From positions 3,691,001 to 3,755,000 of the forward strand of contig NZ_CP030104.1 of NCBI RefSeq assembly GCF_003269425.1: a stretch of 64,000 nucleotides of DNA, read 5' to 3'. This document shows positions 1 to 64,000 of this stretch, one piece after another. The notes under the pieces are model-generated. The model saw nothing but the letters and a program-made list of their open reading frames with translations, was not told the DNA's origin and did not search any database. This DNA comes from Flagellimonas maritima. Its GTDB lineage: Bacteria; Bacteroidota; Bacteroidia; Flavobacteriales; Flavobacteriaceae. Both the position numbers and the translations under genes were made by a program. Every line of letters starts with the position of its first letter. Position 1 is the first letter of the stretch.

Positions 1-1
1 T

Positions 2-400
2 TTTAAGAAAGGGGCAACCATATCTGCGGCCATGGGAGGATGCCAAGCAGAAATTGGAGTTTCGTCATCCATGGCCGCTGGAGCCTTGACCGAGCTATTG
101 GGCGGTACACCCGAACAGGTTTTGGTGGCCGCAGAAATTGCAATGGAACACCATTTGGGCTTAACCTGCGACCCCATCGGAGGGTTGGTGCAAGTTCCCT
201 GTATCGAGCGTAATTCCATGGGAGCCATAAAAGCCATAAATGCTGCCGAACTTGCTTTAGAGACCGACCCCAAAGATGTAAAAGTGCCTTTTGACAAAGT
301 GGTAAATACCATGTGGGAAACTGCAAAGGATATGAGCTCAAAATATAAGGAAACCTCTGAGGGGGGACTGGCTGTGGGTGTATTTTTAAGTGATTGCTAA
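2..400 (+). CDS. sdaA: L-serine ammonia-lyase (L-serine dehydratase), C-terminal part
   Basis: Last 132 residues of an iron-sulfur L-serine dehydratase, which deaminates L-serine to pyruvate and ammonia in the cytoplasm; the 5' end lies outside the window. The open frame runs from the first bases without a start, and the fragment has the family blocks [16 protein letters not shown] and [10 protein letters not shown]. The three cysteines (14, 56 and 67 of the fragment) match the cluster-ligand positions of the bacterial enzyme. The protein ends in Cys (FLSDC-stop); a C-terminal cysteine reaching the active-site cluster is known from the Legionella enzyme. The next gene is about 100 bases away on the same strand with no clear terminator. 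Identity is sure; the subtype (single chain or separate alpha chain) cannot be judged. Confidence 0.93.
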
Positions 401-503
401 ATTTATAATTATCACTTCTAAAACAAAATATGGTGAAAACGTCGCACGATTTTGAAAATTCTGTACATATTCAAATCTCAAGAAACTCTAAGCAATTAAG
501 AAA

Positions 504-929
504 TTGACAAAAAAAATCGGCATCGGGTTATTTCTTTTGGTTTTTGCTTCTTGTAAATTTTCAAACACGCTAGAATCGGATAAAAAGCTATCAACAAAAA
601 TAGAAACAGCTTTTGTGGCTAAGGATAAAAAAGTCGACTTTTCCCAATTTGATGGTTTTAATTGGAATCAATTATTGATTCTTGGACCTTACTTGGCAGT
701 TGGTCACATTGAAAAAGGACTGGGATTGGATTTAAGTAACATCAAAGAAAATGGAATCGAGTATAGCGACGCATTCAATTTATTGATATTTATTGAAAAT
801 GGGAAATCCATCAAAATTTCTGAAGTTTCTCGAAGCATTGGAGACTTTACTCCAATAGGAATTTTGATTGATAAAAATGAAGCAATATTCCAGAAAACAG
901 CGAATGGGAAAATCACGTTGGTAAAATAA
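504..929 (+). CDS. Hypothetical lipoprotein
   Basis: A 141-residue protein I do not recognise. The N-terminus is a lipoprotein signal (MTKKIGIGLFLLVFASC, Cys17), followed by a small soluble domain without obvious motifs. The start is TTG at 504; no ATG gives the signal peptide, and an A-rich run follows the start. The region holding LSNIKENGIEYSDAFNLLIF and the ending EAIFQKTANGKITLV suggest a mixed alpha/beta periplasmic domain, but no family can be named. It opens a group of small lipoprotein genes on the plus strand (504-3845), each with its own spacing, so it is probably not in a tight operon. Confidence 0.7.
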   Translation: MTKKIGIGLFLLVFASCKFSNTLESDKKLSTKIETAFVAKDKKVDFSQFDGFNWNQLLILGPYLAVGHIEKGLGLDLSNIKENGIEYSDAFNLLIFIENGKSIKISEVSRSIGDFTPIGILIDKNEAIFQKTANGKITLVK

Positions 930-990
930 AATGTGTAATTCAGTTAATTTTTACAAAAACACTTCACGATTTTAGTTGCCACTGAAATAT

Positions 991-2106
991 ATGAAAAGAA
1001 CTCTTGTAAGATATCGGAACAGTAAACTTAGAAGGTTGATAAGAAAGCATGAAAAATATGCTCCCGTACTTTTCTTCATTGGTGGTTTTATTTTCGATTC
1101 ATTGACCCTGGGGCGTATTGACAGATTGTACGATCTTATAGTCCTCTGCTTGCACATGACCGCACTGACCATTATGCTATATATCTACAATCTCGTGGAT
1201 GATGGAAAATGGAAAAATTCGATTATTGGACGGTATGATGAATATTTGCCTTTGGCGATTCAGTTTTTCTTCGGAGGACTTTCAAGTGCATACGTCATTT
1301 ATTTCTCTAGGAGTGTTTCCCTCTCAAAAACCGTATCATTCTTTGTAATTCTTGTTCTGTTGCTTTTTGCCAATGAATTTTTGAAGAAACGTATATCCAA
1401 TAAGTATTTGCAATTTGGGGTATATTTCTTTATCAATTTTACCTTTTTTGCTTTTATGGTACCTGTGTTCATAAAAGAAATGAATACAAATATTTTTTTA
1501 ATATCAGGAGCTGTCAGTTTGGTCAGCACTTTAATTTTAATAGTTTTTATCTATCTCAAAAGCCCTAGTACGCGGGCAGAAGTAGGCTTGGGCAAATTGA
1601 TTGGAATTGTATTTTCTATCTATATTACAATCAATCTTTTTTATCTGTTCAGGTTGATACCGCCTGTTCCACTGGCTCTTGAAAATGGTATTGTAGCTCA
1701 TGACATAAAGCTTGAAAATAACAATTATATCGTTTCCTACGAAGCGGATGGTTCTCATATATTTTGGAGAAGACATCGATTAAAATTTATTTATAAACCC
1801 GAAGAAAGTGTCTATGTGTTCTCTTCGATTTTTGCCCCTACAGACATTGAAAAATCGATATTGCACAGATGGAAATGGTATGACCCAAATACAAACGATT
1901 GGAAAATTGTTGAGGATATTGGATATGATATTGTTGGAGGAAGGGACGGAGGATATCGTGGTTATACGTTTAAAAACAACGTGAAGAAAGGCACTTGGAG
2001 AGTTGAGGTAATTACAGAAGAAGAATTGGTTCTTGGAGTGATTAATTTTGAAATTGTGATCAATCCGTCACTAAATCCGAAAAATATTGTTGAAAAGAAA
2101 TTTTAA
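991..2106 (+). CDS. Multi-pass membrane protein with C-terminal DUF2914 domain
   Basis: A 371-residue protein from ATG 991 (an in-frame TTG at 976 is less likely). About seven hydrophobic segments cover roughly residues 25-235 (for example VLFFIGGFIFDSL, VSFFVILVLLLFA and YFFINFTFFAFMVPVFI). A soluble C-terminal domain follows, with the DUF2914 pattern: HRWKWYDP, a glycine-rich stretch around GGRDGGYRGYT and GTWRVEVITEE ending in VINFEIV. The function of DUF2914 proteins is unknown; the tail probably lies in the periplasm as a small beta domain. It is followed by a 165-base AT-rich gap before the next lipoprotein gene. Confidence 0.78.
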   Translation: MKRTLVRYRNSKLRRLIRKHEKYAPVLFFIGGFIFDSLTLGRIDRLYDLIVLCLHMTALTIMLYIYNLVDDGKWKNSIIGRYDEYLPLAIQFFFGGLSSAYVIYFSRSVSLSKTVSFFVILVLLLFANEFLKKRISNKYLQFGVYFFINFTFFAFMVPVFIKEMNTNIFLISGAVSLVSTLILIVFIYLKSPSTRAEVGLGKLIGIVFSIYITINLFYLFRLIPPVPLALENGIVAHDIKLENNNYIVSYEADGSHIFWRRHRLKFIYKPEESVYVFSSIFAPTDIEKSILHRWKWYDPNTNDWKIVEDIGYDIVGGRDGGYRGYTFKNNVKKGTWRVEVITEEELVLGVINFEIVINPSLNPKNIVEKKF

Positions 2107-2271
2107 AAGTGTGCATCCCATCATTTTACTATGATTTACATTGAAAGATTTAAATTTAATGCCACAAATTATTTTGAAACTATACATTTAACGCAATACC
2201 CTCAACTAAAAGTACGGTTCACTCATTTTACGTTTTTTGCAATTTACTATTAGCATATGTTTGAAGAAAAA

Positions 2272-3075
2272 ATGAAAAATACAGCAATACTCTCTATTTT
2301 ATTTCTGATCGGTGCTTGCAAAAAAACCATAAAGAACGAATCGATATCAACTTCAAACTCGATAAAAACAACGATTGAAAAACCCACCTTGAGCGGGCAT
2401 TGGGAATTATTAAAAGTTAACGACACTTTGTTTGATATAGGTCCAATATATGGTAAAGGTCAAACACAACCTAGATTAACGATCGATACGGAAAAAGGTT
2501 TTATTGGGGGCTTTTCCGGATGCAATGGTTTTGGCGGTGATGCAGTTTTTGGTGAAAATACGATTACGTTGAAGGAATCCGTTTTTACCAATCAGCTTTT
2601 TTGCGGTGACAGCAAATGGGAAGATGATTTTTATGATAGAATTGAAAATATTCAAAATTATACTTTTGAAAATACCAACTTAAAAATTGTGGGCAATGAT
2701 GGTAGAACCATGGAATTTAAACAAAAGATTTATCATCCATTGGAAAATCATTCATGGGAACTCACCCATGTCAATGATTCTGCATTCGTCACAAATAATA
2801 AGGTAAAGCGAAAACCAGTCATAAAATTCAATTTTGATAAGAACATGATAACCGGTTTTACGGGATGTAACGGATTTAGTATGAGCGTTTTGTTTCAGGG
2901 TAACGGTTACAAAACGATTAAAGAACCCTTTGTGACCAAAAGAAATTGTGATAAAAGTTGGTCTAAAACGTTTTTTGGTATTTTAAAAAACAATCAGAAT
3001 TTTACTATACTTGATAATGTCGTTATCTTAACCGACACGAACGGGAGAACGCTTCGATTCAAGAAAGAAAAGTGA
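2272..3075 (+). CDS. META-domain lipoprotein with two tandem META domains
   Basis: A 267-residue lipoprotein. ATG 2272 gives a clean signal (MKNTAILSILFLIGACKK); an in-frame ATG at 2257 adds five charged residues. Two META/HslJ-like domains follow. Each starts near a W-E-L core (GHWELLKVND, HSWELTHVND) and contains the family signature, FSGCNGFGG in the first and FTGCNGFSM in the second; each ends with a G-R-T segment (NDGRTMEFK, TNGRTLRFK). E. coli HslJ, a heat-shock outer-membrane lipoprotein linked to novobiocin resistance, has a single such domain. The duplication is visible by eye. The role here is unknown, probably envelope stress or surface exposure. Confidence 0.83.
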   Translation: MKNTAILSILFLIGACKKTIKNESISTSNSIKTTIEKPTLSGHWELLKVNDTLFDIGPIYGKGQTQPRLTIDTEKGFIGGFSGCNGFGGDAVFGENTITLKESVFTNQLFCGDSKWEDDFYDRIENIQNYTFENTNLKIVGNDGRTMEFKQKIYHPLENHSWELTHVNDSAFVTNNKVKRKPVIKFNFDKNMITGFTGCNGFSMSVLFQGNGYKTIKEPFVTKRNCDKSWSKTFFGILKNNQNFTILDNVVILTDTNGRTLRFKKEK

Positions 3076-3125
3076 TGGAATACCAAAAATAATTGGAAGC
3101 AAAATATATTCAAATACAAACCAAC

Positions 3126-3845
3126 ATGAAATTATCAATAACTGGATTACTGCTTTTTTTTCTCATTGGATGTAGCGAAAAAACCAAAGTTGATGATCAA
3201 TCAATTTTAGAAAAGACCATTGCGGTCCATGATTCTCTAGACACTTGGCAAACAGCTACGCTGAACTTACACATACAAGAACCTAGAGTTTCCAATCCTT
3301 CCCGCTATTCCATTCTAAAACTGGACAACGAGAACAACACTTTTGAGCTCTCTAGAAATAGGGATGAGCATATTTCAAAACATATTATTGAAAGTAATGG
3401 AAATAGTTCTGTTTTGCTGGATGGAAAAGTAGAAACGGATACAACGTTGATTCAAAAATATAGACTGGATGCTTCAAGAAGTATTGGTTACAAAAACTTT
3501 TACAAACTACTCTATGGGCTACCAATGTCTCTTGAGGAAGCTATGAAAGAGGTCGTAAGCACTTCTGATATTTTATTCAACAATGAGAATTGTTACAGCA
3601 TCGAAATTGAGCTAAAAGAAGCTATTATTTCAAAATTTTGGAACATTTATGTTTCAAAAAATGATATGACCCTAAAGGGCGTGGATATTGTTTTCCCGGA
3701 TGATCCTGAAAAAGGTGATAGAATCTATTTTGATGGAACAATCAATATAGATGGACTCAAAATTCCAAGAATACGCCACTGGCATGAGCTTAAAGACGAC
3801 ACATATTCAGGTTCGGATTTGATTATAAAGGAAATTCAGGAATAA
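3126..3845 (+). CDS. Putative lipoprotein, DUF6503-like
   Basis: A 239-residue protein from ATG 3126, which gives a lipoprotein signal (MKLSITGLLLFFLIGC); the frame is open upstream to TTG 3093. The layout, with ILEKTIAVHDSLDTWQTA near the start of the mature protein and later IYFDGTINIDGLKIPRIRHW, recalls the DUF6503 lipoproteins of Flavobacteriia, and the gene at 40538-41281 is a clearer member. No catalytic motif is visible. Genes of this type have sometimes been misnamed deoxyribose-phosphate aldolase; nothing here supports an aldolase. It ends 68 bases before the convergent umuC stop. Confidence 0.6.
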   Translation: MKLSITGLLLFFLIGCSEKTKVDDQSILEKTIAVHDSLDTWQTATLNLHIQEPRVSNPSRYSILKLDNENNTFELSRNRDEHISKHIIESNGNSSVLLDGKVETDTTLIQKYRLDASRSIGYKNFYKLLYGLPMSLEEAMKEVVSTSDILFNNENCYSIEIELKEAIISKFWNIYVSKNDMTLKGVDIVFPDDPEKGDRIYFDGTINIDGLKIPRIRHWHELKDDTYSGSDLIIKEIQE

Positions 3846-3912
3846 CTATTGGTTTCTCGGTTACCGAAATTTTTGTTGGGATTTTCTATTTTACAAAATC
3901 TATGCAAGAAAA

Positions 3913-5193
3913 TTATGCCTTTGGTTTGCATTTCCCTACAGTTAAAAGTTCGTTCCATTGCGTAGTATATCGCGGGCTTCGTTCTTCTTTTATCAATTCC
4001 CACTGTTTCATGCGTTTGCCCAACGTACTTGAACGCACTTTGGCCTTTCCAAACTTTGCGTTGAGTTTGTCCACGGTTTTGGACAATACAGAAAGGCTGT
4101 TAAGATTTGGTCGAAATAGATTGCCCTGCACCTCGTTCTCAGGTACGATTCCCGTAACGTCTACACCAACTTTTTTATAGCGATATCCTAGCTTAAAAAT
4201 CTTTCTTAATGCCTTATTGGCCTCTTTTATTAGAATAAATGTGCTATTGGTGGGAACTTCCAGTTTTAGCGTAATACGATTGGCATATTGTTTATCATAG
4301 TCACTGTGATAATTGGTCGTAAGAAAAATGGTGAGTTGGCTGGCACAGGTTCCTTGGGCTCTCAATACTTCGGCCACCTCTGTTATATAAAATGCACAGG
4401 CCTCCTCTATAAGCCCAAGGTCGGTCAGCTTTTTTCCAAAAGACTTTGCAGTACCGATTCCTTTTTTCTTCTTGGGCTCCATTACCATTTCAATAGCTTT
4501 TTCCCCATTCAGTTCACGCCAAAGACGCTCGCCTACAACGGTCATCTCCTTACGTACCCATGCTAGCGGCAACCGGGTAAAATCATGCGCATCATGGACA
4601 TTTATGGATTTTAGTCGCTTGGCATGCTGTTTTCCTATGCCCCATACATCATCGATTGTACACCACTTGAGCAATTCTTCTTCACTTTGCTCGGAATCCA
4701 CCACACAGACATGTTGTAAATCAGGTAATTTTTTAGCCATACGGTTGGCAACTTTGGCCAATACTTTGGTCCGTGCTATTCCCACGCCCACGGGCAGGCC
4801 TGTATACTGGAGAATTGTGTCCTTGATTTTATGCCCATGGGCTTCAAGCTCATCTCTTGGAACAGTACTCAAATCCAAAAACGACTCATCAATACTGTAT
4901 ACTTCGACCTTTGGGGAAAAGGTCTTCAAAATGTTTATTACACGCTGGGACATTTCTCCATACAACGTGTAGTTGGAAGAAAAAAAATTGACCCCATTGG
5001 TCAATAACTGGTTCTTTATTTTAAAGATAGGTTCGTACATGGGTATATGTGTCATAGCTTTTGCTTCCTTGTTGGCTGCAATCACGCATCCATCATTATT
5101 GCTCAATACTACAATGGGTTTACCTTTTAGGTCTGGACGAAAAACCGCTTCACATGATGCATAAAAACTGTTGCAGTCAACTAGCGCTACCAT
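3913..5193 (-). CDS. umuC: DNA polymerase V catalytic subunit UmuC (Y-family)
   Basis: A 426-residue translesion DNA polymerase. Y-family catalytic acids are intact: Asp6 in MVALVDCNSFYASCE, and Asp102/Glu103 in YSIDESFLDLS. The helix-hairpin region (IDDVWGIGKQHAKRL) and little-finger region follow, and VQGNLF near residue 360 resembles the beta-clamp motif QLxLF at the same place in E. coli UmuC. The ATG at 5193 overlaps the last base of the umuD stop (TAATG), so the two are translationally coupled. The polymerase looks functional although its UmuD partner lacks protease residues. Length and motifs fit UmuC rather than DinB. Confidence 0.97.
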   Translation of the reverse strand: MVALVDCNSFYASCEAVFRPDLKGKPIVVLSNNDGCVIAANKEAKAMTHIPMYEPIFKIKNQLLTNGVNFFSSNYTLYGEMSQRVINILKTFSPKVEVYSIDESFLDLSTVPRDELEAHGHKIKDTILQYTGLPVGVGIARTKVLAKVANRMAKKLPDLQHVCVVDSEQSEEELLKWCTIDDVWGIGKQHAKRLKSINVHDAHDFTRLPLAWVRKEMTVVGERLWRELNGEKAIEMVMEPKKKKGIGTAKSFGKKLTDLGLIEEACAFYITEVAEVLRAQGTCASQLTIFLTTNYHSDYDKQYANRITLKLEVPTNSTFILIKEANKALRKIFKLGYRYKKVGVDVTGIVPENEVQGNLFRPNLNSLSVLSKTVDKLNAKFGKAKVRSSTLGKRMKQWELIKEERSPRYTTQWNELLTVGKCKPKA

Positions 5194-5558
5194 TAGGTTC
5201 TATGGATTATATAAGTGACCGTTCCCCATATGGAAATTGAACTATCTCTCGGTTCGTCCTGCAAGCGTATTAATTCAAATTCCCCATCAATAATGGCCAA
5301 TATTAAAGTATTCCTTTTTACAGGTAGAGAACGATCCACGATTAGCACATCATTATGATCAACGTGAAGGTTCAAAAACTGTCTTCCCTTCACTCTTATA
5401 AAAAATGTTGCATCACTGTTTAAAACAAGTTCTTGGTGCAAGTTTATTGTTGGTTCCAAGTAATGGGTCGCAGGACTTGGAAAGCCTGTTTGTTTGGATA
5501 CTTCGGGAGCATGCCTGTGATCGACCTTTTCAATTTTGCCGTGCTTGATGATTTCCAT
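5193..5558 (-). CDS. umuD: UmuD-like polymerase V accessory protein lacking the Ser-Lys protease dyad
   Basis: A 121-residue S24/LexA-fold protein upstream of umuC. ATG 5558 is preferred over TTG 5564 because it makes numbering run level with E. coli UmuD. Family landmarks are clear: TGFPSPATHYLE (cleavage region), a FFIRVKG strand, DVLIVDRSL and DGEFELIRLQ. The catalytic positions are all changed: the Cys24-Gly25 cleavage site is Thr24-Gly25, nucleophile Ser60 (GDSM in E. coli) is Gln60 in GRQF, and general base Lys97 is Ile97. It should therefore be unable to cut itself in the known way. The reading frame is intact and coupled to umuC (TAATG), arguing for a retained non-protease role such as binding UmuC. 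Confidence 0.88.
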   Translation of the reverse strand: MEIIKHGKIEKVDHRHAPEVSKQTGFPSPATHYLEPTINLHQELVLNSDATFFIRVKGRQFLNLHVDHNDVLIVDRSLPVKRNTLILAIIDGEFELIRLQDEPRDSSISIWGTVTYIIHRT

Positions 5559-5561
5559 GTT

Positions 5562-5569
5562 CAAATTTA
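5562..5569 (-). promoter_or_regulatory. Candidate -7 box of umuDC
   Basis: TAAATTTG on the minus strand fits the Bacteroidota -7 consensus TAnnTTTG. It lies 3 nt before the umuD ATG, so transcription would start at about the start codon (leaderless or nearly so). No TTG is found at the expected -33 distance, which makes the call weak; a regulated promoter with a poor -33 box is possible. Confidence 0.35.
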
Positions 5570-5601
5570 TGGATTAAATCCATTTAATTGGAATTATTCC
5601 A
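5569..5601. promoter_or_regulatory. Two related palindromes, candidate umuDC operators
   Basis: ATGGATTAAATCCAT (5569-5583, 7+1+7) and TGGAATTATTCCA (5589-5601, 6+1+6) are both perfect inverted repeats around a single central base. They share the form TGGAWTNAWTCCA, with centres 19 bp apart. The first abuts the candidate -7 box and the second covers the -33 region, the usual place for repressor sites. Neither resembles the E. coli LexA box. The binding protein is not known from the sequence. Confidence 0.5.
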
Positions 5602-5647
5602 TAAAATAATTTAATGAATTTAGAAATTATCCACATTTGAAGTTATA

Positions 5648-5664
5648 CTACTGAAAATCAGTAG
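5648..5664. repeat. Short perfect inverted repeat
   Basis: CTACTGA-AAA-TCAGTAG, a 7+3+7 inverted repeat in the 114-base gap between the NTF2-like gene stop (5673) and umuD. It lies 8 bases past that stop. There is no T-run behind it on the minus strand, so it would be a poor intrinsic terminator; it could be a protein-binding site or a weak RNA hairpin. Confidence 0.4.
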
Positions 5665-5672
5665 CGTAAAAA

Positions 5673-6152
5673 TTATCGCTCTTTACAGCCATCTTTGCCC
5701 TTAGTATCGATTAAATAGACAATTTTCCAATCACCTTCAAAATTTATCAGTTGGAATGAATTGATTCCACAATGGCTGAACTTGTCGTTCAGCCAAAATT
5801 CATAACCTACCCAAGCATTGGCCATGTTTCTATCGACCTGAATTGAAAACGATGTAAGTTTTTCCTCGTACTTTATACTGTCTGGAATAGTGATGATGGA
5901 TGTCATGAATTTTTCAAATTCACTGGTTTTGAACAACGTTTTCCCTTCTGGGCTCTTTGCTGTTGTCTGGAGTACAATTTTATCGACAACGGTACTTTTC
6001 ATTAGTAAGGAATCCTGTTTATGGAATCCTTCAAAAAAGGTTTCAATAACGTTCCGCACAGCCTGGCTATCGGTTTCCATAGAATTGGGGCCTTGAGCGT
6101 TTGCGTTGATGAAAGTGATTGATATCGTCAAAAAAAAGATTGCGCGCCCCAT
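5673..6152 (-). CDS. Exported NTF2-like (SnoaL/DUF4440-type) protein
   Basis: A 159-residue protein with an N-terminal signal peptide ending near INANAQG (about residue 20), followed by a cone-shaped NTF2-fold domain: an initial helix pair ([19 protein letters not shown]), a central [19 protein letters not shown] strand region and the closing pattern [18 protein letters not shown] typical of this superfamily. The fold is used for ligand binding or small-molecule catalysis, and no specific substrate can be read. It lies upstream of umuDC on the same strand but 114 bases away. The start is ATG 6152, divergent from panB. Confidence 0.75.
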
Positions 6153-6223
6153 ATTGTTATGTTTTGATTGCTACCCAAATTAAACAAATCTACTTACATT
6201 TAGGCAAGAAAAAATCAAACCAA

Positions 6224-7042
6224 ATGTCAATTGCCAAAAAAGAGTATAAAAGAATTACCGTAAAATCGTTGGTGGAAATGAAGCAGAACGGTGAGAAAAT
6301 TTCAATGTTGACCGCATACGATTACTCGATGGCCATCATAGTGGATTCTGCCAATGTGGATGTTATTTTGGTTGGAGATTCAGCCAGTAACGTTATCGCT
6401 GGTCATGAAACTACGCTACCGATCACTTTAGATCAGATGATTTACCATGCAAGTTCTGTGGTAAGAGCTGCAAAACGTGCATTGGTCGTTGTAGATATTC
6501 CTTTTGGCAGTTATCAAAGTGATTCCAAAGAAGCGTTGCGCTCGGCAATCCGTATTATGAAGGAGAGTGGTGCACATGCTGTAAAGGTTGAAGGCGGAGG
6601 AGAGATAAAAGAATCCGTTAAACGGATCATAGGAGCTGGCATCCCCGTTATGGGGCATTTAGGACTTACTCCCCAATCCATTTATAAGTTTGGTACCTAT
6701 ACAGTAAGGGCAAAAGAAAATCAAGAAGCACAAAAATTGAAGGAGGATGCCAAAATGTTGGAAAAACTGGGCTGTTTTGGAATTGTACTTGAAAAAATAC
6801 CGGCAAAGCTGGCCAAAGAAGTTGCGGAAAGTGTTTCCATTCCAATTATAGGCATAGGAGCTGGAAATAGTGTGGACGGACAGGTTCTTGTTGTTCATGA
6901 CCTATTGGGAATGACCCATGAATTCAATCCCCGTTTTTTGCGCAGGTACATGAATCTTTATGAAGAAATGGGCAATGCCATCTCGCGATATGTATATGAT
7001 GTTAAAAGCAAGGATTTTCCCAATGAAGAGGAGCAATATTAA
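6224..7042 (+). CDS. panB: 3-methyl-2-oxobutanoate hydroxymethyltransferase (ketopantoate hydroxymethyltransferase)
   Basis: A 272-residue enzyme of pantothenate synthesis that adds a hydroxymethyl group from methylene-tetrahydrofolate to 2-oxoisovalerate, giving ketopantoate. Family blocks are seen in order: [71 protein letters not shown] and [27 protein letters not shown] 6224 is preferred over the in-frame TTG 6119, since the family N-terminus lies there and the length matches (about 265-275). CoA synthesis is represented elsewhere in the window by coaE and coaBC. The next gene starts 14 bases downstream. Confidence 0.97.
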
Positions 7043-7056
7043 AGATTTATATAATA

Positions 7057-7695
7057 ATGAAAAAATCTTGGTTTTTTCTTTTGGTAGTATTTACGTTTCA
7101 GGTAATATATCCTCAAGATTTTCCGATAAACTTGCCGCCGAAAATTTCAAAAGGTCTAAAGGTTCTTTTTATTGGAAACAGTCTTACATACTCTAACAAT
7201 TTACCAAAGTTAGTGAAGAAAGAAATTCGTTCAAAAGGAATCAATCTAAAGACTGAAATGATTGCTTATCCAAATTATGCAATTGAAGACCATTGGAATG
7301 ATGGTAAAGTGCAAAAGTTGATTGCTAAAAATCATTATGATTTTGTAATTATTCAGCAAGGACCTTCATCACAAGAAGAAGGTAGAAACATGCTATTATC
7401 TTACGGGAAGAAATTGAAGCAACTCTGCGAATCAAAAAATTCCCAGTTGGTATATTTTATGGTGTGGCCTTCTAGGACATATTACCATACTTTTGATGAT
7501 GTCATAACAAATCATAGGGAAGCTGCACTAAAAAATGGAGCGTTACTATCTTCAGTTGGAGAGGAATGGAAAGGATATTTTGATGGGACTGGAGACTATT
7601 CTTATTATGCAAAGGATGGTTTTCATCCATCAATAAAAGGAAGCAAGGTCGCTGCAAAAATTATCAGTCAAACACTACTAAAAGTGAAAAAGTAA
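7057..7695 (+). CDS. Exported SGNH/GDSL-type hydrolase
   Basis: A 212-residue protein with a signal peptide (MKKSWFFLLVVFTFQVIYPQ) and an SGNH-hydrolase core. Block I is KVLFIGNSLTYSNNLP with the candidate nucleophile Ser in GNSLT; the strand DFVIIQQGPSSQ follows, then a C-terminal DGFHPSIKGS block with the Asp and His of the catalytic set (DxxHP). Such enzymes hydrolyse esters or O-acetyl groups, often on polysaccharides; the substrate here is unknown. It lies 14 bases after panB and its stop codon directly abuts the ATG of the pseudouridine synthase, so the three genes may share a transcript. Confidence 0.8.
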   Translation: MKKSWFFLLVVFTFQVIYPQDFPINLPPKISKGLKVLFIGNSLTYSNNLPKLVKKEIRSKGINLKTEMIAYPNYAIEDHWNDGKVQKLIAKNHYDFVIIQQGPSSQEEGRNMLLSYGKKLKQLCESKNSQLVYFMVWPSRTYYHTFDDVITNHREAALKNGALLSSVGEEWKGYFDGTGDYSYYAKDGFHPSIKGSKVAAKIISQTLLKVKK

Positions 7696-8397
7696 ATGTC
7701 TGAAAATCTTAAATCTTCTGCTTTAAATTTACAGATTCTCTACGAAGACAATCATCTTATTGTAATCAACAAAAAAGTTGGTGACATTGTACAGGGAGAT
7801 AAAACCGGTGATGCTCCTTTGAGTGAAATCATAAAAGAATATTTAAAAGTAAAATATGATAAACCCGGGAATGTATATCTGGGGGTAGTCCATAGATTGG
7901 ACAGACCAACATCCGGAATTGTATTATTTGCTAAAACTTCCAAGGCATTGCCACGATTGAACAAACTGTTTGCGGAAGGAAAAACCAAAAAAACCTATTG
8001 GGCCATAGTAAAAAAATCTCCAGATTCTGAAAAAGGGATTTTAACGCATTGGTTGGTTCGTAATCCAAAGCAGAACAAATCCTACGCCCATAAAAAAGAA
8101 GTCCCAAATAGCAAAAAGGCTATTTTGGAATATAAAACCCTTAAAAAGCTGGATAATTATTCCCTTTTGGAAATTGACTTAAAAACTGGAAGACACCATC
8201 AGATTCGAGCTCAACTTGCAGCTATTGGGTGCTTTATTAAAGGTGACCTAAAATATGGCGCGGACAGGAGCAATAAGAACGGAGGGATTCACCTACATGC
8301 AAGAAGTTTGGAATTTGAACATCCTGTAAAGAAAGAAAATATTCAGATTTTAGCAGGTCCGCCCAATGACCCTATTTGGAACGATTGCCATGCTTGA
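7696..8397 (+). CDS. RluA-family RNA pseudouridine synthase
   Basis: A 233-residue protein with the RluA catalytic motif VHRLDRPTSGIVLFAKT (catalytic Asp in RLD), the downstream KKTYWAIV and LKTGRHHQIRAQLA blocks, and closing LHARSLEFEHPV. It isomerises specific uridines in rRNA or tRNA. There is no S4 RNA-binding domain at the N-terminus, and the length is that of short family members; the target site cannot be inferred. The ATG follows immediately after the stop of the hydrolase gene. It ends 30 bases from the convergent DUF4411 gene. Confidence 0.93.
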   Translation: MSENLKSSALNLQILYEDNHLIVINKKVGDIVQGDKTGDAPLSEIIKEYLKVKYDKPGNVYLGVVHRLDRPTSGIVLFAKTSKALPRLNKLFAEGKTKKTYWAIVKKSPDSEKGILTHWLVRNPKQNKSYAHKKEVPNSKKAILEYKTLKKLDNYSLLEIDLKTGRHHQIRAQLAAIGCFIKGDLKYGADRSNKNGGIHLHARSLEFEHPVKKENIQILAGPPNDPIWNDCHA

Positions 8398-8427
8398 TAT
8401 ACCCTTTAAATATTATATTCCAATATT

Positions 8428-8937
8428 TTACTTCGACTCGCAGATAAATTTTATATTCAAATCCCTTATGAATTCAAAATCGTCAATCCATTTAACATTC
8501 ATATTATCGCAGACGTGAGGAATTTTAATTTTGGTTTGTTTCTTAAAATAGTCTTTCGTCTCCTTAGTCACTACAATTGCATTTTCTTTAATTGCGTGAG
8601 CGATTACCCAAGGGTCAGCTTTTGAGTGAATTCCGTTATTTGAAACTAAATATTTATGACTTGGATTAGATGCATATATATCTTTTAAACAGTTTGTTAC
8701 TTCTCCGTCAATTTTTCTAATCGGAATATCACTTTTTTTTAACCATTCAAATAAATCGTCCTCGCCTTTCTCTATTTCTTCATAAACTAATTCGGGAATA
8801 AAAACTACACCTTTTTTACCCAATTCGTTTAAAACCTCCCAATAGGAAGGACAAATTTCAGGTGAGTAATATTTTTGCCAAGCTTGAATAAGAATATTGG
8901 CATCAATACAGTAAATTACTTTTTCATCTTCGAACAT
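8428..8937 (-). CDS. DUF4411 PIN-domain protein, candidate toxin nuclease
   Basis: A 169-residue PIN-like protein. It has the acidic residues expected of a PIN nuclease: Asp12 in YCIDANILIQAW, Glu53/Glu54 in LVYEEIEKGED and Asp108 in SKADPWVIAHA; AIVVTKETKDY forms the last conserved block. These fit DUF4411, a PIN-like family often placed next to Xre/ImmA-type genes in toxin-antitoxin-like pairs. Its ATG overlaps the stop of the upstream regulator (TAATG), showing translational coupling. A role as an RNA-cleaving toxin is inferred from family and context. Confidence 0.82.
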   Translation of the reverse strand: MFEDEKVIYCIDANILIQAWQKYYSPEICPSYWEVLNELGKKGVVFIPELVYEEIEKGEDDLFEWLKKSDIPIRKIDGEVTNCLKDIYASNPSHKYLVSNNGIHSKADPWVIAHAIKENAIVVTKETKDYFKKQTKIKIPHVCDNMNVKWIDDFEFIRDLNIKFICESK

Positions 8938-10109
8938 TAGGCAAGCAGTTTTTCAAATTTTTGGAATTTATTAATCTGCGTGTTAAGAAGATTACTTGCA
9001 ATTGATGGTGACAACGAACCGTTATTAAAAGAATCCATTACAATTCTCGTAAATAGTTTGCTGTTTTTATTTAGGCGAAGAAGGTAAGCGTCTGGTCCGC
9101 CTTTTCTTTCTCTTTGTTTTTCCTTTTTTATCTTTTCTCTTTCCAAAAACTTCTCAAATTCATTTTGAGCATCTAGCTTTAGAATTTTATATTGAGATTG
9201 GGAAATTAAGTTTAAGTTTAAAGCACGAACCAATAATGCAAAAGAACTTATACCGAGTTCTTTAGCTTGTTTAAAAATCAAATCATTCGAATCAAATGTA
9301 TCTGTGCCCAATTGGGTAATCAATTCCCTTGGCATTAGTGCATTGGCTGCAACTTGATTACAAAACAATTCTACAGGATGAAATTTTGATTTAGGTTTAT
9401 CAGTAAAATCAATATCTATTTCATTTGAGATACCTGATTTAGCTATCCAAATATGTGCTAATTCGTGTACTAATGTAAATAGTTGTGGTGCATTCCAATT
9501 TTTTGAATTCACAAATATAAAAGGGGCGAATTTGTCAGCAATCGCAAAACCTTGAATTAAGTCTCTATCTAGAATTAAATGTGAATGCAAGTAGCTAGCA
9601 CGAGATATAAATATTCCCGCAGTTTCTGCTTTGTCAATCCATTCGTTTATCGGTGTTTTCTGATAATTATCTGGACTAATTTTTAAGGTGTCCAATATAT
9701 CTCTTGCAACAATTTCTGGATTATCATTGATAGAATATTTCCCAACAAAAGGAAGTTTGTCTTCGCCAATTTCTTCGTATAATTCACTTATCCAATTCTG
9801 TTTTTCTTGAACATCACGAATAATAAATAATGATGCTGTATCTAATTTTTGCGCATCATCTCTTCGATAATCTTGTAGCAGTTGAAAATCTTTTGGTATT
9901 TCTGGTAAAAAGAAAAGAGAAAATGGTCTTCTGAAACTTTTTGCCAAGATTTTAGCTTGTCGAATTGTCGGAAAATCATTTCCGCTCTCCCAAGTCAAAT
10001 ATCTTTCAGGCGATACAGAAACTTTTTTGGCAGCATCTTTAACAGAGATATTAGCGGACTCTCTTGCCCACTTTAAAATCTCGGATGTTATGAATGCTTT
10101 ATCGGCCAT
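8937..10109 (-). CDS. Xre-type HTH and ImmA/IrrE metallopeptidase-domain regulator, candidate antitoxin
   Basis: A 390-residue protein with an N-terminal Xre helix-turn-helix (residues 10-65; SVKDAAKKVSVSPERYLTWE) and a central ImmA/IrrE (COG2856) domain with zinc motif His215-Glu-Leu-Ala-His219 (LVHELAHIW) and third ligand region VELFCNQVAANALMP (Glu247). The C-terminal 130 residues are helical and basic. Such proteins repress their own operon and may cut a partner regulator. ATG 10109 is preferred to TTG 10121. The pair with the PIN gene sits between conserved flavobacterial genes, as expected for a mobile defence or stress module. Confidence 0.88.
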   Translation of the reverse strand: MADKAFITSEILKWARESANISVKDAAKKVSVSPERYLTWESGNDFPTIRQAKILAKSFRRPFSLFFLPEIPKDFQLLQDYRRDDAQKLDTASLFIIRDVQEKQNWISELYEEIGEDKLPFVGKYSINDNPEIVARDILDTLKISPDNYQKTPINEWIDKAETAGIFISRASYLHSHLILDRDLIQGFAIADKFAPFIFVNSKNWNAPQLFTLVHELAHIWIAKSGISNEIDIDFTDKPKSKFHPVELFCNQVAANALMPRELITQLGTDTFDSNDLIFKQAKELGISSFALLVRALNLNLISQSQYKILKLDAQNEFEKFLEREKIKKEKQRERKGGPDAYLLRLNKNSKLFTRIVMDSFNNGSLSPSIASNLLNTQINKFQKFEKLLA

Positions 10110-10155
10110 TGAATTCAACAAAAATAAGATTATTTAGAACATTTATATCTCGCTT

Positions 10156-11700
10156 CTAGCGCGTAATCGCCAATGCCTTTTCACGAATGATTTGACCTAC
10201 CGGTTTATTCTGTAAGTGGCTTTCCAACCATGACAAAATATCCAAATAAAGAAAAGCTCTTTTCTCATAAGGATGGTTTTCATACTTCTTTAATTCATTG
10301 TAAAGCTTTTGAAACTCGTTTCTCAATTCGCTTGGATAGATATCGCCAAGGCTCCGTAAAAATTTGATCATCTCTTTTTGAACGGCGTGCAGGTCGTTCA
10401 TTTTCAGTAAGAACTTGTACGTACTTTTAAGCTGAACCTCCAAATGGTAATCCATTCCAGCTTCATAATGTGCAACCAAACTCAAAACCCGCGCAAAACA
10501 CATTAGATCCTCACGCATTTTTAGGTTCTTGTTCAAAATGATTTTCTTCAGATAGGCAATACAATTTTTGTTGTCGCCATTCCCAAAGTAGAGGCAGGCA
10601 ATCTTATAGTATAGCAACATAATGTGGTGTTCATCAATTCTATCCTTGTGCTTTTTAATGCCATATTCAATGATATTGACAAGATACAATCCCTTGCCAA
10701 AGGTACCTTCCAAAAAATGCTGGTTCAGTTTATTGGAATTGATATAAAGAAATGCCAACGAAACAATATTCTCGTTTTGAGGAAACTTTGGACTATTAAC
10801 CTGCTCCTCCATTCTTTTTAAAGTTTCCCTAAATTGTGAACTGTATTTAACAAAGAACAATGATTCTAAAAGATAATGATTCCCTTTTAGGAAAAAGACC
10901 GGGTTTAAAGGAATCATTTCTTCATTATCATAGAAAAGATCTACCCATTTGCTGGCATATTTATAAGAGGACAAAAAGTCTTGAGTGAGAAAACTATACC
11001 ATAAATGGGCCTTGTACAACCATAATTTTTCTCTAAAACCGAGATTATCAATATTGTATGCAGGCAAGTGTGCATCAAAATAGTTTTGAACCTCCAATAA
11101 CTCTTCATCATTACGTACATAACCCACTTTTAGCATCATTCCGTACAATTGCAGGGAAAGGTTGGAAAGCTTGCTCGTTATTACATTATGTGCCGAAAGC
11201 TCTTTTGCCTGTACCGCAAGTTCATCTGCCCTATCGGGAATACTTCTTGTAATATATTGGGTCTCAATTATTTTTTCGAGTTCCACAATTTCGTAGGCAA
11301 CATTTTTTTCCTCATTCTCTATAGCAAAGTTTTTTGCTTTGTCCAAAATCTTTAAACTTTGCTTGTACAAGCCTTTTTGATATAGGATAGTTGCAAAATC
11401 CAATTGCTCACGTATTTGAACCCTTATATTTTGATTGACGGGATTCAATCGTAAACTCACCAAAATCTGTTTATATAGATGCGCTTTTAAGTTGGAAAGC
11501 TGTGCTTTTTTGACAATGTTATTTTCCAAGATTTGACGCTCATCATATGTTCGCAATCTATCCAGCAAATTAAAGAGCGCCAGAAACTTAGCATCAGCAT
11601 TTACCCCTAAACGACCTACGTACAGCTTAAACTGACGTTTTTCTGACTTTGAAAGTGATTTTATCAGAACGAAAAGAGCGTCTTTATGGGTATTTGTCAT
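10156..11700 (-). CDS. Conserved hypothetical protein, TPR-like helical repeat
   Basis: A 514-residue, wholly soluble and almost entirely helical protein without signal peptide. Amphipathic helix pairs such as LDFATILYQKGLYKQSLKIL and KIACLYFGNGDNKNCIAYLK recall degenerate tetratricopeptide repeats, from about residue 100 to 480. The N-terminus (LIKSLSKSEKRQFKLYVGRL) is basic. I know of no assigned function; its likely role is a cytoplasmic scaffold. It is the first gene leftward of a divergent 146-base region shared with leuA. Its stop lies 46 bases from the Xre-ImmA gene start, with no clear terminator between them. Confidence 0.72.
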   Translation of the reverse strand: MTNTHKDALFVLIKSLSKSEKRQFKLYVGRLGVNADAKFLALFNLLDRLRTYDERQILENNIVKKAQLSNLKAHLYKQILVSLRLNPVNQNIRVQIREQLDFATILYQKGLYKQSLKILDKAKNFAIENEEKNVAYEIVELEKIIETQYITRSIPDRADELAVQAKELSAHNVITSKLSNLSLQLYGMMLKVGYVRNDEELLEVQNYFDAHLPAYNIDNLGFREKLWLYKAHLWYSFLTQDFLSSYKYASKWVDLFYDNEEMIPLNPVFFLKGNHYLLESLFFVKYSSQFRETLKRMEEQVNSPKFPQNENIVSLAFLYINSNKLNQHFLEGTFGKGLYLVNIIEYGIKKHKDRIDEHHIMLLYYKIACLYFGNGDNKNCIAYLKKIILNKNLKMREDLMCFARVLSLVAHYEAGMDYHLEVQLKSTYKFLLKMNDLHAVQKEMIKFLRSLGDIYPSELRNEFQKLYNELKKYENHPYEKRAFLYLDILSWLESHLQNKPVGQIIREKALAITR

Positions 11701-11705
11701 CGTAA

Positions 11706-11766
11706 AAAATATAATTTAACGTATTGTTTTTCAGTATTTTAAATTCTCTAAAATACAATTTAACGT
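11706..11766. repeat. Pair of 17-bp direct repeats between divergent genes
   Basis: AAAATATAATTTAACGT (11706-11722) and AAAATACAATTTAACGT (11750-11766) differ at one base and start 44 bp apart, about four helical turns. The second copy is also part of a loose palindrome (TACAA...TTGTA). They lie between the start of the helical-repeat gene (11700) and leuA (11847), so they could be operator sites for either promoter. The base composition is very AT-rich, so chance similarity cannot be dismissed. Confidence 0.4.
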
Positions 11767-11846
11767 TGTAATGGATTTTATCATTTTATAGTTCTTGCCA
11801 ACTGCTGCTCTATCTTCGTGTAGCTTAGCTAAAACTGACAAAAATA

Positions 11847-13019
11847 ATGGATAAAGATAAGGTACAAATTTTTGATACTACACTAAGGGACGGAGAACAA
11901 GTTCCTGGCTGTAAATTGGATACAAAACAAAAATTGATCATCGCCGAACGTTTGGATGAACTGGGCGTTGATGTTATCGAAGCAGGTTTTCCAATATCCA
12001 GTCCCGGTGATTTTAAATCTGTACAAGAAATTGCCAAATTGGTGAAAAATGCTACGGTATGTGGGTTGACCCGTGCTGTTAAGAAGGACATTGAAGTTGC
12101 TGCCGAAGCCATAAAATTTGCTAAAATACCAAGAATACATACGGGTATAGGCACATCGGACTCCCATATCAAGCATAAGTTCAATACTACACGGGAAAAA
12201 ATTATAGAACGTGCCGTTGATGCGGTTTCCTATGCAAAATCATTTGTTGAGGATGTAGAGTTCTATGCGGAGGATGCCGGGCGTACCGATAATGAATTTT
12301 TAGCTCAAATCTGTGAGGCAGTCATCAAAGCCGGTGCAACAGTACTCAATATTCCGGATACCACAGGGTATTGTTTGCCAGAAGAGTACGGAGCAAAAAT
12401 GAAATATCTCAAAGAAAATGTAAAAGGTATAAATAAAGCTATTCTTTCCTGCCACTGTCACAATGACCTAGGTTTGGCAACGGCCAATTCAATTGCAGGT
12501 GTTGTTCATGGCGCAAGACAAATAGAGTGCACAATAAATGGTATTGGAGAACGTGCGGGAAACACTTCTCTTGAAGAAGTCGTGATGATTTTAAAACAAC
12601 ACCCCTACCTCAATTTGGACACAAATATCAATAGTACACTCTTATTTGATACAAGCCGAATGGTTTCCCAAAAAATGGGAATGCCCGTACAGCCCAATAA
12701 AGCAATTGTTGGATCTAATGCGTTTGCCCATAGCTCTGGTATTCATCAAGACGGGGTGATCAAACAGCGGGAAACTTATGAGATAATAGACCCGGCAGAT
12801 GTTGGCGTTACTGAATCTTCCATCGTCTTAACAGCAAGGAGTGGCCGTGCAGCATTGGCATACCGAGCAAAAAGAATAGGTTACGAGCTTACCAAGTTAC
12901 AATTGGATGCTGTCTATGAAAATTTTCTGGAATTCGCGGATCGCAAAAAAGAAATTTTGGATGATGATATTCATCAAATTATGGAAACCAGTGATGTTTC
13001 CATCAAGAGTTTGGCCTAG
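11847..13019 (+). CDS. leuA: 2-isopropylmalate synthase, short form without regulatory domain
   Basis: A 390-residue enzyme that condenses acetyl-CoA and 2-oxoisovalerate, the first step of leucine synthesis. Seen: [15 protein letters not shown] (metal-binding Asp and catalytic Arg), [33 protein letters not shown] (metal-binding HxH) and [14 protein letters not shown], and HSSGIHQDG of the linker. It stops at about residue 390, whereas LeuA with the C-terminal allosteric domain has about 510 residues; the leucine-sensing domain is absent, as in other Bacteroidota LeuA proteins I recall. leuB follows 29 bases downstream. leuCD is not in the window. Homocitrate or citramalate synthase is less likely given the pairing with leuB. 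Confidence 0.92.
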
Positions 13020-13048
13020 ACAATCCTTTCAAATCAAATTACCACTAC

Positions 13049-14167
13049 ATGAATCTAAAGATAGCGTTGTTACCGGGAGATGGTATTGGACCAGAAGTAC
13101 TTGAGCAGGCAGTAAAGTGCTTGCAGGCGGTCGAAGAAACCTTTAACCATAACTTTACTTACAAAGAAGCTCTCGTTGGCGCTATTGCCATAGAAAAAAA
13201 AAGAAATCCACTTCCCAATACAACCCTTGAGCTTTGCAAAGAAGCGGATGCTGTCTTATTTGGTGCAATCGGAGACCCAAAGTACGATAATGATCCAGAA
13301 GCTAAGATAAGACCAGAGCAAGGATTGTTAAGATTGCGAAAAGAGCTTGAACTTTTTGCCAATATAAGGCCCGTAAAGATTTTTCCATCACTAATCCACA
13401 ATTCTCCATTAAAAAAAGATATTATCTCAAAAACGGATTTTATCATCTACCGGGAATTGACCGGAGGAATCTATTTTGGCGAGAAAAAGATAAATGCCGA
13501 AGGTACCGTTGCTTCTGATTTATGTGAATATTCAGAAAAAGAAATTTCGCGAATAGCACATTTGGCTTTTAAAGCTGCAAAAAATAGACGGAACAAGCTC
13601 ACACTGGTCGATAAGGCCAACGTTTTGGAATCTTCAAGGTTGTGGAGGAAAGTAGTGACCAAAATTGGGGAAAGTTACCCAGAGGTAGTATTGGATTTTC
13701 TCTTTGTTGATAATGCCGCTATGCAGATTATACTAAATCCACGTCAATTTGATGTTATCCTTACCGAAAATATGTTTGGTGATATAATTTCCGATGAAGG
13801 CAGTGTCATTGGTGGTTCTATTGGATTATTGGCTTCTGCGTCCGTAGGGGATGAAAATGCACTGTTCGAGCCAATTCACGGTTCTTACCCACAAGCAAAG
13901 GGAAAAGACATTGCCAACCCAATAGCTTCTATTCTTTCTGCAGCCATGCTGTTAGAACATTTTGGCCTTTTTGAAGAAGCCATGGCAGTCCGCGAAGCAG
14001 TCGATAAATCCCTGGAAAAGAGTGTTGTAACTCCAGATTTAAATGCCAAGAGCCAATATGGTACAGGCCAAGTTGGAGATTTTATAGCCCACAATATTGT
14101 CGATAGTGAAGATGACATCAATATGAACGACGAGAACATAGGGTTGGGGAAATCAACTATTATTTAG
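13049..14167 (+). CDS. leuB: 3-isopropylmalate dehydrogenase
   Basis: A 372-residue NAD-dependent oxidative decarboxylase of leucine synthesis. Typical blocks: IALLPGDGIGPEVLEQAV, VLFGAIGDPKYD, the LLRLRKELELFANIRPVK substrate loop, YRELTGGIYFGE, LTLVDKANVLESSRLWR, ILTENMFGDIISDE and FEPIHGSYPQAKGKDIANP. The IRP loop supports isopropylmalate rather than isocitrate. A short C-terminal tail after the last helix (about 20 residues, acid-rich then STII) is longer than usual. It forms a two-gene unit with leuA. Its last 8 bases overlap the end of the convergent TlpA-like gene. Confidence 0.95.
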   Translation: MNLKIALLPGDGIGPEVLEQAVKCLQAVEETFNHNFTYKEALVGAIAIEKKRNPLPNTTLELCKEADAVLFGAIGDPKYDNDPEAKIRPEQGLLRLRKELELFANIRPVKIFPSLIHNSPLKKDIISKTDFIIYRELTGGIYFGEKKINAEGTVASDLCEYSEKEISRIAHLAFKAAKNRRNKLTLVDKANVLESSRLWRKVVTKIGESYPEVVLDFLFVDNAAMQIILNPRQFDVILTENMFGDIISDEGSVIGGSIGLLASASVGDENALFEPIHGSYPQAKGKDIANPIASILSAAMLLEHFGLFEEAMAVREAVDKSLEKSVVTPDLNAKSQYGTGQVGDFIAHNIVDSEDDINMNDENIGLGKSTII

Positions 14168-15392
14168 TTTTTTGAACATTAAGTTTTCTGATGGTTTCTT
14201 TGAATTCTTTTTTAAAGGCTTCGTGTTTCTCCCCAGTGGCAGGCCCGTTAAATCCGGTATGTATTTTCTCTACGTTTCCCTGTTTGCCAATATAAATGGT
14301 AGTTGGATAAGATAGCACGTGGTTGAGCATTGGTAATTTCTCATTTGCTTTCTGCTTATCTGAACTTCCATATTGTGCCAATAAAATAGGATAGTCCACT
14401 CCCAATTTATTTTTGAGTCTTTTGATACCCTCCCAAGACTTTTCTTCAGTTTTGGCATATTCAAAGGCCAATGCAACAAATTCAACGTTCAAATCTGGGT
14501 TTTTATCCAAAAAATCTATATAAAATTTTGTTTCATCAAGACAATTGGGACACCAAGTTCCCATAATCTGAACCAAAACTACTTTATTATCAAATCTTGA
14601 ATCAGAAAGGGCGACCGTCTTACCAGTTTCGTCGGGGAAGGAAAAGTAAAATCTATCATAACCTTCTTTCAAGAAAGTAAGACTATCGGCATCTGGCAAT
14701 TCGAATGCTTCATTGCGTTTACCGACAAATTTTTCAACCGCATGGTTCCCAGAATAGAAATTTCCTTGTAAAGTGCTATCCGAAATCTTAGCAATGAACA
14801 AAAAAGCATGTGCCCCATCAAAAGTTGAGAGTTTAAGGGTATCTCCTGTAACAATACCTTCCAAATACCTGTAATCTCCCGTTTTTGTTCTGAATGTTCC
14901 TTCTACATCATTGCCATCTTGCCTAAAAATTCCTTTTGCTGGGTATTCATTTTCCGTTTCAACATCAAAATCAACTTCCCAAATTCCGGAAATGTTTGTA
15001 ATGGCTGATGATGAAACTTTAAACCTGTCCTTTTTACCAAATTTGGCTTTGAACGGTACAATCCTATCCAAACTTTCCTTTATAAAGTTTCCGCTTATTT
15101 CTTTTTCCGTGAAGGTCCCCAACAAATACCCTTCAAAAACCGGCATTTTAATATGTATAGAATCGTTCCAAACTTCTATCTCCTCAACAAGTATAACTTC
15201 TTCTGCATTGTACATTTCAATAATATACGATTCGTTCTCCCCTTTTGAAATTGAAAAACTAAAAGGTAATGTTTCGGTAGGGGAAACTTCCAACTTAGCC
15301 AACCAGTCACCTGTGGCAATATCTTTTTTCTCTTCTTCACATGATGCCAACAGCAAGGTAAAAGAAATGACAAACACCCAAATTCTTTTCAT
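14160..15392 (-). CDS. TlpA-family thiol-disulfide oxidoreductase lipoprotein
   Basis: A 410-residue lipoprotein (signal MKRIWVFVISFTLLLASC, then EEEKKD). Residues about 25-240 form beta-rich repeated segments, and a thioredoxin fold covers about 250-405 with redox motif Cys281-Pro-Asn-Cys284 (GTWCPNCLDE). It probably reduces disulfides or cytochrome-c cysteines in the periplasm; the substrate is unknown. The acidic residues just after the lipid-attachment cysteine resemble the Bacteroidota surface-export signal. It converges on leuB with an 8-base overlap of the ends. Compare the relative at 21231, which has lost the cysteines. Confidence 0.86.
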   Translation of the reverse strand: MKRIWVFVISFTLLLASCEEEKKDIATGDWLAKLEVSPTETLPFSFSISKGENESYIIEMYNAEEVILVEEIEVWNDSIHIKMPVFEGYLLGTFTEKEISGNFIKESLDRIVPFKAKFGKKDRFKVSSSAITNISGIWEVDFDVETENEYPAKGIFRQDGNDVEGTFRTKTGDYRYLEGIVTGDTLKLSTFDGAHAFLFIAKISDSTLQGNFYSGNHAVEKFVGKRNEAFELPDADSLTFLKEGYDRFYFSFPDETGKTVALSDSRFDNKVVLVQIMGTWCPNCLDETKFYIDFLDKNPDLNVEFVALAFEYAKTEEKSWEGIKRLKNKLGVDYPILLAQYGSSDKQKANEKLPMLNHVLSYPTTIYIGKQGNVEKIHTGFNGPATGEKHEAFKKEFKETIRKLNVQKTK

Positions 15393-15469
15393 ATTTTAAA
15401 AGATTCTTCCGAAAAAACTAAAATACGACCCAAAACTTATAATAACACTACAGCAAGCATTATTTTACA

Positions 15470-15500
15470 TTGAATCTGTTCCCCTATTGTTTTATATTTG
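15470..15500 (+). promoter_or_regulatory. Promoter of pheT
   Basis: TTG at 15470-15472, a 20-nt spacer and TATATTTG at 15493-15500 match the Bacteroidota housekeeping promoter (TTG, about 19-20 nt, TAnnTTTG). Transcription would start near 15505, about 15 nt before the pheT ATG. Confidence 0.72.
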
Positions 15501-15519
15501 TCGACTTTAAATATGGGGT

Positions 15520-17940
15520 ATGAAGATTTCTTATAACTGGTTGAAGCAGTTTTTGCAGATTGACTGGAATGCAGAAAAAACTGGAGAGTTGCTTACCAAT
15601 TTGGGGTTAGAGGTCGAGGGCATCTCCAACTTTGAATCTGTTAAGGGAGCGTTACGGGGAATTGTTATAGGACACGTACTTACATGTGACAAGCATCCAA
15701 ATGCAGACAAGCTTAAATTGACTACAGTAGACATTGGAACGGAGTCCCCATTGCAAATTGTTTGCGGAGCACCAAATGTGGCTGTAGGCCAAAAAGTTCC
15801 CGTGGCAACAATCGGGACAACATTATATACTAAAAACGGGGAACCCTGGAAAATAAAGAAGGGAAAAATTAGGGGCGAAGAAAGTCAGGGGATGATTTGC
15901 GCAGAAGACGAAATAGGATTGGGCGAAGGTCACGATGGAATTATGGTCCTAAGTGAAATTTTAGAGCCCGGAACACCCTGCTCGGAAGTTTTTGAAATTG
16001 AGAACGACGAGGTGTTCGAAATAGGCCTAACACCAAACCGTTCTGATGCCATGAGCCATTTTGGTGTTGCCAGAGACCTAAAAGCAGGTCTGGAACAACA
16101 AGAAATCCAAAAACAATTAGTGACACCATCAACAAGTAATTTTACGATAGACAATAGGTCGTTAAAAATAGATGTTGAGGTCGAGGACAGTAATCTGGCT
16201 CCAAGATATTGTGGGGTTACCATAAGTAATATTATAGTACAAGAATCCCCGCACTGGTTAAAGAACAGATTGAAGGCCATTGGCCTTACGCCAATCAATA
16301 ATGTTGTCGATATCACCAATTATGTGCTACATGACTTGGGACAGCCTTTACATGCATTTGATGCTGCTAAGATAAAAGGTGGCAAAATTGAGGTCAAGAC
16401 CTTGCCTTCCGGAACTAAGTTTAAAACCTTGGACAATGTAGAACGAGAACTCCACGAAGATGACCTCATGATCTGTGATAGTGAAAAGCCGATGTGCATT
16501 GCAGGGGTGTTCGGCGGAATTCACTCAGGTGTAACGGAACATACTTCTTCCATCTTTTTGGAAAGTGCGTATTTTGATGCTGTTTCCATTAGAAAGACTG
16601 CAAAAAGACATAGCTTAAATACAGATGCATCTTTTAGATTTGAAAGGGGCATCGACATCAATATAACGGAATATGCGCTAAAAAGAGCCGCATTATTAAT
16701 AAAAGAAATTGCGGGTGGGGATATCAGTTCTGAAGTGGTGGACCTATATCCGAAAAAGCCTAGTGAACGACAAGTTTTCTTGACTTTTGATAAAATCAAT
16801 TCTTTAATAGGACAAGAAATTCCCAGAGATTCTATCAAGTCCATACTTTCATCATTGGAAATTAAGGTTAATAATGTAACAGAATCCGGGCTTGGGCTAA
16901 CCATCCCTTTTTATCGTGTGGATGTTGAGCGCGAAGTGGATGTTATCGAAGAAATCTTAAGGGTATATGGGTATAATAACATAGATTATAAAGAGAAACT
17001 TACGGCATCCATTGCAAAGACCACAAAATTTGAAAACCACAGGATTCAGAATCTCATTGGAAATGTATTGGCAGCACAAGGTTTTTATGAGATTATGACC
17101 AATAGTCTTGTAGCCGCCGACACCCAAAATATTTTAAATAATGAGAAGGAAACGGTTGAAATGCTTAACCCTTTGAGTGCTGACTTATCGGCACTCCGAA
17201 CGTCCATGCTGTTTTCAGGTCTGCAAACAGTGAGCTACAATAATAATAGACAAAAAATCGACTTAAAACTTTTTGAGTTCGGCAAGACCTATCACAAGGA
17301 AATAGCGAAAAATAATGAAAGACAACACCTATCCATTTTTGTTACGGGAAACCGTGTGAAGAGTAACTGGTTGTCATCTTCTGAGAAAAGCAATTTTTTC
17401 TACTTAAAAGGAATTGTAGAATCCATAATGAAACGTTTAGGCCTACATGACATTAACGTAGAGCCGAATAACAATATAGTTTATTCTGAGGGATTGGCTT
17501 GTAAATATAATGGCAAACATATTGGAACTTTTGGAGTTGTCAGCAAACCTATGTTGAGTCAATTCGATATAAAACAAGATGTTTTTTATGCTGATTTAGA
17601 TTGGGATATTATTATGGACAGTATTGAAACCAAAAATGTAACATTTAAAGAAATTCCCAAATTCCCAGGGGTTTCCCGTGATTTTGCTTTACAAATAGAC
17701 GAAAATATATCATATCAACAAGTATATGATCTTGCGTGGGAAACAGAAAAGAAGTTATTGAAAAATGTAAACTTGTTTGATGTTTACAAAGGTGAAAAAC
17801 TACCTGACGGGAAGAAATCCTATGCGGTAAGTTTTACATTAATGGATGAGAACAAAACATTGACCGATAAGCAGATAGATAAAATTATGAACAAACTATT
17901 GGTCAAGTATAAAGAAAATTTGGGAGCAGAACTTCGCTGA
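15520..17940 (+). CDS. pheT: Phenylalanyl-tRNA synthetase beta subunit
   Basis: An 806-residue beta chain of PheRS, which charges tRNA-Phe together with PheS (not in the window). Domain order: EMAP/OB-like tRNA-binding domain at about 40-150 (CDKHPNADKLKLTTVD, IVCGAPNVAVGQKVPVA), B3/B4 editing domain (LTPINNVVDITNYVLHDLGQ, HAFDAAKIKGG), B5 domain (VDVEREVDVIEEILRVYGYN), catalytic-like core and C-terminal FDX-ACB domain (KFPGVSRDFALQIDENISY). The length fits the family (about 800). It has its own promoter; the fasciclin gene converges 2 bases after its stop. Confidence 0.98.
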   Translation: MKISYNWLKQFLQIDWNAEKTGELLTNLGLEVEGISNFESVKGALRGIVIGHVLTCDKHPNADKLKLTTVDIGTESPLQIVCGAPNVAVGQKVPVATIGTTLYTKNGEPWKIKKGKIRGEESQGMICAEDEIGLGEGHDGIMVLSEILEPGTPCSEVFEIENDEVFEIGLTPNRSDAMSHFGVARDLKAGLEQQEIQKQLVTPSTSNFTIDNRSLKIDVEVEDSNLAPRYCGVTISNIIVQESPHWLKNRLKAIGLTPINNVVDITNYVLHDLGQPLHAFDAAKIKGGKIEVKTLPSGTKFKTLDNVERELHEDDLMICDSEKPMCIAGVFGGIHSGVTEHTSSIFLESAYFDAVSIRKTAKRHSLNTDASFRFERGIDINITEYALKRAALLIKEIAGGDISSEVVDLYPKKPSERQVFLTFDKINSLIGQEIPRDSIKSILSSLEIKVNNVTESGLGLTIPFYRVDVEREVDVIEEILRVYGYNNIDYKEKLTASIAKTTKFENHRIQNLIGNVLAAQGFYEIMTNSLVAADTQNILNNEKETVEMLNPLSADLSALRTSMLFSGLQTVSYNNNRQKIDLKLFEFGKTYHKEIAKNNERQHLSIFVTGNRVKSNWLSSSEKSNFFYLKGIVESIMKRLGLHDINVEPNNNIVYSEGLACKYNGKHIGTFGVVSKPMLSQFDIKQDVFYADLDWDIIMDSIETKNVTFKEIPKFPGVSRDFALQIDENISYQQVYDLAWETEKKLLKNVNLFDVYKGEKLPDGKKSYAVSFTLMDENKTLTDKQIDKIMNKLLVKYKENLGAELR

Positions 17941-17942
17941 TA

Positions 17943-18482
17943 TTACATTCGAGTTGGTAGAATAACACTGTCAATCTCATGTATGATTCCATTTTTTTGA
18001 TTAACATCAGCAGCAGTTATCCTCGCAGTATTACCAATGGGGTCGGTCAAAACAATATCATAACCTTCCATATGAGCTATTAATTTTTTTCCTTGAATTG
18101 TAGTAAAACTCGCTTTACCACTACCTCTGCACATTGCTTTTAAGATATGGGATGCAGTAAGGTTACCTGCAACAATATGATACATCAGTAAAGATTTTAG
18201 TTCAGACTTATCTTCTGAATCCATTAATTCTTGAATCTTGGTATTTGAAAATTTTTCAAAGGCAGCGTCAGATGGTGCAAAAACTGTAAAAGGACCTGAA
18301 CAATCCAATATCTCGGCCATTTCTGTAGCTTTAACGGCAGCAATCAAAATTTTATGATGATCGGATTCACTTGTATTTTGGGTAATGGATTTATCTTTTG
18401 ATAAATCATTGCTTTGGGCGTTGATTGTAAATGAAAAAGAGAGTAAAAGAAAAAATAAGAAATACTTCAATGGAGGTCTCAT
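17943..18482 (-). CDS. Exported fasciclin (FAS1) domain protein
   Basis: A 179-residue protein with a signal peptide (about residues 1-22, ending INAQS) and one FAS1 domain: helix IAAVKATEMAEILDC, H1-type box GPFTVFAPSDAAFEKF, LLMYHIVAGNLTASHIL, then GNTARITAADVNQKNGIIHEIDSVILP (H2 region). FAS1 proteins are adhesive extracellular domains; in bacteria their targets are mostly unknown. Single-domain secreted forms are common in Bacteroidota. A cysteine pair (DCSGPF, AMCRGSG) might form a disulfide. Its end lies 2 bases past pheT. Confidence 0.9.
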   Translation of the reverse strand: MRPPLKYFLFFLLLSFSFTINAQSNDLSKDKSITQNTSESDHHKILIAAVKATEMAEILDCSGPFTVFAPSDAAFEKFSNTKIQELMDSEDKSELKSLLMYHIVAGNLTASHILKAMCRGSGKASFTTIQGKKLIAHMEGYDIVLTDPIGNTARITAADVNQKNGIIHEIDSVILPTRM

Positions 18483-18706
18483 TAGTATACTATGATTTGG
18501 GGCTAAATTTGAATTTCTATAATTTTTAAAGGTAATTTACGATTAAATACCAAAAACGTCGATAAGATACATCAATTTCAAAGAACACTCATCTTTTTAT
18601 AAGAAAGAAATGTATTTTAACTTAATGTTAACATTTTGGAATTTTATAGTTATAGTAATCCGAAGTACTATTTGTTAACTTTGACAGTATTGCTAAGAAA
18701 AAGACT

Positions 18707-19426
18707 ATGATATTTAAAAACACTGACATTGAGAGGGAACTCCACCTCATCAAGAAAAAATCAAACAAAGAGTTACAGGTTTTAAAAGAGGTACAGCGAA
18801 TTTTGGAAAAGGATAACGCTAAAGACTCTACCATTAAAGAAAACCTCAAGACCAAAAAAAAAATCCACAATAATGATTTTGATTTTAATCTTTTAGAGAC
18901 CGACAGAATCTACCATTTAGACCAGATAAAGGATATCTGCATAAATTATAGACTCCGTTTTTTGGATAGCAGATATTTTAAGGGTAAAATTCCGCAAAGT
19001 GCCATTACCAAAATCAAGGAATTGGAATCCGTCCATGATTTAGAAATTAAAGGATTCAAAATAATGGCCCCTTCCAAACTTTTTAAGTTAGAGGATAAAG
19101 ATGATCCTTTGCTTTTTGCACCAATTGGCAATGGGTATTTTTATCTGATCCATAAATGGGGCAATGACTTGCATCCGTTTCGTAAATTGTTGGTCTGGCC
19201 ATTTAAGAGCATTGTTAATTTGTCCTTATTTGTATTTCTGATAAGCTATTTTGCTACATTGATAATTCCAGAGGGCTTATTTTCAAAAGAAAATTCCACT
19301 GCAGAATTCTGGATCATCTACTTTTTTATGTTCAAGTGTATTGCTTCCGTAGTTATTTTTTACGGATTTGCACTGGGCAAAAATTTTAATCCAGCTATTT
19401 GGAACAGTAAATATTTTAATGCTTAA
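18707..19426 (+). CDS. Conserved membrane protein of unknown function
   Basis: A 239-residue protein. It starts with a charged, coiled-coil-like stretch (IERELHLIKKKSNKELQVLKEV and following, residues 5-60), continues with a soluble domain (YRLRFLDSRYFKGKIP, MAPSKLFKLEDKDDPLLFAPIG, YFYLIHKWGNDLHPFRKL) and ends in two membrane segments (about 170-192 and 205-228). I do not recognise a named family, though proteins of this layout are usual in Flavobacteriaceae. A TAACTTTG box at 18676-18683 matches the -7 consensus, without a good -33 partner. The ABC-F gene converges 4 bases after its stop. Confidence 0.68.
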   Translation: MIFKNTDIERELHLIKKKSNKELQVLKEVQRILEKDNAKDSTIKENLKTKKKIHNNDFDFNLLETDRIYHLDQIKDICINYRLRFLDSRYFKGKIPQSAITKIKELESVHDLEIKGFKIMAPSKLFKLEDKDDPLLFAPIGNGYFYLIHKWGNDLHPFRKLLVWPFKSIVNLSLFVFLISYFATLIIPEGLFSKENSTAEFWIIYFFMFKCIASVVIFYGFALGKNFNPAIWNSKYFNA

Positions 19427-19429
19427 TGA

Positions 19430-21088
<1,659 letters not shown>

Positions 21089-21196
21089 CTAAAACCATCT
21101 CTTAAAACTAATTTAAGAACCCTCTATTAAACTACACAATAACAGGGATTTACAACTTTTAACTAGCTATTAACAAAGATGGCTTTCTGGTATTCT

Positions 21197-21204
21197 TAAT
21201 TTTG
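21197..21204 (+). promoter_or_regulatory. Candidate -7 box for the TlpA-like lipoprotein gene
   Basis: TAATTTTG matches TAnnTTTG. It would start transcription near 21209 and favours ATG 21231 over the in-frame GTG 21204 as translation start. No TTG is present at the right distance upstream. Confidence 0.35.
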
Positions 21205-21230
21205 TGACCAAACTAAGGCAGTACTTTTTT

Positions 21231-22613
21231 ATGATAAGATTTTTACTTTGCCTCTTCTTTTTATCAATTTTATCGTGTTCTAAAAAATCAAGAGAACATT
21301 CATCTATATATTTTGGCGGAGAGATCGTAAATCCTACCAGCGAATACATTGTGCTGTACAGGAACGACAGTTATATAGATTCTGTAAAACTTGATGACGA
21401 AAATCGCTTTTCTTTTGATTTGAATAGTATTCAAGATGGCCTTTATCATTTTGACCATAGCCCAGAACTTCAATATTTGTATCTCCAAGAAGGTGATAGC
21501 CTTGTTGTTCGGCTCAATACTATGGAATTTGATGAGTCCCTAGTGTTTTCTGGGAAAGGTAGTGAAATCAATAATTTTCTTTTGGAGATGTATTTGGCCT
21601 ATGAGAAGGAAGAGCCTTTAATATATAATTACTATAATCTCAATCCCGAAGATTTCAATAGAAAAATTGATTCTTTGCGTCTTCAAAAAATTGAATCGTT
21701 CGAAGAGCTTGTGGGCGATAATGAACTATCAGAAAAAGTATTGGTCATGGGAAAGGCCGCCATCGATTACAATAGTTTCATTCATAAAGAAAAATACCCT
21801 TTCTATCATAAAAAGAAAACCGGCGAAGAAACGATCCATGACTTGGACGATCTTTTTTATGCCCACAGAAATCTAATAGACCTTAATAGTAAAGATCTTG
21901 CCTATTTTAGACCTTACTTTGATTTTATGAAGTACCACTTTGGCAATTTGTCCTATGTGACCTGCATGAAAGATTGTGGTGCGTCAAAAAAAGCAGTTAG
22001 CAGTCATCTGCATTTTAACAAACACAAACTTAAATTGGTGGACAGCCTGGTTAAAGAACCTGAGCTCAGGGATATTCTTTTTAGAAACATAGCAATGGAT
22101 TATCTACTTAAAGAGCATAGCTCTGATGAAGAGAGCCAAATATTCCTTAACAAGTTTGAAGCGCTTTCGACGAATGAGACCCATAAAGAAGAGATTGCCG
22201 ATGTTTACAAAGGAATCAAAAACCTCCAACCTAAGAGTAAATTGCCCAATCTGATTCTCACCAATACAGCCAATGAAAAGGTTTCTTTAAATGAAATCAG
22301 CAAAAACAAAAAAACAGTTTTTTATTTCTGGACAGCCTCACAAAAGAGACATTTTAAAAATGTTATAAAACACGTATCGAATCTAGAAAAGAAATTTCCC
22401 GAGTATAATTTCGTCGGAATCAACTTAAAGACAAGTTTCCCACAATGGGTCAGCATCATAGAAGAACACAAACTCAACAAAGAAAATCAATTCCATGGTT
22501 ACGATTTTAAAGAAATACAGACAACCATGATCATCGACGGCCTTAATAAATGTGTTATTACAGAGGATACCTTGATTGTTGACGCTTTTGCCAATCTTTA
22601 TACTTCTTTTTAA
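21231..22613 (+). CDS. Lipoprotein with degenerate TlpA/thioredoxin-like domain (no CxxC)
   Basis: A 460-residue lipoprotein (signal MIRFLLCLFFLSILSC). The N-terminal 110 residues resemble the DUF4369-like beta domain that precedes thioredoxin domains in Bacteroidota (YLYLQEGDSLVVRLN); a helical middle follows. The C-terminal 130 residues look like a TlpA-type thioredoxin (LPNLILTNTANEKVSLNE, then TVFYFWTASQKRHFKNV). At the place of the WCxxC motif it reads WTASQKRH, so both active cysteines are missing. It is unlikely to be a redox enzyme by this motif and could be a binding or sensing protein. It ends at a terminator shared with the transaldolase gene. Confidence 0.75.
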   Translation: MIRFLLCLFFLSILSCSKKSREHSSIYFGGEIVNPTSEYIVLYRNDSYIDSVKLDDENRFSFDLNSIQDGLYHFDHSPELQYLYLQEGDSLVVRLNTMEFDESLVFSGKGSEINNFLLEMYLAYEKEEPLIYNYYNLNPEDFNRKIDSLRLQKIESFEELVGDNELSEKVLVMGKAAIDYNSFIHKEKYPFYHKKKTGEETIHDLDDLFYAHRNLIDLNSKDLAYFRPYFDFMKYHFGNLSYVTCMKDCGASKKAVSSHLHFNKHKLKLVDSLVKEPELRDILFRNIAMDYLLKEHSSDEESQIFLNKFEALSTNETHKEEIADVYKGIKNLQPKSKLPNLILTNTANEKVSLNEISKNKKTVFYFWTASQKRHFKNVIKHVSNLEKKFPEYNFVGINLKTSFPQWVSIIEEHKLNKENQFHGYDFKEIQTTMIIDGLNKCVITEDTLIVDAFANLYTSF

Positions 22614-22616
22614 TAA

Positions 22617-22648
22617 AAAAGCTCTGAAGTTTTAAGTCCAGAGCTTTT
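22617..22648. terminator. Bidirectional intrinsic terminator
   Basis: AAAAGCTCTG (22617-22626) pairs with CAGAGCTTTT (22639-22648), a 10-bp stem with a 12-nt loop between the convergent TlpA-like and transaldolase genes. A/T runs on both sides make it work in either direction. Confidence 0.85.
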
Positions 22649-22670
22649 AAATTTCAATTGATTGTTCAAA

Positions 22671-23327
22671 TCAACTGTTCCCTTTTTTGTAGTCTGCCAA
22701 GAATTTTTCAAGTCCTATGTCTGTCAAAGGATGCTTCAAAAGTCCATCAATTGAAGATAGAGGTCCTGTCATAACATCGGCACCTATCTTAGCACAGTCT
22801 ATTACGTGCATGGTATGACGTATCGAAGCCGCTAAAATTTGCGTTTCAAATCCATAATTGTCATAGATCAAGCGTATTTCTGCAATAAGGTTAAGACCAT
22901 CTGTAGATATATCGTCCAAGCGCCCTAAAAATGGGGATACGTATGTTGCGCCCGCTTTTGCGGCCAACAATGCTTGACCAGGTGAGAAAACCAATGTACA
23001 ATTGGTTTTAATTCCTTTATCGTAAAAGTATTTTAATGCTTTGACCCCATCCTTTATCATAGGAACTTTTACAACTATTTGGGAATGCAGCGCTGCTAAT
23101 TCTTCACCCTCTTTTACCATTCCGTCAAAATCCGTGGCCACAACTTCTGCAGAAACATCGCCATCCACAATTTCACAGATATCCATGTAATGTTTAAGAA
23201 TATTGTCTTTACCGGTTATTCCTTCTTTTGCCATTAATGATGGGTTGGTGGTAACACCGTCCAAAACCCCTAGTTGTTGCGCCTCTGATATTTGGTCCAG
23301 ATTTGCCGTGTCAATAAAAAATTTCAT
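22671..23327 (-). CDS. tal: Transaldolase, short (TalC/fructose-6-phosphate aldolase-like) type
   Basis: A 218-residue class I aldolase-fold enzyme of the pentose phosphate pathway. Family features: [48 protein letters not shown] (Schiff-base Lys in VKVP), [20 protein letters not shown] and [11 protein letters not shown]. The length (about 215) and these motifs define the small TalC group, which includes true transaldolases and fructose-6-phosphate aldolases. The Phe in LVFSPGQ is the form I associate with transaldolase activity, but this is not proof. It lies 46 bases downstream of the SDR gene on the same strand. Confidence 0.94.
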
Positions 23328-23372
23328 CCGCTATATTTTAGATTTTCGTTATTAAGATAAGTAGTTATAAAA

Positions 23373-24182
23373 CTACAATTTATAATGGTTCAGCAATAGC
23401 TTTTCGTAGACTTTATCAGGTAAAATCTTCTTCAGGCCAAGCGAAAATTTTTGTAAAAAAGAACCCACTGGATTATGGATTTTTGGACTTTCTTGGTTTA
23501 TTATTTTATATACTTTCCGTGCGACCTTTACTGGATCGTCGGCACTATCCACGTCCTCATTTATGGACTTTAGGGTTTTTGAGTATTTTTCTTGATAATG
23601 GGATTGCCCGGAAATTGGTGAATGGTATCTCCCCGCAGCAATATTTGTTGCAAAATCCCCTGGGGCAACATTTGTAATTGTAATTCCAAAATCCTTTGTT
23701 TCCATACGTAGTGCTTCCGTAATCAGGCCCAAAGCTCCCTTTGTCGCCGAATAGAAGCCACGGTACGGCAATCCCATATATCCTGCTATCGAAGTTACAT
23801 TTATAATCGTGCCCCTGCCCTGCTCTCGCATATGCGGCAACACAGCTTTCATCATGTTCACGGGGCCGTGAAAATTAATATCAAAAACGTTCAAGATTTC
23901 TTCGTGTGGGGTTTCCTCAACAGGACCTGTAATACCAACCCCTGCGTTGTTGATAAGGATACTGATTTTCCCTTCTTTTGAAATTACTTCCGAAACTGCT
24001 TTTTGAATGCTTTCAGCAGACTTTACATCCAACTGTATGAGTATAAAAGCATTAAAATCTGAATAATTCTGTGGATTTCTTGCAGTTCCATAGACTGTAT
24101 AGCCCTTCTCTGCCAAATATGTTCCGATGGATTTACCAATGCCCGAAGATCCACCCGTAATCAAGACAACCTGTTTATCCAT
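23373..24182 (-). CDS. Short-chain dehydrogenase/reductase
   Basis: A 269-residue NAD(P)-dependent oxidoreductase with the classical SDR order: TGGSSGIGKSIG cofactor loop, NNAGVG, catalytic Ser in INVTSIAGYMG and YSATKGAL (YxxxK). The C-terminus (PVGSFLQKFSLGLKKILPDKVYEKLL) is typical of SDRs acting on lipid-like or steroid-like substrates, but the substrate is unknown. The gene precedes tal on the minus strand, so the two could be co-transcribed. Its start lies about 60 bases from the SRP RNA, transcribed in the same direction and upstream of it. Confidence 0.9.
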   Translation of the reverse strand: MDKQVVLITGGSSGIGKSIGTYLAEKGYTVYGTARNPQNYSDFNAFILIQLDVKSAESIQKAVSEVISKEGKISILINNAGVGITGPVEETPHEEILNVFDINFHGPVNMMKAVLPHMREQGRGTIINVTSIAGYMGLPYRGFYSATKGALGLITEALRMETKDFGITITNVAPGDFATNIAAGRYHSPISGQSHYQEKYSKTLKSINEDVDSADDPVKVARKVYKIINQESPKIHNPVGSFLQKFSLGLKKILPDKVYEKLLLNHYKL

Positions 24183-24242
24183 TCTTAATGTTTACAATTA
24201 CTGCTGAAAGGTAAGCAATCATGGGAATTTAAGGCACAAAAA

Positions 24243-24341
24243 AAGGCAAGCTACCTACATCGCACCGCTACGACCACATACCCTTGCTGCGTTCCCGCCC
24301 TGGGGGATTCTGTAGGAGCTGGTCGTGTAGGACTTGCCAAA
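24243..24341 (-). ncRNA. ffs: Signal recognition particle RNA (4.5S type)
   Basis: An RNA gene of about 98 nt on the minus strand. The closing stem pairs GGCAAG at the 5' end with CTTGCC at the 3' end (24333-24338 and 24245-24250). The apical Ffh-binding region reads GGGAACGCAGCAAGG, the conserved SRP core of Bacteroidota, in the + strand segment 24280-24305. A run of seven T residues follows the 3' stem (24238-24244) and acts as terminator. It pairs with Ffh to target membrane and secreted proteins. A full promoter lies just upstream. No ORF overlaps it. Confidence 0.93.
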
Positions 24342-24343
24342 TA

Positions 24344-24374
24344 CAAATATACGACCCTTTTAAATTTGCTGCAA
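24344..24374 (-). promoter_or_regulatory. Promoter of the SRP RNA
   Basis: On the minus strand, TTG (24372-24374), a 20-nt spacer and TATATTTG (24344-24351) match the Bacteroidota consensus at both boxes. The -7 box ends about 5 nt before the start of the RNA stem, so it fixes the 5' end near 24339. Confidence 0.8.
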
Positions 24375-24416
24375 TCATATTACATTCTTAATTTCGATGG
24401 AAGTAAGATTTTAAAA

Positions 24417-25487
24417 ATGATATCTATTACAAAAACCATGATCAAGCTTTTTTCAATTTTTGGCTTATTTGTTTTATTCATGGGGTGCGGAGGAGAAAAT
24501 GACCCCAGCAAATTTTTTGAGATTCAACTGGAGGACAATAAAAATAAGTTTCAACAAGGCCAAGATGTTGGTGTTGCAATAAAAAATAAAAAGAACTTCA
24601 CAATTGAAAATGTAGAATACACATTGGATGGGCAACTAATGCCGGTCAATAACGGAAAAATCAAATTTGATGTAAAAACACTTGGCAATAAGGTGCTTAC
24701 TGCCAAAATCGACTTTGAAGAGCAATCCATTGAAATACAAAAAAAGATAAAACTGTTGGCAGCTGCCCCACCGGAAATCTACACTTATGAAATTATAAAC
24801 ACATATCCCCACGACCCTGGCGCATACACCCAAGGTTTAGAGTTTGAAGGCGATATTCTTTATGAAGGTACTGGAAAGAAAGGTGCATCAACAATAAGAA
24901 AGGTAAATTTTGAGACCGGGGAGGTTATTCAAAAGGTGAATTTGGATAAAACCGTGTTTGGAGAAGGTATTACCCTACTCAATGATAAACTCTACCAACT
25001 CACATGGCAAAGTGGAATCGGGTACATTTATAATCCTTCGAATTTGGAAAAAATCAAAAATTTTAGCTACGGTGAAAGTAGGGAAGGCTGGGGCCTCTGT
25101 AATGATGGAGAAAAAATCTATAAAAGCGATGGTACCGAAAAAATATGGTTTCTGGAACCATCAACGCTTCAAGAAAAGGGATATATTGAGACCGTGACGA
25201 ACAAATCCATTTTTAATATGGCTAACGAACTTGAATACGTAGACGGAAAATTATATGCCAACGTCTACCAAAAAGAAAGCATGATGATTATAGATGCTAC
25301 TTCTGGTGCCATTGAAGGCGTAATAAATTTTGGTGGATTAAAGAGTAAAGTTGGCAGAGGGTCTAACTGGGACGAAGGCAATTCCGTGCTCAATGGCGTC
25401 GCCTATCATAAAGAAAGAGGAACTTTTTTTGTTACGGGCAAGAATTGGGACAAGCTTTTTGAGGTCAAAATCCGTAAAAAGGACTAA
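24417..25487 (+). CDS. Glutaminyl-peptide cyclotransferase lipoprotein (glutamine cyclotransferase family)
   Basis: A 356-residue lipoprotein (signal to FVLFMGCGG; ATG 24417, with a second possible ATG at 24438). After an N-terminal beta domain (about 25-120), the beta-propeller family domain begins at YEIINTYPHDPGAYTQGLEF and continues with GEGITLLNDKLYQLTW, GWGLCNDGEKIYKSDGTEKI, FNMANELEYVDGKLYANVY and SVLNGVAYHKERGTFFVTGKNW. The family converts N-terminal glutamine to pyroglutamate. In Bacteroidota this would act on exported proteins that start with Gln, a common result of signal cleavage. Its stop overlaps the next start (TAATG). Confidence 0.92.
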   Translation: MISITKTMIKLFSIFGLFVLFMGCGGENDPSKFFEIQLEDNKNKFQQGQDVGVAIKNKKNFTIENVEYTLDGQLMPVNNGKIKFDVKTLGNKVLTAKIDFEEQSIEIQKKIKLLAAAPPEIYTYEIINTYPHDPGAYTQGLEFEGDILYEGTGKKGASTIRKVNFETGEVIQKVNLDKTVFGEGITLLNDKLYQLTWQSGIGYIYNPSNLEKIKNFSYGESREGWGLCNDGEKIYKSDGTEKIWFLEPSTLQEKGYIETVTNKSIFNMANELEYVDGKLYANVYQKESMMIIDATSGAIEGVINFGGLKSKVGRGSNWDEGNSVLNGVAYHKERGTFFVTGKNWDKLFEVKIRKKD

Positions 25488-25882
25488 TGCTGGAGTATAG
25501 TAAAATTTTTAAAGTTACTCGGCAGGACCTTGATGAACTTAAGCACGTAAACAATATAAGATATGTGGAATGGATTCAAGAAATATCAAAACAACATTGG
25601 TTCCACCTTACCGATGAAACCATTAGGGACACTATGGTCTGGGTGGTAAAAAAACATACTATAGAATATTACAAATCCGCAGTACTGGATGATGAAATAA
25701 AGGTCAACACCTATATAAAAGATACAAAAGGACCTATTTCTGTACGCGCGGTGGAGATAAAGAGCAATAAGTCCGGACAAATTTTGGTCAATGCCCTTAC
25801 AGAATGGTGTCTTTTAGATGTAGAAACCCTACGCCCAAAACGTGTTCCCGAATCCATTATAACCCTATTTACAAAACAGTGA
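25487..25882 (+). CDS. Acyl-CoA thioesterase, hotdog fold
   Basis: A 131-residue hotdog-fold protein. The first strand and helix read FKVTRQDLDELKHVNNIRYVEWIQE, where the Asp/Asn region (D-E-L-K-H-V-N-N) is the 4-hydroxybenzoyl-CoA thioesterase-like active-site segment; WVVKKHTIEYYKSAVLDDEI and EWCLLDVETLRPKRVPE follow. It likely hydrolyses acyl-CoA or acyl-ACP in the cytoplasm; the acyl group is not predictable. Its ATG overlaps the upstream stop by one base, and its own stop overlaps the GTG of the next gene (GTGA), so the three are coupled. Confidence 0.86.
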   Translation: MLEYSKIFKVTRQDLDELKHVNNIRYVEWIQEISKQHWFHLTDETIRDTMVWVVKKHTIEYYKSAVLDDEIKVNTYIKDTKGPISVRAVEIKSNKSGQILVNALTEWCLLDVETLRPKRVPESIITLFTKQ

Positions 25883-27435
25883 GCCGCTGGTATATATACT
25901 TGATTCCAACTTTTTTTGGAGTTGTCCTTTTAGCTTCATTGGGCTCATGCCGTAAGGACTTTGAATATAACGCTAGCACAGGGAATCTGGAATTTTCCAA
26001 GGACACCGTTTTTCTTGATACAATTTTTACAACCATTGGGAGCAGCACCTATACTTTAAAAGTTTACAACAGGAGCAACAATGATCTTTATATTCCTTCA
26101 ATTGGATTGGAAAATGGACAGGAAAGTGGTTACCGTTTAAATGTTGATGGCCTGGCAGGAAAGGAATTTGTAGATGTTCCGCTACTTGCCAAGGACAGTC
26201 TCTTTGTCTTTATTGAAACTACTTTTAATCTAGGACAAACATCCGAGAACGAGTTTTTGTACACAGATGCAATAGTTTTTGGGAGTGGTTCCAATACACA
26301 AAAAGTACAGTTGGTGACCTTGGTCAAGGACGCCGTTTTTCTGTACCCTAGAAAATTTTCAGATGGCACAAATGAAACACTTGTTTTAGGCTCTGACGAA
26401 AACGGAGATGAAATTCGGGTAGATGGTTTTTTTCTTGATTCAGATGAATTGCTTTTTACCAATGAAAAGCCCTATGTAATTTATGGATATGCAGCCATAC
26501 CGGAAAACAATACTCTTACCATAGAGGCTGGGGCGCGCGTCCATTTTCACAATGATTCCGGACTTTTGGTGGAAAATGAAGCATCTTTGCTCATAAATGG
26601 ACTTTTAAGTGAAGATCAAGAATTGCTTGAAAATGAAATTATATTCGAAGGGGACCGTTTAGAATCGTCCTACGCACAACAACCAGGACAATGGGGTACA
26701 GTTTGGTTGAGGGCGGGCAGTATAAATAATGAAATAAACTATCTCACCATTAAAAATGCGACAGTAGGACTTCGAATAGAAGGAGATGAAATTCTTGAAG
26801 CCCCTACCCTAACACTTAAAAATTCTCAAATCTATAATAGCTCCAATATTAACATTTGGGCCACAACTGCCAATCTTATGGCTGAAAACGTTGTTGTGGG
26901 GAATGCAAAGGATTATTCCTTCTACGGAGAACTCGGCGGGAAATATAGCTTTATTCATTGTACGATGGCAAATTATTGGAGAAATGGACCAAGGAGCGGT
27001 GCCACACTTCGTCTAGACAATGGTATAGAATTCCCAACAGGTGAAACAGGCACGGAAAATCTAGAAAATGCTGATTTTGCAAATTGTATCATTGCTGGTA
27101 ATTTGCCTATAGAATTGGAGTTGGTGCAAGATACCCAGGCAGAATTTAACTTCAAGTTCAAGAATTGCATACTGCAATACCAAGACTCTAATGACGGCAA
27201 TGAAAATAATCCACTATTTGATTTTGAAAATATTGACCTATACGAAAATATTATACTAAACGAAGAACCGGATTTTTTAAACCCCACCGAGAATCAGTTT
27301 CAGATTGGGAGAAATTCTTCTGCAATCAATAAAGCGGACATCAATTTTTCCACGCAGGTCCCCATGGATATTTTAGGAACTGAAAGAACTCAAAATCCAG
27401 ATATTGGTGCTTACCAATATGTAAGTGAAAACTGA
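25879..27435 (+). CDS. Lipoprotein with right-handed beta-helix domain
   Basis: A 518-residue lipoprotein. GTG 25879 overlaps the thioesterase stop (GTGA) and gives the signal SRWYIYLIPTFFGVVLLASLGSC; the upstream ATG 25804 would lie deep inside the thioesterase gene and spoil the signal. Residues about 35-190 look like immunoglobulin-like beta strands (DTVFLDTIFTTIGSSTYTLKV), and about 200-480 like a parallel beta-helix (NNTLTIEAGARVHFHND, NEINYLTIKNATVGLRIEG, TLTLKNSQIYNSSNINIW). The end reads DILGTERTQNPDIGAYQY, a common C-terminus of secreted Bacteroidota beta-helix proteins. Substrate and function are unknown. Confidence 0.8.
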   Translation: MSRWYIYLIPTFFGVVLLASLGSCRKDFEYNASTGNLEFSKDTVFLDTIFTTIGSSTYTLKVYNRSNNDLYIPSIGLENGQESGYRLNVDGLAGKEFVDVPLLAKDSLFVFIETTFNLGQTSENEFLYTDAIVFGSGSNTQKVQLVTLVKDAVFLYPRKFSDGTNETLVLGSDENGDEIRVDGFFLDSDELLFTNEKPYVIYGYAAIPENNTLTIEAGARVHFHNDSGLLVENEASLLINGLLSEDQELLENEIIFEGDRLESSYAQQPGQWGTVWLRAGSINNEINYLTIKNATVGLRIEGDEILEAPTLTLKNSQIYNSSNINIWATTANLMAENVVVGNAKDYSFYGELGGKYSFIHCTMANYWRNGPRSGATLRLDNGIEFPTGETGTENLENADFANCIIAGNLPIELELVQDTQAEFNFKFKNCILQYQDSNDGNENNPLFDFENIDLYENIILNEEPDFLNPTENQFQIGRNSSAINKADINFSTQVPMDILGTERTQNPDIGAYQYVSEN

Positions 27436-27565
27436 GAAGTAAAGAAGAAAAAAGCACATAAAATCAAAAAAAGTGTTGATTTTGTGGAAAACCCATAGTT
27501 TTTTTAAGGGAAAACAGCAATGAGTTTTTTTTTAGCGTTAGTAACTTGCAATCAGTATTTTACAT

Positions 27566-28303
27566 ATGGAATATACCTACACCATAATCGATTCTAACGC
27601 TTCGTCCAAGCTACAGCTCCAACTCTATTTACAAGAATATGGAGACTTCGTTTGTATGGGAACAGGGCAAAATTCCCAAGAAGGACTGAATACTGTTTTA
27701 AAGTTTACACCGGATGTTGTTCTTATAAACCTTAATGATGATGAAGGTATGTCATACTTTCACATGGTGACGGAATTAAATCAATATCTAAAGTCCCTTC
27801 CAATAATTATTGGCTTTTCTACTTCTAAAAAATATGCTTACAATGCCATAAAGAGCGGATTTTTTGACTATTGGATTTTACCACATAACGAATTTGATAT
27901 TCGCAAGACCATTCTGCGGCTCAAAAAGAAGTATCCGAAACAAAATATGCCCTCTACCATTTGTTTAAAGTCTTATAATGATTATCGCTATTTGGACACT
28001 AATGAAATCCTGTATCTTAAGTCGGATAACAACACAACCGATTTTTTTATGAGGGACGGAAGTACTGTAAGTGCATTTAAAACGTTAAAGTCTTTTGAAG
28101 AGCGACTTCCCAAATCCTTTATACGGATTCACCAGAGCTATATTTTGAATAGCAGGTATGTATCGCGAATCAATTACGGCAAATCTATTTGTACGTTGCG
28201 CAATGAAATAAAAGAAGAGATTCCGTTCTCAAAAACCTATAAGAGTAAGATAGATTATTTAAAGCAAATGCTCTCCAAAACTGCCATACAGAGCCCTAAC
28301 TAG
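27566..28303 (+). CDS. LytTR-domain regulator with phosphorylation-deficient receiver
   Basis: A 245-residue regulator. Residues 1-125 have the receiver fold, but the phospho-acceptor is changed: the strand DVVLINLND carries Asn55 where Asp is expected (LDI in active receivers), and the conserved Lys of YLLKPF is Leu105 in YWILPHNE. Residues 140-235 form a LytTR DNA-binding domain (NEILYLKSDNNTTDFFMRDG, SFIRIHQSYILNSRYVSRI). It is thus a pseudo-receiver, probably working without phosphorylation. It precedes the small lipoprotein and the kinase/regulator pair on the same strand. Confidence 0.88.
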   Translation: MEYTYTIIDSNASSKLQLQLYLQEYGDFVCMGTGQNSQEGLNTVLKFTPDVVLINLNDDEGMSYFHMVTELNQYLKSLPIIIGFSTSKKYAYNAIKSGFFDYWILPHNEFDIRKTILRLKKKYPKQNMPSTICLKSYNDYRYLDTNEILYLKSDNNTTDFFMRDGSTVSAFKTLKSFEERLPKSFIRIHQSYILNSRYVSRINYGKSICTLRNEIKEEIPFSKTYKSKIDYLKQMLSKTAIQSPN

Positions 28304-28443
28304 GGAAATTCTTACAGATTTACTTAAAATTCTAATAGAACTGCTACGAATACTAAAACAATAACGGTTTTAGGTTCAAACACGCCCTGCCAAAATATCT
28401 TAGCTGTATAATCAAAATTTCTAAACCTTAAAAACTAAAAATT

Positions 28444-28623
28444 ATGAAGAAGACACTAAGTATTTTCGCAATCGCACTAATGACAATTGGAATGTTCTCA
28501 TGTGAAGCCGAAAATGATGTGCAAGAGACTGAAAGTTTGTTTGAGACATTGGATGTTAGCGCTGATGGAAGTCCACAACCAGTAGATGGCGATGATTCAA
28601 ATGATGACGATAGAGGAAATTAA
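28444..28623 (+). CDS. Small acidic lipoprotein (59 aa)
   Basis: A short gene with ATG 28444 and TAA 28621-28623. The protein has a lipoprotein signal, MKKTLSIFAIALMTIGMFSC, then about 40 residues rich in acid: EAENDVQETESLF, SADGSPQPVDG and DDSNDDDRGN. An A-rich leader (aaactaaaaatt) stands before the ATG, and a strong terminator lies about 48 bases after the stop, so it looks like a monocistronic, well-expressed gene. No family is recognised. It sits between a LytTR regulator and a lipid-anchored TPR kinase, so a role as ligand or envelope signal is imaginable but unproven. Confidence 0.78.
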   Translation: MKKTLSIFAIALMTIGMFSCEAENDVQETESLFETLDVSADGSPQPVDGDDSNDDDRGN

Positions 28624-28670
28624 ACTTCTGAAATAGGCGTACAACATTTATTTAATAATATAACACTGAC

Positions 28671-28705
28671 AAAGCCCTAAACTTATTGAGTTTAGGGCTT
28701 TTTTA
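28671..28705 (+). terminator. Intrinsic terminator after the small lipoprotein gene
   Basis: AAAGCCCTAAACT (28671-28683) pairs with AGTTTAGGGCTTT (28689-28701), a stem of about 13 bp with a 5-nt loop, followed by a T run. It isolates the 59-aa gene from the kinase gene that begins 41 bases later. Confidence 0.9.
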
Positions 28706-28745
28706 GTACCTTGTATAATAGCGGAGATAAAATTCCAGATTTTAT

Positions 28746-30857
28746 ATGAAACTGAAGAGGATAATCCAAACTATCTTATTACTGCTCCTATCCAGTTGCA
28801 TTGATTCGACTTCATCTGACAAAGTTGAGGTCGATTCAAAAACTTTAAGTATCGAAAAATCAATTCAAACAGTACGCGATAGTGTTGAGATATCAATTCA
28901 AAGAAAGAAGAATATCCTAGAAAATGTCGAAAAAAAAATTAATGACATTCCCAATGACACATTACGTTTAAAATTTCTTTCCGATGTATCGTTGACATAT
29001 AAAATGCTTCGAGATTCGCTCAAATTTAGGGAAATCAATCAAAATCTACTGGAATTGTCCAATGATAAAAAGATGTATGCCACACTTGGAAATTCACATT
29101 GGGATTTGGCCTCTTTTTATAAATCCTACGGAATACTGGACAGTGCTTATTTTCATTATAGATCTGCTTACAAAAGTTTTGATATACTACCTACAGACTC
29201 TACATCCAGCTCTAGAAAAGGAAGAATGTTATATAGTATGGGCCAAATACAAGATTCCTTTAAAGATTACTTAGGGGCTGAAACAAGTATTACGTCTGCA
29301 CTAAAAATTTTTTTAGAATTAGAAGATTCTAGAAGAATCTATAACTGTTATAATATGTTGGGCATTGTCGCAAGTGGTATGAATAATTATAGTAAATCCC
29401 TTGAATATTATGAAAAAGCATCAGACAATCTGAAAAAACTTGAAGGTTTATTTGCTAAAAAAAACTCACTACAAAATAAAAATAACATTGCAAATATATA
29501 TTCAAGAAATGGAGAGTTTATAAAAGCTAAAAAAGCTTACGATGGACTAATCAATGATCAAAATTTAAGGACATTAAATCCAAAGTTATATTCAAAAGTA
29601 CTTGTTAGTCAAGCTAATGTAATTCTTAAGAACGATAAAAATCTTGATAAGGTAGGAGAACTACTTTCAGAAGCCTTTATAATTAATGACAGCATCGGAT
29701 TTTCTTCAGACCAAGCCAGGGCAAAACAATATTACGCAGAACTTTTAGCCGCCAAAGGAGATACCACAAGCGCCCAACAATATGCAAAAGAGTCCAGGAT
29801 GCTAGCCAAAAACACCTTGAACAATGATAGGCATTTAAAAATTTTACGGGTTTTGACAAAGCTGGACAGTGAAAATGCAGTAGCTTATTCCAACGAATAT
29901 TATGACCTAAACGAAAAAGTAAAGGAAGAGGAGCGCGCAATCAGGGACAAATTTGCTCGGGTAAGATTGGAAACGGACGAAGTCATCCAGCGAAACGAAG
30001 TACTCTCCCGCGAAAAAGAAATTTGGATCGGGGTGGTCTTTGGTCTCTTGATTTTAGGAGTTGCTATTTTTACCATAATCATACAGCGCATTAACAACAA
30101 CAAGCTCAAGTTTCAGCAAAAGCAACAGGAAAGCAATCAGGAAATCTATAATCTCATGCTTTCGCAACAAGGAAAATTCGAAGAGGGCAAGCAACTGGAG
30201 CAAAAACGAATATCCGAGGAACTGCATGATGGTATTTTAGGCCAGATGTTGGGAATTCGATTAATATTGAGCGGTTTAAACGACAAAGAGGACGAAGCTT
30301 CCATAGCGCAAAGGGCAGAACTCATTGAAAAACTTCGAGAACTGGAAGAAGAGATACGCACCATTTCACATGAACTAAGTGATGCTTCTTATCAAAAATT
30401 TTATAACTTTATTGTATCTCTTGAAGAATTGATCAATACAATAAACGCATCGACTGGGATTTTATGTTCTTTTACATATGATGATAATGTAGATTGGGAC
30501 GATTTAAAAGGTGATATAAAAATCAATGCTTACAGGATAGTTCAAGAATCCCTACAAAATTCCATTAAACATGCAAAGTGTAAAAACATTACAATCGATT
30601 TTAAATTGGAGGAAGATTTGCTGAAACTGACCATATCTGATGATGGAACGGGATTCGATATTAACCGGGGCAAACATGGAATAGGTTTAAAAAATGTAGT
30701 TTCAAGAGTCAAAAAAGTAAAAGGAAAATTAGATATCGAGAGCAAAAAAGGAAAAGGTACGACCATAACGGTAACTTTCCCAAATACTTATATAAATGTT
30801 GATGATTCAACAAACATTTCGGAGCATAGCAAAATGATGAAGGTCTGGCAAACCTAA
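28746..30857 (+). CDS. TPR-containing sensor histidine kinase, lipoprotein-type N-terminus
   Basis: A 703-residue kinase of the HisKA_3 (NarX/LiaS-like) group. The N-terminus is a lipoprotein signal (IIQTILLLLLSSC), followed by an extracytoplasmic helical region with TPR-like pairs at about 90-370 (LASFYKSYGILDSAYFHYRSA, CYNMLGIVASGMNNYSKSLE). A membrane segment lies at about 425-447, then a linker coiled coil. The dimerisation box ISEELHDGILGQM carries the phospho-His near residue 493, and an HATPase_c domain has QESLQNSIKHAKC, SDDGTGFD and GIGLKNVVSRV. The response regulator gene follows 17 bases downstream, its clear partner. Confidence 0.92.
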   Translation: MKLKRIIQTILLLLLSSCIDSTSSDKVEVDSKTLSIEKSIQTVRDSVEISIQRKKNILENVEKKINDIPNDTLRLKFLSDVSLTYKMLRDSLKFREINQNLLELSNDKKMYATLGNSHWDLASFYKSYGILDSAYFHYRSAYKSFDILPTDSTSSSRKGRMLYSMGQIQDSFKDYLGAETSITSALKIFLELEDSRRIYNCYNMLGIVASGMNNYSKSLEYYEKASDNLKKLEGLFAKKNSLQNKNNIANIYSRNGEFIKAKKAYDGLINDQNLRTLNPKLYSKVLVSQANVILKNDKNLDKVGELLSEAFIINDSIGFSSDQARAKQYYAELLAAKGDTTSAQQYAKESRMLAKNTLNNDRHLKILRVLTKLDSENAVAYSNEYYDLNEKVKEEERAIRDKFARVRLETDEVIQRNEVLSREKEIWIGVVFGLLILGVAIFTIIIQRINNNKLKFQQKQQESNQEIYNLMLSQQGKFEEGKQLEQKRISEELHDGILGQMLGIRLILSGLNDKEDEASIAQRAELIEKLRELEEEIRTISHELSDASYQKFYNFIVSLEELINTINASTGILCSFTYDDNVDWDDLKGDIKINAYRIVQESLQNSIKHAKCKNITIDFKLEEDLLKLTISDDGTGFDINRGKHGIGLKNVVSRVKKVKGKLDIESKKGKGTTITVTFPNTYINVDDSTNISEHSKMMKVWQT

Positions 30858-30874
30858 ATTTTAATGAAATTATT

Positions 30875-31543
30875 ATGAAAACACTTCGAATTTTAGCTAT
30901 TGATGATCATGAAATGACAATGCTTGGATATAAATTTATCTTGGAGCGCATTGTATTTGATGGGTATAGTATTATTGTTGATACGGCCAATACGTATGAT
31001 ATGGGCAGAAAGCTCATTGAAGAATCCGTCAATTCATTTAAATATGATATCCTCTTTTTGGACGTACAGCTATTCCCACCCAATGAAGATCAGCCGCATA
31101 CAGGAGAAGACCTTGGCGTTTTGGCACGTAGGCTGGTACCAGAGACTAAGATTGCGTTTATGTCCTCTTTCAGTGACAACTACAGAATCAACAGTATTTT
31201 AAAATCCGTTGACCCGGATGGTTACTTGGTAAAAACGGATATAGACCCCAAAACTTTGGAAGATGCCGTAAAAACCATCACTTTAAATCCTCCTTATTAT
31301 TCATCTAAAGCCCTTTCTGCCATAAGAAAGAAAATGACCAACGATATCAGCTTGGACGAAAAAGACAAGAAGATTTTATATCATCTGTCCATTGGTACCA
31401 AAAATAAGGATTTGGAGAATCATATCAGGCTTTCCCCATCTTCCATTGAGAACAGAAAACGCCATTTAAAATCATTGTTTGGTACCGAAAATGAAAATGA
31501 CTTAGCATTGATTCTAGCTGCAAAAAATCGAGGTTTCATTTAA
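30875..31543 (+). CDS. NarL/FixJ-type response regulator
   Basis: A 222-residue regulator. The receiver is complete: acidic pair Asp10/Asp11 (AIDDHE), phospho-acceptor Asp63 in ILFLDVQL, Ser/Thr position in AFMSSFS and Lys120 in GYLVKTD. The C-terminal LuxR-type helix-turn-helix (LDEKDKKILYHLSIGTKNKD, SPSSIENRKRHLKSLFG) is somewhat divergent. It is 17 bases after the TPR kinase gene and is almost certainly its target. The insertion PPNEDQPHTGED after the phospho-site loop is longer than usual. Confidence 0.93.
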   Translation: MKTLRILAIDDHEMTMLGYKFILERIVFDGYSIIVDTANTYDMGRKLIEESVNSFKYDILFLDVQLFPPNEDQPHTGEDLGVLARRLVPETKIAFMSSFSDNYRINSILKSVDPDGYLVKTDIDPKTLEDAVKTITLNPPYYSSKALSAIRKKMTNDISLDEKDKKILYHLSIGTKNKDLENHIRLSPSSIENRKRHLKSLFGTENENDLALILAAKNRGFI

Positions 31544-31681
31544 GTTTTCAAATTCAATTACTATAGTATTTTCATAAAATTGGGTTATTTTCTTCAAGTT
31601 TTACTTTGAAATTCGTACAAATAGCAGAAAACTCCCAGAATTTTTAAGGTTTTCCTTCAATCTAAAAAAAAAGATTCGTTT

Positions 31682-31689
31682 TAACTTTG
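31682..31689 (+). promoter_or_regulatory. Candidate -7 box for the 31719 gene
   Basis: TAACTTTG matches TAnnTTTG and lies 29 bases before the ATG at 31719. No TTG was found at the -33 distance. Confidence 0.4.
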
Positions 31690-31702
31690 ATAAAGATCAA
31701 AG
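31685..31702. promoter_or_regulatory. Inverted repeat overlapping a candidate promoter
   Basis: CTTTGAT-AAAG-ATCAAAG is a perfect 7+4+7 inverted repeat covering the end of the -7 box and the predicted transcription start of the 31719 gene. That position suits a repressor site; it could instead be chance in AT-rich DNA. Confidence 0.4.
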
Positions 31703-31718
31703 CTGAAAAACACTGACT

Positions 31719-32366
31719 ATGCCATTCCAGAGAAAGATAACCCCAAATTCTTCGCCAGAGGATAAAAAGACCTATGTCGCCGTTGATGGATTGGATGATT
31801 TTATAAAAGTCTTGGAAAAAGATTTTTTTGCTGAAGTAAAATTTCAATGCAACTATCATATTGATAGTGAGAAAACTGATTTAATCCTGAATATCTACTG
31901 TAATTTTGGTTTGACCGAAAGCCTATATAACTTCAATATTGGAAATTGGGGGGGACTTGCCCAAAAAGACAGTGACTCAAGATCCACATCATCTTTTGAT
32001 GCTGCTTTTCAAAAACTGAGCACTCTAAACAATGATACCATTGATATAGCAGAACTTTCCGTGCATTTTAAAGACACCTCTATTGTAACAACCAGAATAC
32101 ACGATTACAGTATACCTGAAAAATTGCAAAGAATCCTATCTGCCATAAGTAAACACTTTGTGTATTTTACCAAAGGTCTAACAGACATGCCTTATGAGAT
32201 ATTTGTTCCAGTATTTGAATACGATTCTTTAAATCTGCTTAGACAAGAGAGAAACTATTTTGATTATTGGGGACTCTATTTTGAAAACGATTCAGTGCAT
32301 GATGCCATGGTCTATAATCTGCATACAAAAAAAATGTGCGAAGAGGACTTTTTCTTAATGGATTAG
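31719..32366 (+). CDS. Hypothetical protein, no recognised family
   Basis: A 215-residue soluble protein without signal peptide or membrane segment. Visible features: a helix KTYVAVDGLDDFIKVLEKDF, strands around KFQCNYHIDSEKTDLILNIY, a tract rich in Asp and Ser (DSDSRSTSS) and a C-terminal half with aromatic residues (RNYFDYWGLYFEND). I see no catalytic motif. It lies 175 bases after the NarL-type regulator on the same strand and has its own candidate promoter overlapped by an inverted repeat, so it may be a target of a local regulator. The gene is intact. Confidence 0.6.
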   Translation: MPFQRKITPNSSPEDKKTYVAVDGLDDFIKVLEKDFFAEVKFQCNYHIDSEKTDLILNIYCNFGLTESLYNFNIGNWGGLAQKDSDSRSTSSFDAAFQKLSTLNNDTIDIAELSVHFKDTSIVTTRIHDYSIPEKLQRILSAISKHFVYFTKGLTDMPYEIFVPVFEYDSLNLLRQERNYFDYWGLYFENDSVHDAMVYNLHTKKMCEEDFFLMD

Positions 32367-32552
32367 AATTACTGTTCAAAAAATGAACTGGCTTGAGCCA
32401 TAGTCATTGAACTATAAAATCGTTACCGCTCTGCTCATAAACCAAAAGCCAAAATAAAAAGTCTAGATTCTCTTCTATTAAGTGATAACATGTCGTAGTT
32501 ATTGGAATGCCATAACAGAATAGAATCTCGGAAGTATTTTAATGATGAAATT

Positions 32553-33833
32553 TTATCCTTTAAATAGAGGTCTTGATTTCATTAGTTCATTCACCTTTAG
32601 TTTTATTTGAGAAATAATAGCTTGGTCATTTGGATTTAAAATCACTTGGTCTATAAAACCTACTATGGTTTCCATATCCGATTCCTTTAAGCCCCTTGTG
32701 GTTATGGCAGGAGTGCCAAACCTGATACCAGAGGTTATGAACGGGGACTGATCATCAAAAGGAACCATATTTTTATTCGCTGTAATCGCCGCCAGTTCCA
32801 ATGCCTTTTCGGCATCCTTACCCGTAATATTTTTGTTCCTAAGGTCTATCAGCATCATGTGGTTATCTGTTCCACCGGATATGACCTTATAATCTCTTTT
32901 CATAAAGGCTTTCGCCATGGCGTCGGCATTTTTTTTGACCTGTAGCATGTAATGTAAAAAATCATCGGAAAGGGCTTCACCAAATGCAATTGCCTTTGCA
33001 GCAATGATATGCTCCAGAGGACCTCCCTGGTTTCCAGGAAAAACAGCCAAATCCAATAAAGCCGACATTTTTCGTAGATTTCCGTTTTTCAATTTAATAC
33101 CAAATGGATTATCAAAATTCTCGCCCATCAAAATCAAACCTCCCCTGGGTCCCCGCAAAGTTTTATGGGTTGTAGTGGTCACAATATGACAGTGTGGAAT
33201 AGGGTCGTTTAAAATGCCTTTGGCAATCAACCCGGATGGATGCGAAATATCTGCCAGCAAAATAGCATTGACGCTATCTGCTATTACACGGAATCTTTCA
33301 AAGTCCATATCCCTAGAATAAGCTGATGCTCCCGCAATTATAAGCTTTGGTTTTTCCTTTGTCGCAATTTCTTGGATCTTATCATAATTCAGGATACCCG
33401 TTTCTTCATCAACTCCGTAAAAAACGGGACGATACAGTCTTCCAGAGAAATTTACCGGAGAACCATGCGTTAAATGACCTCCATGGGATAAATCAAATCC
33501 CAAGATTGTATCTCCAGGGTTTAAACAGGCGTGGTAAACCGCTGCATTTGCCTGTGAACCAGAATGAGGCTGTACATTGGCATAAACAGCACCAAAAAGC
33601 TCCTTGGCCCTATCTATAGCCAACTGTTCTACTTGATCAACAATTTCACAACCTCCATAATATCTTTTTCCCGGGTAACCCTCTGCATATTTGTTGGTAA
33701 GTACCGAACCAGCAGCCTCCATCACTTGGGGACTGGTAAAATTTTCAGAGGCTATTAGCTCAATACCTTCTATTTGCCTATCTCTTTCGTTTTCTATAAG
33801 ATCAAAAATTTCTTGGTCCCGTTGCATTTGCAT
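32553..33833 (-). CDS. glyA: Serine hydroxymethyltransferase
   Basis: A 426-residue PLP enzyme that converts serine and tetrahydrofolate to glycine and methylene-tetrahydrofolate, the one-carbon donor also used by PanB. Motifs: [48 protein letters not shown] and the PLP-lysine block [32 protein letters not shown] and [19 protein letters not shown] follow. Start ATG 33833 or 33827 (MQMQRDQ). The length is usual for the family. It stands alone, with gaps of about 190-220 bases on both sides. Confidence 0.98.
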
Positions 33834-34055
33834 TAAAATTTAGAAGCGCTAAAATTACAAATAGAATAGCTAATCCTAGTACCTAAATTTCATTTTAAAA
33901 ATAGATTTTATCAAACGTTAATCAACAAAGGTGAAAAACTTCAAAATTCATGATTATAAATCAAAATATACTACCATTTATCCTTTTTCGTTATTAAGAT
34001 ATGGTTTTTTGGCACGGCTATTGAAAACCACCTAAAAAACCAATAAACCAAAATC

Positions 34056-35240
34056 ATGAAAAGAGCAGTACATATAGTAATACTATTTATTTTTATCGCC
34101 TGTAGTGGTGTAAAAAAAACCCAAGAGGCTTTAAACACAGGTAATTATACAGCAGCTATCAACAAAGCGATAAAAAATCTAGCGGACAACAAGTCAAAAA
34201 AAGGACATCAACCCTTTGTTGTTTTATTGGAAGATGCCTTTTTAAAAAATACAAAGCGAGAGAAACAACAAATTGCTTTTTTAAAGAAAGAAGGAAACCC
34301 TGCGAAGCTAGAGATTATCTTTAAAAAATATCAAGAGTTAAAACAAATACAACAGCGGATAAGACCGTTATTGCCTCTATCCATTTATGAGGAAGGTAGA
34401 ACTGCCAACTTTAATTTTTCCAATTACGATGCGGAAATACTGAATACAAAGAATAAGCTTTCGGAATATTTATACTCTAATGCCTCACAACTCCTTGTTT
34501 CAGCCAAACAGAAGCAGGATTTTAGGAACGCTTATGAAGATTTAAAATATCTGCAAGAAATTAATCCTGGGTTCAAAGACACTAATATCAAAATGAACCA
34601 AGCATATGAAAAAGGTCTTGAATATGTAAGGGTCGATATTGGAAACGCCACAGACCAAATTATTCCAGAAAGACTCGAAGAAGAACTTTTGGATTTCAAC
34701 ACTTTTGGAATTGAAGATTTCTGGACAGAATATCATGCCAACCCACTCTCCGATATAGATTATGATTACGCAATGAACTTGAATTTTAGGGAAATTAATA
34801 TCTCACCCGAGCAAGTGAGCGAAAAACAGATTATCAAAGAAAAACAAATAAGGGATGGGTATGAATATTTACTTGACCAAAACGGGAATGCTGTAAAAGA
34901 CAGTCTGGGCAATCGAATAAAAGTAGATAAATTACGTACCGTTCAATGTAGTTTTTATCAATTTACCCAATTTAAAACGGCACAAATTGGCGCTAAAGTG
35001 AGCTTTACAGATTTAAAGAGCGGTCAAGAAATAAATGCCTACCCTCTATCCAGTGAATTTGTCTTTGAACATATATATGCAAATTACAAAGGAGATAGAA
35101 GAGCCTTGGATAGTGACCTGGCCCCCCTTTTGGAGATTAGTGCAGTTCCGTTTCCAAGCAATGAACAAATGGTTTATGATGCAGGAGAAGACTTGAAAAC
35201 CCGGTTAAAAAGTATTCTTAGGCGAAACAAATTCAATTAA
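34056..35240 (+). CDS. Conserved lipoprotein of unknown function
   Basis: A 394-residue lipoprotein (signal MKRAVHIVILFIFIAC). The N-terminal half is helical and lysine-rich with a TPR-like beginning (ALNTGNYTAAINKAIKNLA, EDLKYLQEINPGFKDTNIKM), and the C-terminal half contains beta-like segments (VQCSFYQFTQFKTAQIGAKVSFTDLK) ending before a basic tail (RLKSILRRNKF). I cannot name a family; lipoproteins of this kind occur in Flavobacteriaceae. It is probably periplasmic or outer-membrane linked. A terminator follows directly and it has its own 222-base upstream gap. Confidence 0.7.
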   Translation: MKRAVHIVILFIFIACSGVKKTQEALNTGNYTAAINKAIKNLADNKSKKGHQPFVVLLEDAFLKNTKREKQQIAFLKKEGNPAKLEIIFKKYQELKQIQQRIRPLLPLSIYEEGRTANFNFSNYDAEILNTKNKLSEYLYSNASQLLVSAKQKQDFRNAYEDLKYLQEINPGFKDTNIKMNQAYEKGLEYVRVDIGNATDQIIPERLEEELLDFNTFGIEDFWTEYHANPLSDIDYDYAMNLNFREINISPEQVSEKQIIKEKQIRDGYEYLLDQNGNAVKDSLGNRIKVDKLRTVQCSFYQFTQFKTAQIGAKVSFTDLKSGQEINAYPLSSEFVFEHIYANYKGDRRALDSDLAPLLEISAVPFPSNEQMVYDAGEDLKTRLKSILRRNKFN

Positions 35241-35246
35241 AACAAT

Positions 35247-35276
35247 AAACCCGAAATTAAACAGTCGGGTTTTTTT
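35247..35276. terminator. Intrinsic terminator between convergent genes
   Basis: AAACCCGA (35247-35254) pairs with TCGGGTTT (35265-35272), an 8-bp stem with a 10-nt loop and a T run after it on the plus strand. It ends the lipoprotein gene and touches the stop of the convergent ytxJ-like gene. Confidence 0.8.
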
Positions 35277-35664
35277 ATACATATTCGGTTAAGTCAATAT
35301 CGGCAATTGCACCATGGGAGGTATGAAAAGATACTTCTCCGTTTTTTATGATTAAAAGCTGAGGGGATTGATGCAGAACTTTAAATTTGGATGCAACTGC
35401 ATTGGAAACATCCCTGTGAGCATGAAGATCCAAGAAATAAATGTCGTTTTCTTCACCAAGATTATAGGAACCGGTAAACATATTCAAAACCATTCTACTA
35501 ATTCCACAAGTTGTGGAATGCTTAAAAATGAGCTGGGAACGCGATTTGGATTTTTCTTTAATTTCATCCAATTGTTCCATTGTAACTAAAGATATCCAAG
35601 GAATTTTATTTTCAACTTTCCCTGATTCTGATTTTTTTCCAAATACACCTTCAAATAATCCCAT
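35275..35664 (-). CDS. ytxJ: Bacilliredoxin-like protein (YtxJ/BrxC family)
   Basis: A 129-residue thioredoxin-fold protein of the YtxJ family. The motif is a single-cysteine CxxS: Cys53-Gly-Ile-Ser56 in FKHSTTCGISRMVLN. Its partners in Firmicutes remove bacillithiol from protein thiols (BrxC); many Bacteroidota also make bacillithiol. Other blocks are IYFLDLHAHRDVSNAVASKF and VLHQSPQLLIIKNGEVSFHTSHGAI. It suggests a bacillithiol-based thiol system, though no synthesis gene is in the window. Confidence 0.9.
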   Translation of the reverse strand: MGLFEGVFGKKSESGKVENKIPWISLVTMEQLDEIKEKSKSRSQLIFKHSTTCGISRMVLNMFTGSYNLGEENDIYFLDLHAHRDVSNAVASKFKVLHQSPQLLIIKNGEVSFHTSHGAIADIDLTEYV

Positions 35665-35807
35665 AGTACAAATTTAATAGTTCTGTCGGGGAAGTACAAA
35701 AAGTTTACAAACTGACGAAATGTCCTAATTTTAAAGACTTTAACCGACATTTTGACTGTGTCTGCGCAATGGTAAGGTTATTGAAATATTCAGATAAAAA
35801 TATAAAA

Positions 35808-38408
35808 ATGAACTTAAATAATTTTACTATAAAGTCGCAGGAAGCCATACAGCAAGCTCAACAGCTTGCTCAAGAGCTTGGACACCAACAAATAGAAAAC
35901 GAGCATCTTTTCAAAGCGATCACGGAAGTGGATGAAAATGTGTTGCCGTTTATACTAAAAAAACTAAATGTAAATATTTCACTTATCATCCAAATTCTTG
36001 AAAAAGAATTGGAGAGCTTCCCTAAAGTTTCGGGTGGGAATATTATGTTTTCGAACAATGCTGGAAAATCATTGAACGAGGCCAGTATTCTTGCAAAAAA
36101 ACAGGGGGATGAATTTGTCTCTATCGAACATTTATTGCTAGCTATATTCAAATCAAAAAGCAAAATATCCCAGATCTTAAAAGATCAGGGAGTTACTGAA
36201 AAGGATTTATCAGCAGCAATACAAGAATTGCGAAAAGGAGGAAAAGTGACCTCACAGAGTGCCGAGGACACTTACAATTCCCTAGATAAATATGCTAAAA
36301 ATTTAAATCAGCTCGCGGATAGTGGCAAGCTTGATCCCGTAATTGGTAGGGATGAAGAAATACGTAGGGTATTGCAGATTTTATCAAGAAGAACAAAGAA
36401 CAACCCCATGCTGGTTGGAGAACCCGGTGTGGGTAAAACAGCCATTGCAGAAGGATTGGCGCATAGAATAGTGCAAGGTGATATTCCCGAAAACCTGAAA
36501 GATAAAAACATATACTCATTAGATATGGGGGCACTTATTGCAGGTGCCAAGTATAAGGGGGAGTTTGAGGAGCGTTTAAAATCCGTTATAAAGGAAGTGA
36601 CTTCATCAGATGGAGATATAGTCCTATTTATTGATGAAATACATACCCTTGTTGGAGCTGGCGGAGGCCAAGGAGCCATGGATGCAGCCAACATTCTTAA
36701 GCCGGCATTGGCTCGCGGTGAGCTAAGAGCCATTGGTGCAACTACACTGGATGAATATCAAAAGTATTTTGAAAAGGACAAGGCCTTGGAACGTAGGTTT
36801 CAAAAGGTTGTAATCGATGAGCCAGATACCGAAAGTGCTATTTCCATTCTAAGGGGAATTAAGGAAAAATACGAGGCACACCATAAAGTCCGTATTAAGG
36901 ATGAGGCCGTAATTTCGGCTGTAGAACTTTCACAGCGCTACATTACAAACCGTTTTTTGCCTGATAAGGCTATTGACCTAATGGATGAAGCTGCGTCTAA
37001 ATTACGGATGGAAATCAATTCCAAACCTGAACAGCTGGATGTTTTAGATAGAAAAATAATGCAGTTGGAAATAGAGACCGAGGCCATTAAACGAGAGAAC
37101 GATAAAGTTAAGCTTCAAAGTCTCAATCTAGAGCTTGCAAATCTAAAAGAAGAGCGTAACGAGATTTTTGCCAAATGGGAAAGTGAAAAAACTGTCGTCG
37201 ATAATATCCAGAAAACAAAACAGGATATAGAAGATTTTAAACTTGAGGCAGAACGGGCCGAAAGAAATGGAGATTACGGAAAAGTTGCCGAGCTACGGTA
37301 CGGTAAAATCAAGGAATCACAAGAAAAACTGGAAAAATTACAGGATGAACTGGCGAATCAGCAAAGTTCGGGAACCTTGATCAAGGAGGAGGTAACAAAT
37401 GAGGATATCGCAGAAGTTGTAGCAAAATGGACAGGGATTCCTGTCACCAAAATGCTACAGAGCGAACGTGAAAAATTATTGCAGTTGGAAGATGTATTGC
37501 ATAAACGTGTTGTTGGGCAAGAAGAAGCAATTGTAGCGGTTTCAGACGCAATTAGAAGAAGTAGAGCGGGTCTACAAGATGCAAAAAAGCCCATAGGTTC
37601 TTTCTTATTTTTAGGCAATACAGGTGTCGGAAAAACAGAATTGGCCAAAACGCTTGCTGCTTATCTGTTTGATGATGAAAACGCTATTACCCGTATAGAT
37701 ATGAGCGAATATCAAGAGCGGCACTCGGTGAGCAGATTGGTCGGTGCTCCTCCAGGGTACGTAGGCTATGATGAAGGCGGACAATTGACCGAGGCGGTAA
37801 GAAGGAAACCCTATTCTGTAGTACTATTGGATGAAATTGAGAAAGCACATCCCGATACGTTCAATATTCTGCTCCAGGTCTTGGATGAAGGAAGACTGAC
37901 CGACAATAAAGGACGTGTTGCAGATTTCAAGAATTCCATCATTATCATGACCAGTAACATGGGCAGTCAGATAATTCAAGAGAAGTTTGAAAATGCAGTG
38001 GACGTAGACAGCGCTACCAGCGCGGCACGTGTTGAAGTAATGGGACTATTGCGAAAAACCATCCGTCCTGAATTTTTGAACAGAATAGATGATATTATCA
38101 TGTTTACACCATTGGATAAATCCAATATTAAAGATATAGTTGGATTACAATTGGAGCAACTAAAAAAGATAATTTCCAAGCAGCATATTACTTTAGATGC
38201 AACCGATGAGGCTATTAATTACTTAGCGGAGAAAGGCTACGAGCCACAGTTTGGTGCACGGCCTGTAAAACGATTGATTCAAAAAGAAGTACTGAACAAT
38301 CTTTCAAAAGAGCTATTGTCCGGTAGAATATCAGCTGAAAGCATTGTGCTTTTGGATTCGTTCGATAACCAACTTGTTTTCAGAAATCAAAGCGAATTGG
38401 TCAATTAA
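35808..38408 (+). CDS. clpB: ATP-dependent chaperone ClpB
   Basis: An 866-residue disaggregase that solubilises aggregated proteins with DnaK. ATG 35808 gives the family N-terminus (MNLNNFTIKSQEAIQQA); the in-frame ATG at 35769 is less likely. Order: Clp N-domain (1-145), AAA-1 with Walker A GEPGVGKTA and Walker B IVLFIDEIHTLVGAG, coiled-coil M-domain (about 405-530), AAA-2 with Walker A GNTGVGKTE and VVLLDEIEKAHPD, and the C-terminal small domain YEPQFGARPVKRLIQ. The M-domain separates it from ClpA/ClpC. A terminator follows the stop. Confidence 0.97.
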   Translation: MNLNNFTIKSQEAIQQAQQLAQELGHQQIENEHLFKAITEVDENVLPFILKKLNVNISLIIQILEKELESFPKVSGGNIMFSNNAGKSLNEASILAKKQGDEFVSIEHLLLAIFKSKSKISQILKDQGVTEKDLSAAIQELRKGGKVTSQSAEDTYNSLDKYAKNLNQLADSGKLDPVIGRDEEIRRVLQILSRRTKNNPMLVGEPGVGKTAIAEGLAHRIVQGDIPENLKDKNIYSLDMGALIAGAKYKGEFEERLKSVIKEVTSSDGDIVLFIDEIHTLVGAGGGQGAMDAANILKPALARGELRAIGATTLDEYQKYFEKDKALERRFQKVVIDEPDTESAISILRGIKEKYEAHHKVRIKDEAVISAVELSQRYITNRFLPDKAIDLMDEAASKLRMEINSKPEQLDVLDRKIMQLEIETEAIKRENDKVKLQSLNLELANLKEERNEIFAKWESEKTVVDNIQKTKQDIEDFKLEAERAERNGDYGKVAELRYGKIKESQEKLEKLQDELANQQSSGTLIKEEVTNEDIAEVVAKWTGIPVTKMLQSEREKLLQLEDVLHKRVVGQEEAIVAVSDAIRRSRAGLQDAKKPIGSFLFLGNTGVGKTELAKTLAAYLFDDENAITRIDMSEYQERHSVSRLVGAPPGYVGYDEGGQLTEAVRRKPYSVVLLDEIEKAHPDTFNILLQVLDEGRLTDNKGRVADFKNSIIIMTSNMGSQIIQEKFENAVDVDSATSAARVEVMGLLRKTIRPEFLNRIDDIIMFTPLDKSNIKDIVGLQLEQLKKIISKQHITLDATDEAINYLAEKGYEPQFGARPVKRLIQKEVLNNLSKELLSGRISAESIVLLDSFDNQLVFRNQSELVN

Positions 38409-38429
38409 TTTATAATTAAAAATCTTTTT

Positions 38430-38460
38430 AGCCCTCATTTTAAAAATGAGGGCTTTTTTT
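38430..38460 (+). terminator. Intrinsic terminator after clpB
   Basis: AGCCCTCATTTT and AAAATGAGGGCT form a 12-bp stem followed by seven T residues, about 20 bases after the clpB stop. Confidence 0.92.
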
Positions 38461-38529
38461 ATTTTAAAAATACCATACAGTATCTGTTTTTTATATCTTA
38501 GCTATCAGCTAAACCCGCCCGTAATCATT

Positions 38530-39126
38530 ATGTCCAAAAAAGCTGAAAGAACCACCGCTTATATTATAGAGACCGTAGCTCCTATTTTTAATAAATTTGG
38601 TTACGTTGGGACCAGCATGAGTGATCTTACAGAAGCTACTGGGCTAACGAAAGGTGCTATTTACGGAAATTTTGAAAACAAGGAAGCATTAGCACTATCT
38701 GCATTTGAATACAACAGAAATCACCTGTTAAATGTTATTGATGAAAAATTGAATGTTGATGGAAGCGCTTTAAATAAATTGTTCTCCCTTATACATTTTT
38801 ACAGACAGTATGATGTCTTTACCCTCTCACTTGGAGGATGTCCGATTTTGAATGTAGGTGTGGATGCCCAAAATAACAATACCCTTCTCGCTGCTGCTGT
38901 AAAAGAAACCATCAAAGAAATAGAAGGTAAAATTGCGTTGGTTTTAGAAAATGGACTCAATGAGGGTGAAATTCATTTGCCCGTGCCACCGCTACAATTT
39001 GCAAAACAATTGTTTACCATGATCCAAGGTGCCATCGCCATGTCCACAATGACAAGGGATAGAAAATATTTGGTGAACACAATCGCCTATTTGGAACATT
39101 TAGTTCAGAAAGAAATTAAAAAGTAA
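38530..39126 (+). CDS. TetR/AcrR-family transcriptional regulator
   Basis: A 198-residue regulator. ATG 38530 is chosen: the frame is open from 38446 but that part overlaps the clpB terminator. The TetR helix-turn-helix lies at residues 8-55 (APIFNKFGYVGTSMSDLTEATGLTKGAIYGNFENKEALAL in pieces: GTSMSDL, GLTKGAIYGNF). The C-terminal ligand domain has GGCPILNVGVDAQNNNT. Such proteins repress transporter or stress genes until a ligand binds; no divergent target gene is adjacent, so its regulon is not visible here. Confidence 0.9.
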   Translation: MSKKAERTTAYIIETVAPIFNKFGYVGTSMSDLTEATGLTKGAIYGNFENKEALALSAFEYNRNHLLNVIDEKLNVDGSALNKLFSLIHFYRQYDVFTLSLGGCPILNVGVDAQNNNTLLAAAVKETIKEIEGKIALVLENGLNEGEIHLPVPPLQFAKQLFTMIQGAIAMSTMTRDRKYLVNTIAYLEHLVQKEIKK

Positions 39127-39160
39127 AGCCAGTTTTTTTTAAGACTGGCTTTACTTTTTA
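39124..39160. terminator. Bidirectional terminator between TetR and collagen-like genes
   Basis: TAAAGCCAGT (39124-39133) pairs with ACTGGCTTTA (39144-39153); T/A-rich flanks lie on both sides. It overlaps the TetR stop codon and lies 25-30 bases from the stop of the convergent collagen-like gene. Confidence 0.82.
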
Positions 39161-39184
39161 ATAAGCGGATTTTATATTCTAGCA

Positions 39185-39766
39185 TTATTTGTTCAAATAT
39201 GCCATAACTGCATGATAATCATTTAAATCAACTCCGTCTTTTTTAAACTGATCTAATATATTTCCGGATTTTCCAGATGGAGTTACATCATTGCCCTCAA
39301 TAATAACCATTCTTACCTCTTCGACTTCACCTTCACTAACTGAATAATTAGCTGTACCATCTACAGACCTAAAGTTTATAAATGCGGATCCTGTACCTAT
39401 ATAGCTTCTAGTACTATATGCAGCTAAAGGACCTATCCCTGGCACACTATAAAAGTTGCCGACAGATTTTATATAAAATAAATATGCATCTTTTATAATA
39501 CTAGCTTCTGTAATCAACTCGGAATCCATTTGAAAAGTATTTCCAGTATGTGCACTTGCATCGAAAGTTATATTGACGACATTTGCGTTTCCATCTTCGC
39601 CAGGACTACCTTGAAGACCTGTATCACCTTTGTCACCTTTTTCACCCTGTATTCCCGGTTGACCTTGATTACCTTGTAGTCCATCTTCACCATCCTCTCC
39701 TGAACAAGAAATAAAGATCATTGCCATACAAATCATTGCAATATTTAATAATTTAATAGTTTTCAT
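39185..39766 (-). CDS. Collagen-like repeat lipoprotein
   Basis: A 193-residue lipoprotein. The signal ends at FISCS; right after the lipid cysteine comes a collagen-like Gly-X-Y run of about 13 triplets (GEDGEDGLQGNQGQPG, then GIQGEKGDKGDTGLQG and GSPGEDG). A C-terminal globular beta domain of about 130 residues follows (ASIIKDAYLFYIKSVG, EVEEVRMVIIEGNDV). The acidic SGEDGED just after Cys resembles the Bacteroidota surface lipoprotein export signal, so a surface trimeric stalk is plausible. The function is unknown; such proteins are recurrent in Flavobacteriia. Confidence 0.88.
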   Translation of the reverse strand: MKTIKLLNIAMICMAMIFISCSGEDGEDGLQGNQGQPGIQGEKGDKGDTGLQGSPGEDGNANVVNITFDASAHTGNTFQMDSELITEASIIKDAYLFYIKSVGNFYSVPGIGPLAAYSTRSYIGTGSAFINFRSVDGTANYSVSEGEVEEVRMVIIEGNDVTPSGKSGNILDQFKKDGVDLNDYHAVMAYLNK

Positions 39767-40007
39767 AATATTTAATTTAAAGTTTAAAAATTTTAGTAAA
39801 CTTAAATTGTAAATGCTGTTTTCCTCTGTATCAATTTACCAATGCAGTATTCTAATTGATAAATGATATGCTTGCAGCGATTTTTCCTACAAAATATTTG
39901 ATTGATAGCGATTAAATTAAAAGGCTTAATACGACTATTATATTAAAAGTGGAAATTATATATTACATTTAAACACAACACGGGCAATCAAAAAAATAAC
40001 ATTTGAA

Positions 40008-40541
40008 ATGAAAACAATAAAGTCGATCAAACTTTTGGTTATTCTTACAGGTCTACTTTTTGGATGCATTAGTTGTAATACCGATAAAGAAGGTGATAAA
40101 GAACCTGTAGTCTCAACATTTTATTTTATAAGGCACGCTGAAAAGGATAGAACAGACCCTGAAAATAAAGACCCTGAACTAAATCAAGATGGCTTGAACC
40201 GTGCAATTCGTTGGGCGGAGGTATTCGACCCCATTGAGCTAAATGCTATTTATTCCACAAATTATGAACGTACTTCAATGACCGCTGCACCTACTTCGGT
40301 CAAAAAAGATATCGATATCACATATTATGATGCCAAAACGATTGATATGGATTCGTTTAAAATGAAAAACAAAGGCTTAAGTGTTTTGGTCGTAGGACAC
40401 AGTAATACAACCCCCAATCTTGTGAACAAAGTTTTAGGAATGGAGAAATATCAACAGATAGATGACAATGACAACAGTAATCTTTTCATTGTGAGAATCA
40501 TCGATGGCGAAGCAACTGATATCAGATTAAAAATGGACTAG
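40008..40541 (+). CDS. Histidine phosphatase family lipoprotein (phosphoglycerate-mutase-like)
   Basis: A 177-residue histidine phosphatase. The catalytic RHA motif is in FYFIRHAEKDR, with Arg and His for catalysis; ELNQDGLNRAIRWAEVF follows, then YSTNYERTSMTAAPT and the second His in LVVGHSNTTPNLVN. The N-terminus is a lipoprotein-like signal (LLVILTGLLFGCISCN), with two Cys in the lipobox region, so the attachment site is uncertain. It likely acts as a periplasmic phosphatase; the substrate is unknown. Its TAG stop and that of the convergent DUF6503 gene share CTAG (40538-40541). Confidence 0.86.
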   Translation: MKTIKSIKLLVILTGLLFGCISCNTDKEGDKEPVVSTFYFIRHAEKDRTDPENKDPELNQDGLNRAIRWAEVFDPIELNAIYSTNYERTSMTAAPTSVKKDIDITYYDAKTIDMDSFKMKNKGLSVLVVGHSNTTPNLVNKVLGMEKYQQIDDNDNSNLFIVRIIDGEATDIRLKMD

Positions 40542-41281
40542 TTTTTAATAACTTCAATAGCTGTAATTTCAATTTTGGAAACAAGTTCCAAATCATTTTT
40601 TTCAAACTGCTTGCCCGTATTTGAAATTGGATTTTCCTTGGTCTCCGATTTGTAATTGTTATAATCCACAAAACGTATTCCATTTATATAGCGCTCATTA
40701 TAAGCCTCTCTAAAGCGTTGTCCCCCACCGTTTACATGAAAATTATATGCCAAATAATCTGGTTTTAATGTCTCTTTATTGAACCAGTACATATATACAT
40801 CTTCAAAATCTTCTCCGCCATTGTTTTCATCAAAAGTCACCTTTATCTTATAATATTTTTTTTCTTCAATGGTTTCTTCCCCTATAAGTTCCTTGTGTAC
40901 GGCCCCGTCATTTAGACCAAATGGCAAGCGCACAAAATAATGTACAGAATTAACAGAACTTGCATACCGGTTTGCAATCGAATCAGAAAGATTGATCAGC
41001 GTATCATTGACATATCTTCTAAAATCTGAATTGGTTTTTACATCTGTGATTGTTGCCGAATCCAGGTAAGTGATCCTTTTTAATATCTTTTGACCATCCT
41101 TAGTTTCAGAAACATACTTTCTATCCCTGAACAAAAAAGAAATATTGTGGGCAGCATAATTCTCACCTCCGCTAATTTTAATGGATTTATCTATAATTTG
41201 TTGCGCAGTTAAGACAGGTTCTGATTTTTGTTTGCAAGCTACTGATATAAGTATTAGAGTTCCTATAAAAATTCTTCTCAT
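40538..41281 (-). CDS. DUF6503 family lipoprotein
   Basis: A 247-residue lipoprotein; ATG 41281 gives signal MRRIFIGTLILISVACK (the frame is open to 41392). Typical DUF6503 layout: AQQIIDKSIKISGGENY, FLFRDRKYVSETKDGQKIL, NSVHYFVRLPFGLNDGAVHK, EDVYMYWFNKETLKPDYLAY and NGIRFVDYNNYKSE. The function is unknown. A more divergent relative is at 3126-3845. The stop codon shares CTAG with that of the phosphatase gene on the other strand. Confidence 0.85.
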   Translation of the reverse strand: MRRIFIGTLILISVACKQKSEPVLTAQQIIDKSIKISGGENYAAHNISFLFRDRKYVSETKDGQKILKRITYLDSATITDVKTNSDFRRYVNDTLINLSDSIANRYASSVNSVHYFVRLPFGLNDGAVHKELIGEETIEEKKYYKIKVTFDENNGGEDFEDVYMYWFNKETLKPDYLAYNFHVNGGGQRFREAYNERYINGIRFVDYNNYKSETKENPISNTGKQFEKNDLELVSKIEITAIEVIKN

Positions 41282-41363
41282 TAGGTTGGATTTTATAGTT
41301 AATCGTAAAATCTGGCATAACATTACAATTTTCTTTTGATTAGAGTTCCTATTTTTGTCCCCA

Positions 41364-41825
41364 ATGCAAAAAAACATCAACATAAAAAACAAACGGGCCA
41401 GATTTGACTATGAAATCTTGGATACGTATTTAGCTGGAATCGTATTAGGGGGCACCGAAATAAAGTCCATTCGCTTGGGCAAGGCTTCTCTTTCCCAAAG
41501 CTTTTGCGAGTTCAATGATAAAGGAGAGCTCTTTGTAATCAATATGCAGGTAGATGAATATAGTCACGGAGGTCATTACAATCATAAACCCAAAGCAGAG
41601 CGAAAGTTGCTCCTGAATAAAAGAGAGTTGAAAAAACTGCGCAAAGAAGTTGCCACTTCAGGACTTACGATCATCCCCATCAAACTTTTTATTAATGACA
41701 AGGGCTTGGCAAAGGTAAACATTGGTTTGGCCAAGGGTAAAAAACTTTACGATAAGCGTGAAACTATAAAAGATAGGGACAGCAAAAAAAACCTATCTAG
41801 AATAAAAAAGAGCTTTAATTCGTAG
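41364..41825 (+). CDS. smpB: SsrA-binding protein
   Basis: A 153-residue protein that binds tmRNA and brings it to stalled ribosomes. ATG 41364 is chosen over TTG 41355. Family blocks: [29 protein letters not shown] (in pieces: [25 protein letters not shown]), [39 protein letters not shown] and [15 protein letters not shown]. No tmRNA gene was recognised in the window. The convergent pcm gene starts 2 bases after the stop. Confidence 0.97.
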
Positions 41826-41827
41826 CA

Positions 41828-42469
41828 TTAATTCTTATTTTCCAATAAAGGCACAAACCTAAAGGTTCCCAATTCCTGTTTTTCAAATTCTTTTTCAGAT
41901 TTTCTAGTATATAAGGTCATTGTTTGTTCTTCCACACCAACCGGAATGACCAGACGTCCACCAACTTTCAGTTGAGATAACAAGGCCTTGGGCACCGATG
42001 GAGCCCCTGCGGTAACTATAATCCCATCAAAAGGTGCTTCCTTGGGCAACCCTTTGTATCCATCCCCAAAAACAACTTTACGGGGACGGTAATTCATCTT
42101 GCCAAAGAACAATTTCGTTTTCTTGAATAATTCCTGCTGTCTTTCTATGGTATATACCTTCGCCCTTAAATGTAGCAATACAGCAGTCTGATATCCACTC
42201 CCGGTACCTATTTCCAAAATTGAATCATTTGGTTTTATTTTTAATAACTCTGTTTGAAAAGCAACGGTATAAGGTTGTGAAATAGTCTGATCGGCCCCAA
42301 TCGGAAATGCCTTGTCCTGATACGCATGGTCTTCAAAACCACTGTCCAGGAACAAATGCCGCGGTATGGTCTCAATAGCATCCAAAACCTTGGAATCCTG
42401 TATCCCCTTGACAGCTAAAATCCCTGCCAACTTCTTGCGCATACCTTTGTGCTTTAATGTATCCTTCAT
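41828..42469 (-). CDS. pcm: Protein-L-isoaspartate O-methyltransferase
   Basis: A 213-residue methyltransferase that repairs isoaspartyl residues with S-adenosylmethionine. ATG 42469 is chosen over an in-frame start at 42487. Motifs: IPRHLFLDSGFEDHAYQDKAFPIG, TISQPYTVAFQTELL, ILEIGTGSGYQTAVLLHL (SAM-binding) and VFGDGYKGLPKEAPFDGIIVTAGAP. The length fits family members. It diverges from the oxidoreductase gene 113 bases away. Confidence 0.95.
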   Translation of the reverse strand: MKDTLKHKGMRKKLAGILAVKGIQDSKVLDAIETIPRHLFLDSGFEDHAYQDKAFPIGADQTISQPYTVAFQTELLKIKPNDSILEIGTGSGYQTAVLLHLRAKVYTIERQQELFKKTKLFFGKMNYRPRKVVFGDGYKGLPKEAPFDGIIVTAGAPSVPKALLSQLKVGGRLVIPVGVEEQTMTLYTRKSEKEFEKQELGTFRFVPLLENKN

Positions 42470-42582
42470 GTTTTTGGTCTGGTACACGAATTTAGAAAGA
42501 TCTCGATCATTTTTATAACCACTTGCCCCTTATTTTTATGAAAGAGTGGTGTCATATCCTTATTTTTGACAAAAACAAAGGT

Positions 42583-43548
42583 ATGCTCAAAGTTGGTGTC
42601 CTTGGTGCAGGACATTTAGGTAAAATTCACCTCAGGCTATTAAATGAATCCGATAAATATGAACTTGTTGGTTTTCACGATCCCGATGAAATCAATGCAA
42701 AAAAAGTAGCTGATGAATTTGGGTACACATATTTTGAAAATATCAACACATTGATTGATGAAGCTGAGGTAATAGATATAGTGACCCCTACCCTTTCCCA
42801 TTTTGATTGTGCCAAAAAAACCATAGAAAAAGGGAGGCATGTTTTTATTGAAAAACCCATTACCAATACGCTCGAAGAGGCCGAAGAACTATTAGAGCTT
42901 GCTGAAAAACATAAAATCAAAGGACAGGTTGGACACGTTGAACGATTTAATCCAGCTTTTTTAGCTGTAAAGGACCAAATTAAGAACCCTATGTTCATTG
43001 AAACCCACAGACTCGCGGAATTCAATCCAAGAGGTACGGATGTGCCAGTGGTGTTGGATTTGATGATTCATGACATTGATGCAATCTTGAGCGTAGTAAA
43101 TTCAGAGGTAAAGCAAATCAACGCAAGCGGAGTCTCTGTAATCAGTAATTCTCCTGACATTGCCAATGCAAGAATCGAGTTTGAAAATGGCTGTGTTGCC
43201 AACCTTACCGCTAGTAGGATTTCATTAAAAAATATGCGCAAATCACGTTTCTTTCAAAGAGATGCCTACATTTCGGTAGATTTTTTGGAGAAGAAAGTTG
43301 AAGTTGTCAAAATGAAGGATGCGCCAGATAAACCAGGTGATTTTGATATGGTATTGCAGAATGCTGAAGGAGAGAAAAAACAGATTTATTTTGAGAATCC
43401 GGATATTGAAGCCAACAATGCCATTCTTGATGAATTGGAAACCTTTGCAGATGCGATCAATGACAATACAGAACCCGTAGTAACTTTAAAACAAGGCACA
43501 AATGCGTTACGGGTGGCGTTACAAATTATCGATTCCTTTAATAAATAA
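42583..43548 (+). CDS. Gfo/Idh/MocA-family oxidoreductase
   Basis: A 321-residue NAD(P)-dependent oxidoreductase. Rossmann motif GVLGAGHLGKIHLRL (residues about 5-20), VDIVTPTLSHF-like segment EVIDIVTPTLSHFDCAKK, catalytic-type FIEKPITNTLEEAEELL (EKP motif) and VGHVERFNPAF. Sugar or cyclitol oxidation is usual for the family; in Bacteroidota members with the VERFNPA block stand near hbd genes, as here (77 bases before hbd). ATG 42583 is chosen over 42523. The substrate is not predictable. Confidence 0.9.
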   Translation: MLKVGVLGAGHLGKIHLRLLNESDKYELVGFHDPDEINAKKVADEFGYTYFENINTLIDEAEVIDIVTPTLSHFDCAKKTIEKGRHVFIEKPITNTLEEAEELLELAEKHKIKGQVGHVERFNPAFLAVKDQIKNPMFIETHRLAEFNPRGTDVPVVLDLMIHDIDAILSVVNSEVKQINASGVSVISNSPDIANARIEFENGCVANLTASRISLKNMRKSRFFQRDAYISVDFLEKKVEVVKMKDAPDKPGDFDMVLQNAEGEKKQIYFENPDIEANNAILDELETFADAINDNTEPVVTLKQGTNALRVALQIIDSFNK

Positions 43549-43570
43549 TTTTCATTATTGTCTCAACAGT

Positions 43571-43590
43571 TATCCTGAGCTTGTCAAAGG
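43571..43590 (+). repeat. Single copy of a short dispersed repeat (CCTGAGCTTGTCAAAGG type)
   Basis: CCTGAGCTTGTCAAAGG in the gap before hbd resembles an intergenic motif (usually written CCTGAGCTTGTCGAAGG) that I recall being scattered in many bacterial genomes. Only one copy is visible here, with no paired inverted copy. Its origin is unknown; it may be a relic of a mobile repeat. Confidence 0.45.
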
Positions 43591-43625
43591 AGCAACCAAG
43601 AGCAACATAAACCCAAAACAGAAAA

Positions 43626-44513
43626 ATGAAAAAAATAGCAGTTATAGGTGCAGGTACTATGGGTAATGGAATTGCCCATGTTTTTGCACAAAAAGGATTT
43701 CAAGTCCATCTTATTGACATAGCCCAAGCCTCTTTAAATAAAGGCTTGGCAACAATTACTAAAAATTTGGACCGTATGTTGGCCAAAGCATCTATTACGG
43801 AACAGGATAAGAAGCATACCCTCAGTAATATCTCCACCTTTACCAATTTAAAAGAAGGCGTCGCAAACACTGATTTGGTGGTCGAAGCAGCTACAGAAAA
43901 CCTGAACATCAAACTTCAGATATTTAAGGATTTAGATGAGGTTTGTGATGGGTCAACCATTTTGGCCACCAACACCTCCTCTATTTCCATAACCCAAATT
44001 GCAGCAGTTACAAATAGACCTGATAAAGTTATCGGCATGCATTTTATGAATCCTGTACCGATTATGAAGTTGGTTGAAATCATACGCGGTTACAGTACTT
44101 CTGACGATGTAACGAAAAAAATCATGCAATTATCGACAGATTTGGGAAAAACCCCTACCGAAGTAAACGATTATCCTGGATTTGTAGCAAATCGAATTTT
44201 AATGCCCATGATCAATGAAGCTATCGAAACACTGTATAACGGAGTTGCCGGCGTGCAAGAAATTGATACTGTAATGAAATTGGGAATGGCACATCCCATG
44301 GGTCCTTTACAATTGGCAGATTTTATAGGATTGGATGTTTGCCTCTCCATATTAAATGTCATGCACGATGGATTTAAAAACCCCAAATATGCACCATGCC
44401 CTCTTTTGGTTAATATGGTGATGGCGGGCAAACTTGGTGTCAAATCCAGTGAGGGATTCTATGATTACTCGGAATCCAGAAAAGCGGAAAAGCTATCCGC
44501 TCAATTTAAATAG
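43626..44513 (+). CDS. hbd: 3-hydroxybutyryl-CoA dehydrogenase
   Basis: A 295-residue NAD-dependent dehydrogenase of fatty-acid or butanoate metabolism, interconverting acetoacetyl-CoA and 3-hydroxybutyryl-CoA. N-terminal Rossmann motif GAGTMGNGIAHVFAQKGF; catalytic block IGMHFMNPVPIMKLVEIIRG; C-terminal domain EVNDYPGFVANRILMPMINEAIETL and MGPLQLADFIGLDVCLSIL. Length and single-domain form match stand-alone Hbd. The DUF1015 gene follows 6 bases after the stop. Confidence 0.95.
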   Translation: MKKIAVIGAGTMGNGIAHVFAQKGFQVHLIDIAQASLNKGLATITKNLDRMLAKASITEQDKKHTLSNISTFTNLKEGVANTDLVVEAATENLNIKLQIFKDLDEVCDGSTILATNTSSISITQIAAVTNRPDKVIGMHFMNPVPIMKLVEIIRGYSTSDDVTKKIMQLSTDLGKTPTEVNDYPGFVANRILMPMINEAIETLYNGVAGVQEIDTVMKLGMAHPMGPLQLADFIGLDVCLSILNVMHDGFKNPKYAPCPLLVNMVMAGKLGVKSSEGFYDYSESRKAEKLSAQFK

Positions 44514-44519
44514 ACACAG

Positions 44520-45755
44520 ATGGCCCGGATTGAACCCTTTAAGGCCATTCGGCCAGCAAAAGATAAAGTTTCTTTTGTGGCCTCTAGGTCCTATGAAGAA
44601 TATTCCAAAAATGAGCTGAAGGCCGTTCTCAAGTATAATCCGTTTTCCTTTCTGCACATTATTAACCCAGGATTTAAATTTGAGAAGAACATTACAGGTG
44701 AAGAACGATTTAAATTGGTGCACAATCGCTATTTGGAATTCTTGGAGGACAATATCTTTACAAAGGATGAAGAAGGATGTTTTTACCTCTACCAAATAAT
44801 CAAGCGAGATTTTAAGACATTGGGCTTTTTCTGTGCTTGTAGTATTTTGGATTATCAGAAAGACGTTATCAAAAAACATGAGGACACCATACAGCGAAGG
44901 GAACAACTTTTTGCGAACTACTTGGATACGGTAGGTTTTAATGCGGAACCCGTGCTGATGACTTATGCAGATGATGAATCCATCAAGAATATTTTGAAAA
45001 ATGAGGCTGAAAAAGAACCCGAGTATAATTTTACCACTAGGGATAAAGTAAATCACAAACTCTGGAAAATAGCTTCCAAGGATATCATTGAAAAACTTAA
45101 AACGGCTTTTCATGACTTAGACGCACTTTACATTGCCGATGGTCACCACAGAAGTGCATCTTCCAATCTTCTGGCCGAAAAGATGAAGGACAAAAACAAA
45201 TTACATACGGGCGATGAATCCTATAATTTCTTTATGACGTACCTGATTCCCGAATCCGAAATCAGGATTTATGAATTCAATAGGATGGTCAGGGACTTGA
45301 ACGGTCTTACCACAAATGAGTTTTTGATTAAGTTGGATACTTATTTTAGAATTGAAAAAAAGAAAGACGGGTTGTACAGGCCTACCCAGAAACATCATTT
45401 TAGTATGTATCTGGATGGAGAGTTTTACTCACTTTATCTTAGAAAAACAGTTTATAAGTTCACAGATGCATTGAGCGAACTGGACACCCAGATACTCTAC
45501 AAAACTATTTTGGAACCTATTTTGGGGATTCATGATCTACGCAACGATAAACGAATTTCATACGGGTATGGAAAACACAACATCATCAAAATGAAAGACA
45601 GTATCGATAATGGCGAATTTGAAGTCGGTTTTAGTTTGGTTCCCATTAATATAAATGAAATAAAGGCAATTGCCGATGCAGGTCTGGTGATGCCGCCCAA
45701 AAGTACCTACATTGAGCCTAAATTACGAAGCGGTATGGCAATTTACGAGCTTTAA
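44520..45755 (+). CDS. DUF1015 family protein
   Basis: A 411-residue cytoplasmic protein. Family blocks: IEPFKAIRPAKDKVSFVASR at the start, NPFSFLHIINPGF, YLYQIIKRDFKTLGFFCACS, a central ALYIADGHHRSASSNLLAEK (ADGHHR is the strongest motif), and IKAIADAGLVMPPKSTYIEPKLRSG (MPPKST) at the end. The family is common in Bacteroidota and Firmicutes, and its biochemical function is not established; a kinase-like role for serine has been suggested for related genes. Sited 6 bases after hbd and about 20 bases before yggS, so probably co-transcribed. Confidence 0.92.
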   Translation: MARIEPFKAIRPAKDKVSFVASRSYEEYSKNELKAVLKYNPFSFLHIINPGFKFEKNITGEERFKLVHNRYLEFLEDNIFTKDEEGCFYLYQIIKRDFKTLGFFCACSILDYQKDVIKKHEDTIQRREQLFANYLDTVGFNAEPVLMTYADDESIKNILKNEAEKEPEYNFTTRDKVNHKLWKIASKDIIEKLKTAFHDLDALYIADGHHRSASSNLLAEKMKDKNKLHTGDESYNFFMTYLIPESEIRIYEFNRMVRDLNGLTTNEFLIKLDTYFRIEKKKDGLYRPTQKHHFSMYLDGEFYSLYLRKTVYKFTDALSELDTQILYKTILEPILGIHDLRNDKRISYGYGKHNIIKMKDSIDNGEFEVGFSLVPININEIKAIADAGLVMPPKSTYIEPKLRSGMAIYEL

Positions 45756-45774
45756 TATTTTGAAAAACAATTAC

Positions 45775-46434
45775 ATGTCGATTAAAAAAAACCTTCAGTC
45801 CATTAAAGAAACCCTTCCCGGGCATGTTGCCCTTGTTGCCGTTTCCAAAACAAAGCCTAACAAAGAACTGTTGGAAGCCTACCAAGCTGGGCAACGTGTT
45901 TTTGGCGAAAATAAAGTTCAGGAAATGACCCAAAAATGGGAAGAACTTCCAAAGGATATTGAATGGCACATGATCGGGCACGTACAAAGGAACAAGGTGA
46001 AATATATGGCGGAATATGTTTCTTTGGTCCACGGTGTCGATAGTTTTCGTTTGCTCAAAGAAATCAATAAGCAAGCAAAAAAAAGTGACAGGGTCATTTC
46101 TTGTTTGCTACAAGTACATATTGCAGAAGAAGATTCCAAATTTGGTTTGGATGAATCCGAATTAAAAGCCATTATCGATTCAGAAGATTTTAATTTGATG
46201 GAAAACATTAGAATTGTTGGACTTATGGGAATGGCGACCTTTACCGAAAATAAAGAACAGGTGAGAAAGGAATTTAGCCATTTAAAATCAATTTTTGATG
46301 AACTAAAAGAAAAATTGCCCAACATAACCACATTGTCCATGGGTATGAGCGGGGACTATACCATTGCCATTGAAGAAGGCAGTAATATGGTGCGCATAGG
46401 AAGTAGTATCTTTGGGGCACGTAATTATTCTTAA
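45775..46434 (+). CDS. yggS: YggS-family pyridoxal phosphate-binding protein
   Basis: A 219-residue PLP-homeostasis protein (PLPBP/YggS, COG0325). ATG 45775 is chosen; the frame is open from 45712 inside the DUF1015 gene. PLP-binding Lys sits in VALVAVSKTKPNKELLEAY; then RVFGENKVQEMTQKW, WHMIGHVQRNKVKYMAEY, LLQVHIAEEDSKFGLDESEL and LSMGMSGDYTIAIEEGSNMVRIGSSIFG. It protects or delivers PLP; no reaction is known. Follows the DUF1015 gene closely. Confidence 0.95.
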   Translation: MSIKKNLQSIKETLPGHVALVAVSKTKPNKELLEAYQAGQRVFGENKVQEMTQKWEELPKDIEWHMIGHVQRNKVKYMAEYVSLVHGVDSFRLLKEINKQAKKSDRVISCLLQVHIAEEDSKFGLDESELKAIIDSEDFNLMENIRIVGLMGMATFTENKEQVRKEFSHLKSIFDELKEKLPNITTLSMGMSGDYTIAIEEGSNMVRIGSSIFGARNYS

Positions 46435-46454
46435 TCAATTTTTCAGGAATTTTC

Positions 46455-47816
46455 ATGTACGCCATACTCGATATTGAAAGCACGGGAGGAAAATACAACG
46501 AGGAGGGTATTATGGAAATCGCCATCCATAGATTTGACGGACATAAAGTTGTGGATAAATTTATAGGCCTTATAAATCCTGAAAGGGAAATTCAACCCTT
46601 CGTTGTAAAACTCACAGGTATCAACAACAAAATGTTGCGCTCGGCACCTAAATTCCATGAAGTTGCAAAACGCATTATTGAAATAACCGACGGAGCCGTT
46701 CTCGTGGCACATAACGCACAGTTTGATTATAGAATATTGCGAACCGAGTTTAGAAGGTTGGGATACGATTTTCAGAGAAAAACGCTCTGCACCGTCGATC
46801 TTTCAAAAAAATTGCTTCCAGATGCAGAATCGCACAGCTTGGGGAAGCTCGTTCGCTCCTTGGGGATACCGATGAGTGACCGACATAGGGCCAACGGAGA
46901 TGCTATTGCTACATTAAAGCTCTTCAAATTATTGCTGAACAAGGATTCTGAAAAAACCATCATAAAAGAGGTAATCAGAGAAGAAGCACACGGGGAGCTT
47001 TCCCCTACCCAACTCGATATAATTTTTGATCTCCCTTCGGAAACAGGTGTCTATTATATGCACGATAAGGATGGGGAGATTATTTTTTTGGGGAAAACAA
47101 AAAACATTAAAAAAAGAGTAAACCAGCATTTCACAAACGTTGGACAACTTGCTAGAAAGCTTCAAAAAGAAACCAAAAAAGTAACTTTTGAAAAAACTGG
47201 AAGCGAATTGGTAGCAGTTCTAAAGGAATATCAAGAAATACGGAAAAACAACCCTAAGCATAACACCATCACAAACAAAAAGCTTTTCTCCCACGTGCTT
47301 AATTTTTCAAAGAACGGAACAGATCAAATTATTTTGGATGTTGAAAAAGCAAAATTTAAAAAGAACCTAAAAATCGGGTTTAATGGTGTACCATCAACTA
47401 AAAAATTTCTCAAAAAAATTAGTGAAGAATTCAAGATACACCCAAAATCATTGGGATTGGATGTTTTGGAAGAGCCCTTAGTAAATGGTGAATTTAAAGA
47501 GTATGTGGTTGCCGAACATACAAAAGAATACAATGAAAGAATTACCTCTGTTCTTAAAAAATATAGCTTGACCAATAAAAATATGGCACTACTGGATAAG
47601 GGCAGGGAAATTGGGGAGCAAAGTTTTATACTCATCAAAGATGGCAATTTAAAAGGCTATGGTTATGTAGAGCTTAACCATCAAATAAATAATATTCATA
47701 TCTTGGAATCGATAATTACTCCGATGTCCAGTGATGAAAACACAATTTTTATAATTGAATCGTATTTAAGAAAAAATAATAGGCTTAAAGTTTTGGAGTT
47801 AACGCCCACCCTTTGA
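46455..47816 (+). CDS. Exonuclease (DnaQ-like) and GIY-YIG fusion protein
   Basis: A 453-residue protein with two nuclease-like parts. Residues 1-165: DEDDh exonuclease (Asp6/Glu8 in LDIEST, VAHNAQFDYRIL, HRANGDAIAT), as in the epsilon subunit. Residues about 195-275: UvrC/Cho-like GIY-YIG domain (TGVYYMHDKDGEIIFLGKT, KKRVNQHFTN). The C-terminal 170 residues have no motif I recognise. This domain order is known from several phyla, though its task is unclear; DNA repair or nucleic-acid turnover is the inference. Its TGA overlaps the TTG start of the channel gene. Confidence 0.9.
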   Translation: MYAILDIESTGGKYNEEGIMEIAIHRFDGHKVVDKFIGLINPEREIQPFVVKLTGINNKMLRSAPKFHEVAKRIIEITDGAVLVAHNAQFDYRILRTEFRRLGYDFQRKTLCTVDLSKKLLPDAESHSLGKLVRSLGIPMSDRHRANGDAIATLKLFKLLLNKDSEKTIIKEVIREEAHGELSPTQLDIIFDLPSETGVYYMHDKDGEIIFLGKTKNIKKRVNQHFTNVGQLARKLQKETKKVTFEKTGSELVAVLKEYQEIRKNNPKHNTITNKKLFSHVLNFSKNGTDQIILDVEKAKFKKNLKIGFNGVPSTKKFLKKISEEFKIHPKSLGLDVLEEPLVNGEFKEYVVAEHTKEYNERITSVLKKYSLTNKNMALLDKGREIGEQSFILIKDGNLKGYGYVELNHQINNIHILESIITPMSSDENTIFIIESYLRKNNRLKVLELTPTL

Positions 47817-48652
47817 AAGAATATAAAATACATTCTGGCTGGCAGAACACGCTTCATGAGGTTATCTACGAAGCGGATACCCCTATGGGCAAGATTTTTG
47901 ACCTTCTACTTTTTGTCCTTATTATACTGAGCGTGATTCTGGTAATGCTCGAAAGTGTGGATGAAATCGATGAAAATTACCATAGGCCCCTTTTGGTGAT
48001 GGAATGGATAATTACAGGTTTTTTTACTTTGGAGTACATAGCGCGTATCATTAGTATTAAAAAACCATGGAAGTATATTTTCAGTTTCTATGGGGTTATT
48101 GATTTTATATCCACCATTCCGTTATACCTTTCCTATATTTTAGCAGGTTCGCAGGTTTTGATAGCCGTTAGGGCCTTTAGACTCCTTCGGATTTTTAGAA
48201 TACTGAAGCTTGTAAAATTTATGGGCGAGGCCTCCCAGTTAAAATCGGCATTAAAAGCCAGTAGAACCAAAATTGCGGTCTTTATTTATGTAGTGCTTAT
48301 ACTTTCCGTAATTATGGGCACCATTATGTATTTGATAGAAAGTGACGAAGCTGGGTTCACCAGCATTCCCAGAAGTATCTATTGGACAATCGTTACGCTT
48401 ACTACCGTTGGGTACGGTGATATTGCACCTGAGACCAATTTTGGGCAGTTCCTTGCCACGGTCATTATGATTTTGGGGTATGGAATCATTGCGGTACCAA
48501 CGGGAATAGTTACGGTCGAGTTTTCAAAACATGGAAAAGAAAAGGCAGGTACAAATGTAGTACACACCAACACTCAAGCTTGTCCTAGCTGTACGGCTGA
48601 AAAGCATCGTGATGATGCAAAACATTGTTATAATTGTGGAGAGCTGCTATGA
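47813..48652 (+). CDS. Voltage-gated-type potassium channel with C-terminal zinc ribbon
   Basis: A 279-residue six-helix ion channel. S1-S4 cover residues 25-135, with the arginine-rich S4 VRAFRLLRIFRILKLVKFMGE; the pore helix and filter TLTTVGYGDIAP lie at about 195-205, followed by S6 FLATVIMILGYGIIAVPTGI. The selectivity filter is that of K+ channels. The C-terminus holds CPSCTAEKHRDDAKHCYNC, a four-cysteine zinc ribbon (double CxxC). TTG 47813 overlaps the previous stop (TTGA), and its stop overlaps the miaA ATG (ATGA). Confidence 0.88.
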   Translation: MKEYKIHSGWQNTLHEVIYEADTPMGKIFDLLLFVLIILSVILVMLESVDEIDENYHRPLLVMEWIITGFFTLEYIARIISIKKPWKYIFSFYGVIDFISTIPLYLSYILAGSQVLIAVRAFRLLRIFRILKLVKFMGEASQLKSALKASRTKIAVFIYVVLILSVIMGTIMYLIESDEAGFTSIPRSIYWTIVTLTTVGYGDIAPETNFGQFLATVIMILGYGIIAVPTGIVTVEFSKHGKEKAGTNVVHTNTQACPSCTAEKHRDDAKHCYNCGELL

Positions 48653-49572
48653 ATGCCAAAACATTGATAGCGGTGGTTGGTCCTACCGCAATCGGCAAAA
48701 CGAAATTGGCCATTGCCATTGCGTCGCATTTTGATACTGAAATTATTTCGGCGGATTCCCGTCAGTTTTTTAAAGAAATGAACATCGGTACCGCTGTACC
48801 TTCCGCCAAAGAACTACAATCCGTTCCCCATCATTTTATTCAACAAAAAAGTATTATTGAATCCTATTCCGTTGGGGATTTTGAAAGAAATGCCGTTGAA
48901 TTGCTTTGCAGACTTTTTAAAGAAAAAGATATTGTCGTGATGGCAGGAGGCAGTGGTCTTTATGTTGATGCCGTAATAAATGGTCTGGATGAGTTTCCAG
49001 AAGTAAATCCTAAACTAAGAGAATTACTAACCCATAAACTGAAAACGGAAGGAATGCCAAGTTTACAAAAGGAGTTGCTTAAACGTGACCCCGAGTATTA
49101 CAAACAAGTAGATATTGATAATCCACATCGCGTAATACGCGCACTGGAAGTCTGTATGACCGCTAATAAGCCTTATTCTTCATTTTTGAATCAAAAAAAG
49201 GAACAGAGGAATTTCAATTCAGTTTATGTTGGAATCAATGCGGATAGAACAACAATTTACGAACGAATCAACCGTCGTGTAGATTTAATGATGGAAGCAG
49301 GGCTTTTAAAAGAAGTTGAAAGTTTATATGGACACAAAAACCGTAATGCATTACAAACTGTTGGCTATAAAGAACTTTTTGAGTATCTGGATGGTAAAAC
49401 AACATTGGATTTTGCCGTATCGGAAATTAAAAAAAATACCAGACGCTTTGCAAAAAGACAATTGACTTGGTTGAAAAAAAATAAAAATATCCTTTGGGTG
49501 AATCATGATGAAAAACCAAAAAGCATCATCTCAAAAATAAACGAACAACTTAATACATTGCCAAATGCTTAA
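48649..49572 (+). CDS. miaA: tRNA dimethylallyltransferase
   Basis: A 307-residue enzyme that adds dimethylallyl to adenine-37 of tRNAs reading UNN codons. Motifs: VGPTAIGKTKLAIA (P-loop, residues 11-18), IISADSRQFFKEMNIGTA, PHHFI, GGSGLYVDAVINGL, YKQVDIDNPHRVIRALEV and TVGYKELFEYLDG, RRFAKRQLTWLK. ATG 48649 lies within ATGA shared with the channel stop; the TTG at 48634 is not needed. Its 3' end overlaps gntK by 8 bases, so the four genes from 46455 to 50080 are translationally linked. Confidence 0.97.
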   Translation: MNAKTLIAVVGPTAIGKTKLAIAIASHFDTEIISADSRQFFKEMNIGTAVPSAKELQSVPHHFIQQKSIIESYSVGDFERNAVELLCRLFKEKDIVVMAGGSGLYVDAVINGLDEFPEVNPKLRELLTHKLKTEGMPSLQKELLKRDPEYYKQVDIDNPHRVIRALEVCMTANKPYSSFLNQKKEQRNFNSVYVGINADRTTIYERINRRVDLMMEAGLLKEVESLYGHKNRNALQTVGYKELFEYLDGKTTLDFAVSEIKKNTRRFAKRQLTWLKKNKNILWVNHDEKPKSIISKINEQLNTLPNA

Positions 49573-50080
49573 TACGTCCAAAGTATTTGTTGTAATGGGA
49601 ATAAGCGGCACAGGAAAATCTACTGTTGGAAAAATGCTCGCCAAAAAACTCAAAATCAATTTTTATGACGGTGATGATTTTCATCCAAAGGAAAACATCC
49701 AAAAAATGAGTACAGGTAAAGCCCTGAATGATGAAGATCGCCATGGATGGCTAGTTGAATTGAATACTTTGGCAAAAAAACAAAAATTTATGGGTGCGGT
49801 CATAGCCTGTTCCGCATTAAAGCAAAAATATAGGGACACGTTGGCTCAAGATATGGGAACTGATTTGATTTTTGTCCATCTTGAAGGATCTTTTGAGTTG
49901 GTAAAATCGAGATTGGAAAATAGAAAGGGACATTTTATGCCCGTAAAACTTTTACAGTCCCAATTTGATTCTCTTGAACCTCCCAAAGATGCAATTACAG
50001 TTTCCGTTGCCGAGAATCCTGATAAGATACTTAAAGCTATTTTAAAAAAACTGTCTATAAGTGATAAACAATCTGGATAA
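49565..50080 (+). CDS. gntK: Gluconokinase (thermoresistant type)
   Basis: A 171-residue kinase that phosphorylates gluconate to 6-phosphogluconate. P-loop GISGTGKST (12-20), substrate motif DGDDFHPKENIQKMSTGKAL, DEDRHGWLVEL, ACSALKQKYRDTL and VHLEGSFELVKSRLENRKGHFM. Start ATG 49565 overlaps the miaA end by 8 bases. The gluconate transporter gntP lies 2.3 kb downstream with an M13 peptidase gene between them. Length is normal for the family. Confidence 0.95.
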   Translation: MLNTSKVFVVMGISGTGKSTVGKMLAKKLKINFYDGDDFHPKENIQKMSTGKALNDEDRHGWLVELNTLAKKQKFMGAVIACSALKQKYRDTLAQDMGTDLIFVHLEGSFELVKSRLENRKGHFMPVKLLQSQFDSLEPPKDAITVSVAENPDKILKAILKKLSISDKQSG

Positions 50081-50144
50081 ATCTTCCATCGAACCAATTC
50101 TTAAAACGTATATTTTTTTTCTAACAGTATGCGTAACAAATTAT

Positions 50145-50152
50145 TACATTTG
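50145..50152 (+). promoter_or_regulatory. Candidate -7 box for the M13 peptidase gene
   Basis: TACATTTG matches TAnnTTTG, 42 bases before the ATG. No clear TTG at the -33 distance. It would separate the peptidase gene from the upstream gntK chain. Confidence 0.45.
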
Positions 50153-50194
50153 ACGACTAACTTCCGACTAATTGAAACTTAAAAACTATCTAAA

Positions 50195-52243
50195 ATGAAA
50201 AAAGTATTTTTTGTGGCTTTGTCCATTATTGCCTTTTCCAGTTGTAAGGAAAAAAAGGAACCAACCGCCGAGGTTGAAAAAATACCAGGTATCGTGTTGG
50301 AAAATATGGATACCATAGTCAATCCAAAGGATGACTTTTACAATTACGTAAATGGTAATTGGATGAAAAACACAGAAATTCCTGAAGATCGTACTAGATG
50401 GGGCGGTTTTTCCGTGCTAAGAAAATCGACCGACGCAGATGTACTGGAAATTATAGCAGATGCTAAAAAAAATGGAAAGTATGATGCTGACACCGATCAG
50501 GCAAAAGCACTTGCCATCTATGATACAAAATTGGATACCGTAGCAAGGGACAAAGCAGGTATTTCGCCATTGCAACCTGCTCTTGATGCTATTGAAGGTA
50601 TTGAGAACCTATCCGATCTTCGAACAGTTTTGGCCACTAACCTTTCGGTGTCATCTCCATTTTTAAGTATAGGTGTACAAGCTGATTTGAACAATAGTGC
50701 AATGAATGCCGTTTATATGGGACCCTCGGGACTTGGACTTCCTGATCGTGATTATTATCTGGATGAAGATGAAAAATCTATAGAAATCCGTGAGGAATAC
50801 AAAAAACACATTACGCGCATGCTTCAAATGTTGGGCGATAGTGAGGAAGATGCATCGGTTGCGGCCGAGAAAATATTGGAATTGGAAACAAAGCTTGCAG
50901 AACCGAGATTGAATAAAGTTGAGCGTAGGGATGCTCGAAACCTGAACAATCCAAAAACTATCGCTGAAGCCGATGCAATGTTGAGCAGTATAGACTTGAA
51001 CAAAATGTTGGAAGAATTGGGGGCTACTAAAAAATTCGATACCCTGATTGTTACCCAGCTTGAATATGGCAAATATTTAGATGAATTTTTGAAAAATACA
51101 TCGATAGAGGATATTAAAACACTTATTCGTTGGGATACCTTCAACAACGCTGCAGGAAGATTAACAACCGATATTGAAACAGCAAACTGGGAGTTCTACA
51201 GCAAATTTCTAAGAGGTGCAGAAAAACAGCGCCCAGCAGATGAACGTGCCTTAGCGGCTGTAAACAGAAATGTTGGTGAAGCATTGGGTCAATTGTATGT
51301 AGATGCTAAGTTTCCGCCAGAAGCCAAAGCCAAAGCGGAGAAAATGATAGCCAATATTATTGATGCATATAAAGAACGTATCAAAAAACTGGATTGGATG
51401 GGCGATACCACCAAAATCAAAGCAATAGAAAAGCTTGATAAGTTCACTGTAAAAATTGCGTATCCAAATGATTGGGAAGATTACTCCGATATGGCAGTTT
51501 CTGCGGATAATAGCTATTTTGACAACATGGTGGCAGTAGACAAATGGCAGCGAGATGATAATTTTGCGGATATTGGAGAACCGGTCGATAAATCTAAATG
51601 GGGAATGTCTCCGCAAACAGTGAATGCATATTTTAATCCCTTGAACAACGAAATAGTATTTCCTGCAGCAATTTTACAGCCACCATTCTACAATTACACT
51701 GCAGACGAAGCTGTTAACTACGGTGGTATCGGTGCCGTAATAGGTCATGAAATTTCACATGCCTTTGACGATAGTGGCTCACGTTTTGATTCGGACGGTA
51801 ATTTAAAAAATTGGTGGACCGATGAAGATTTAGAAGCTTTTACGGAAAGGGGCAATGCACTTGCAGCACAATATGACAGTGTACAGGTTTTACCGGAAGT
51901 GTATGTTAATGGAAAATTCACCTTAGGTGAAAATATTGGTGATCTAGGCGGTGTTCTGGGAGCTTATGACGGTTTGCAAAAACACTTGGCAGAAAACGGA
52001 AGGCCGGAAAATATAGATGGTTTTACCCCGGAAGAACGTTTCTTTATGTCTTGGGCTACTGTTTGGAGAACTAAAATAAGGGATGAAGCACTACAGACAC
52101 AGATTAAGACTGACCCACATTCTCCAGGTCACGTAAGAGCTATTCAGCCTCTATTGAATATTCAAGAATTCTATGATACTTTCGATATAAAAGAGGGTGA
52201 CAAAATGTATTTACCACCAGAAGAACGGGTACAGATTTGGTAA
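50195..52243 (+). CDS. M13-family metallopeptidase lipoprotein
   Basis: A 682-residue neprilysin-type (M13, PepO-like) zinc endopeptidase. N-terminal lipoprotein signal (LSIIAFSSCKEKKEP). Near the start of the peptidase: PKDDFYNYVNGNWMKNTEIPEDR. Catalytic zinc block GAVIGHEISHAFDDSGSRFD (HExxH), third ligand GENIGDLGGVLGAYDGL, and conserved NAYFNPLNNEIVFPAAILQP and SPGHVRAIQPLLN. It degrades peptides outside the cytoplasm. The terminator after it shows that it ends its own unit. Confidence 0.96.
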   Translation: MKKVFFVALSIIAFSSCKEKKEPTAEVEKIPGIVLENMDTIVNPKDDFYNYVNGNWMKNTEIPEDRTRWGGFSVLRKSTDADVLEIIADAKKNGKYDADTDQAKALAIYDTKLDTVARDKAGISPLQPALDAIEGIENLSDLRTVLATNLSVSSPFLSIGVQADLNNSAMNAVYMGPSGLGLPDRDYYLDEDEKSIEIREEYKKHITRMLQMLGDSEEDASVAAEKILELETKLAEPRLNKVERRDARNLNNPKTIAEADAMLSSIDLNKMLEELGATKKFDTLIVTQLEYGKYLDEFLKNTSIEDIKTLIRWDTFNNAAGRLTTDIETANWEFYSKFLRGAEKQRPADERALAAVNRNVGEALGQLYVDAKFPPEAKAKAEKMIANIIDAYKERIKKLDWMGDTTKIKAIEKLDKFTVKIAYPNDWEDYSDMAVSADNSYFDNMVAVDKWQRDDNFADIGEPVDKSKWGMSPQTVNAYFNPLNNEIVFPAAILQPPFYNYTADEAVNYGGIGAVIGHEISHAFDDSGSRFDSDGNLKNWWTDEDLEAFTERGNALAAQYDSVQVLPEVYVNGKFTLGENIGDLGGVLGAYDGLQKHLAENGRPENIDGFTPEERFFMSWATVWRTKIRDEALQTQIKTDPHSPGHVRAIQPLLNIQEFYDTFDIKEGDKMYLPPEERVQIW

Positions 52244-52261
52244 TCATTTTTATAAAATTTT

Positions 52262-52294
52262 AAAAGAGCACTTCGTTTGAGTGCTCTTTTTTTT
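52262..52294 (+). terminator. Intrinsic terminator after the M13 peptidase gene
   Basis: AAAAGAGCACT (52262-52272) pairs with AGTGCTCTTTT (52280-52290), an 11-bp stem with a 7-nt loop and a T run. It lies about 20 bases after the stop. Confidence 0.9.
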
Positions 52295-52394
52295 GGCCAA
52301 TAATTCAAAAAAGGCGAGCAACCACTGAAAAATGTATCTATAAATTATTTTATATTTGATTTTGTTCGAAAAATAAACGATTCCAACCTTCTTA

Positions 52395-53732
52395 ATGATA
52401 GCAACGAACTTACTTTTAGCCGTTATTGCAGGAATCGCCATACTCCTTTTTCTCATTTTAAGACTGAAAGTAAACGCTTTCATAGCTTTACTCATTGGGA
52501 GTATAACAGTCGGTCTGATTGCCGGTCTTGATGCAAAGGAAATTATTAAGACCATTCAGGACGGTATGGGCAACACCTTGGGTTTTGTGGCAACCGTTGT
52601 AGGTCTTGGTGCTATGTTTGGGGGAATTTTAGAAGCTTCAGGCGGAGCAAAAACGATCGCAGATTTTATGATTTCCAAATTTGGATTGAAAAAAGCACCT
52701 TCCGCTATGGTTATTTCAGGGTTTTTAATTGCCATACCCGTTTTTTTTGATGTTGCTTTTATTATTTTGGTTCCAATGATTTATGCGTTGCAGCGTAAAA
52801 CTGGAAAATCGTTACTGCTTTACGCCATACCTCTTTTGGCCGGTCTGGCCATAACCCATGCCTTTATACCACCCACACCGGGTCCAATTGCCGTTGCGGA
52901 TATTATAGGTGCAGATTTGGGATGGGTAATTCTAGTAGGATTTTTGGCAGGAATACCAACCGCTCTAATTGCAGGCTTGTTGTTTGGACGTTTTATATCA
53001 AAGAAAATATTTGTGAAAGCTCCAAAAAAAATGGAAAACAAAGAACTGCTTACGCTTCCACCTATTGGGTTGACCCTTCTCATCATTGCTTTTCCCATCG
53101 TTTTGATTTTATTGAATACCGTTGTTGCAACTGGCGCAATGGGCATAACGAACAAGACAATCCTTGAAACCATTGCCTTGATTGGGCATCCGTTTACGGC
53201 TTTGATTATCGCAAATCTTTTGGCTTGGTACTTTTTTGGAATAAGAAGAGGGTTTACGAAACAACAACTTTTTGATATCTCTGCCAAATCATTGGCACCT
53301 GCAGGTACCGTTATTTTGCTCACCGGTGCCGGAGGTGTTTTTAAGCAAGTATTGACCAATACGGGAGCGGGCGAATTATTGGCAAAGGCATTGGGAGACG
53401 CAGGTTTCCCCGTCTTAGCGTTTGCGTTTGTTAGCGCAGCTATAGTGAGAATAATACAAGGGTCTTCCACGGTGGCAATGATTACCGCAGCGGGCTTGGT
53501 TTCACCGTTATTGGTAAATTCCAATTTGAGTCCCGTGGAGCTTGCCTGTATGGTCATTGCCATAGCATCGGGATCCAGTATTTTTTCCCATGTAAATGAT
53601 AGTGGCTTTTGGTTGGTAGGTCAATATTTGGGTATTACCGAAAAGCAAACTTTTCGATCTTGGACCATAATGACAACAATTTTGGCTTTTGTAGGGATAA
53701 TCACGGTATCGGTACTATACATTTTGGTGTAA
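52395..53732 (+). CDS. gntP: Gluconate:H+ symporter, GntP family
   Basis: A 445-residue membrane transporter with about 12 hydrophobic helices (start MIATNLLLAVIAGIAILLFL). Family blocks: GLGAMFGGILEASGGAKTIA, IPVFFDVAFIILVPMIYAL, THAFIPPTPGPIAVAD, ILLTGAGGVFKQVL, RIIQGSSTVAMITAAGL and SIFSHVNDSGFWLVGQYLG. These are the hallmark sequences of GntP/GntT. It would import gluconate for the kinase GntK at 49565; the two are not adjacent. A 74-base inverted repeat lies directly after the stop. Confidence 0.95.
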   Translation: MIATNLLLAVIAGIAILLFLILRLKVNAFIALLIGSITVGLIAGLDAKEIIKTIQDGMGNTLGFVATVVGLGAMFGGILEASGGAKTIADFMISKFGLKKAPSAMVISGFLIAIPVFFDVAFIILVPMIYALQRKTGKSLLLYAIPLLAGLAITHAFIPPTPGPIAVADIIGADLGWVILVGFLAGIPTALIAGLLFGRFISKKIFVKAPKKMENKELLTLPPIGLTLLIIAFPIVLILLNTVVATGAMGITNKTILETIALIGHPFTALIIANLLAWYFFGIRRGFTKQQLFDISAKSLAPAGTVILLTGAGGVFKQVLTNTGAGELLAKALGDAGFPVLAFAFVSAAIVRIIQGSSTVAMITAAGLVSPLLVNSNLSPVELACMVIAIASGSSIFSHVNDSGFWLVGQYLGITEKQTFRSWTIMTTILAFVGIITVSVLYILV

Positions 53733-53805
53733 AAGAGAAGCTGTTTAAAAAATAGCTATAAGTCATACTGATATTGAATGACCAAAGATTTTTAAACAGC
53801 CTCTT
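53733..53805. repeat. Imperfect inverted repeat between gntP and the response regulator gene
   Basis: Left arm AAGAGAAGCTGTTTAAAAAAT (written in parts: AAGAGAAGCTG, TTTAAAAAAT; 53733-53753) and right arm ATTTTTAAACAGCCTCTT (53788-53805) are inverted copies with small mismatches and a 34-base spacer. It sits between the convergent ends of gntP and the regulator gene, so it may serve as a terminator; arms that start with GCTGTTTAAA may also mark a small palindromic element. Confidence 0.55.
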
Positions 53806-53834
53806 GATTCAAATTAATACTGTTATTGGAAATC

Positions 53835-54548
53835 CTAAGGATTTTCTGCCTTTACGACCAACCTGAATCCTTCGCCATGAATATTCAGAATCTCTACCAC
53901 ATCGTCCCGCTTTAAATACTTTCTTAATTTAGCGATGTAGACGTCCATACTCCGTGATGTGAAGTAATTATCGTCCCTCCATATCTTTGTCAAGGCCAAT
54001 TCCCGTGGCATTAAGTCATTTTCGTGCAAGGCAAGAAGTCGTAACAACTCATTTTCCTTAGGTGAAAGTTTTACAGGTTCCTCATCCATATATTTTAGAA
54101 AACGCAGCTTGGAATTCAAGTGGAAATTACCTATCTCAAATTCAAATTGTTTGCTATCTGCCAAGGTACTGGATGCTTTTCTTTGAAGTATTGCTTTAAG
54201 CTTCATCAACAGTACTTCAGAATCAAAAGGTTTATTGAGATAGTCGTCCGCGCCAGCTTTATAGCCTTTTAAGACATCTTCTTTCATTGTTTTGGCAGTC
54301 AAAAAAATAATTGGAACATTTTCATTTTTCTCCCTAATCTCTCTAGCTAGTGTGAACCCATCTTTGTAAGGCATCATCACATCCAAAATACAAACATCAT
54401 AGTTGTCTTTTTTGAATTTTTCAAAACCTTCCATTCCATTTTTTGCCAGAACAACGTCAAAATCGTTCATAGATAAGTAGTCTTTTAGAACAATTCCAAA
54501 ATTAGGGTCATCCTCAACTAAAAGTATCTTTTTTTTCTCAGTTTCCAT
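53835..54548 (-). CDS. OmpR-type response regulator
   Basis: A 237-residue regulator. Receiver with VEDDPNFG, phospho-acceptor Asp56 in VCILDVMMPYKDG, Thr in FLTAKT and Lys106 in LNKPFDS. The C-terminal winged helix (about 140-235) has LSPKENELLRLLALHENDLM, WRDDNYFTSRSMDVYIAKLRKYL and INIHGEGFRLVV in the form LNIHGEGFRLVV. The histidine kinase gene lies 6 bases upstream on the same strand. The pair resembles RprXY of Bacteroides (from memory); the target genes are not visible. Confidence 0.95.
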   Translation of the reverse strand: METEKKKILLVEDDPNFGIVLKDYLSMNDFDVVLAKNGMEGFEKFKKDNYDVCILDVMMPYKDGFTLAREIREKNENVPIIFLTAKTMKEDVLKGYKAGADDYLNKPFDSEVLLMKLKAILQRKASSTLADSKQFEFEIGNFHLNSKLRFLKYMDEEPVKLSPKENELLRLLALHENDLMPRELALTKIWRDDNYFTSRSMDVYIAKLRKYLKRDDVVEILNIHGEGFRLVVKAENP

Positions 54549-54554
54549 ATTTTT

Positions 54555-56138
54555 CTAAATTAAAGGTAGTTTTATAAAGAAAGTACTTCCTTTTCCTTTT
54601 TCACTTTCTGCATAAACTTCTCCTTGATGATCGTCAATAATTCGTTTTACATAGGCCAGTCCTAATCCATGACCTTTTACATTATGTATATCTCCGGTAT
54701 GTTCCCGGTAGAATTTTTCAAAAACTCTTTTAAGTACCGCTTTGCTCATCCCAGCTCCCTGGTCTTTTATCTTTATGATAATATTATTCTTTACAATTTC
54801 TGTATACACATCAATTTTTGGAAATTCAGGAGAATATTTTACTGCATTATCCAAAACGTTTACAATAACATTTGTAAAGTGCATATCATTTGCCAATATT
54901 TCAGATCTTTCGGCATTCAAATGGGTATTAACGTATCCTCCCCTGTCTTCAACTATCAAATCTACGTGGGCAATGGCATCTGTTATTATATCATGAACAT
55001 CTACCCTATCCTTTCTAATATCCAATTGGTTCTTTTCCAATTTAGATATCCTAAGAACATTTTCTACCTGCGCATGCATACGTTTGTTTTCGTCCTTGAT
55101 CATGCCTAGATATCGCAATACTTTTTCTTTGTCCTCTATTGATTTTGGGTTTCTTATGGCCTCAACGGCAAGATTGATTGTAGCAATCGGCGTCTTGAAC
55201 TCGTGGGTCATATTATTAATAAAATCAGTCTTTATCTCAGATATCTGCTTTTGTTTAATCAATTGATAGATTGCACTGGAATAAGCAATCATAATGACAA
55301 GAGTGAAAACCAAGGATAAAAGTGCCATACCCATAATTGATTGGAAAAGAAACTTTTTCATCGTTGGGAATGTGAGCAGCAATGAAAAATTTGTTCTTCC
55401 TTCGCTATCCTTGAATATCGGTGCCTTATACATTTTAGATTCAGAGAACTTGAACTTTTTTGATTTTACTTTGGTTGGATAGCCTTGGCTATACACTCCG
55501 TACTCATAATCAATATCAATATTCCTATTTTTCAGTTCTTGACTTAGTAAAAGTTCTAATTCTTGCTTGGAGACTCTTTTATGAATTGGTCTGCTTTTGG
55601 CATATTCCATAAAAACATCTTCCCACGCAGCTTTGTCAATCCTAGAAAGTCCACCGATTTTTTCAGCTTTCTGAATAGGTGTTAAGCTATAACTTTTTCC
55701 ATCTAGACCGTATTCTTCCTTAAAAACTGCTTTGGTACGCTTGCTGGTGAAGTTTTTAATTGTGGTTGTATCTTCTTCACCTTTTATATTATCAAAGAAC
55801 GTAGAGGTTATATTGTAATCTTCTTCTAGAATTCCATGGGAATAAAAAAGAATCTCATCTGAATTCAAATCTCTGTCAACAAATAAAAAATTTCTGAACT
55901 GAGTGGTCTTAGGTTGCCCTATACTATCTACCAATGAAGCCAAACGGTCTGAATAATCCTTCATCTCTCTCTTCTCCACTCGGCTCGCAACCTTATCCAG
56001 TATGTCCGTAACCGTCCTTGAAAATTGTTCTTCTTTGTCATTGACCGAAGTCCTTATCCAGTACACCTGAACAAAAATAATCCCGGTGAGAGATAAGCTC
56101 ATAAGAATGACGAGAAGAACGAATAGCTTCTTGTTCAT
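54555..56138 (-). CDS. Sensor histidine kinase, two membrane segments
   Basis: A 527-residue kinase. Membrane segments at about 6-26 (with the FVQVYWIRTSVND block usual for Bacteroidota RprX-like kinases) and 265-292 bracket a periplasmic domain of about 240 residues. HisKA box DFINNMTHEFKTPIATINLA has the phospho-His at 312; HATPase_c region shows VLDNAVKYSPEFPKI, IKDQGAGMSKAV and GHGLGLAYVKRIIDDHQG. No HAMP is apparent. The cognate regulator follows 6 bases downstream. The signal sensed is unknown. Confidence 0.94.
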   Translation of the reverse strand: MNKKLFVLLVILMSLSLTGIIFVQVYWIRTSVNDKEEQFSRTVTDILDKVASRVEKREMKDYSDRLASLVDSIGQPKTTQFRNFLFVDRDLNSDEILFYSHGILEEDYNITSTFFDNIKGEEDTTTIKNFTSKRTKAVFKEEYGLDGKSYSLTPIQKAEKIGGLSRIDKAAWEDVFMEYAKSRPIHKRVSKQELELLLSQELKNRNIDIDYEYGVYSQGYPTKVKSKKFKFSESKMYKAPIFKDSEGRTNFSLLLTFPTMKKFLFQSIMGMALLSLVFTLVIMIAYSSAIYQLIKQKQISEIKTDFINNMTHEFKTPIATINLAVEAIRNPKSIEDKEKVLRYLGMIKDENKRMHAQVENVLRISKLEKNQLDIRKDRVDVHDIITDAIAHVDLIVEDRGGYVNTHLNAERSEILANDMHFTNVIVNVLDNAVKYSPEFPKIDVYTEIVKNNIIIKIKDQGAGMSKAVLKRVFEKFYREHTGDIHNVKGHGLGLAYVKRIIDDHQGEVYAESEKGKGSTFFIKLPLI

Positions 56139-56215
56139 TGAGGTAAAATTAGAAATTTAACATTTAGACTATTGACCGTTTAACCTAACCTTAACAAAAA
56201 TGTTAAAATTTATGT

Positions 56216-56803
56216 TCAATTTGTTAGTACAATCAATTTTTGGTGTAGTTCTAAAACTTTGTCTTTAGTAGTATGTAAATCGATATTTTCAATACAAAAA
56301 TCAGCAAGAGAAGTCTTTTCTTTGTCATCCATTTGATTCTCAATACGATCCAAAACCTCTTGCTTTGCAATGCCGTCGCGCTTTATAACTCTTTCAACAC
56401 GTAGATTTTTAGGAGCTTTTATCAAAATGATATAATCATATTTGTCTTGAGCATCATTTTCAAAAATCAATGCTGTTTCCTGGATCACATAGGGAGATGT
56501 TTGTTGTTCCACCCATTCCAAAAAATGTTCACGAACGGCAGGATGAACGATTTTGTTTAACTTTTCAAGTATTTCTGGGCTCTTAAAAACTTTCTTTGCA
56601 ATAAATGTTTTGTTTAGTTCTCCGTTGATATATGCTTTTTTTCCTAGAAGTAAAAGAATTTCGTTCTTTACACGGGTCGAATTGGTCATCAATAATTTTG
56701 CTTCGGAATCGGAATTGTATACTGGTATCCCCAGGTCCTGGAAAATGGTGGCTACAACACTCTTGCCACTACCGATACCGCCTGTTAGCCCTACTATCAT
56801 CAT
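56216..56803 (-). CDS. coaE: Dephospho-CoA kinase
   Basis: A 195-residue kinase for the last step of coenzyme A synthesis. P-loop GLTGGIGSGKSVVA (residues 5-18), DLGIPVYNSDSEAK, and VIQETALIFEN; LRVERVIKRDGIAKQEVLDRI is the lid region. The first two codons are both ATG; the first overlaps the upstream ybbR-like stop (ATGA). It follows ybbR-like and the glycosyltransferase in a tight minus-strand unit. Length is normal (about 200). Confidence 0.95.
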   Translation of the reverse strand: MMIVGLTGGIGSGKSVVATIFQDLGIPVYNSDSEAKLLMTNSTRVKNEILLLLGKKAYINGELNKTFIAKKVFKSPEILEKLNKIVHPAVREHFLEWVEQQTSPYVIQETALIFENDAQDKYDYIILIKAPKNLRVERVIKRDGIAKQEVLDRIENQMDDKEKTSLADFCIENIDLHTTKDKVLELHQKLIVLTN

Positions 56804-57756
56804 TTTTGTTCGAGTACGAAGTTGATTTTATTTTCAAGCATACGGACATCATAAACATTTTCAGGTTTTTTTACAATTTCCAAGAAGAGGATATTGCCAT
56901 CAGTCTCATTCAACTGTTTATAATCGGCAATGACTTCAAAATCCTGTAATGTTATTTTCTTTAGTTTTTCTAGGGTAGCTTTACAAAGAACGGATATGGA
57001 ATTTGGAAATATATTGACATTATACCCCTTTGGGAAATTTAAAACCCGTATCGGCACATCAAAAGCTTTTTCTGAAAATTTTACCACTTTTCCCTTTACA
57101 TTGACCCTGTTTATCGAAAAAACACTATTCGACAGGTTCTTTGGGAAAACCAATAGAATATTCTCTGAAAAATCTGAAGAGACATCTGTCATTTCAATTT
57201 TTGAAGTATAAATCGTAGTAAGGGTATCTATCTCATTTTTTGGCCCCTTAACCAAAACTGTTTCTGGAGTAATTATCGGTTCTCCCTCCATTATAAAATT
57301 TTGCTGGAATTGCAGATCTAACCTAGGCTTTATCTGGAGTTCTTTTGCAGTAACTTGATAAAGGTCAACGAAAAGCTGTGAGCGATCAAGGTTAATCAAT
57401 GAAATACTCTGGGGAAGCTGTAATTCTATCTGTTCTGATAGAGCGTCTTCCGTAATCAAGTAATTTCCATTCTTGGCAATGACCTGAGATAAATCCACAT
57501 CAACACGTTTATTTATAAAATTGTAGTACAAGAACCGAAAACCACTTGTACGCAATTTTGCTTCAATGGAATTGACCGATTTATTTCCCAACAGTAACGT
57601 ATCCGGCAGGTTTTTATAGTTTAGTGCAAAATTGGTCCTGGACTCATAGGAATCGGATAGATTGCTTATAAACCATGCTAGAAAGGAACATATCAAAAAC
57701 AGTGAAAAAACTTTCACTTTCCTCTCATTCAACCCACTTAATAGTTGTTTAAACAC
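56800..57756 (-). CDS. YbbR-like domain protein
   Basis: A 318-residue protein with one N-terminal membrane segment (KVFSLFLICSFLAWFISNLSD) and repeated YbbR-like beta domains in the extracytoplasmic part (about 45-315), for example LNFALNYKNLPDTLLL-like TNFALNYKNLPDTLLLGNKS, KPRLDLQFQQNFIMEGEPII and ETVLVKGPKNEIDTLTTIYT. In Firmicutes the family includes CdaR, which regulates the c-di-AMP cyclase; no cyclase gene is near here. It is coupled to coaE (4-base overlap) and lies 2 bases after the glycosyltransferase. Confidence 0.85.
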   Translation of the reverse strand: MFKQLLSGLNERKVKVFSLFLICSFLAWFISNLSDSYESRTNFALNYKNLPDTLLLGNKSVNSIEAKLRTSGFRFLYYNFINKRVDVDLSQVIAKNGNYLITEDALSEQIELQLPQSISLINLDRSQLFVDLYQVTAKELQIKPRLDLQFQQNFIMEGEPIITPETVLVKGPKNEIDTLTTIYTSKIEMTDVSSDFSENILLVFPKNLSNSVFSINRVNVKGKVVKFSEKAFDVPIRVLNFPKGYNVNIFPNSISVLCKATLEKLKKITLQDFEVIADYKQLNETDGNILFLEIVKKPENVYDVRMLENKINFVLEQK

Positions 57757-57758
57757 CT

Positions 57759-58766
57759 TTACTTTCTTTTAAAAAACAGCTTGGGAAAAAGCTTTTCAGG
57801 TTCTTTGTTACTAAAGTTAAGCAAGATCGTGGATTTTAAAAAACCTGTTCCATATCCTATGAATTGCGTCAATGCCGCAAAAATTGAAAGATAGGCTACG
57901 ATAAAGCTCTTGTTTTTAATAAGGGAGTCTATAAATAAGGTCAAAAAATACGCAGCGAAAACCAATAAAGGAAAAATAAAACCTGTAACCGCCAATAATG
58001 CAGATGTAATCAGTCCAACCATAAATAATGTCGGAAACCAATACGTAAGCCTAGCCGTTCCCTTATGCCATTTATTCAATATCGGTCTTACCATCCCAAA
58101 TTTATTCACTTGTATGTAAAATTTATTCCAGTCAATACGTCTTTTATGGTATACAAATGCTTTGGGAAACAATCTGGAAGTATACCCTGCCTTCCAAATT
58201 CTAAATGTCAAATCTGGATCTTCCCCAGGATGAATTCTCCCAAATCCCCCTGCTTTGGCAAAAGCCTCTTTGGAAATTCCCATATTGAAACTTCTCGGTT
58301 GAAATTTACCTATTGAATTACTGCTGCCCCTAATTCCCCCAGTAGTAAAAAAAGAAGTCATCACATAGTTAATGGCTTTTTGTACGGTAGTAAAAGAATC
58401 ATCAGCTGCATCCGGACCACCAAAACAGTGAACAAAGTCACGTTTTAGCTCTTTATCCACTTCAACCAAATATTGCTTTGGTAAGATGCAATCAGAATCC
58501 AGGATTATAAAATAATTTCCTTTTGCTTTCTGCATCCCAAAATTTCTGGAATCACCAGGCCCGGAGTTCTCTTTAAAATAGTATGATATCTGTAAATCCT
58601 TTTCAAATTTTTTTACGATATCCCCAGAAGATTCCAAGGAACCGTCTTCTACAATTACCACTTCATAACTCTTTTTAAAATCCTGTTGAACGAGACTTTC
58701 CAATAGCTCCCTGATTTCTTCCGGTCTATTGTAAACTGGTACGATTATAGAAAAGTATAGATTCAT
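57759..58766 (-). CDS. Family 2 glycosyltransferase with C-terminal membrane segments
   Basis: A 335-residue GT-A enzyme. ATG 58766 is chosen; the frame is open from 58808 through the terminator. Motifs: YFSIIVPVYNRPEEIRELL, YEVVIVEDGSLESS, NSGPGDSRNFGMQKAKGNYF, ILDSDCILPKQYL (D-x-D variant DSD) and a late GRIHPGEDPDLTFRIWKAGY (acceptor region). Three or so hydrophobic helices end the protein (about 245-310). The sugar and acceptor are unknown. First gene of the unit with ybbR-like and coaE; preceded by the fabI terminator. Confidence 0.9.
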   Translation of the reverse strand: MNLYFSIIVPVYNRPEEIRELLESLVQQDFKKSYEVVIVEDGSLESSGDIVKKFEKDLQISYYFKENSGPGDSRNFGMQKAKGNYFIILDSDCILPKQYLVEVDKELKRDFVHCFGGPDAADDSFTTVQKAINYVMTSFFTTGGIRGSSNSIGKFQPRSFNMGISKEAFAKAGGFGRIHPGEDPDLTFRIWKAGYTSRLFPKAFVYHKRRIDWNKFYIQVNKFGMVRPILNKWHKGTARLTYWFPTLFMVGLITSALLAVTGFIFPLLVFAAYFLTLFIDSLIKNKSFIVAYLSIFAALTQFIGYGTGFLKSTILLNFSNKEPEKLFPKLFFKRK

Positions 58767-58777
58767 TTTAAAACACA

Positions 58778-58803
58778 AAAGCCATCCTTTTTTGGATGGC
58801 TTT
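58778..58803 (-). terminator. Intrinsic terminator after fabI
   Basis: AAAGCCATCC and GGATGGCTTT form a 10-bp stem with a 6-nt loop, in the gap between the fabI stop and the glycosyltransferase start. A T run follows on the minus strand (58775-58780 region). Confidence 0.85.
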
Positions 58804-58821
58804 CGCAATTAAATATTTTAG

Positions 58822-59634
58822 TTATTCAGAAAACTCATCAATTACTTCTTGACTTACGCCTGTATTGGAAAATCCACCATCATGATATAGGTTCTGCATA
58901 GTGACTTTCTTTGTCAAATCTGAAAAAAGACTTACGGTATAATTTGCGCAGTCCGCCGCCGAAGCATTTCCAAGTGGGGACATCTTCTCGGCATAACTGA
59001 TAAAGCCATCAAAACCTTTTACACCTTGCCCCGCAGTAGTTGGGGTTGGCGACTGGGAAATTGTGTTGACCCTCACCCTTTTTTCCTTTCCAAAAAAGTA
59101 GCCAAAACTTCTTGCAACAGATTCCAAATACGCTTTGTTATCAGCCATATCATTGTAGTCCGGGAAAGTTCTTTGTGCCGCCATATAGGTTAAGGCAACA
59201 ATACTGCCCCACTCGTTCATGGCATCAGCCTTGTACAATGATTGCATTACCTTATGAAATGAAAGTGCAGAAACATCCCATCCCTTTGTTGTAAAATCAT
59301 ACTTCTCATCTGTATATGCCCTCCCTTTTCTAACATTTACGGACATACCAATGGAATGCAATACAAAATCCAACTTACCGCCCAGAATTTCCATGGACTG
59401 TGTTACCAAGTTCTGTAAATCCTCTTCACTTGTGGCATCAGCGGGAATTATTTGGGAATTTGTCTTTTCGGCCAACTCCTTAATCTGTCCCATACGCATT
59501 GCAATGGGCGCGTTGGTCAATACAAAGGTTCCACCTTCTTCATGAACACGTTCCGCTGTTTTCCAAGCTATGGAATTCTCATCCAGTGCGCCAAATATGA
59601 TTCCTTTTTTGCCTTTTAAAAGATTATATGCCAT
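58822..59634 (-). CDS. fabI: Enoyl-[acyl-carrier-protein] reductase (NADH)
   Basis: A 270-residue SDR-type enoyl-ACP reductase of fatty-acid synthesis. Cofactor region GIIFGALDENSIAWKTAERV, LHSIGMSVN-like VLHSIGMSV, and the FabI catalytic pattern Tyr160-(6)-Lys167 in FPDYNDMADNKAYLES, with RVNTISQSPTPTTAGQGVKG. The spacing of Tyr and Lys is that of FabI, not of ordinary SDRs. It has a 259-base upstream gap and ends at a terminator. Confidence 0.97.
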   Translation of the reverse strand: MAYNLLKGKKGIIFGALDENSIAWKTAERVHEEGGTFVLTNAPIAMRMGQIKELAEKTNSQIIPADATSEEDLQNLVTQSMEILGGKLDFVLHSIGMSVNVRKGRAYTDEKYDFTTKGWDVSALSFHKVMQSLYKADAMNEWGSIVALTYMAAQRTFPDYNDMADNKAYLESVARSFGYFFGKEKRVRVNTISQSPTPTTAGQGVKGFDGFISYAEKMSPLGNASAADCANYTVSLFSDLTKKVTMQNLYHDGGFSNTGVSQEVIDEFSE

Positions 59635-59893
59635 AGTAATCGTCTATTGTTGGTTTGTGGTAAAGATATTTAATCTATTTGAGTTTTATGGTTTTGATTT
59701 TATGAAACTGGCCCGTAGCAGAACCAAATAAATATTGGAATAAGGACCATCATACTACAAGAGCGGAGGAAATCAAACTTTTCTTGTCGTTGCTCTTAAA
59801 CTTCAATCTTGGCTCTTTGTTCTCACAAAATGAACTATTTGGGCATTGCACCCTTAGAGGAGAGCTTTGAAGGATTTCAATGATCAGGGCAAA
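59635..59893. other. 259-base gene-free interval between recN and fabI
   Basis: No ORF with coding character is visible. On the plus strand it contains two similar words, TCTTGTCGTTGCTCTTAA and TCTTGGCTCTTTGTTCTCA (together 59777-59829), and the first 70 bases next to fabI are AT-rich as for a promoter, without a clear TAnnTTTG box. The interval may contain a short dispersed repeat; I cannot classify it. Confidence 0.4.
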
Positions 59894-61549
59894 TCACAAT
59901 TCCAAAAGCTGTTTGGCATGTGCCATAGCTGATTCCGATATTGATTTTCCACCAAGCATTTCCGCAAGTTCCTTTACCCGTTCCCCCTGATTCAATTTTC
60001 TCATCTGCGTTGTTGTCGTTCCGTCAATTTCCTCTTTAAAAACTTTAAATTGCTGTTGTCCCTTAGAGGCCACTTGGGGCAAATGGGTAATTGAAAACAC
60101 CTGCATGGTCTTGCTCATCTGTTGCATGATTTCACCCATACGATTGGATATCTCCCCAGAAACGCCTGTATCGATCTCGTCGAACATCATTGTAGGCAAT
60201 TGTTCATATTTTGCCAAAATTGATTTTATGGTTAACATTATTCTTGATAATTCCCCGCCTGAAGCTACTTTTTTCAATTCCCCATAATCTGAACCCTTAT
60301 TGGCCGAAAACAAGAAAACCAAATCATCCTTTCCGTTGGACTTGAAAGTTGATGATGGGTTTACCTCAATTTTAAAAGTGGCCGAAGGCATTCCCAAAGA
60401 ATATAAACTTTCTTGAAGCTTACTTTTCAATTTTGGAATTATGGTATTTCTTCCCTTTCTAATTTTAAGTACCCAATCCTCAAGAATATTTGTAGCTTGT
60501 TCTACTTCAACTTCTTTTGCTCTTATTTTGGATTCAATATTTTCTACTGCATTGACTTGCTCCTCAAGTTGATTTTTGATGATGATCAATTCGGAAACAG
60601 AACCGACTTGATGTTTTTTTTGTAAATCGTAAAGTTGTTGCAATTTTGAGTTCACCACTTCCAGTCTTTGCGGGTTTGCTTCTACCCCATCCTTCACTTG
60701 TTCAAGTTCAGCTGCTATATCGTCCATTTCAAAAAAAATGGACTGTATACGCTCATTTAGCACAGAATAGGTGCTGCCAAAGTCCGCAAGGTTTTGAAAA
60801 GTTCTTTTTAAATCGGTTAGTTTCCCCAATATGCCCACTTGTTCATCATTCAATAATTGATTTCCATAGGCCAGTTGTTCCATTATCTGCTCTACATTGT
60901 TGAGTTGTTCGGATTCTGCTTCCAAATCTTCCTGCATACCGTCCTTTAAAGGTATAGATTCCAGTTCTTGGAGTAAAAAACTATTGTAGTCGTGCTCTTT
61001 GTTGGAATTGGATTGAAAATCAATCAATTCTTGCAACTCCCTCGAAATCTTTTTATATGAATCCAGTTGCAATTTGTATTGTCCTAAATCTGTATTGTTT
61101 CCAGCGAGTGCATCAACAACCTTAAGTTGAAAATCATTGTCGGTCAAACGTAATGTTTGATGTTGTGAGTGAACATCGACCAATCTTTCCCCAAGTCCTT
61201 TTAATATGTCCAGCGTTACCGGTGAATCATTGACAAACGCTCTAGATTTACCACTAGGTAGAATTTCCCGTCTTAAGATGGTAGCAACTTCGTAATCCAG
61301 GTCATTGGCTTCAAAAAATCTTTTGAGCTGGTATTTAGAGATATCGAATTCTGCCTCAATAATACATTTTTTGGTTTCGTCTTTTAGCGAGGTCAAATCC
61401 GCGCGTTTACCCAAAACTAAGGAAAGACCTCCCAATAAAATAGACTTTCCCGCTCCCGTTTCACCCGTTATGGTCGTAAAACCATTCGTAAATGAGACAT
61501 TTAAAGTATCTATTAACGCATAATTCTGAATGGAAAGATTTACAAGCAC
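59894..61549 (-). CDS. recN: DNA repair protein RecN
   Basis: A 551-residue SMC-like protein of double-strand break repair. Walker A GETGAGKSILLGGL at about 30-43, the coiled-coil middle (about 150-350), and the C-terminal ABC half with signature SGGELSRIMLTIKSI and Walker B MMFDEIDTGVSGEI. The start is GTG 61549 (MLVNLSIQNYALID), the only start giving the family N-terminus. Last gene of the minus-strand unit rpoZ-coaBC-DUF4835-recN, 46 bases after the DUF4835 gene. Confidence 0.96.
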   Translation of the reverse strand: MLVNLSIQNYALIDTLNVSFTNGFTTITGETGAGKSILLGGLSLVLGKRADLTSLKDETKKCIIEAEFDISKYQLKRFFEANDLDYEVATILRREILPSGKSRAFVNDSPVTLDILKGLGERLVDVHSQHQTLRLTDNDFQLKVVDALAGNNTDLGQYKLQLDSYKKISRELQELIDFQSNSNKEHDYNSFLLQELESIPLKDGMQEDLEAESEQLNNVEQIMEQLAYGNQLLNDEQVGILGKLTDLKRTFQNLADFGSTYSVLNERIQSIFFEMDDIAAELEQVKDGVEANPQRLEVVNSKLQQLYDLQKKHQVGSVSELIIIKNQLEEQVNAVENIESKIRAKEVEVEQATNILEDWVLKIRKGRNTIIPKLKSKLQESLYSLGMPSATFKIEVNPSSTFKSNGKDDLVFLFSANKGSDYGELKKVASGGELSRIMLTIKSILAKYEQLPTMMFDEIDTGVSGEISNRMGEIMQQMSKTMQVFSITHLPQVASKGQQQFKVFKEEIDGTTTTQMRKLNQGERVKELAEMLGGKSISESAMAHAKQLLEL

Positions 61550-61595
61550 TATTGAAGATTTTCAGCGTAAAGATAAATCTCTTTGGAGAAATGGG

Positions 61596-62486
61596 CTAGT
61601 ATTTTATCTCGTTCCAGGTATTGGAATAAAATGGTGCAACTTTATTCAAGGTTTCCTTAAGTTTGACAATGTCTACTTTTGGGCCATCAGAGAAGATATT
61701 CTGTATTTCCTCAGACTTTGCATCGAAAAAAGTCTGAATCAAAAATGCATTGGGTCTACGCTTTATCAATGTCTCAAACAATCGCATGGTACCTGAAATT
61801 ACCTGTTTCCCCGTACTGTTGTTATCGCCGAGTATATCCAAACCTTTTCGGTGGTAATTGTACATGGCAATACGGTACTCCCTAAATGAATTACTGAGTA
61901 AATTATCGACCAGTTCAAATCTTGTACGCTCTCCTGTTTCTTGGTTCCATCCAGAAAAATTGGAACCCTGTGCCTGAGTCACGATATTTTGTGCTTTTCT
62001 GAACATGTCATCACCGCCTTCAAGCGAAAAAGTATCAGCATCCAAACCTAAAATAATATAAACGTAATAGGCAATAACGCCAACCAAGTTGGAATCGAAA
62101 ATATTCTCATTGAAGACTATGGGCTGAAATTCTTGGTAAATAAAGTCGAACGCATCATCTTTATAATTAAAGACAGGGCTCTCGTAAGATGTATTAAAGA
62201 CGGGTCTTGAAGACTGAATCTGGATATTGGCTTCAAATCTATCGGATTCGTACTGGGTGACTGTAATAAACATTCTGGCACTTACACGCTCATTTTCTTT
62301 ATAAACTCTATTTGTCCATTTATTCTTGTTTACAAAATCACTAAGCGAACGTTCCAACGTTTTAAAGATTTGCTGGTTGGTTTGGTTAACCTGATCAGAG
62401 TTTACGGTAATAGTGCAATTTAACTCTTGTGCAATGAACACTTGTGAAAGCAAAAGGGCAAAAAGAAAAGAAACTGTTCTATGCAT
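61596..62486 (-). CDS. DUF4835 family exported protein
   Basis: A 296-residue protein with a signal peptide (MHRTVSFLFALLLSQVFIAQ) and the DUF4835 pattern: LNCTITVNSDQVNQTNQQIF, TLERSLSDFVNKNKWT, FEANIQIQSSRPVFNTSY, LVGVIAYYVYIILGLDADTF and a closing APFYSNTWNEIKY. Members nearly always lie between coaBC and recN in Flavobacteriia. I recall some annotations linking the family to the type IX secretion system (PorD), which I cannot verify here. The start overlaps the coaBC end by 8 bases. Confidence 0.92.
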   Translation of the reverse strand: MHRTVSFLFALLLSQVFIAQELNCTITVNSDQVNQTNQQIFKTLERSLSDFVNKNKWTNRVYKENERVSARMFITVTQYESDRFEANIQIQSSRPVFNTSYESPVFNYKDDAFDFIYQEFQPIVFNENIFDSNLVGVIAYYVYIILGLDADTFSLEGGDDMFRKAQNIVTQAQGSNFSGWNQETGERTRFELVDNLLSNSFREYRIAMYNYHRKGLDILGDNNSTGKQVISGTMRLFETLIKRRPNAFLIQTFFDAKSEEIQNIFSDGPKVDIVKLKETLNKVAPFYSNTWNEIKY

Positions 62487-63684
62487 GAATTCTTGAGATG
62501 ATTTCTTTCCAAATATCCGAAGCTACATCAGACTTGGTTTTCAATTCAAACGTTTTTAAATCCATATTCTTATCAAGGAAAGTAATTTTATTGGTATTGC
62601 CCCCAAAGCCTGCACCGGAATCTTTTAAAGAATTCAGAATTATGGCATCCAAATTCTTGCGTCGCAGTTTTCCTTTGGCATTTTCAATTTCATTTTCGGT
62701 CTCAAGAGCAAATCCTACCAAAAATTGATGGGTTTTCTTTTCGCCCATTGAAAACAGAATATCAGGATTCCGTTCAAGTTCTATTTGAAGGTCGCCATCT
62801 TTCTTTTTTATTTTTTCACTGGAAACATGTTTCGGTTTATAATCAGCAACCGCAGCAGCACAAATAACAATGTCGGTTCCATCATAAAATTCATGACATG
62901 CATCATACATTTCTTTGGCGGATACAACGCGAATTATTTCTATTGAATCATGTTTTGTACTCAAATGGGTAGGCCCGGAAATCAATATTACTTGAGCACC
63001 AAGATTGGCAGCAGCCATTGCAAGTTCAAAGCCCATGGTACCGGTGGAGCGATTTCCCAAAAAACGCACAGGATCAATTGCTTCGTGGGTAGGACCCGCC
63101 GTGATCAATACTTTTTTTGCACTTAGCGGGAGTCCTTTCGCTAAATCTTCTTGAATAAACTTTACTATAATTTCTGGCTCCGCCATACGTCCTTCTCCAT
63201 ATAGCCCACTTGCCAGTTCCCCCGTTTCTGCGGGAATCATGGTATTGCCGTACGATTGCAATTTTTCAAAAGAAACAATTGTTGAAGGGTGCTTGTACAT
63301 ATCCAAATCCATTGCCGGCGCAAAATAAATAGGGCATTTAGCAGATAGATATGTTGCCAACAAGAGATTATCACAAGTACCATTGGCCATTTTGGAAAGT
63401 GTATTGGCCGTTGCAGGAGCTATTAATAAAATGTCTGCCCAAAGTCCCAACTCCACATGATTGTTCCAAGATATTCTCCCATCTTCTTCATTGATAAAAT
63501 CGATCAATACCGGGTTTTTGCATAACGTGGATAACGTTAGTGGCGAAACGAATGTGCTGGCACTTTGGGTCATCACAATTTTGACCTCAGCACCAGCCTT
63601 TATCAATAACCTAACGAGAAATGTGGTCTTGTAAGCGGCGATTCCTCCGGTAATTCCCAAAAGGACATGTTTACCGCTGAGCAT
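62479..63684 (-). CDS. coaBC: Bifunctional phosphopantothenoylcysteine decarboxylase/phosphopantothenate-cysteine ligase
   Basis: A 401-residue fusion enzyme for two steps of coenzyme A synthesis. CoaC flavoprotein half (1-180): GITGGIAAYKTTFLVRLL, active His in WNNHVELGLWAD, and MDLDMYKHPS (FAPAMDLDMY). CoaB half (185-400): VLITAGPTHEAIDPVRFLGN, RSTGTMGFELA, AAVADYKPKH and the IILNSLKDSGAGFGG block. Starts 2 bases after the rpoZ stop; the end overlaps DUF4835. With panB and coaE it covers several CoA steps in this window. Confidence 0.97.
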   Translation of the reverse strand: MLSGKHVLLGITGGIAAYKTTFLVRLLIKAGAEVKIVMTQSASTFVSPLTLSTLCKNPVLIDFINEEDGRISWNNHVELGLWADILLIAPATANTLSKMANGTCDNLLLATYLSAKCPIYFAPAMDLDMYKHPSTIVSFEKLQSYGNTMIPAETGELASGLYGEGRMAEPEIIVKFIQEDLAKGLPLSAKKVLITAGPTHEAIDPVRFLGNRSTGTMGFELAMAAANLGAQVILISGPTHLSTKHDSIEIIRVVSAKEMYDACHEFYDGTDIVICAAAVADYKPKHVSSEKIKKKDGDLQIELERNPDILFSMGEKKTHQFLVGFALETENEIENAKGKLRRKNLDAIILNSLKDSGAGFGGNTNKITFLDKNMDLKTFELKTKSDVASDIWKEIISRIHA

Positions 63685-63686
63685 AT

Positions 63687-64000
63687 TTATGCGTCTTTCT
63701 CTGTATTTCTGTAGTAAATTTTATCATCTAACCACTCCTTTACCGCGAGGGCATGTGGTTTTGGTAATTTTTCGTAGAATTTTGAAACCTCTATTTGTTC
63801 CTTATTCTCGAAAACTTCCTCCAAGCTGTCACTGTAAGTCGCAAATTCCTCCAACTTCTCCAGAAGTTCTTTCTTAATTTCAGAATTAATTTGGATCGCT
63901 CGTTTTGAAGCTATGGAAATAGCTTCATAAATGTTTTCCGTTTTTACATCAAATTCGTTTCTGTCGTGTGTAACCGTAGAAACGGGAGCTTTTGTGTTTT
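63687..64000 (-). CDS. rpoZ: RNA polymerase omega subunit (Bacteroidota type), 5' end missing
   Basis: The visible 103 residues run to the window end. They begin NTKAPVSTVTHDRNEFD, continue with TENIYEAISIASKRAIQINSE and EKLEEFATYSDSLEEVFENK, and end QIEVSKFYEKLPKPHALAVK and IYYRNTEKDA. This is the omega form of Bacteroidota, where a serine/threonine-rich N-terminus precedes the NIYEAISIASKRA helix equivalent to the RpoZ core. It holds the polymerase beta' subunit in shape. The stop (63687-63689) lies 2 bases from the coaBC ATG. It was too short or truncated to be picked as an ORF from a start codon. Confidence 0.88.
   Translation of the reverse strand, partial: NTKAPVSTVTHDRNEFDVKTENIYEAISIASKRAIQINSEIKKELLEKLEEFATYSDSLEEVFENKEQIEVSKFYEKLPKPHALAVKEWLDDKIYYRNTEKDA

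Follow-up and report, generated by a model that had tools for sequence, protein, structure and literature searches.

Cleavage of UmuD is the textbook brake on SOS mutagenesis. In the window analysed here, a stretch of 64,000 nucleotides of the Flagellimonas maritima genome (contig NZ_CP030104.1, positions 3,691,001 to 3,755,000), a umuD-like gene coupled to umuC encodes a protein in which the cleavage site and both catalytic residues are replaced. This raises the question of how a DNA polymerase V is restrained, and how it becomes active, when its small subunit lacks the means to cut itself. Positions in the window are given in Table 1.

Table 1. Features of the umuDC locus, in window coordinates.
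Feature	Position	Strand	Basis
umuD-like gene, 121 aa, protease-dead (T24, Q60, I97)	5193..5558	-	open frame
Gln60 codon at the place of the catalytic Ser	5379..5381	-	alignment to E. coli UmuD
Ile97 codon at the place of the catalytic Lys	5268..5270	-	alignment to E. coli UmuD
N-terminal arm, residues 1-24; H16, A17, P18, K22 against P16, L17, F18, V22 of E. coli	5487..5558	-	column counts (80 no-dyad, 72 dyad rows); pLDDT about 50 or lower
Residues 23-35, QTGFPSPATHYLE, mostly near-invariant, spanning the old cleavage site	5454..5492	-	column counts, 80 rows
umuC, 426 aa, Y-family polymerase, catalytic D6, D102, E103	3913..5193	-	Pfam, residue check
DUF4113 part of UmuC, residues 370-419: RecA-NT-like motif and C-terminal tail	3937..4086	-	PF13438, 53.3 bits
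Element TAAATTTG, like the Bacteroidota -7 promoter element, abutting the inner box	5562..5569	-	sequence likeness
SOS box, perfect 13-bp palindrome TGGATTTAATCCA (GGA-N5-TCC)	5570..5582		motif published in PMC8565304, in the parts seen
Second SOS box TGGAATAATTCCA, 19 bp further upstream, perfect 13-bp palindrome	5589..5601		GGA-N5-TCC

A UmuD homologue without its protease

The UmuD S24 domain is present in the window protein both in sequence, where the Pfam profile search assigns Peptidase_S24, and in fold, the core predicted by AlphaFold2 matching UmuD'. Among solved proteins E. coli UmuD is the nearest; it aligns without gaps over residues 23-106 (E 1.2e-14) and places Thr24, Gln60 and Ile97 of the window protein opposite Cys24, Ser60 and Lys97. 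These are the substitutions named in the original prediction, and the retained GFPSP, LIVD and DGEF segments and the open frame that it described were likewise recovered. Its statement that the gene aligns without shift holds up to about residue 100; about 18 residues are then missing. That deletion after position 98, the replacement of the arm sequence and the spread of the loss through a whole clade go beyond what the original prediction had noticed. The Cys/Ala-Gly cleavage site and the Ser60-Lys97 dyad are absent from the window protein and throughout its clade. The protein thus lacks the catalytic Ser and Lys by which an autoproteolytic S24 peptidase is recognised in sequence, and its sequence rules out self-cleavage by the known mechanism, as had been proposed. 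An intact second UmuD was sought across the genome, a single contig of 3.77 Mb, and none was found: the PF00717 search returns two S24 proteins, the window UmuD and a 270-aa XRE-S24 repressor. Family searches give one RecA and four Y-family polymerases.

The loss is shared by a clade

Relatives were gathered by scanning GTDB genomes (best 80 loci kept) and by searching 397 genomes from the same family. The resulting alignment of 153 rows (28, 80 and 43 loci, the window protein and E. coli UmuD) was assembled by similarity to the window protein and is therefore no random sample; near-duplicates are included. We call a row dyad when it has both Ser60 and Lys97, and no-dyad otherwise. By this definition 72 rows, E. 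coli included, carry the dyad and 81 do not, the latter comprising 80 flavobacterial rows, which represent 68 distinct proteins, and one row from Caldisericia (L132). The P1 residue is Thr in 80 and Ser in one of the 81 no-dyad rows, against Ala in 68 and Cys in four of the 72 dyad rows. Counted over the 68 distinct flavobacterial proteins, Thr occupies P1 in 67 and Ser in the other, Ser60 is found in 10 and Lys97 in eight, and none has both. Alignment at positions 24, 60 and 97, proposed as a check of the substitutions, thus extends them to the relatives, and equal losses in so many distinct proteins exclude a frameshift or sequencing error. A database search reached 175 proteins at E <= 0.001; among the 120 listed, the window's own included, P1 is Thr in 118 and Ser in two. 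The part from residue 98 onwards measures 22-29 aa in the flavobacterial no-dyad proteins against 39-50 aa in the dyad rows.

In the FastTree phylogenies the 80 flavobacterial UmuDs fall together with a support of 0.968 and their UmuC partners with 1.0. On 42 UmuC rows (16 no-dyad, 24 dyad, the window's and L132), a quick run of IQ-TREE likewise unites the 17 flavobacterial rows with a support of 100. The search of the family gave 40 matches of at least 131 bits in 39 genomes, the next match standing at 106 bits, and 31 of the 39 genomes with a no-dyad UmuD have no further UmuD-like match. One of the other eight, G427, has two no-dyad UmuDs (L135 and L170), one of them in a subclade without boxes. 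Among 35 congeners, 13 carry a dyad UmuD and none a no-dyad one; the window copy would therefore be either acquired or a relic. Horizontal insertion was probed through synteny, and the neighbouring gene at 2257-3075 matches the congeners weakly, at 46 bits or less. A phage origin was considered and rejected, the best phage matches being at most 37% identical. Elsewhere in the window, at 8428-10121 on the minus strand, a DUF4411 protein adjoins an XRE-M78 (IrrE-like) protein matching PADLOC RmrA profiles, a pair that looks like a toxin-antitoxin system. A search of the open-licence literature found no description of natural protease-dead UmuD clades.

Selection and the remodelled arm

The no-dyad UmuD is under purifying selection. 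Its dN/dS (NG86) has a median of 0.111 over 49 pairs (range 0.031-0.318), or 0.125 over 14 disjoint pairs; near-duplicates were kept both in the dN/dS pairs and in the identity means that follow. Compared with 37 dyad rows of Bacteroidota, the no-dyad rows show equal mean pairwise identity in the core (0.527 against 0.519) and relaxation of the active-site loops (0.306 against 0.758), whereas the arm, residues 1-24, is tighter (0.431 against 0.304), as are residues 25-40 (0.796 against 0.610).

The sequence conserved here is a different one. The dyad UmuDs have Pro16 in 55 of 72 rows, a hydrophobic residue at position 17 in most rows and at 18 in many, and Val or Ile at position 22 in 62 of 72. 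In the flavobacterial clade the stretch around P16-L17-F18 gives way to the consensus RHxPEVSKQTGFPSPATHYxE: position 16 is His in 72 of 80 rows and never Pro, position 17 has Ala, Arg, Thr or Lys in most rows, position 18 is Pro, Ala, Val or Gly and in none of the 80 rows aromatic, and position 22 is mostly Lys (50/80). Q23 and T24, each found in 79 of 80 rows, are followed by G25 and F26; A30, T31, H32, Y33 and E35 occur in all 80. The length of the arm is equally constant, with 24 residues before Gly25 in 77 of 80 rows, the window's among them, and 23 in the other three, taking as start the in-frame ATG nearest to 24. A start at or next to Gly25, as in phage P1 HumD, is not seen in the window protein. 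AlphaFold2 confidence is low over residues 1-40 (block means 50 or lower) and higher over the core, residues 51-121 (73-92). An arm that is strongly conserved and predicted to be disordered points to a strand that binds a partner.

UmuC and the operon

The stop codon of umuD and the start codon of umuC overlap by one base (TAATG), and umuC lies directly downstream of umuD at all 81 no-dyad loci (80 flavobacterial and L132). The catalytic Asp6, Asp102 and Glu103 that the original prediction had read in UmuC are confirmed, and they recur in all 77 of the no-dyad-type UmuC partners long enough to count; the remaining four of the 81 comprise three at contig ends and one (L082) with an internal stop. 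That stop in L082 lies beside the catalytic acids and marks either an error or a dead copy. Of the two elements joined in the DUF4113 part, PMC6511836 describes, in the parts seen, the RecA-NT-like motif as contained in the domain and the C-terminal tail of E. coli UmuC as binding UmuD'.

Dyad-type umuD genes of the family (L007-L021, L023, L029, L030, L172-L175, L180-L199) mostly follow umuC on the same strand (order C-D at 36 of 39 loci), the reverse of the no-dyad operons. L029 and L030, from two congeners, represent a third type, a 124-aa UmuD that has Cys24 and the dyad and whose arm is about 12 residues long; two GGA-N5-TCC boxes precede their umuC.

SOS boxes and an intact repressor

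The element TAAATTTG resembles TAnnTTTG, which we take to be the Bacteroidota -7 promoter consensus; TAnnTTTG occurs no more than 30 bp from the start in 62 of the 80 no-dyad rows. GGA-N5-TCC is described in parts of PMC8565304 as the SOS motif of Bacteroidetes, where the LexA analogue is a phage-type S24 repressor. At least one such box lies within 100 bp of the no-dyad umuD in 66 of 80 rows (55 of the 68 distinct proteins) and at least two in 51, of which 35 repeat the 19-bp spacing; the expectation by shuffling, which preserves base composition only, is about 0.2-0.3. In the same family, four of the 34 dyad loci that could be used have boxes, although 150 bp were searched there and 100 bp in the no-dyad rows; these 34, 14 of them from congeners, are what remains of 39 loci after five were dropped for want of upstream DNA. 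The 14 no-dyad rows without a box include a whole subclade, L163-L170. The genomes of that subclade show the repressor strongly in G285, G293, G427 and G439, weakly in G149, G251 and G351, and not at all in G183.

The genome contains 11 sites of a stringent form of the box, WTGGAWWWWWTCCAW, compared with one of the reversed pattern. Eight of the 11 lie upstream of umuDC, of two DNA polymerase IV-like genes and of an rSAM_PA0069 gene, or in the promoter shared by the repressor and rSAM_link_UDG. Another lies 95 bp before a gene that resembles, by eye, one for a SusD-type lipoprotein, and the remaining two have no ORF starting in reach among those of 90 aa or more, the minimum for inclusion. The XRE-S24 repressor itself (L001/L200) has three boxes before its own gene and keeps the Ala-Gly bond, the Ser and the Lys (AAAGYP, GDSM, LVKK). 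The window umuD accordingly belongs by sequence to the GGA-N5-TCC regulon, having boxes in its promoter and a cognate XRE-S24 repressor gene in the same genome. The repressor was found in 34 of the 39 no-dyad genomes, in 31 strongly, and among 30 repressor loci read, boxes precede the gene in 29 and GDSM is kept in 29. The proposal that control of mutagenesis lies at transcription is well supported by the two boxes before umuD and by an intact S24 repressor bearing the same boxes; the repressor would bind the umuD boxes and leave them after damage.

Comparison with known systems

Relative to the UmuD/UmuD'-UmuC system (Pol V) of E. coli, the clade lacks Cys24, Ser60 and Lys97, has its arm stretch replaced, and is missing about 18 residues after position 98; the S24 phage-type repressor and GGA-N5-TCC boxes stand in place of LexA. 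UmuD 3A, an E. coli mutant said to go back to Beuning in 2006, reportedly keeps Ser60 and Lys97. It is a laboratory mutant, whereas in the flavobacterial clade arm and active site have changed together. According to parts of PMC5342242, UmuD 3A (T14A L17A F18A) is non-cleavable and keeps the full-length arm; the weak hold of its arms on the globular domain is the reason given there for calling it a UmuD' mimic. At its three altered positions, 14, 17 and 18, the clade departs from E. coli as well. HumD of phage P1 is likewise a member of the UmuD family needing no cleavage, with an SOS repressor site in front (annotated as a LexA site). It starts M-G25 and is annotated as complementing UmuD'. 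HumD has no arm, and its Ser and Lys are by eye still in register; in the flavobacterial protein the arm is kept and the catalytic residues are gone. The stretch read around humD carries no annotated umuC, in contrast to the flavobacterial operon. The Bacteroidetes XRE-S24 LexA analogue of PMC8565304 shares the box, the kind of repressor and a regulon of dinB, radical-SAM repair genes and umuDC, as far as the parts seen describe it; those parts do not mention a umuD lacking the protease.

Among bacteria, a short UmuD assigned by its records to Caldisericia (L132, P0122) has a P1 Thr, no Ser-Lys dyad and a shortened part after 97, and L132 has umuC downstream, as in the flavobacterial clade. 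The arm is missing, however: these two proteins, with P0121 and P0123 (87-89% identical to L132), start four residues before Gly25, in contrast to the 24 of the flavobacterial arm. FastTree places the L132 UmuC outside the flavobacterial clade and groups its UmuD with the clade (0.93), and in the AU test on UmuC the joining of L132 with the clade is not rejected (p 0.55). As the two trees differ and given this p value, independent loss in Caldisericia is not claimed. Other UmuDs without the dyad are P0125, P0127, P0134, P0142, P0148 and P0152. L132, P0121-P0123, P0125 and P0152 are all armless, 101-107 aa long and from Caldisericia where named. P0124 (97 aa) is similar to the armless relatives and also lacks the GFPSP segment.

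Interpretation

The locus probably encodes a Pol V with a UmuD that is synthesised in a UmuD'-like form, RecA control having shifted to cleavage of the repressor and to RecA binding by UmuC. The self-cleavage switch of the small subunit would have been lost permanently, and control by damage would act one step earlier: RecA filaments would induce the XRE-S24 repressor to cut itself and leave the two boxes before umuDC. UmuD, synthesised once the repressor has gone, would join UmuC uncut and in the UmuD'-like state. Its arm lacks the stretch for docking on the globular domain of UmuD itself and probably lies across UmuC instead. RecA would probably act one step later as well, as the activating third subunit recruited through the RecA-NT-like motif of UmuC. 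UmuD 3A, HumD and the Caldisericia protein L132 lend support to the UmuD'-like state as precedents, and the suggestion of a permanently active form, made in the original prediction, gains by analogy from the likeness of the remodelled arm to UmuD 3A, the UmuD' mimic described in the parts of PMC5342242 seen. Several observations count against the interpretation. A protein simply born as UmuD' might be expected to lose its arm, as HumD and L132 did, and the 24-residue arm is conserved in 77 of 80 rows. The 14 box-less rows, including L163-L170 with a strong repressor in some genomes, weigh in the same direction, as do the boxes at four of 34 dyad loci and the internal stop in one of 81 umuC frames.

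The same full-length arm, more conserved than in the dyad relatives, would also suit a protein that behaves like uncut UmuD, restraining or storing UmuC as a checkpoint rather than serving as an active subunit of Pol V, with polymerase activity either absent or dependent on something else. In agreement with this, mutagenesis was low with a non-cleavable E. coli UmuD shortened by 17 residues and lower with other non-cleavable forms, as reported in parts of PMC5342242. Such a role is nevertheless unlikely, given that Pro16 and the aromatic residue at 18 are absent in all 80 rows, so that the docking stretch of the arm itself is gone, that UmuC is catalytically intact in every partner counted, and that the 31 genomes with only a no-dyad UmuD would have no active form at hand. 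It appears more improbable still that another protease removes the arm in trans and UmuD' is made by a different enzyme. The near-invariance of Thr24-Gly25 and its surroundings is what a recognition site would show, and the arm is predicted to be disordered; conservation, however, runs on both sides and past the old cut site to residue 40, which a binding arm fits equally, and the operon in the window codes for no candidate protease.

A catalytic centre that has moved, with another nucleophile or base sustaining self-cutting, is very improbable. Ser60 survives in the 10 proteins mentioned above, and Arg or Lys occupies position 98 in 60 of the 68; the latter is likewise common in UmuDs with the dyad (68/71), and positions 57-64 hold no conserved Ser, Thr or Cys, in addition to the residues gone after 98. 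Relatives with a catalytic residue displaced to a nearby position, which had been named as an outcome that would overturn the prediction, were thus not seen. Loss of three catalytic residues together might also reflect a decaying gene or a sequencing artefact, a reading deserving almost no credence in view of the 68 distinct relatives, a dN/dS of about 0.1, open frames and the coupling to umuC.

The clade may represent a second design of Pol V, an idea to which we give somewhat less than even credence. The uncut arm would be a permanent docking strand for UmuC, the polymerase would be assembled ready on synthesis, and the RecA-sensed protease of UmuD would have been abandoned since the promoter is already under the guard of a RecA-sensed repressor with the same fold; the loss might have occurred more than once in bacteria, the arm being dropped altogether elsewhere. 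A natural clade that lacks cleavage and is under strong selection makes the purpose of cleavage beyond timing accessible to experiment, and with it the role of an uncut arm on UmuC. For structural work, the clade is a source of Pol V complexes that are naturally non-cleavable, and in such genomes the label 'S24 family peptidase' need not mean a peptidase.
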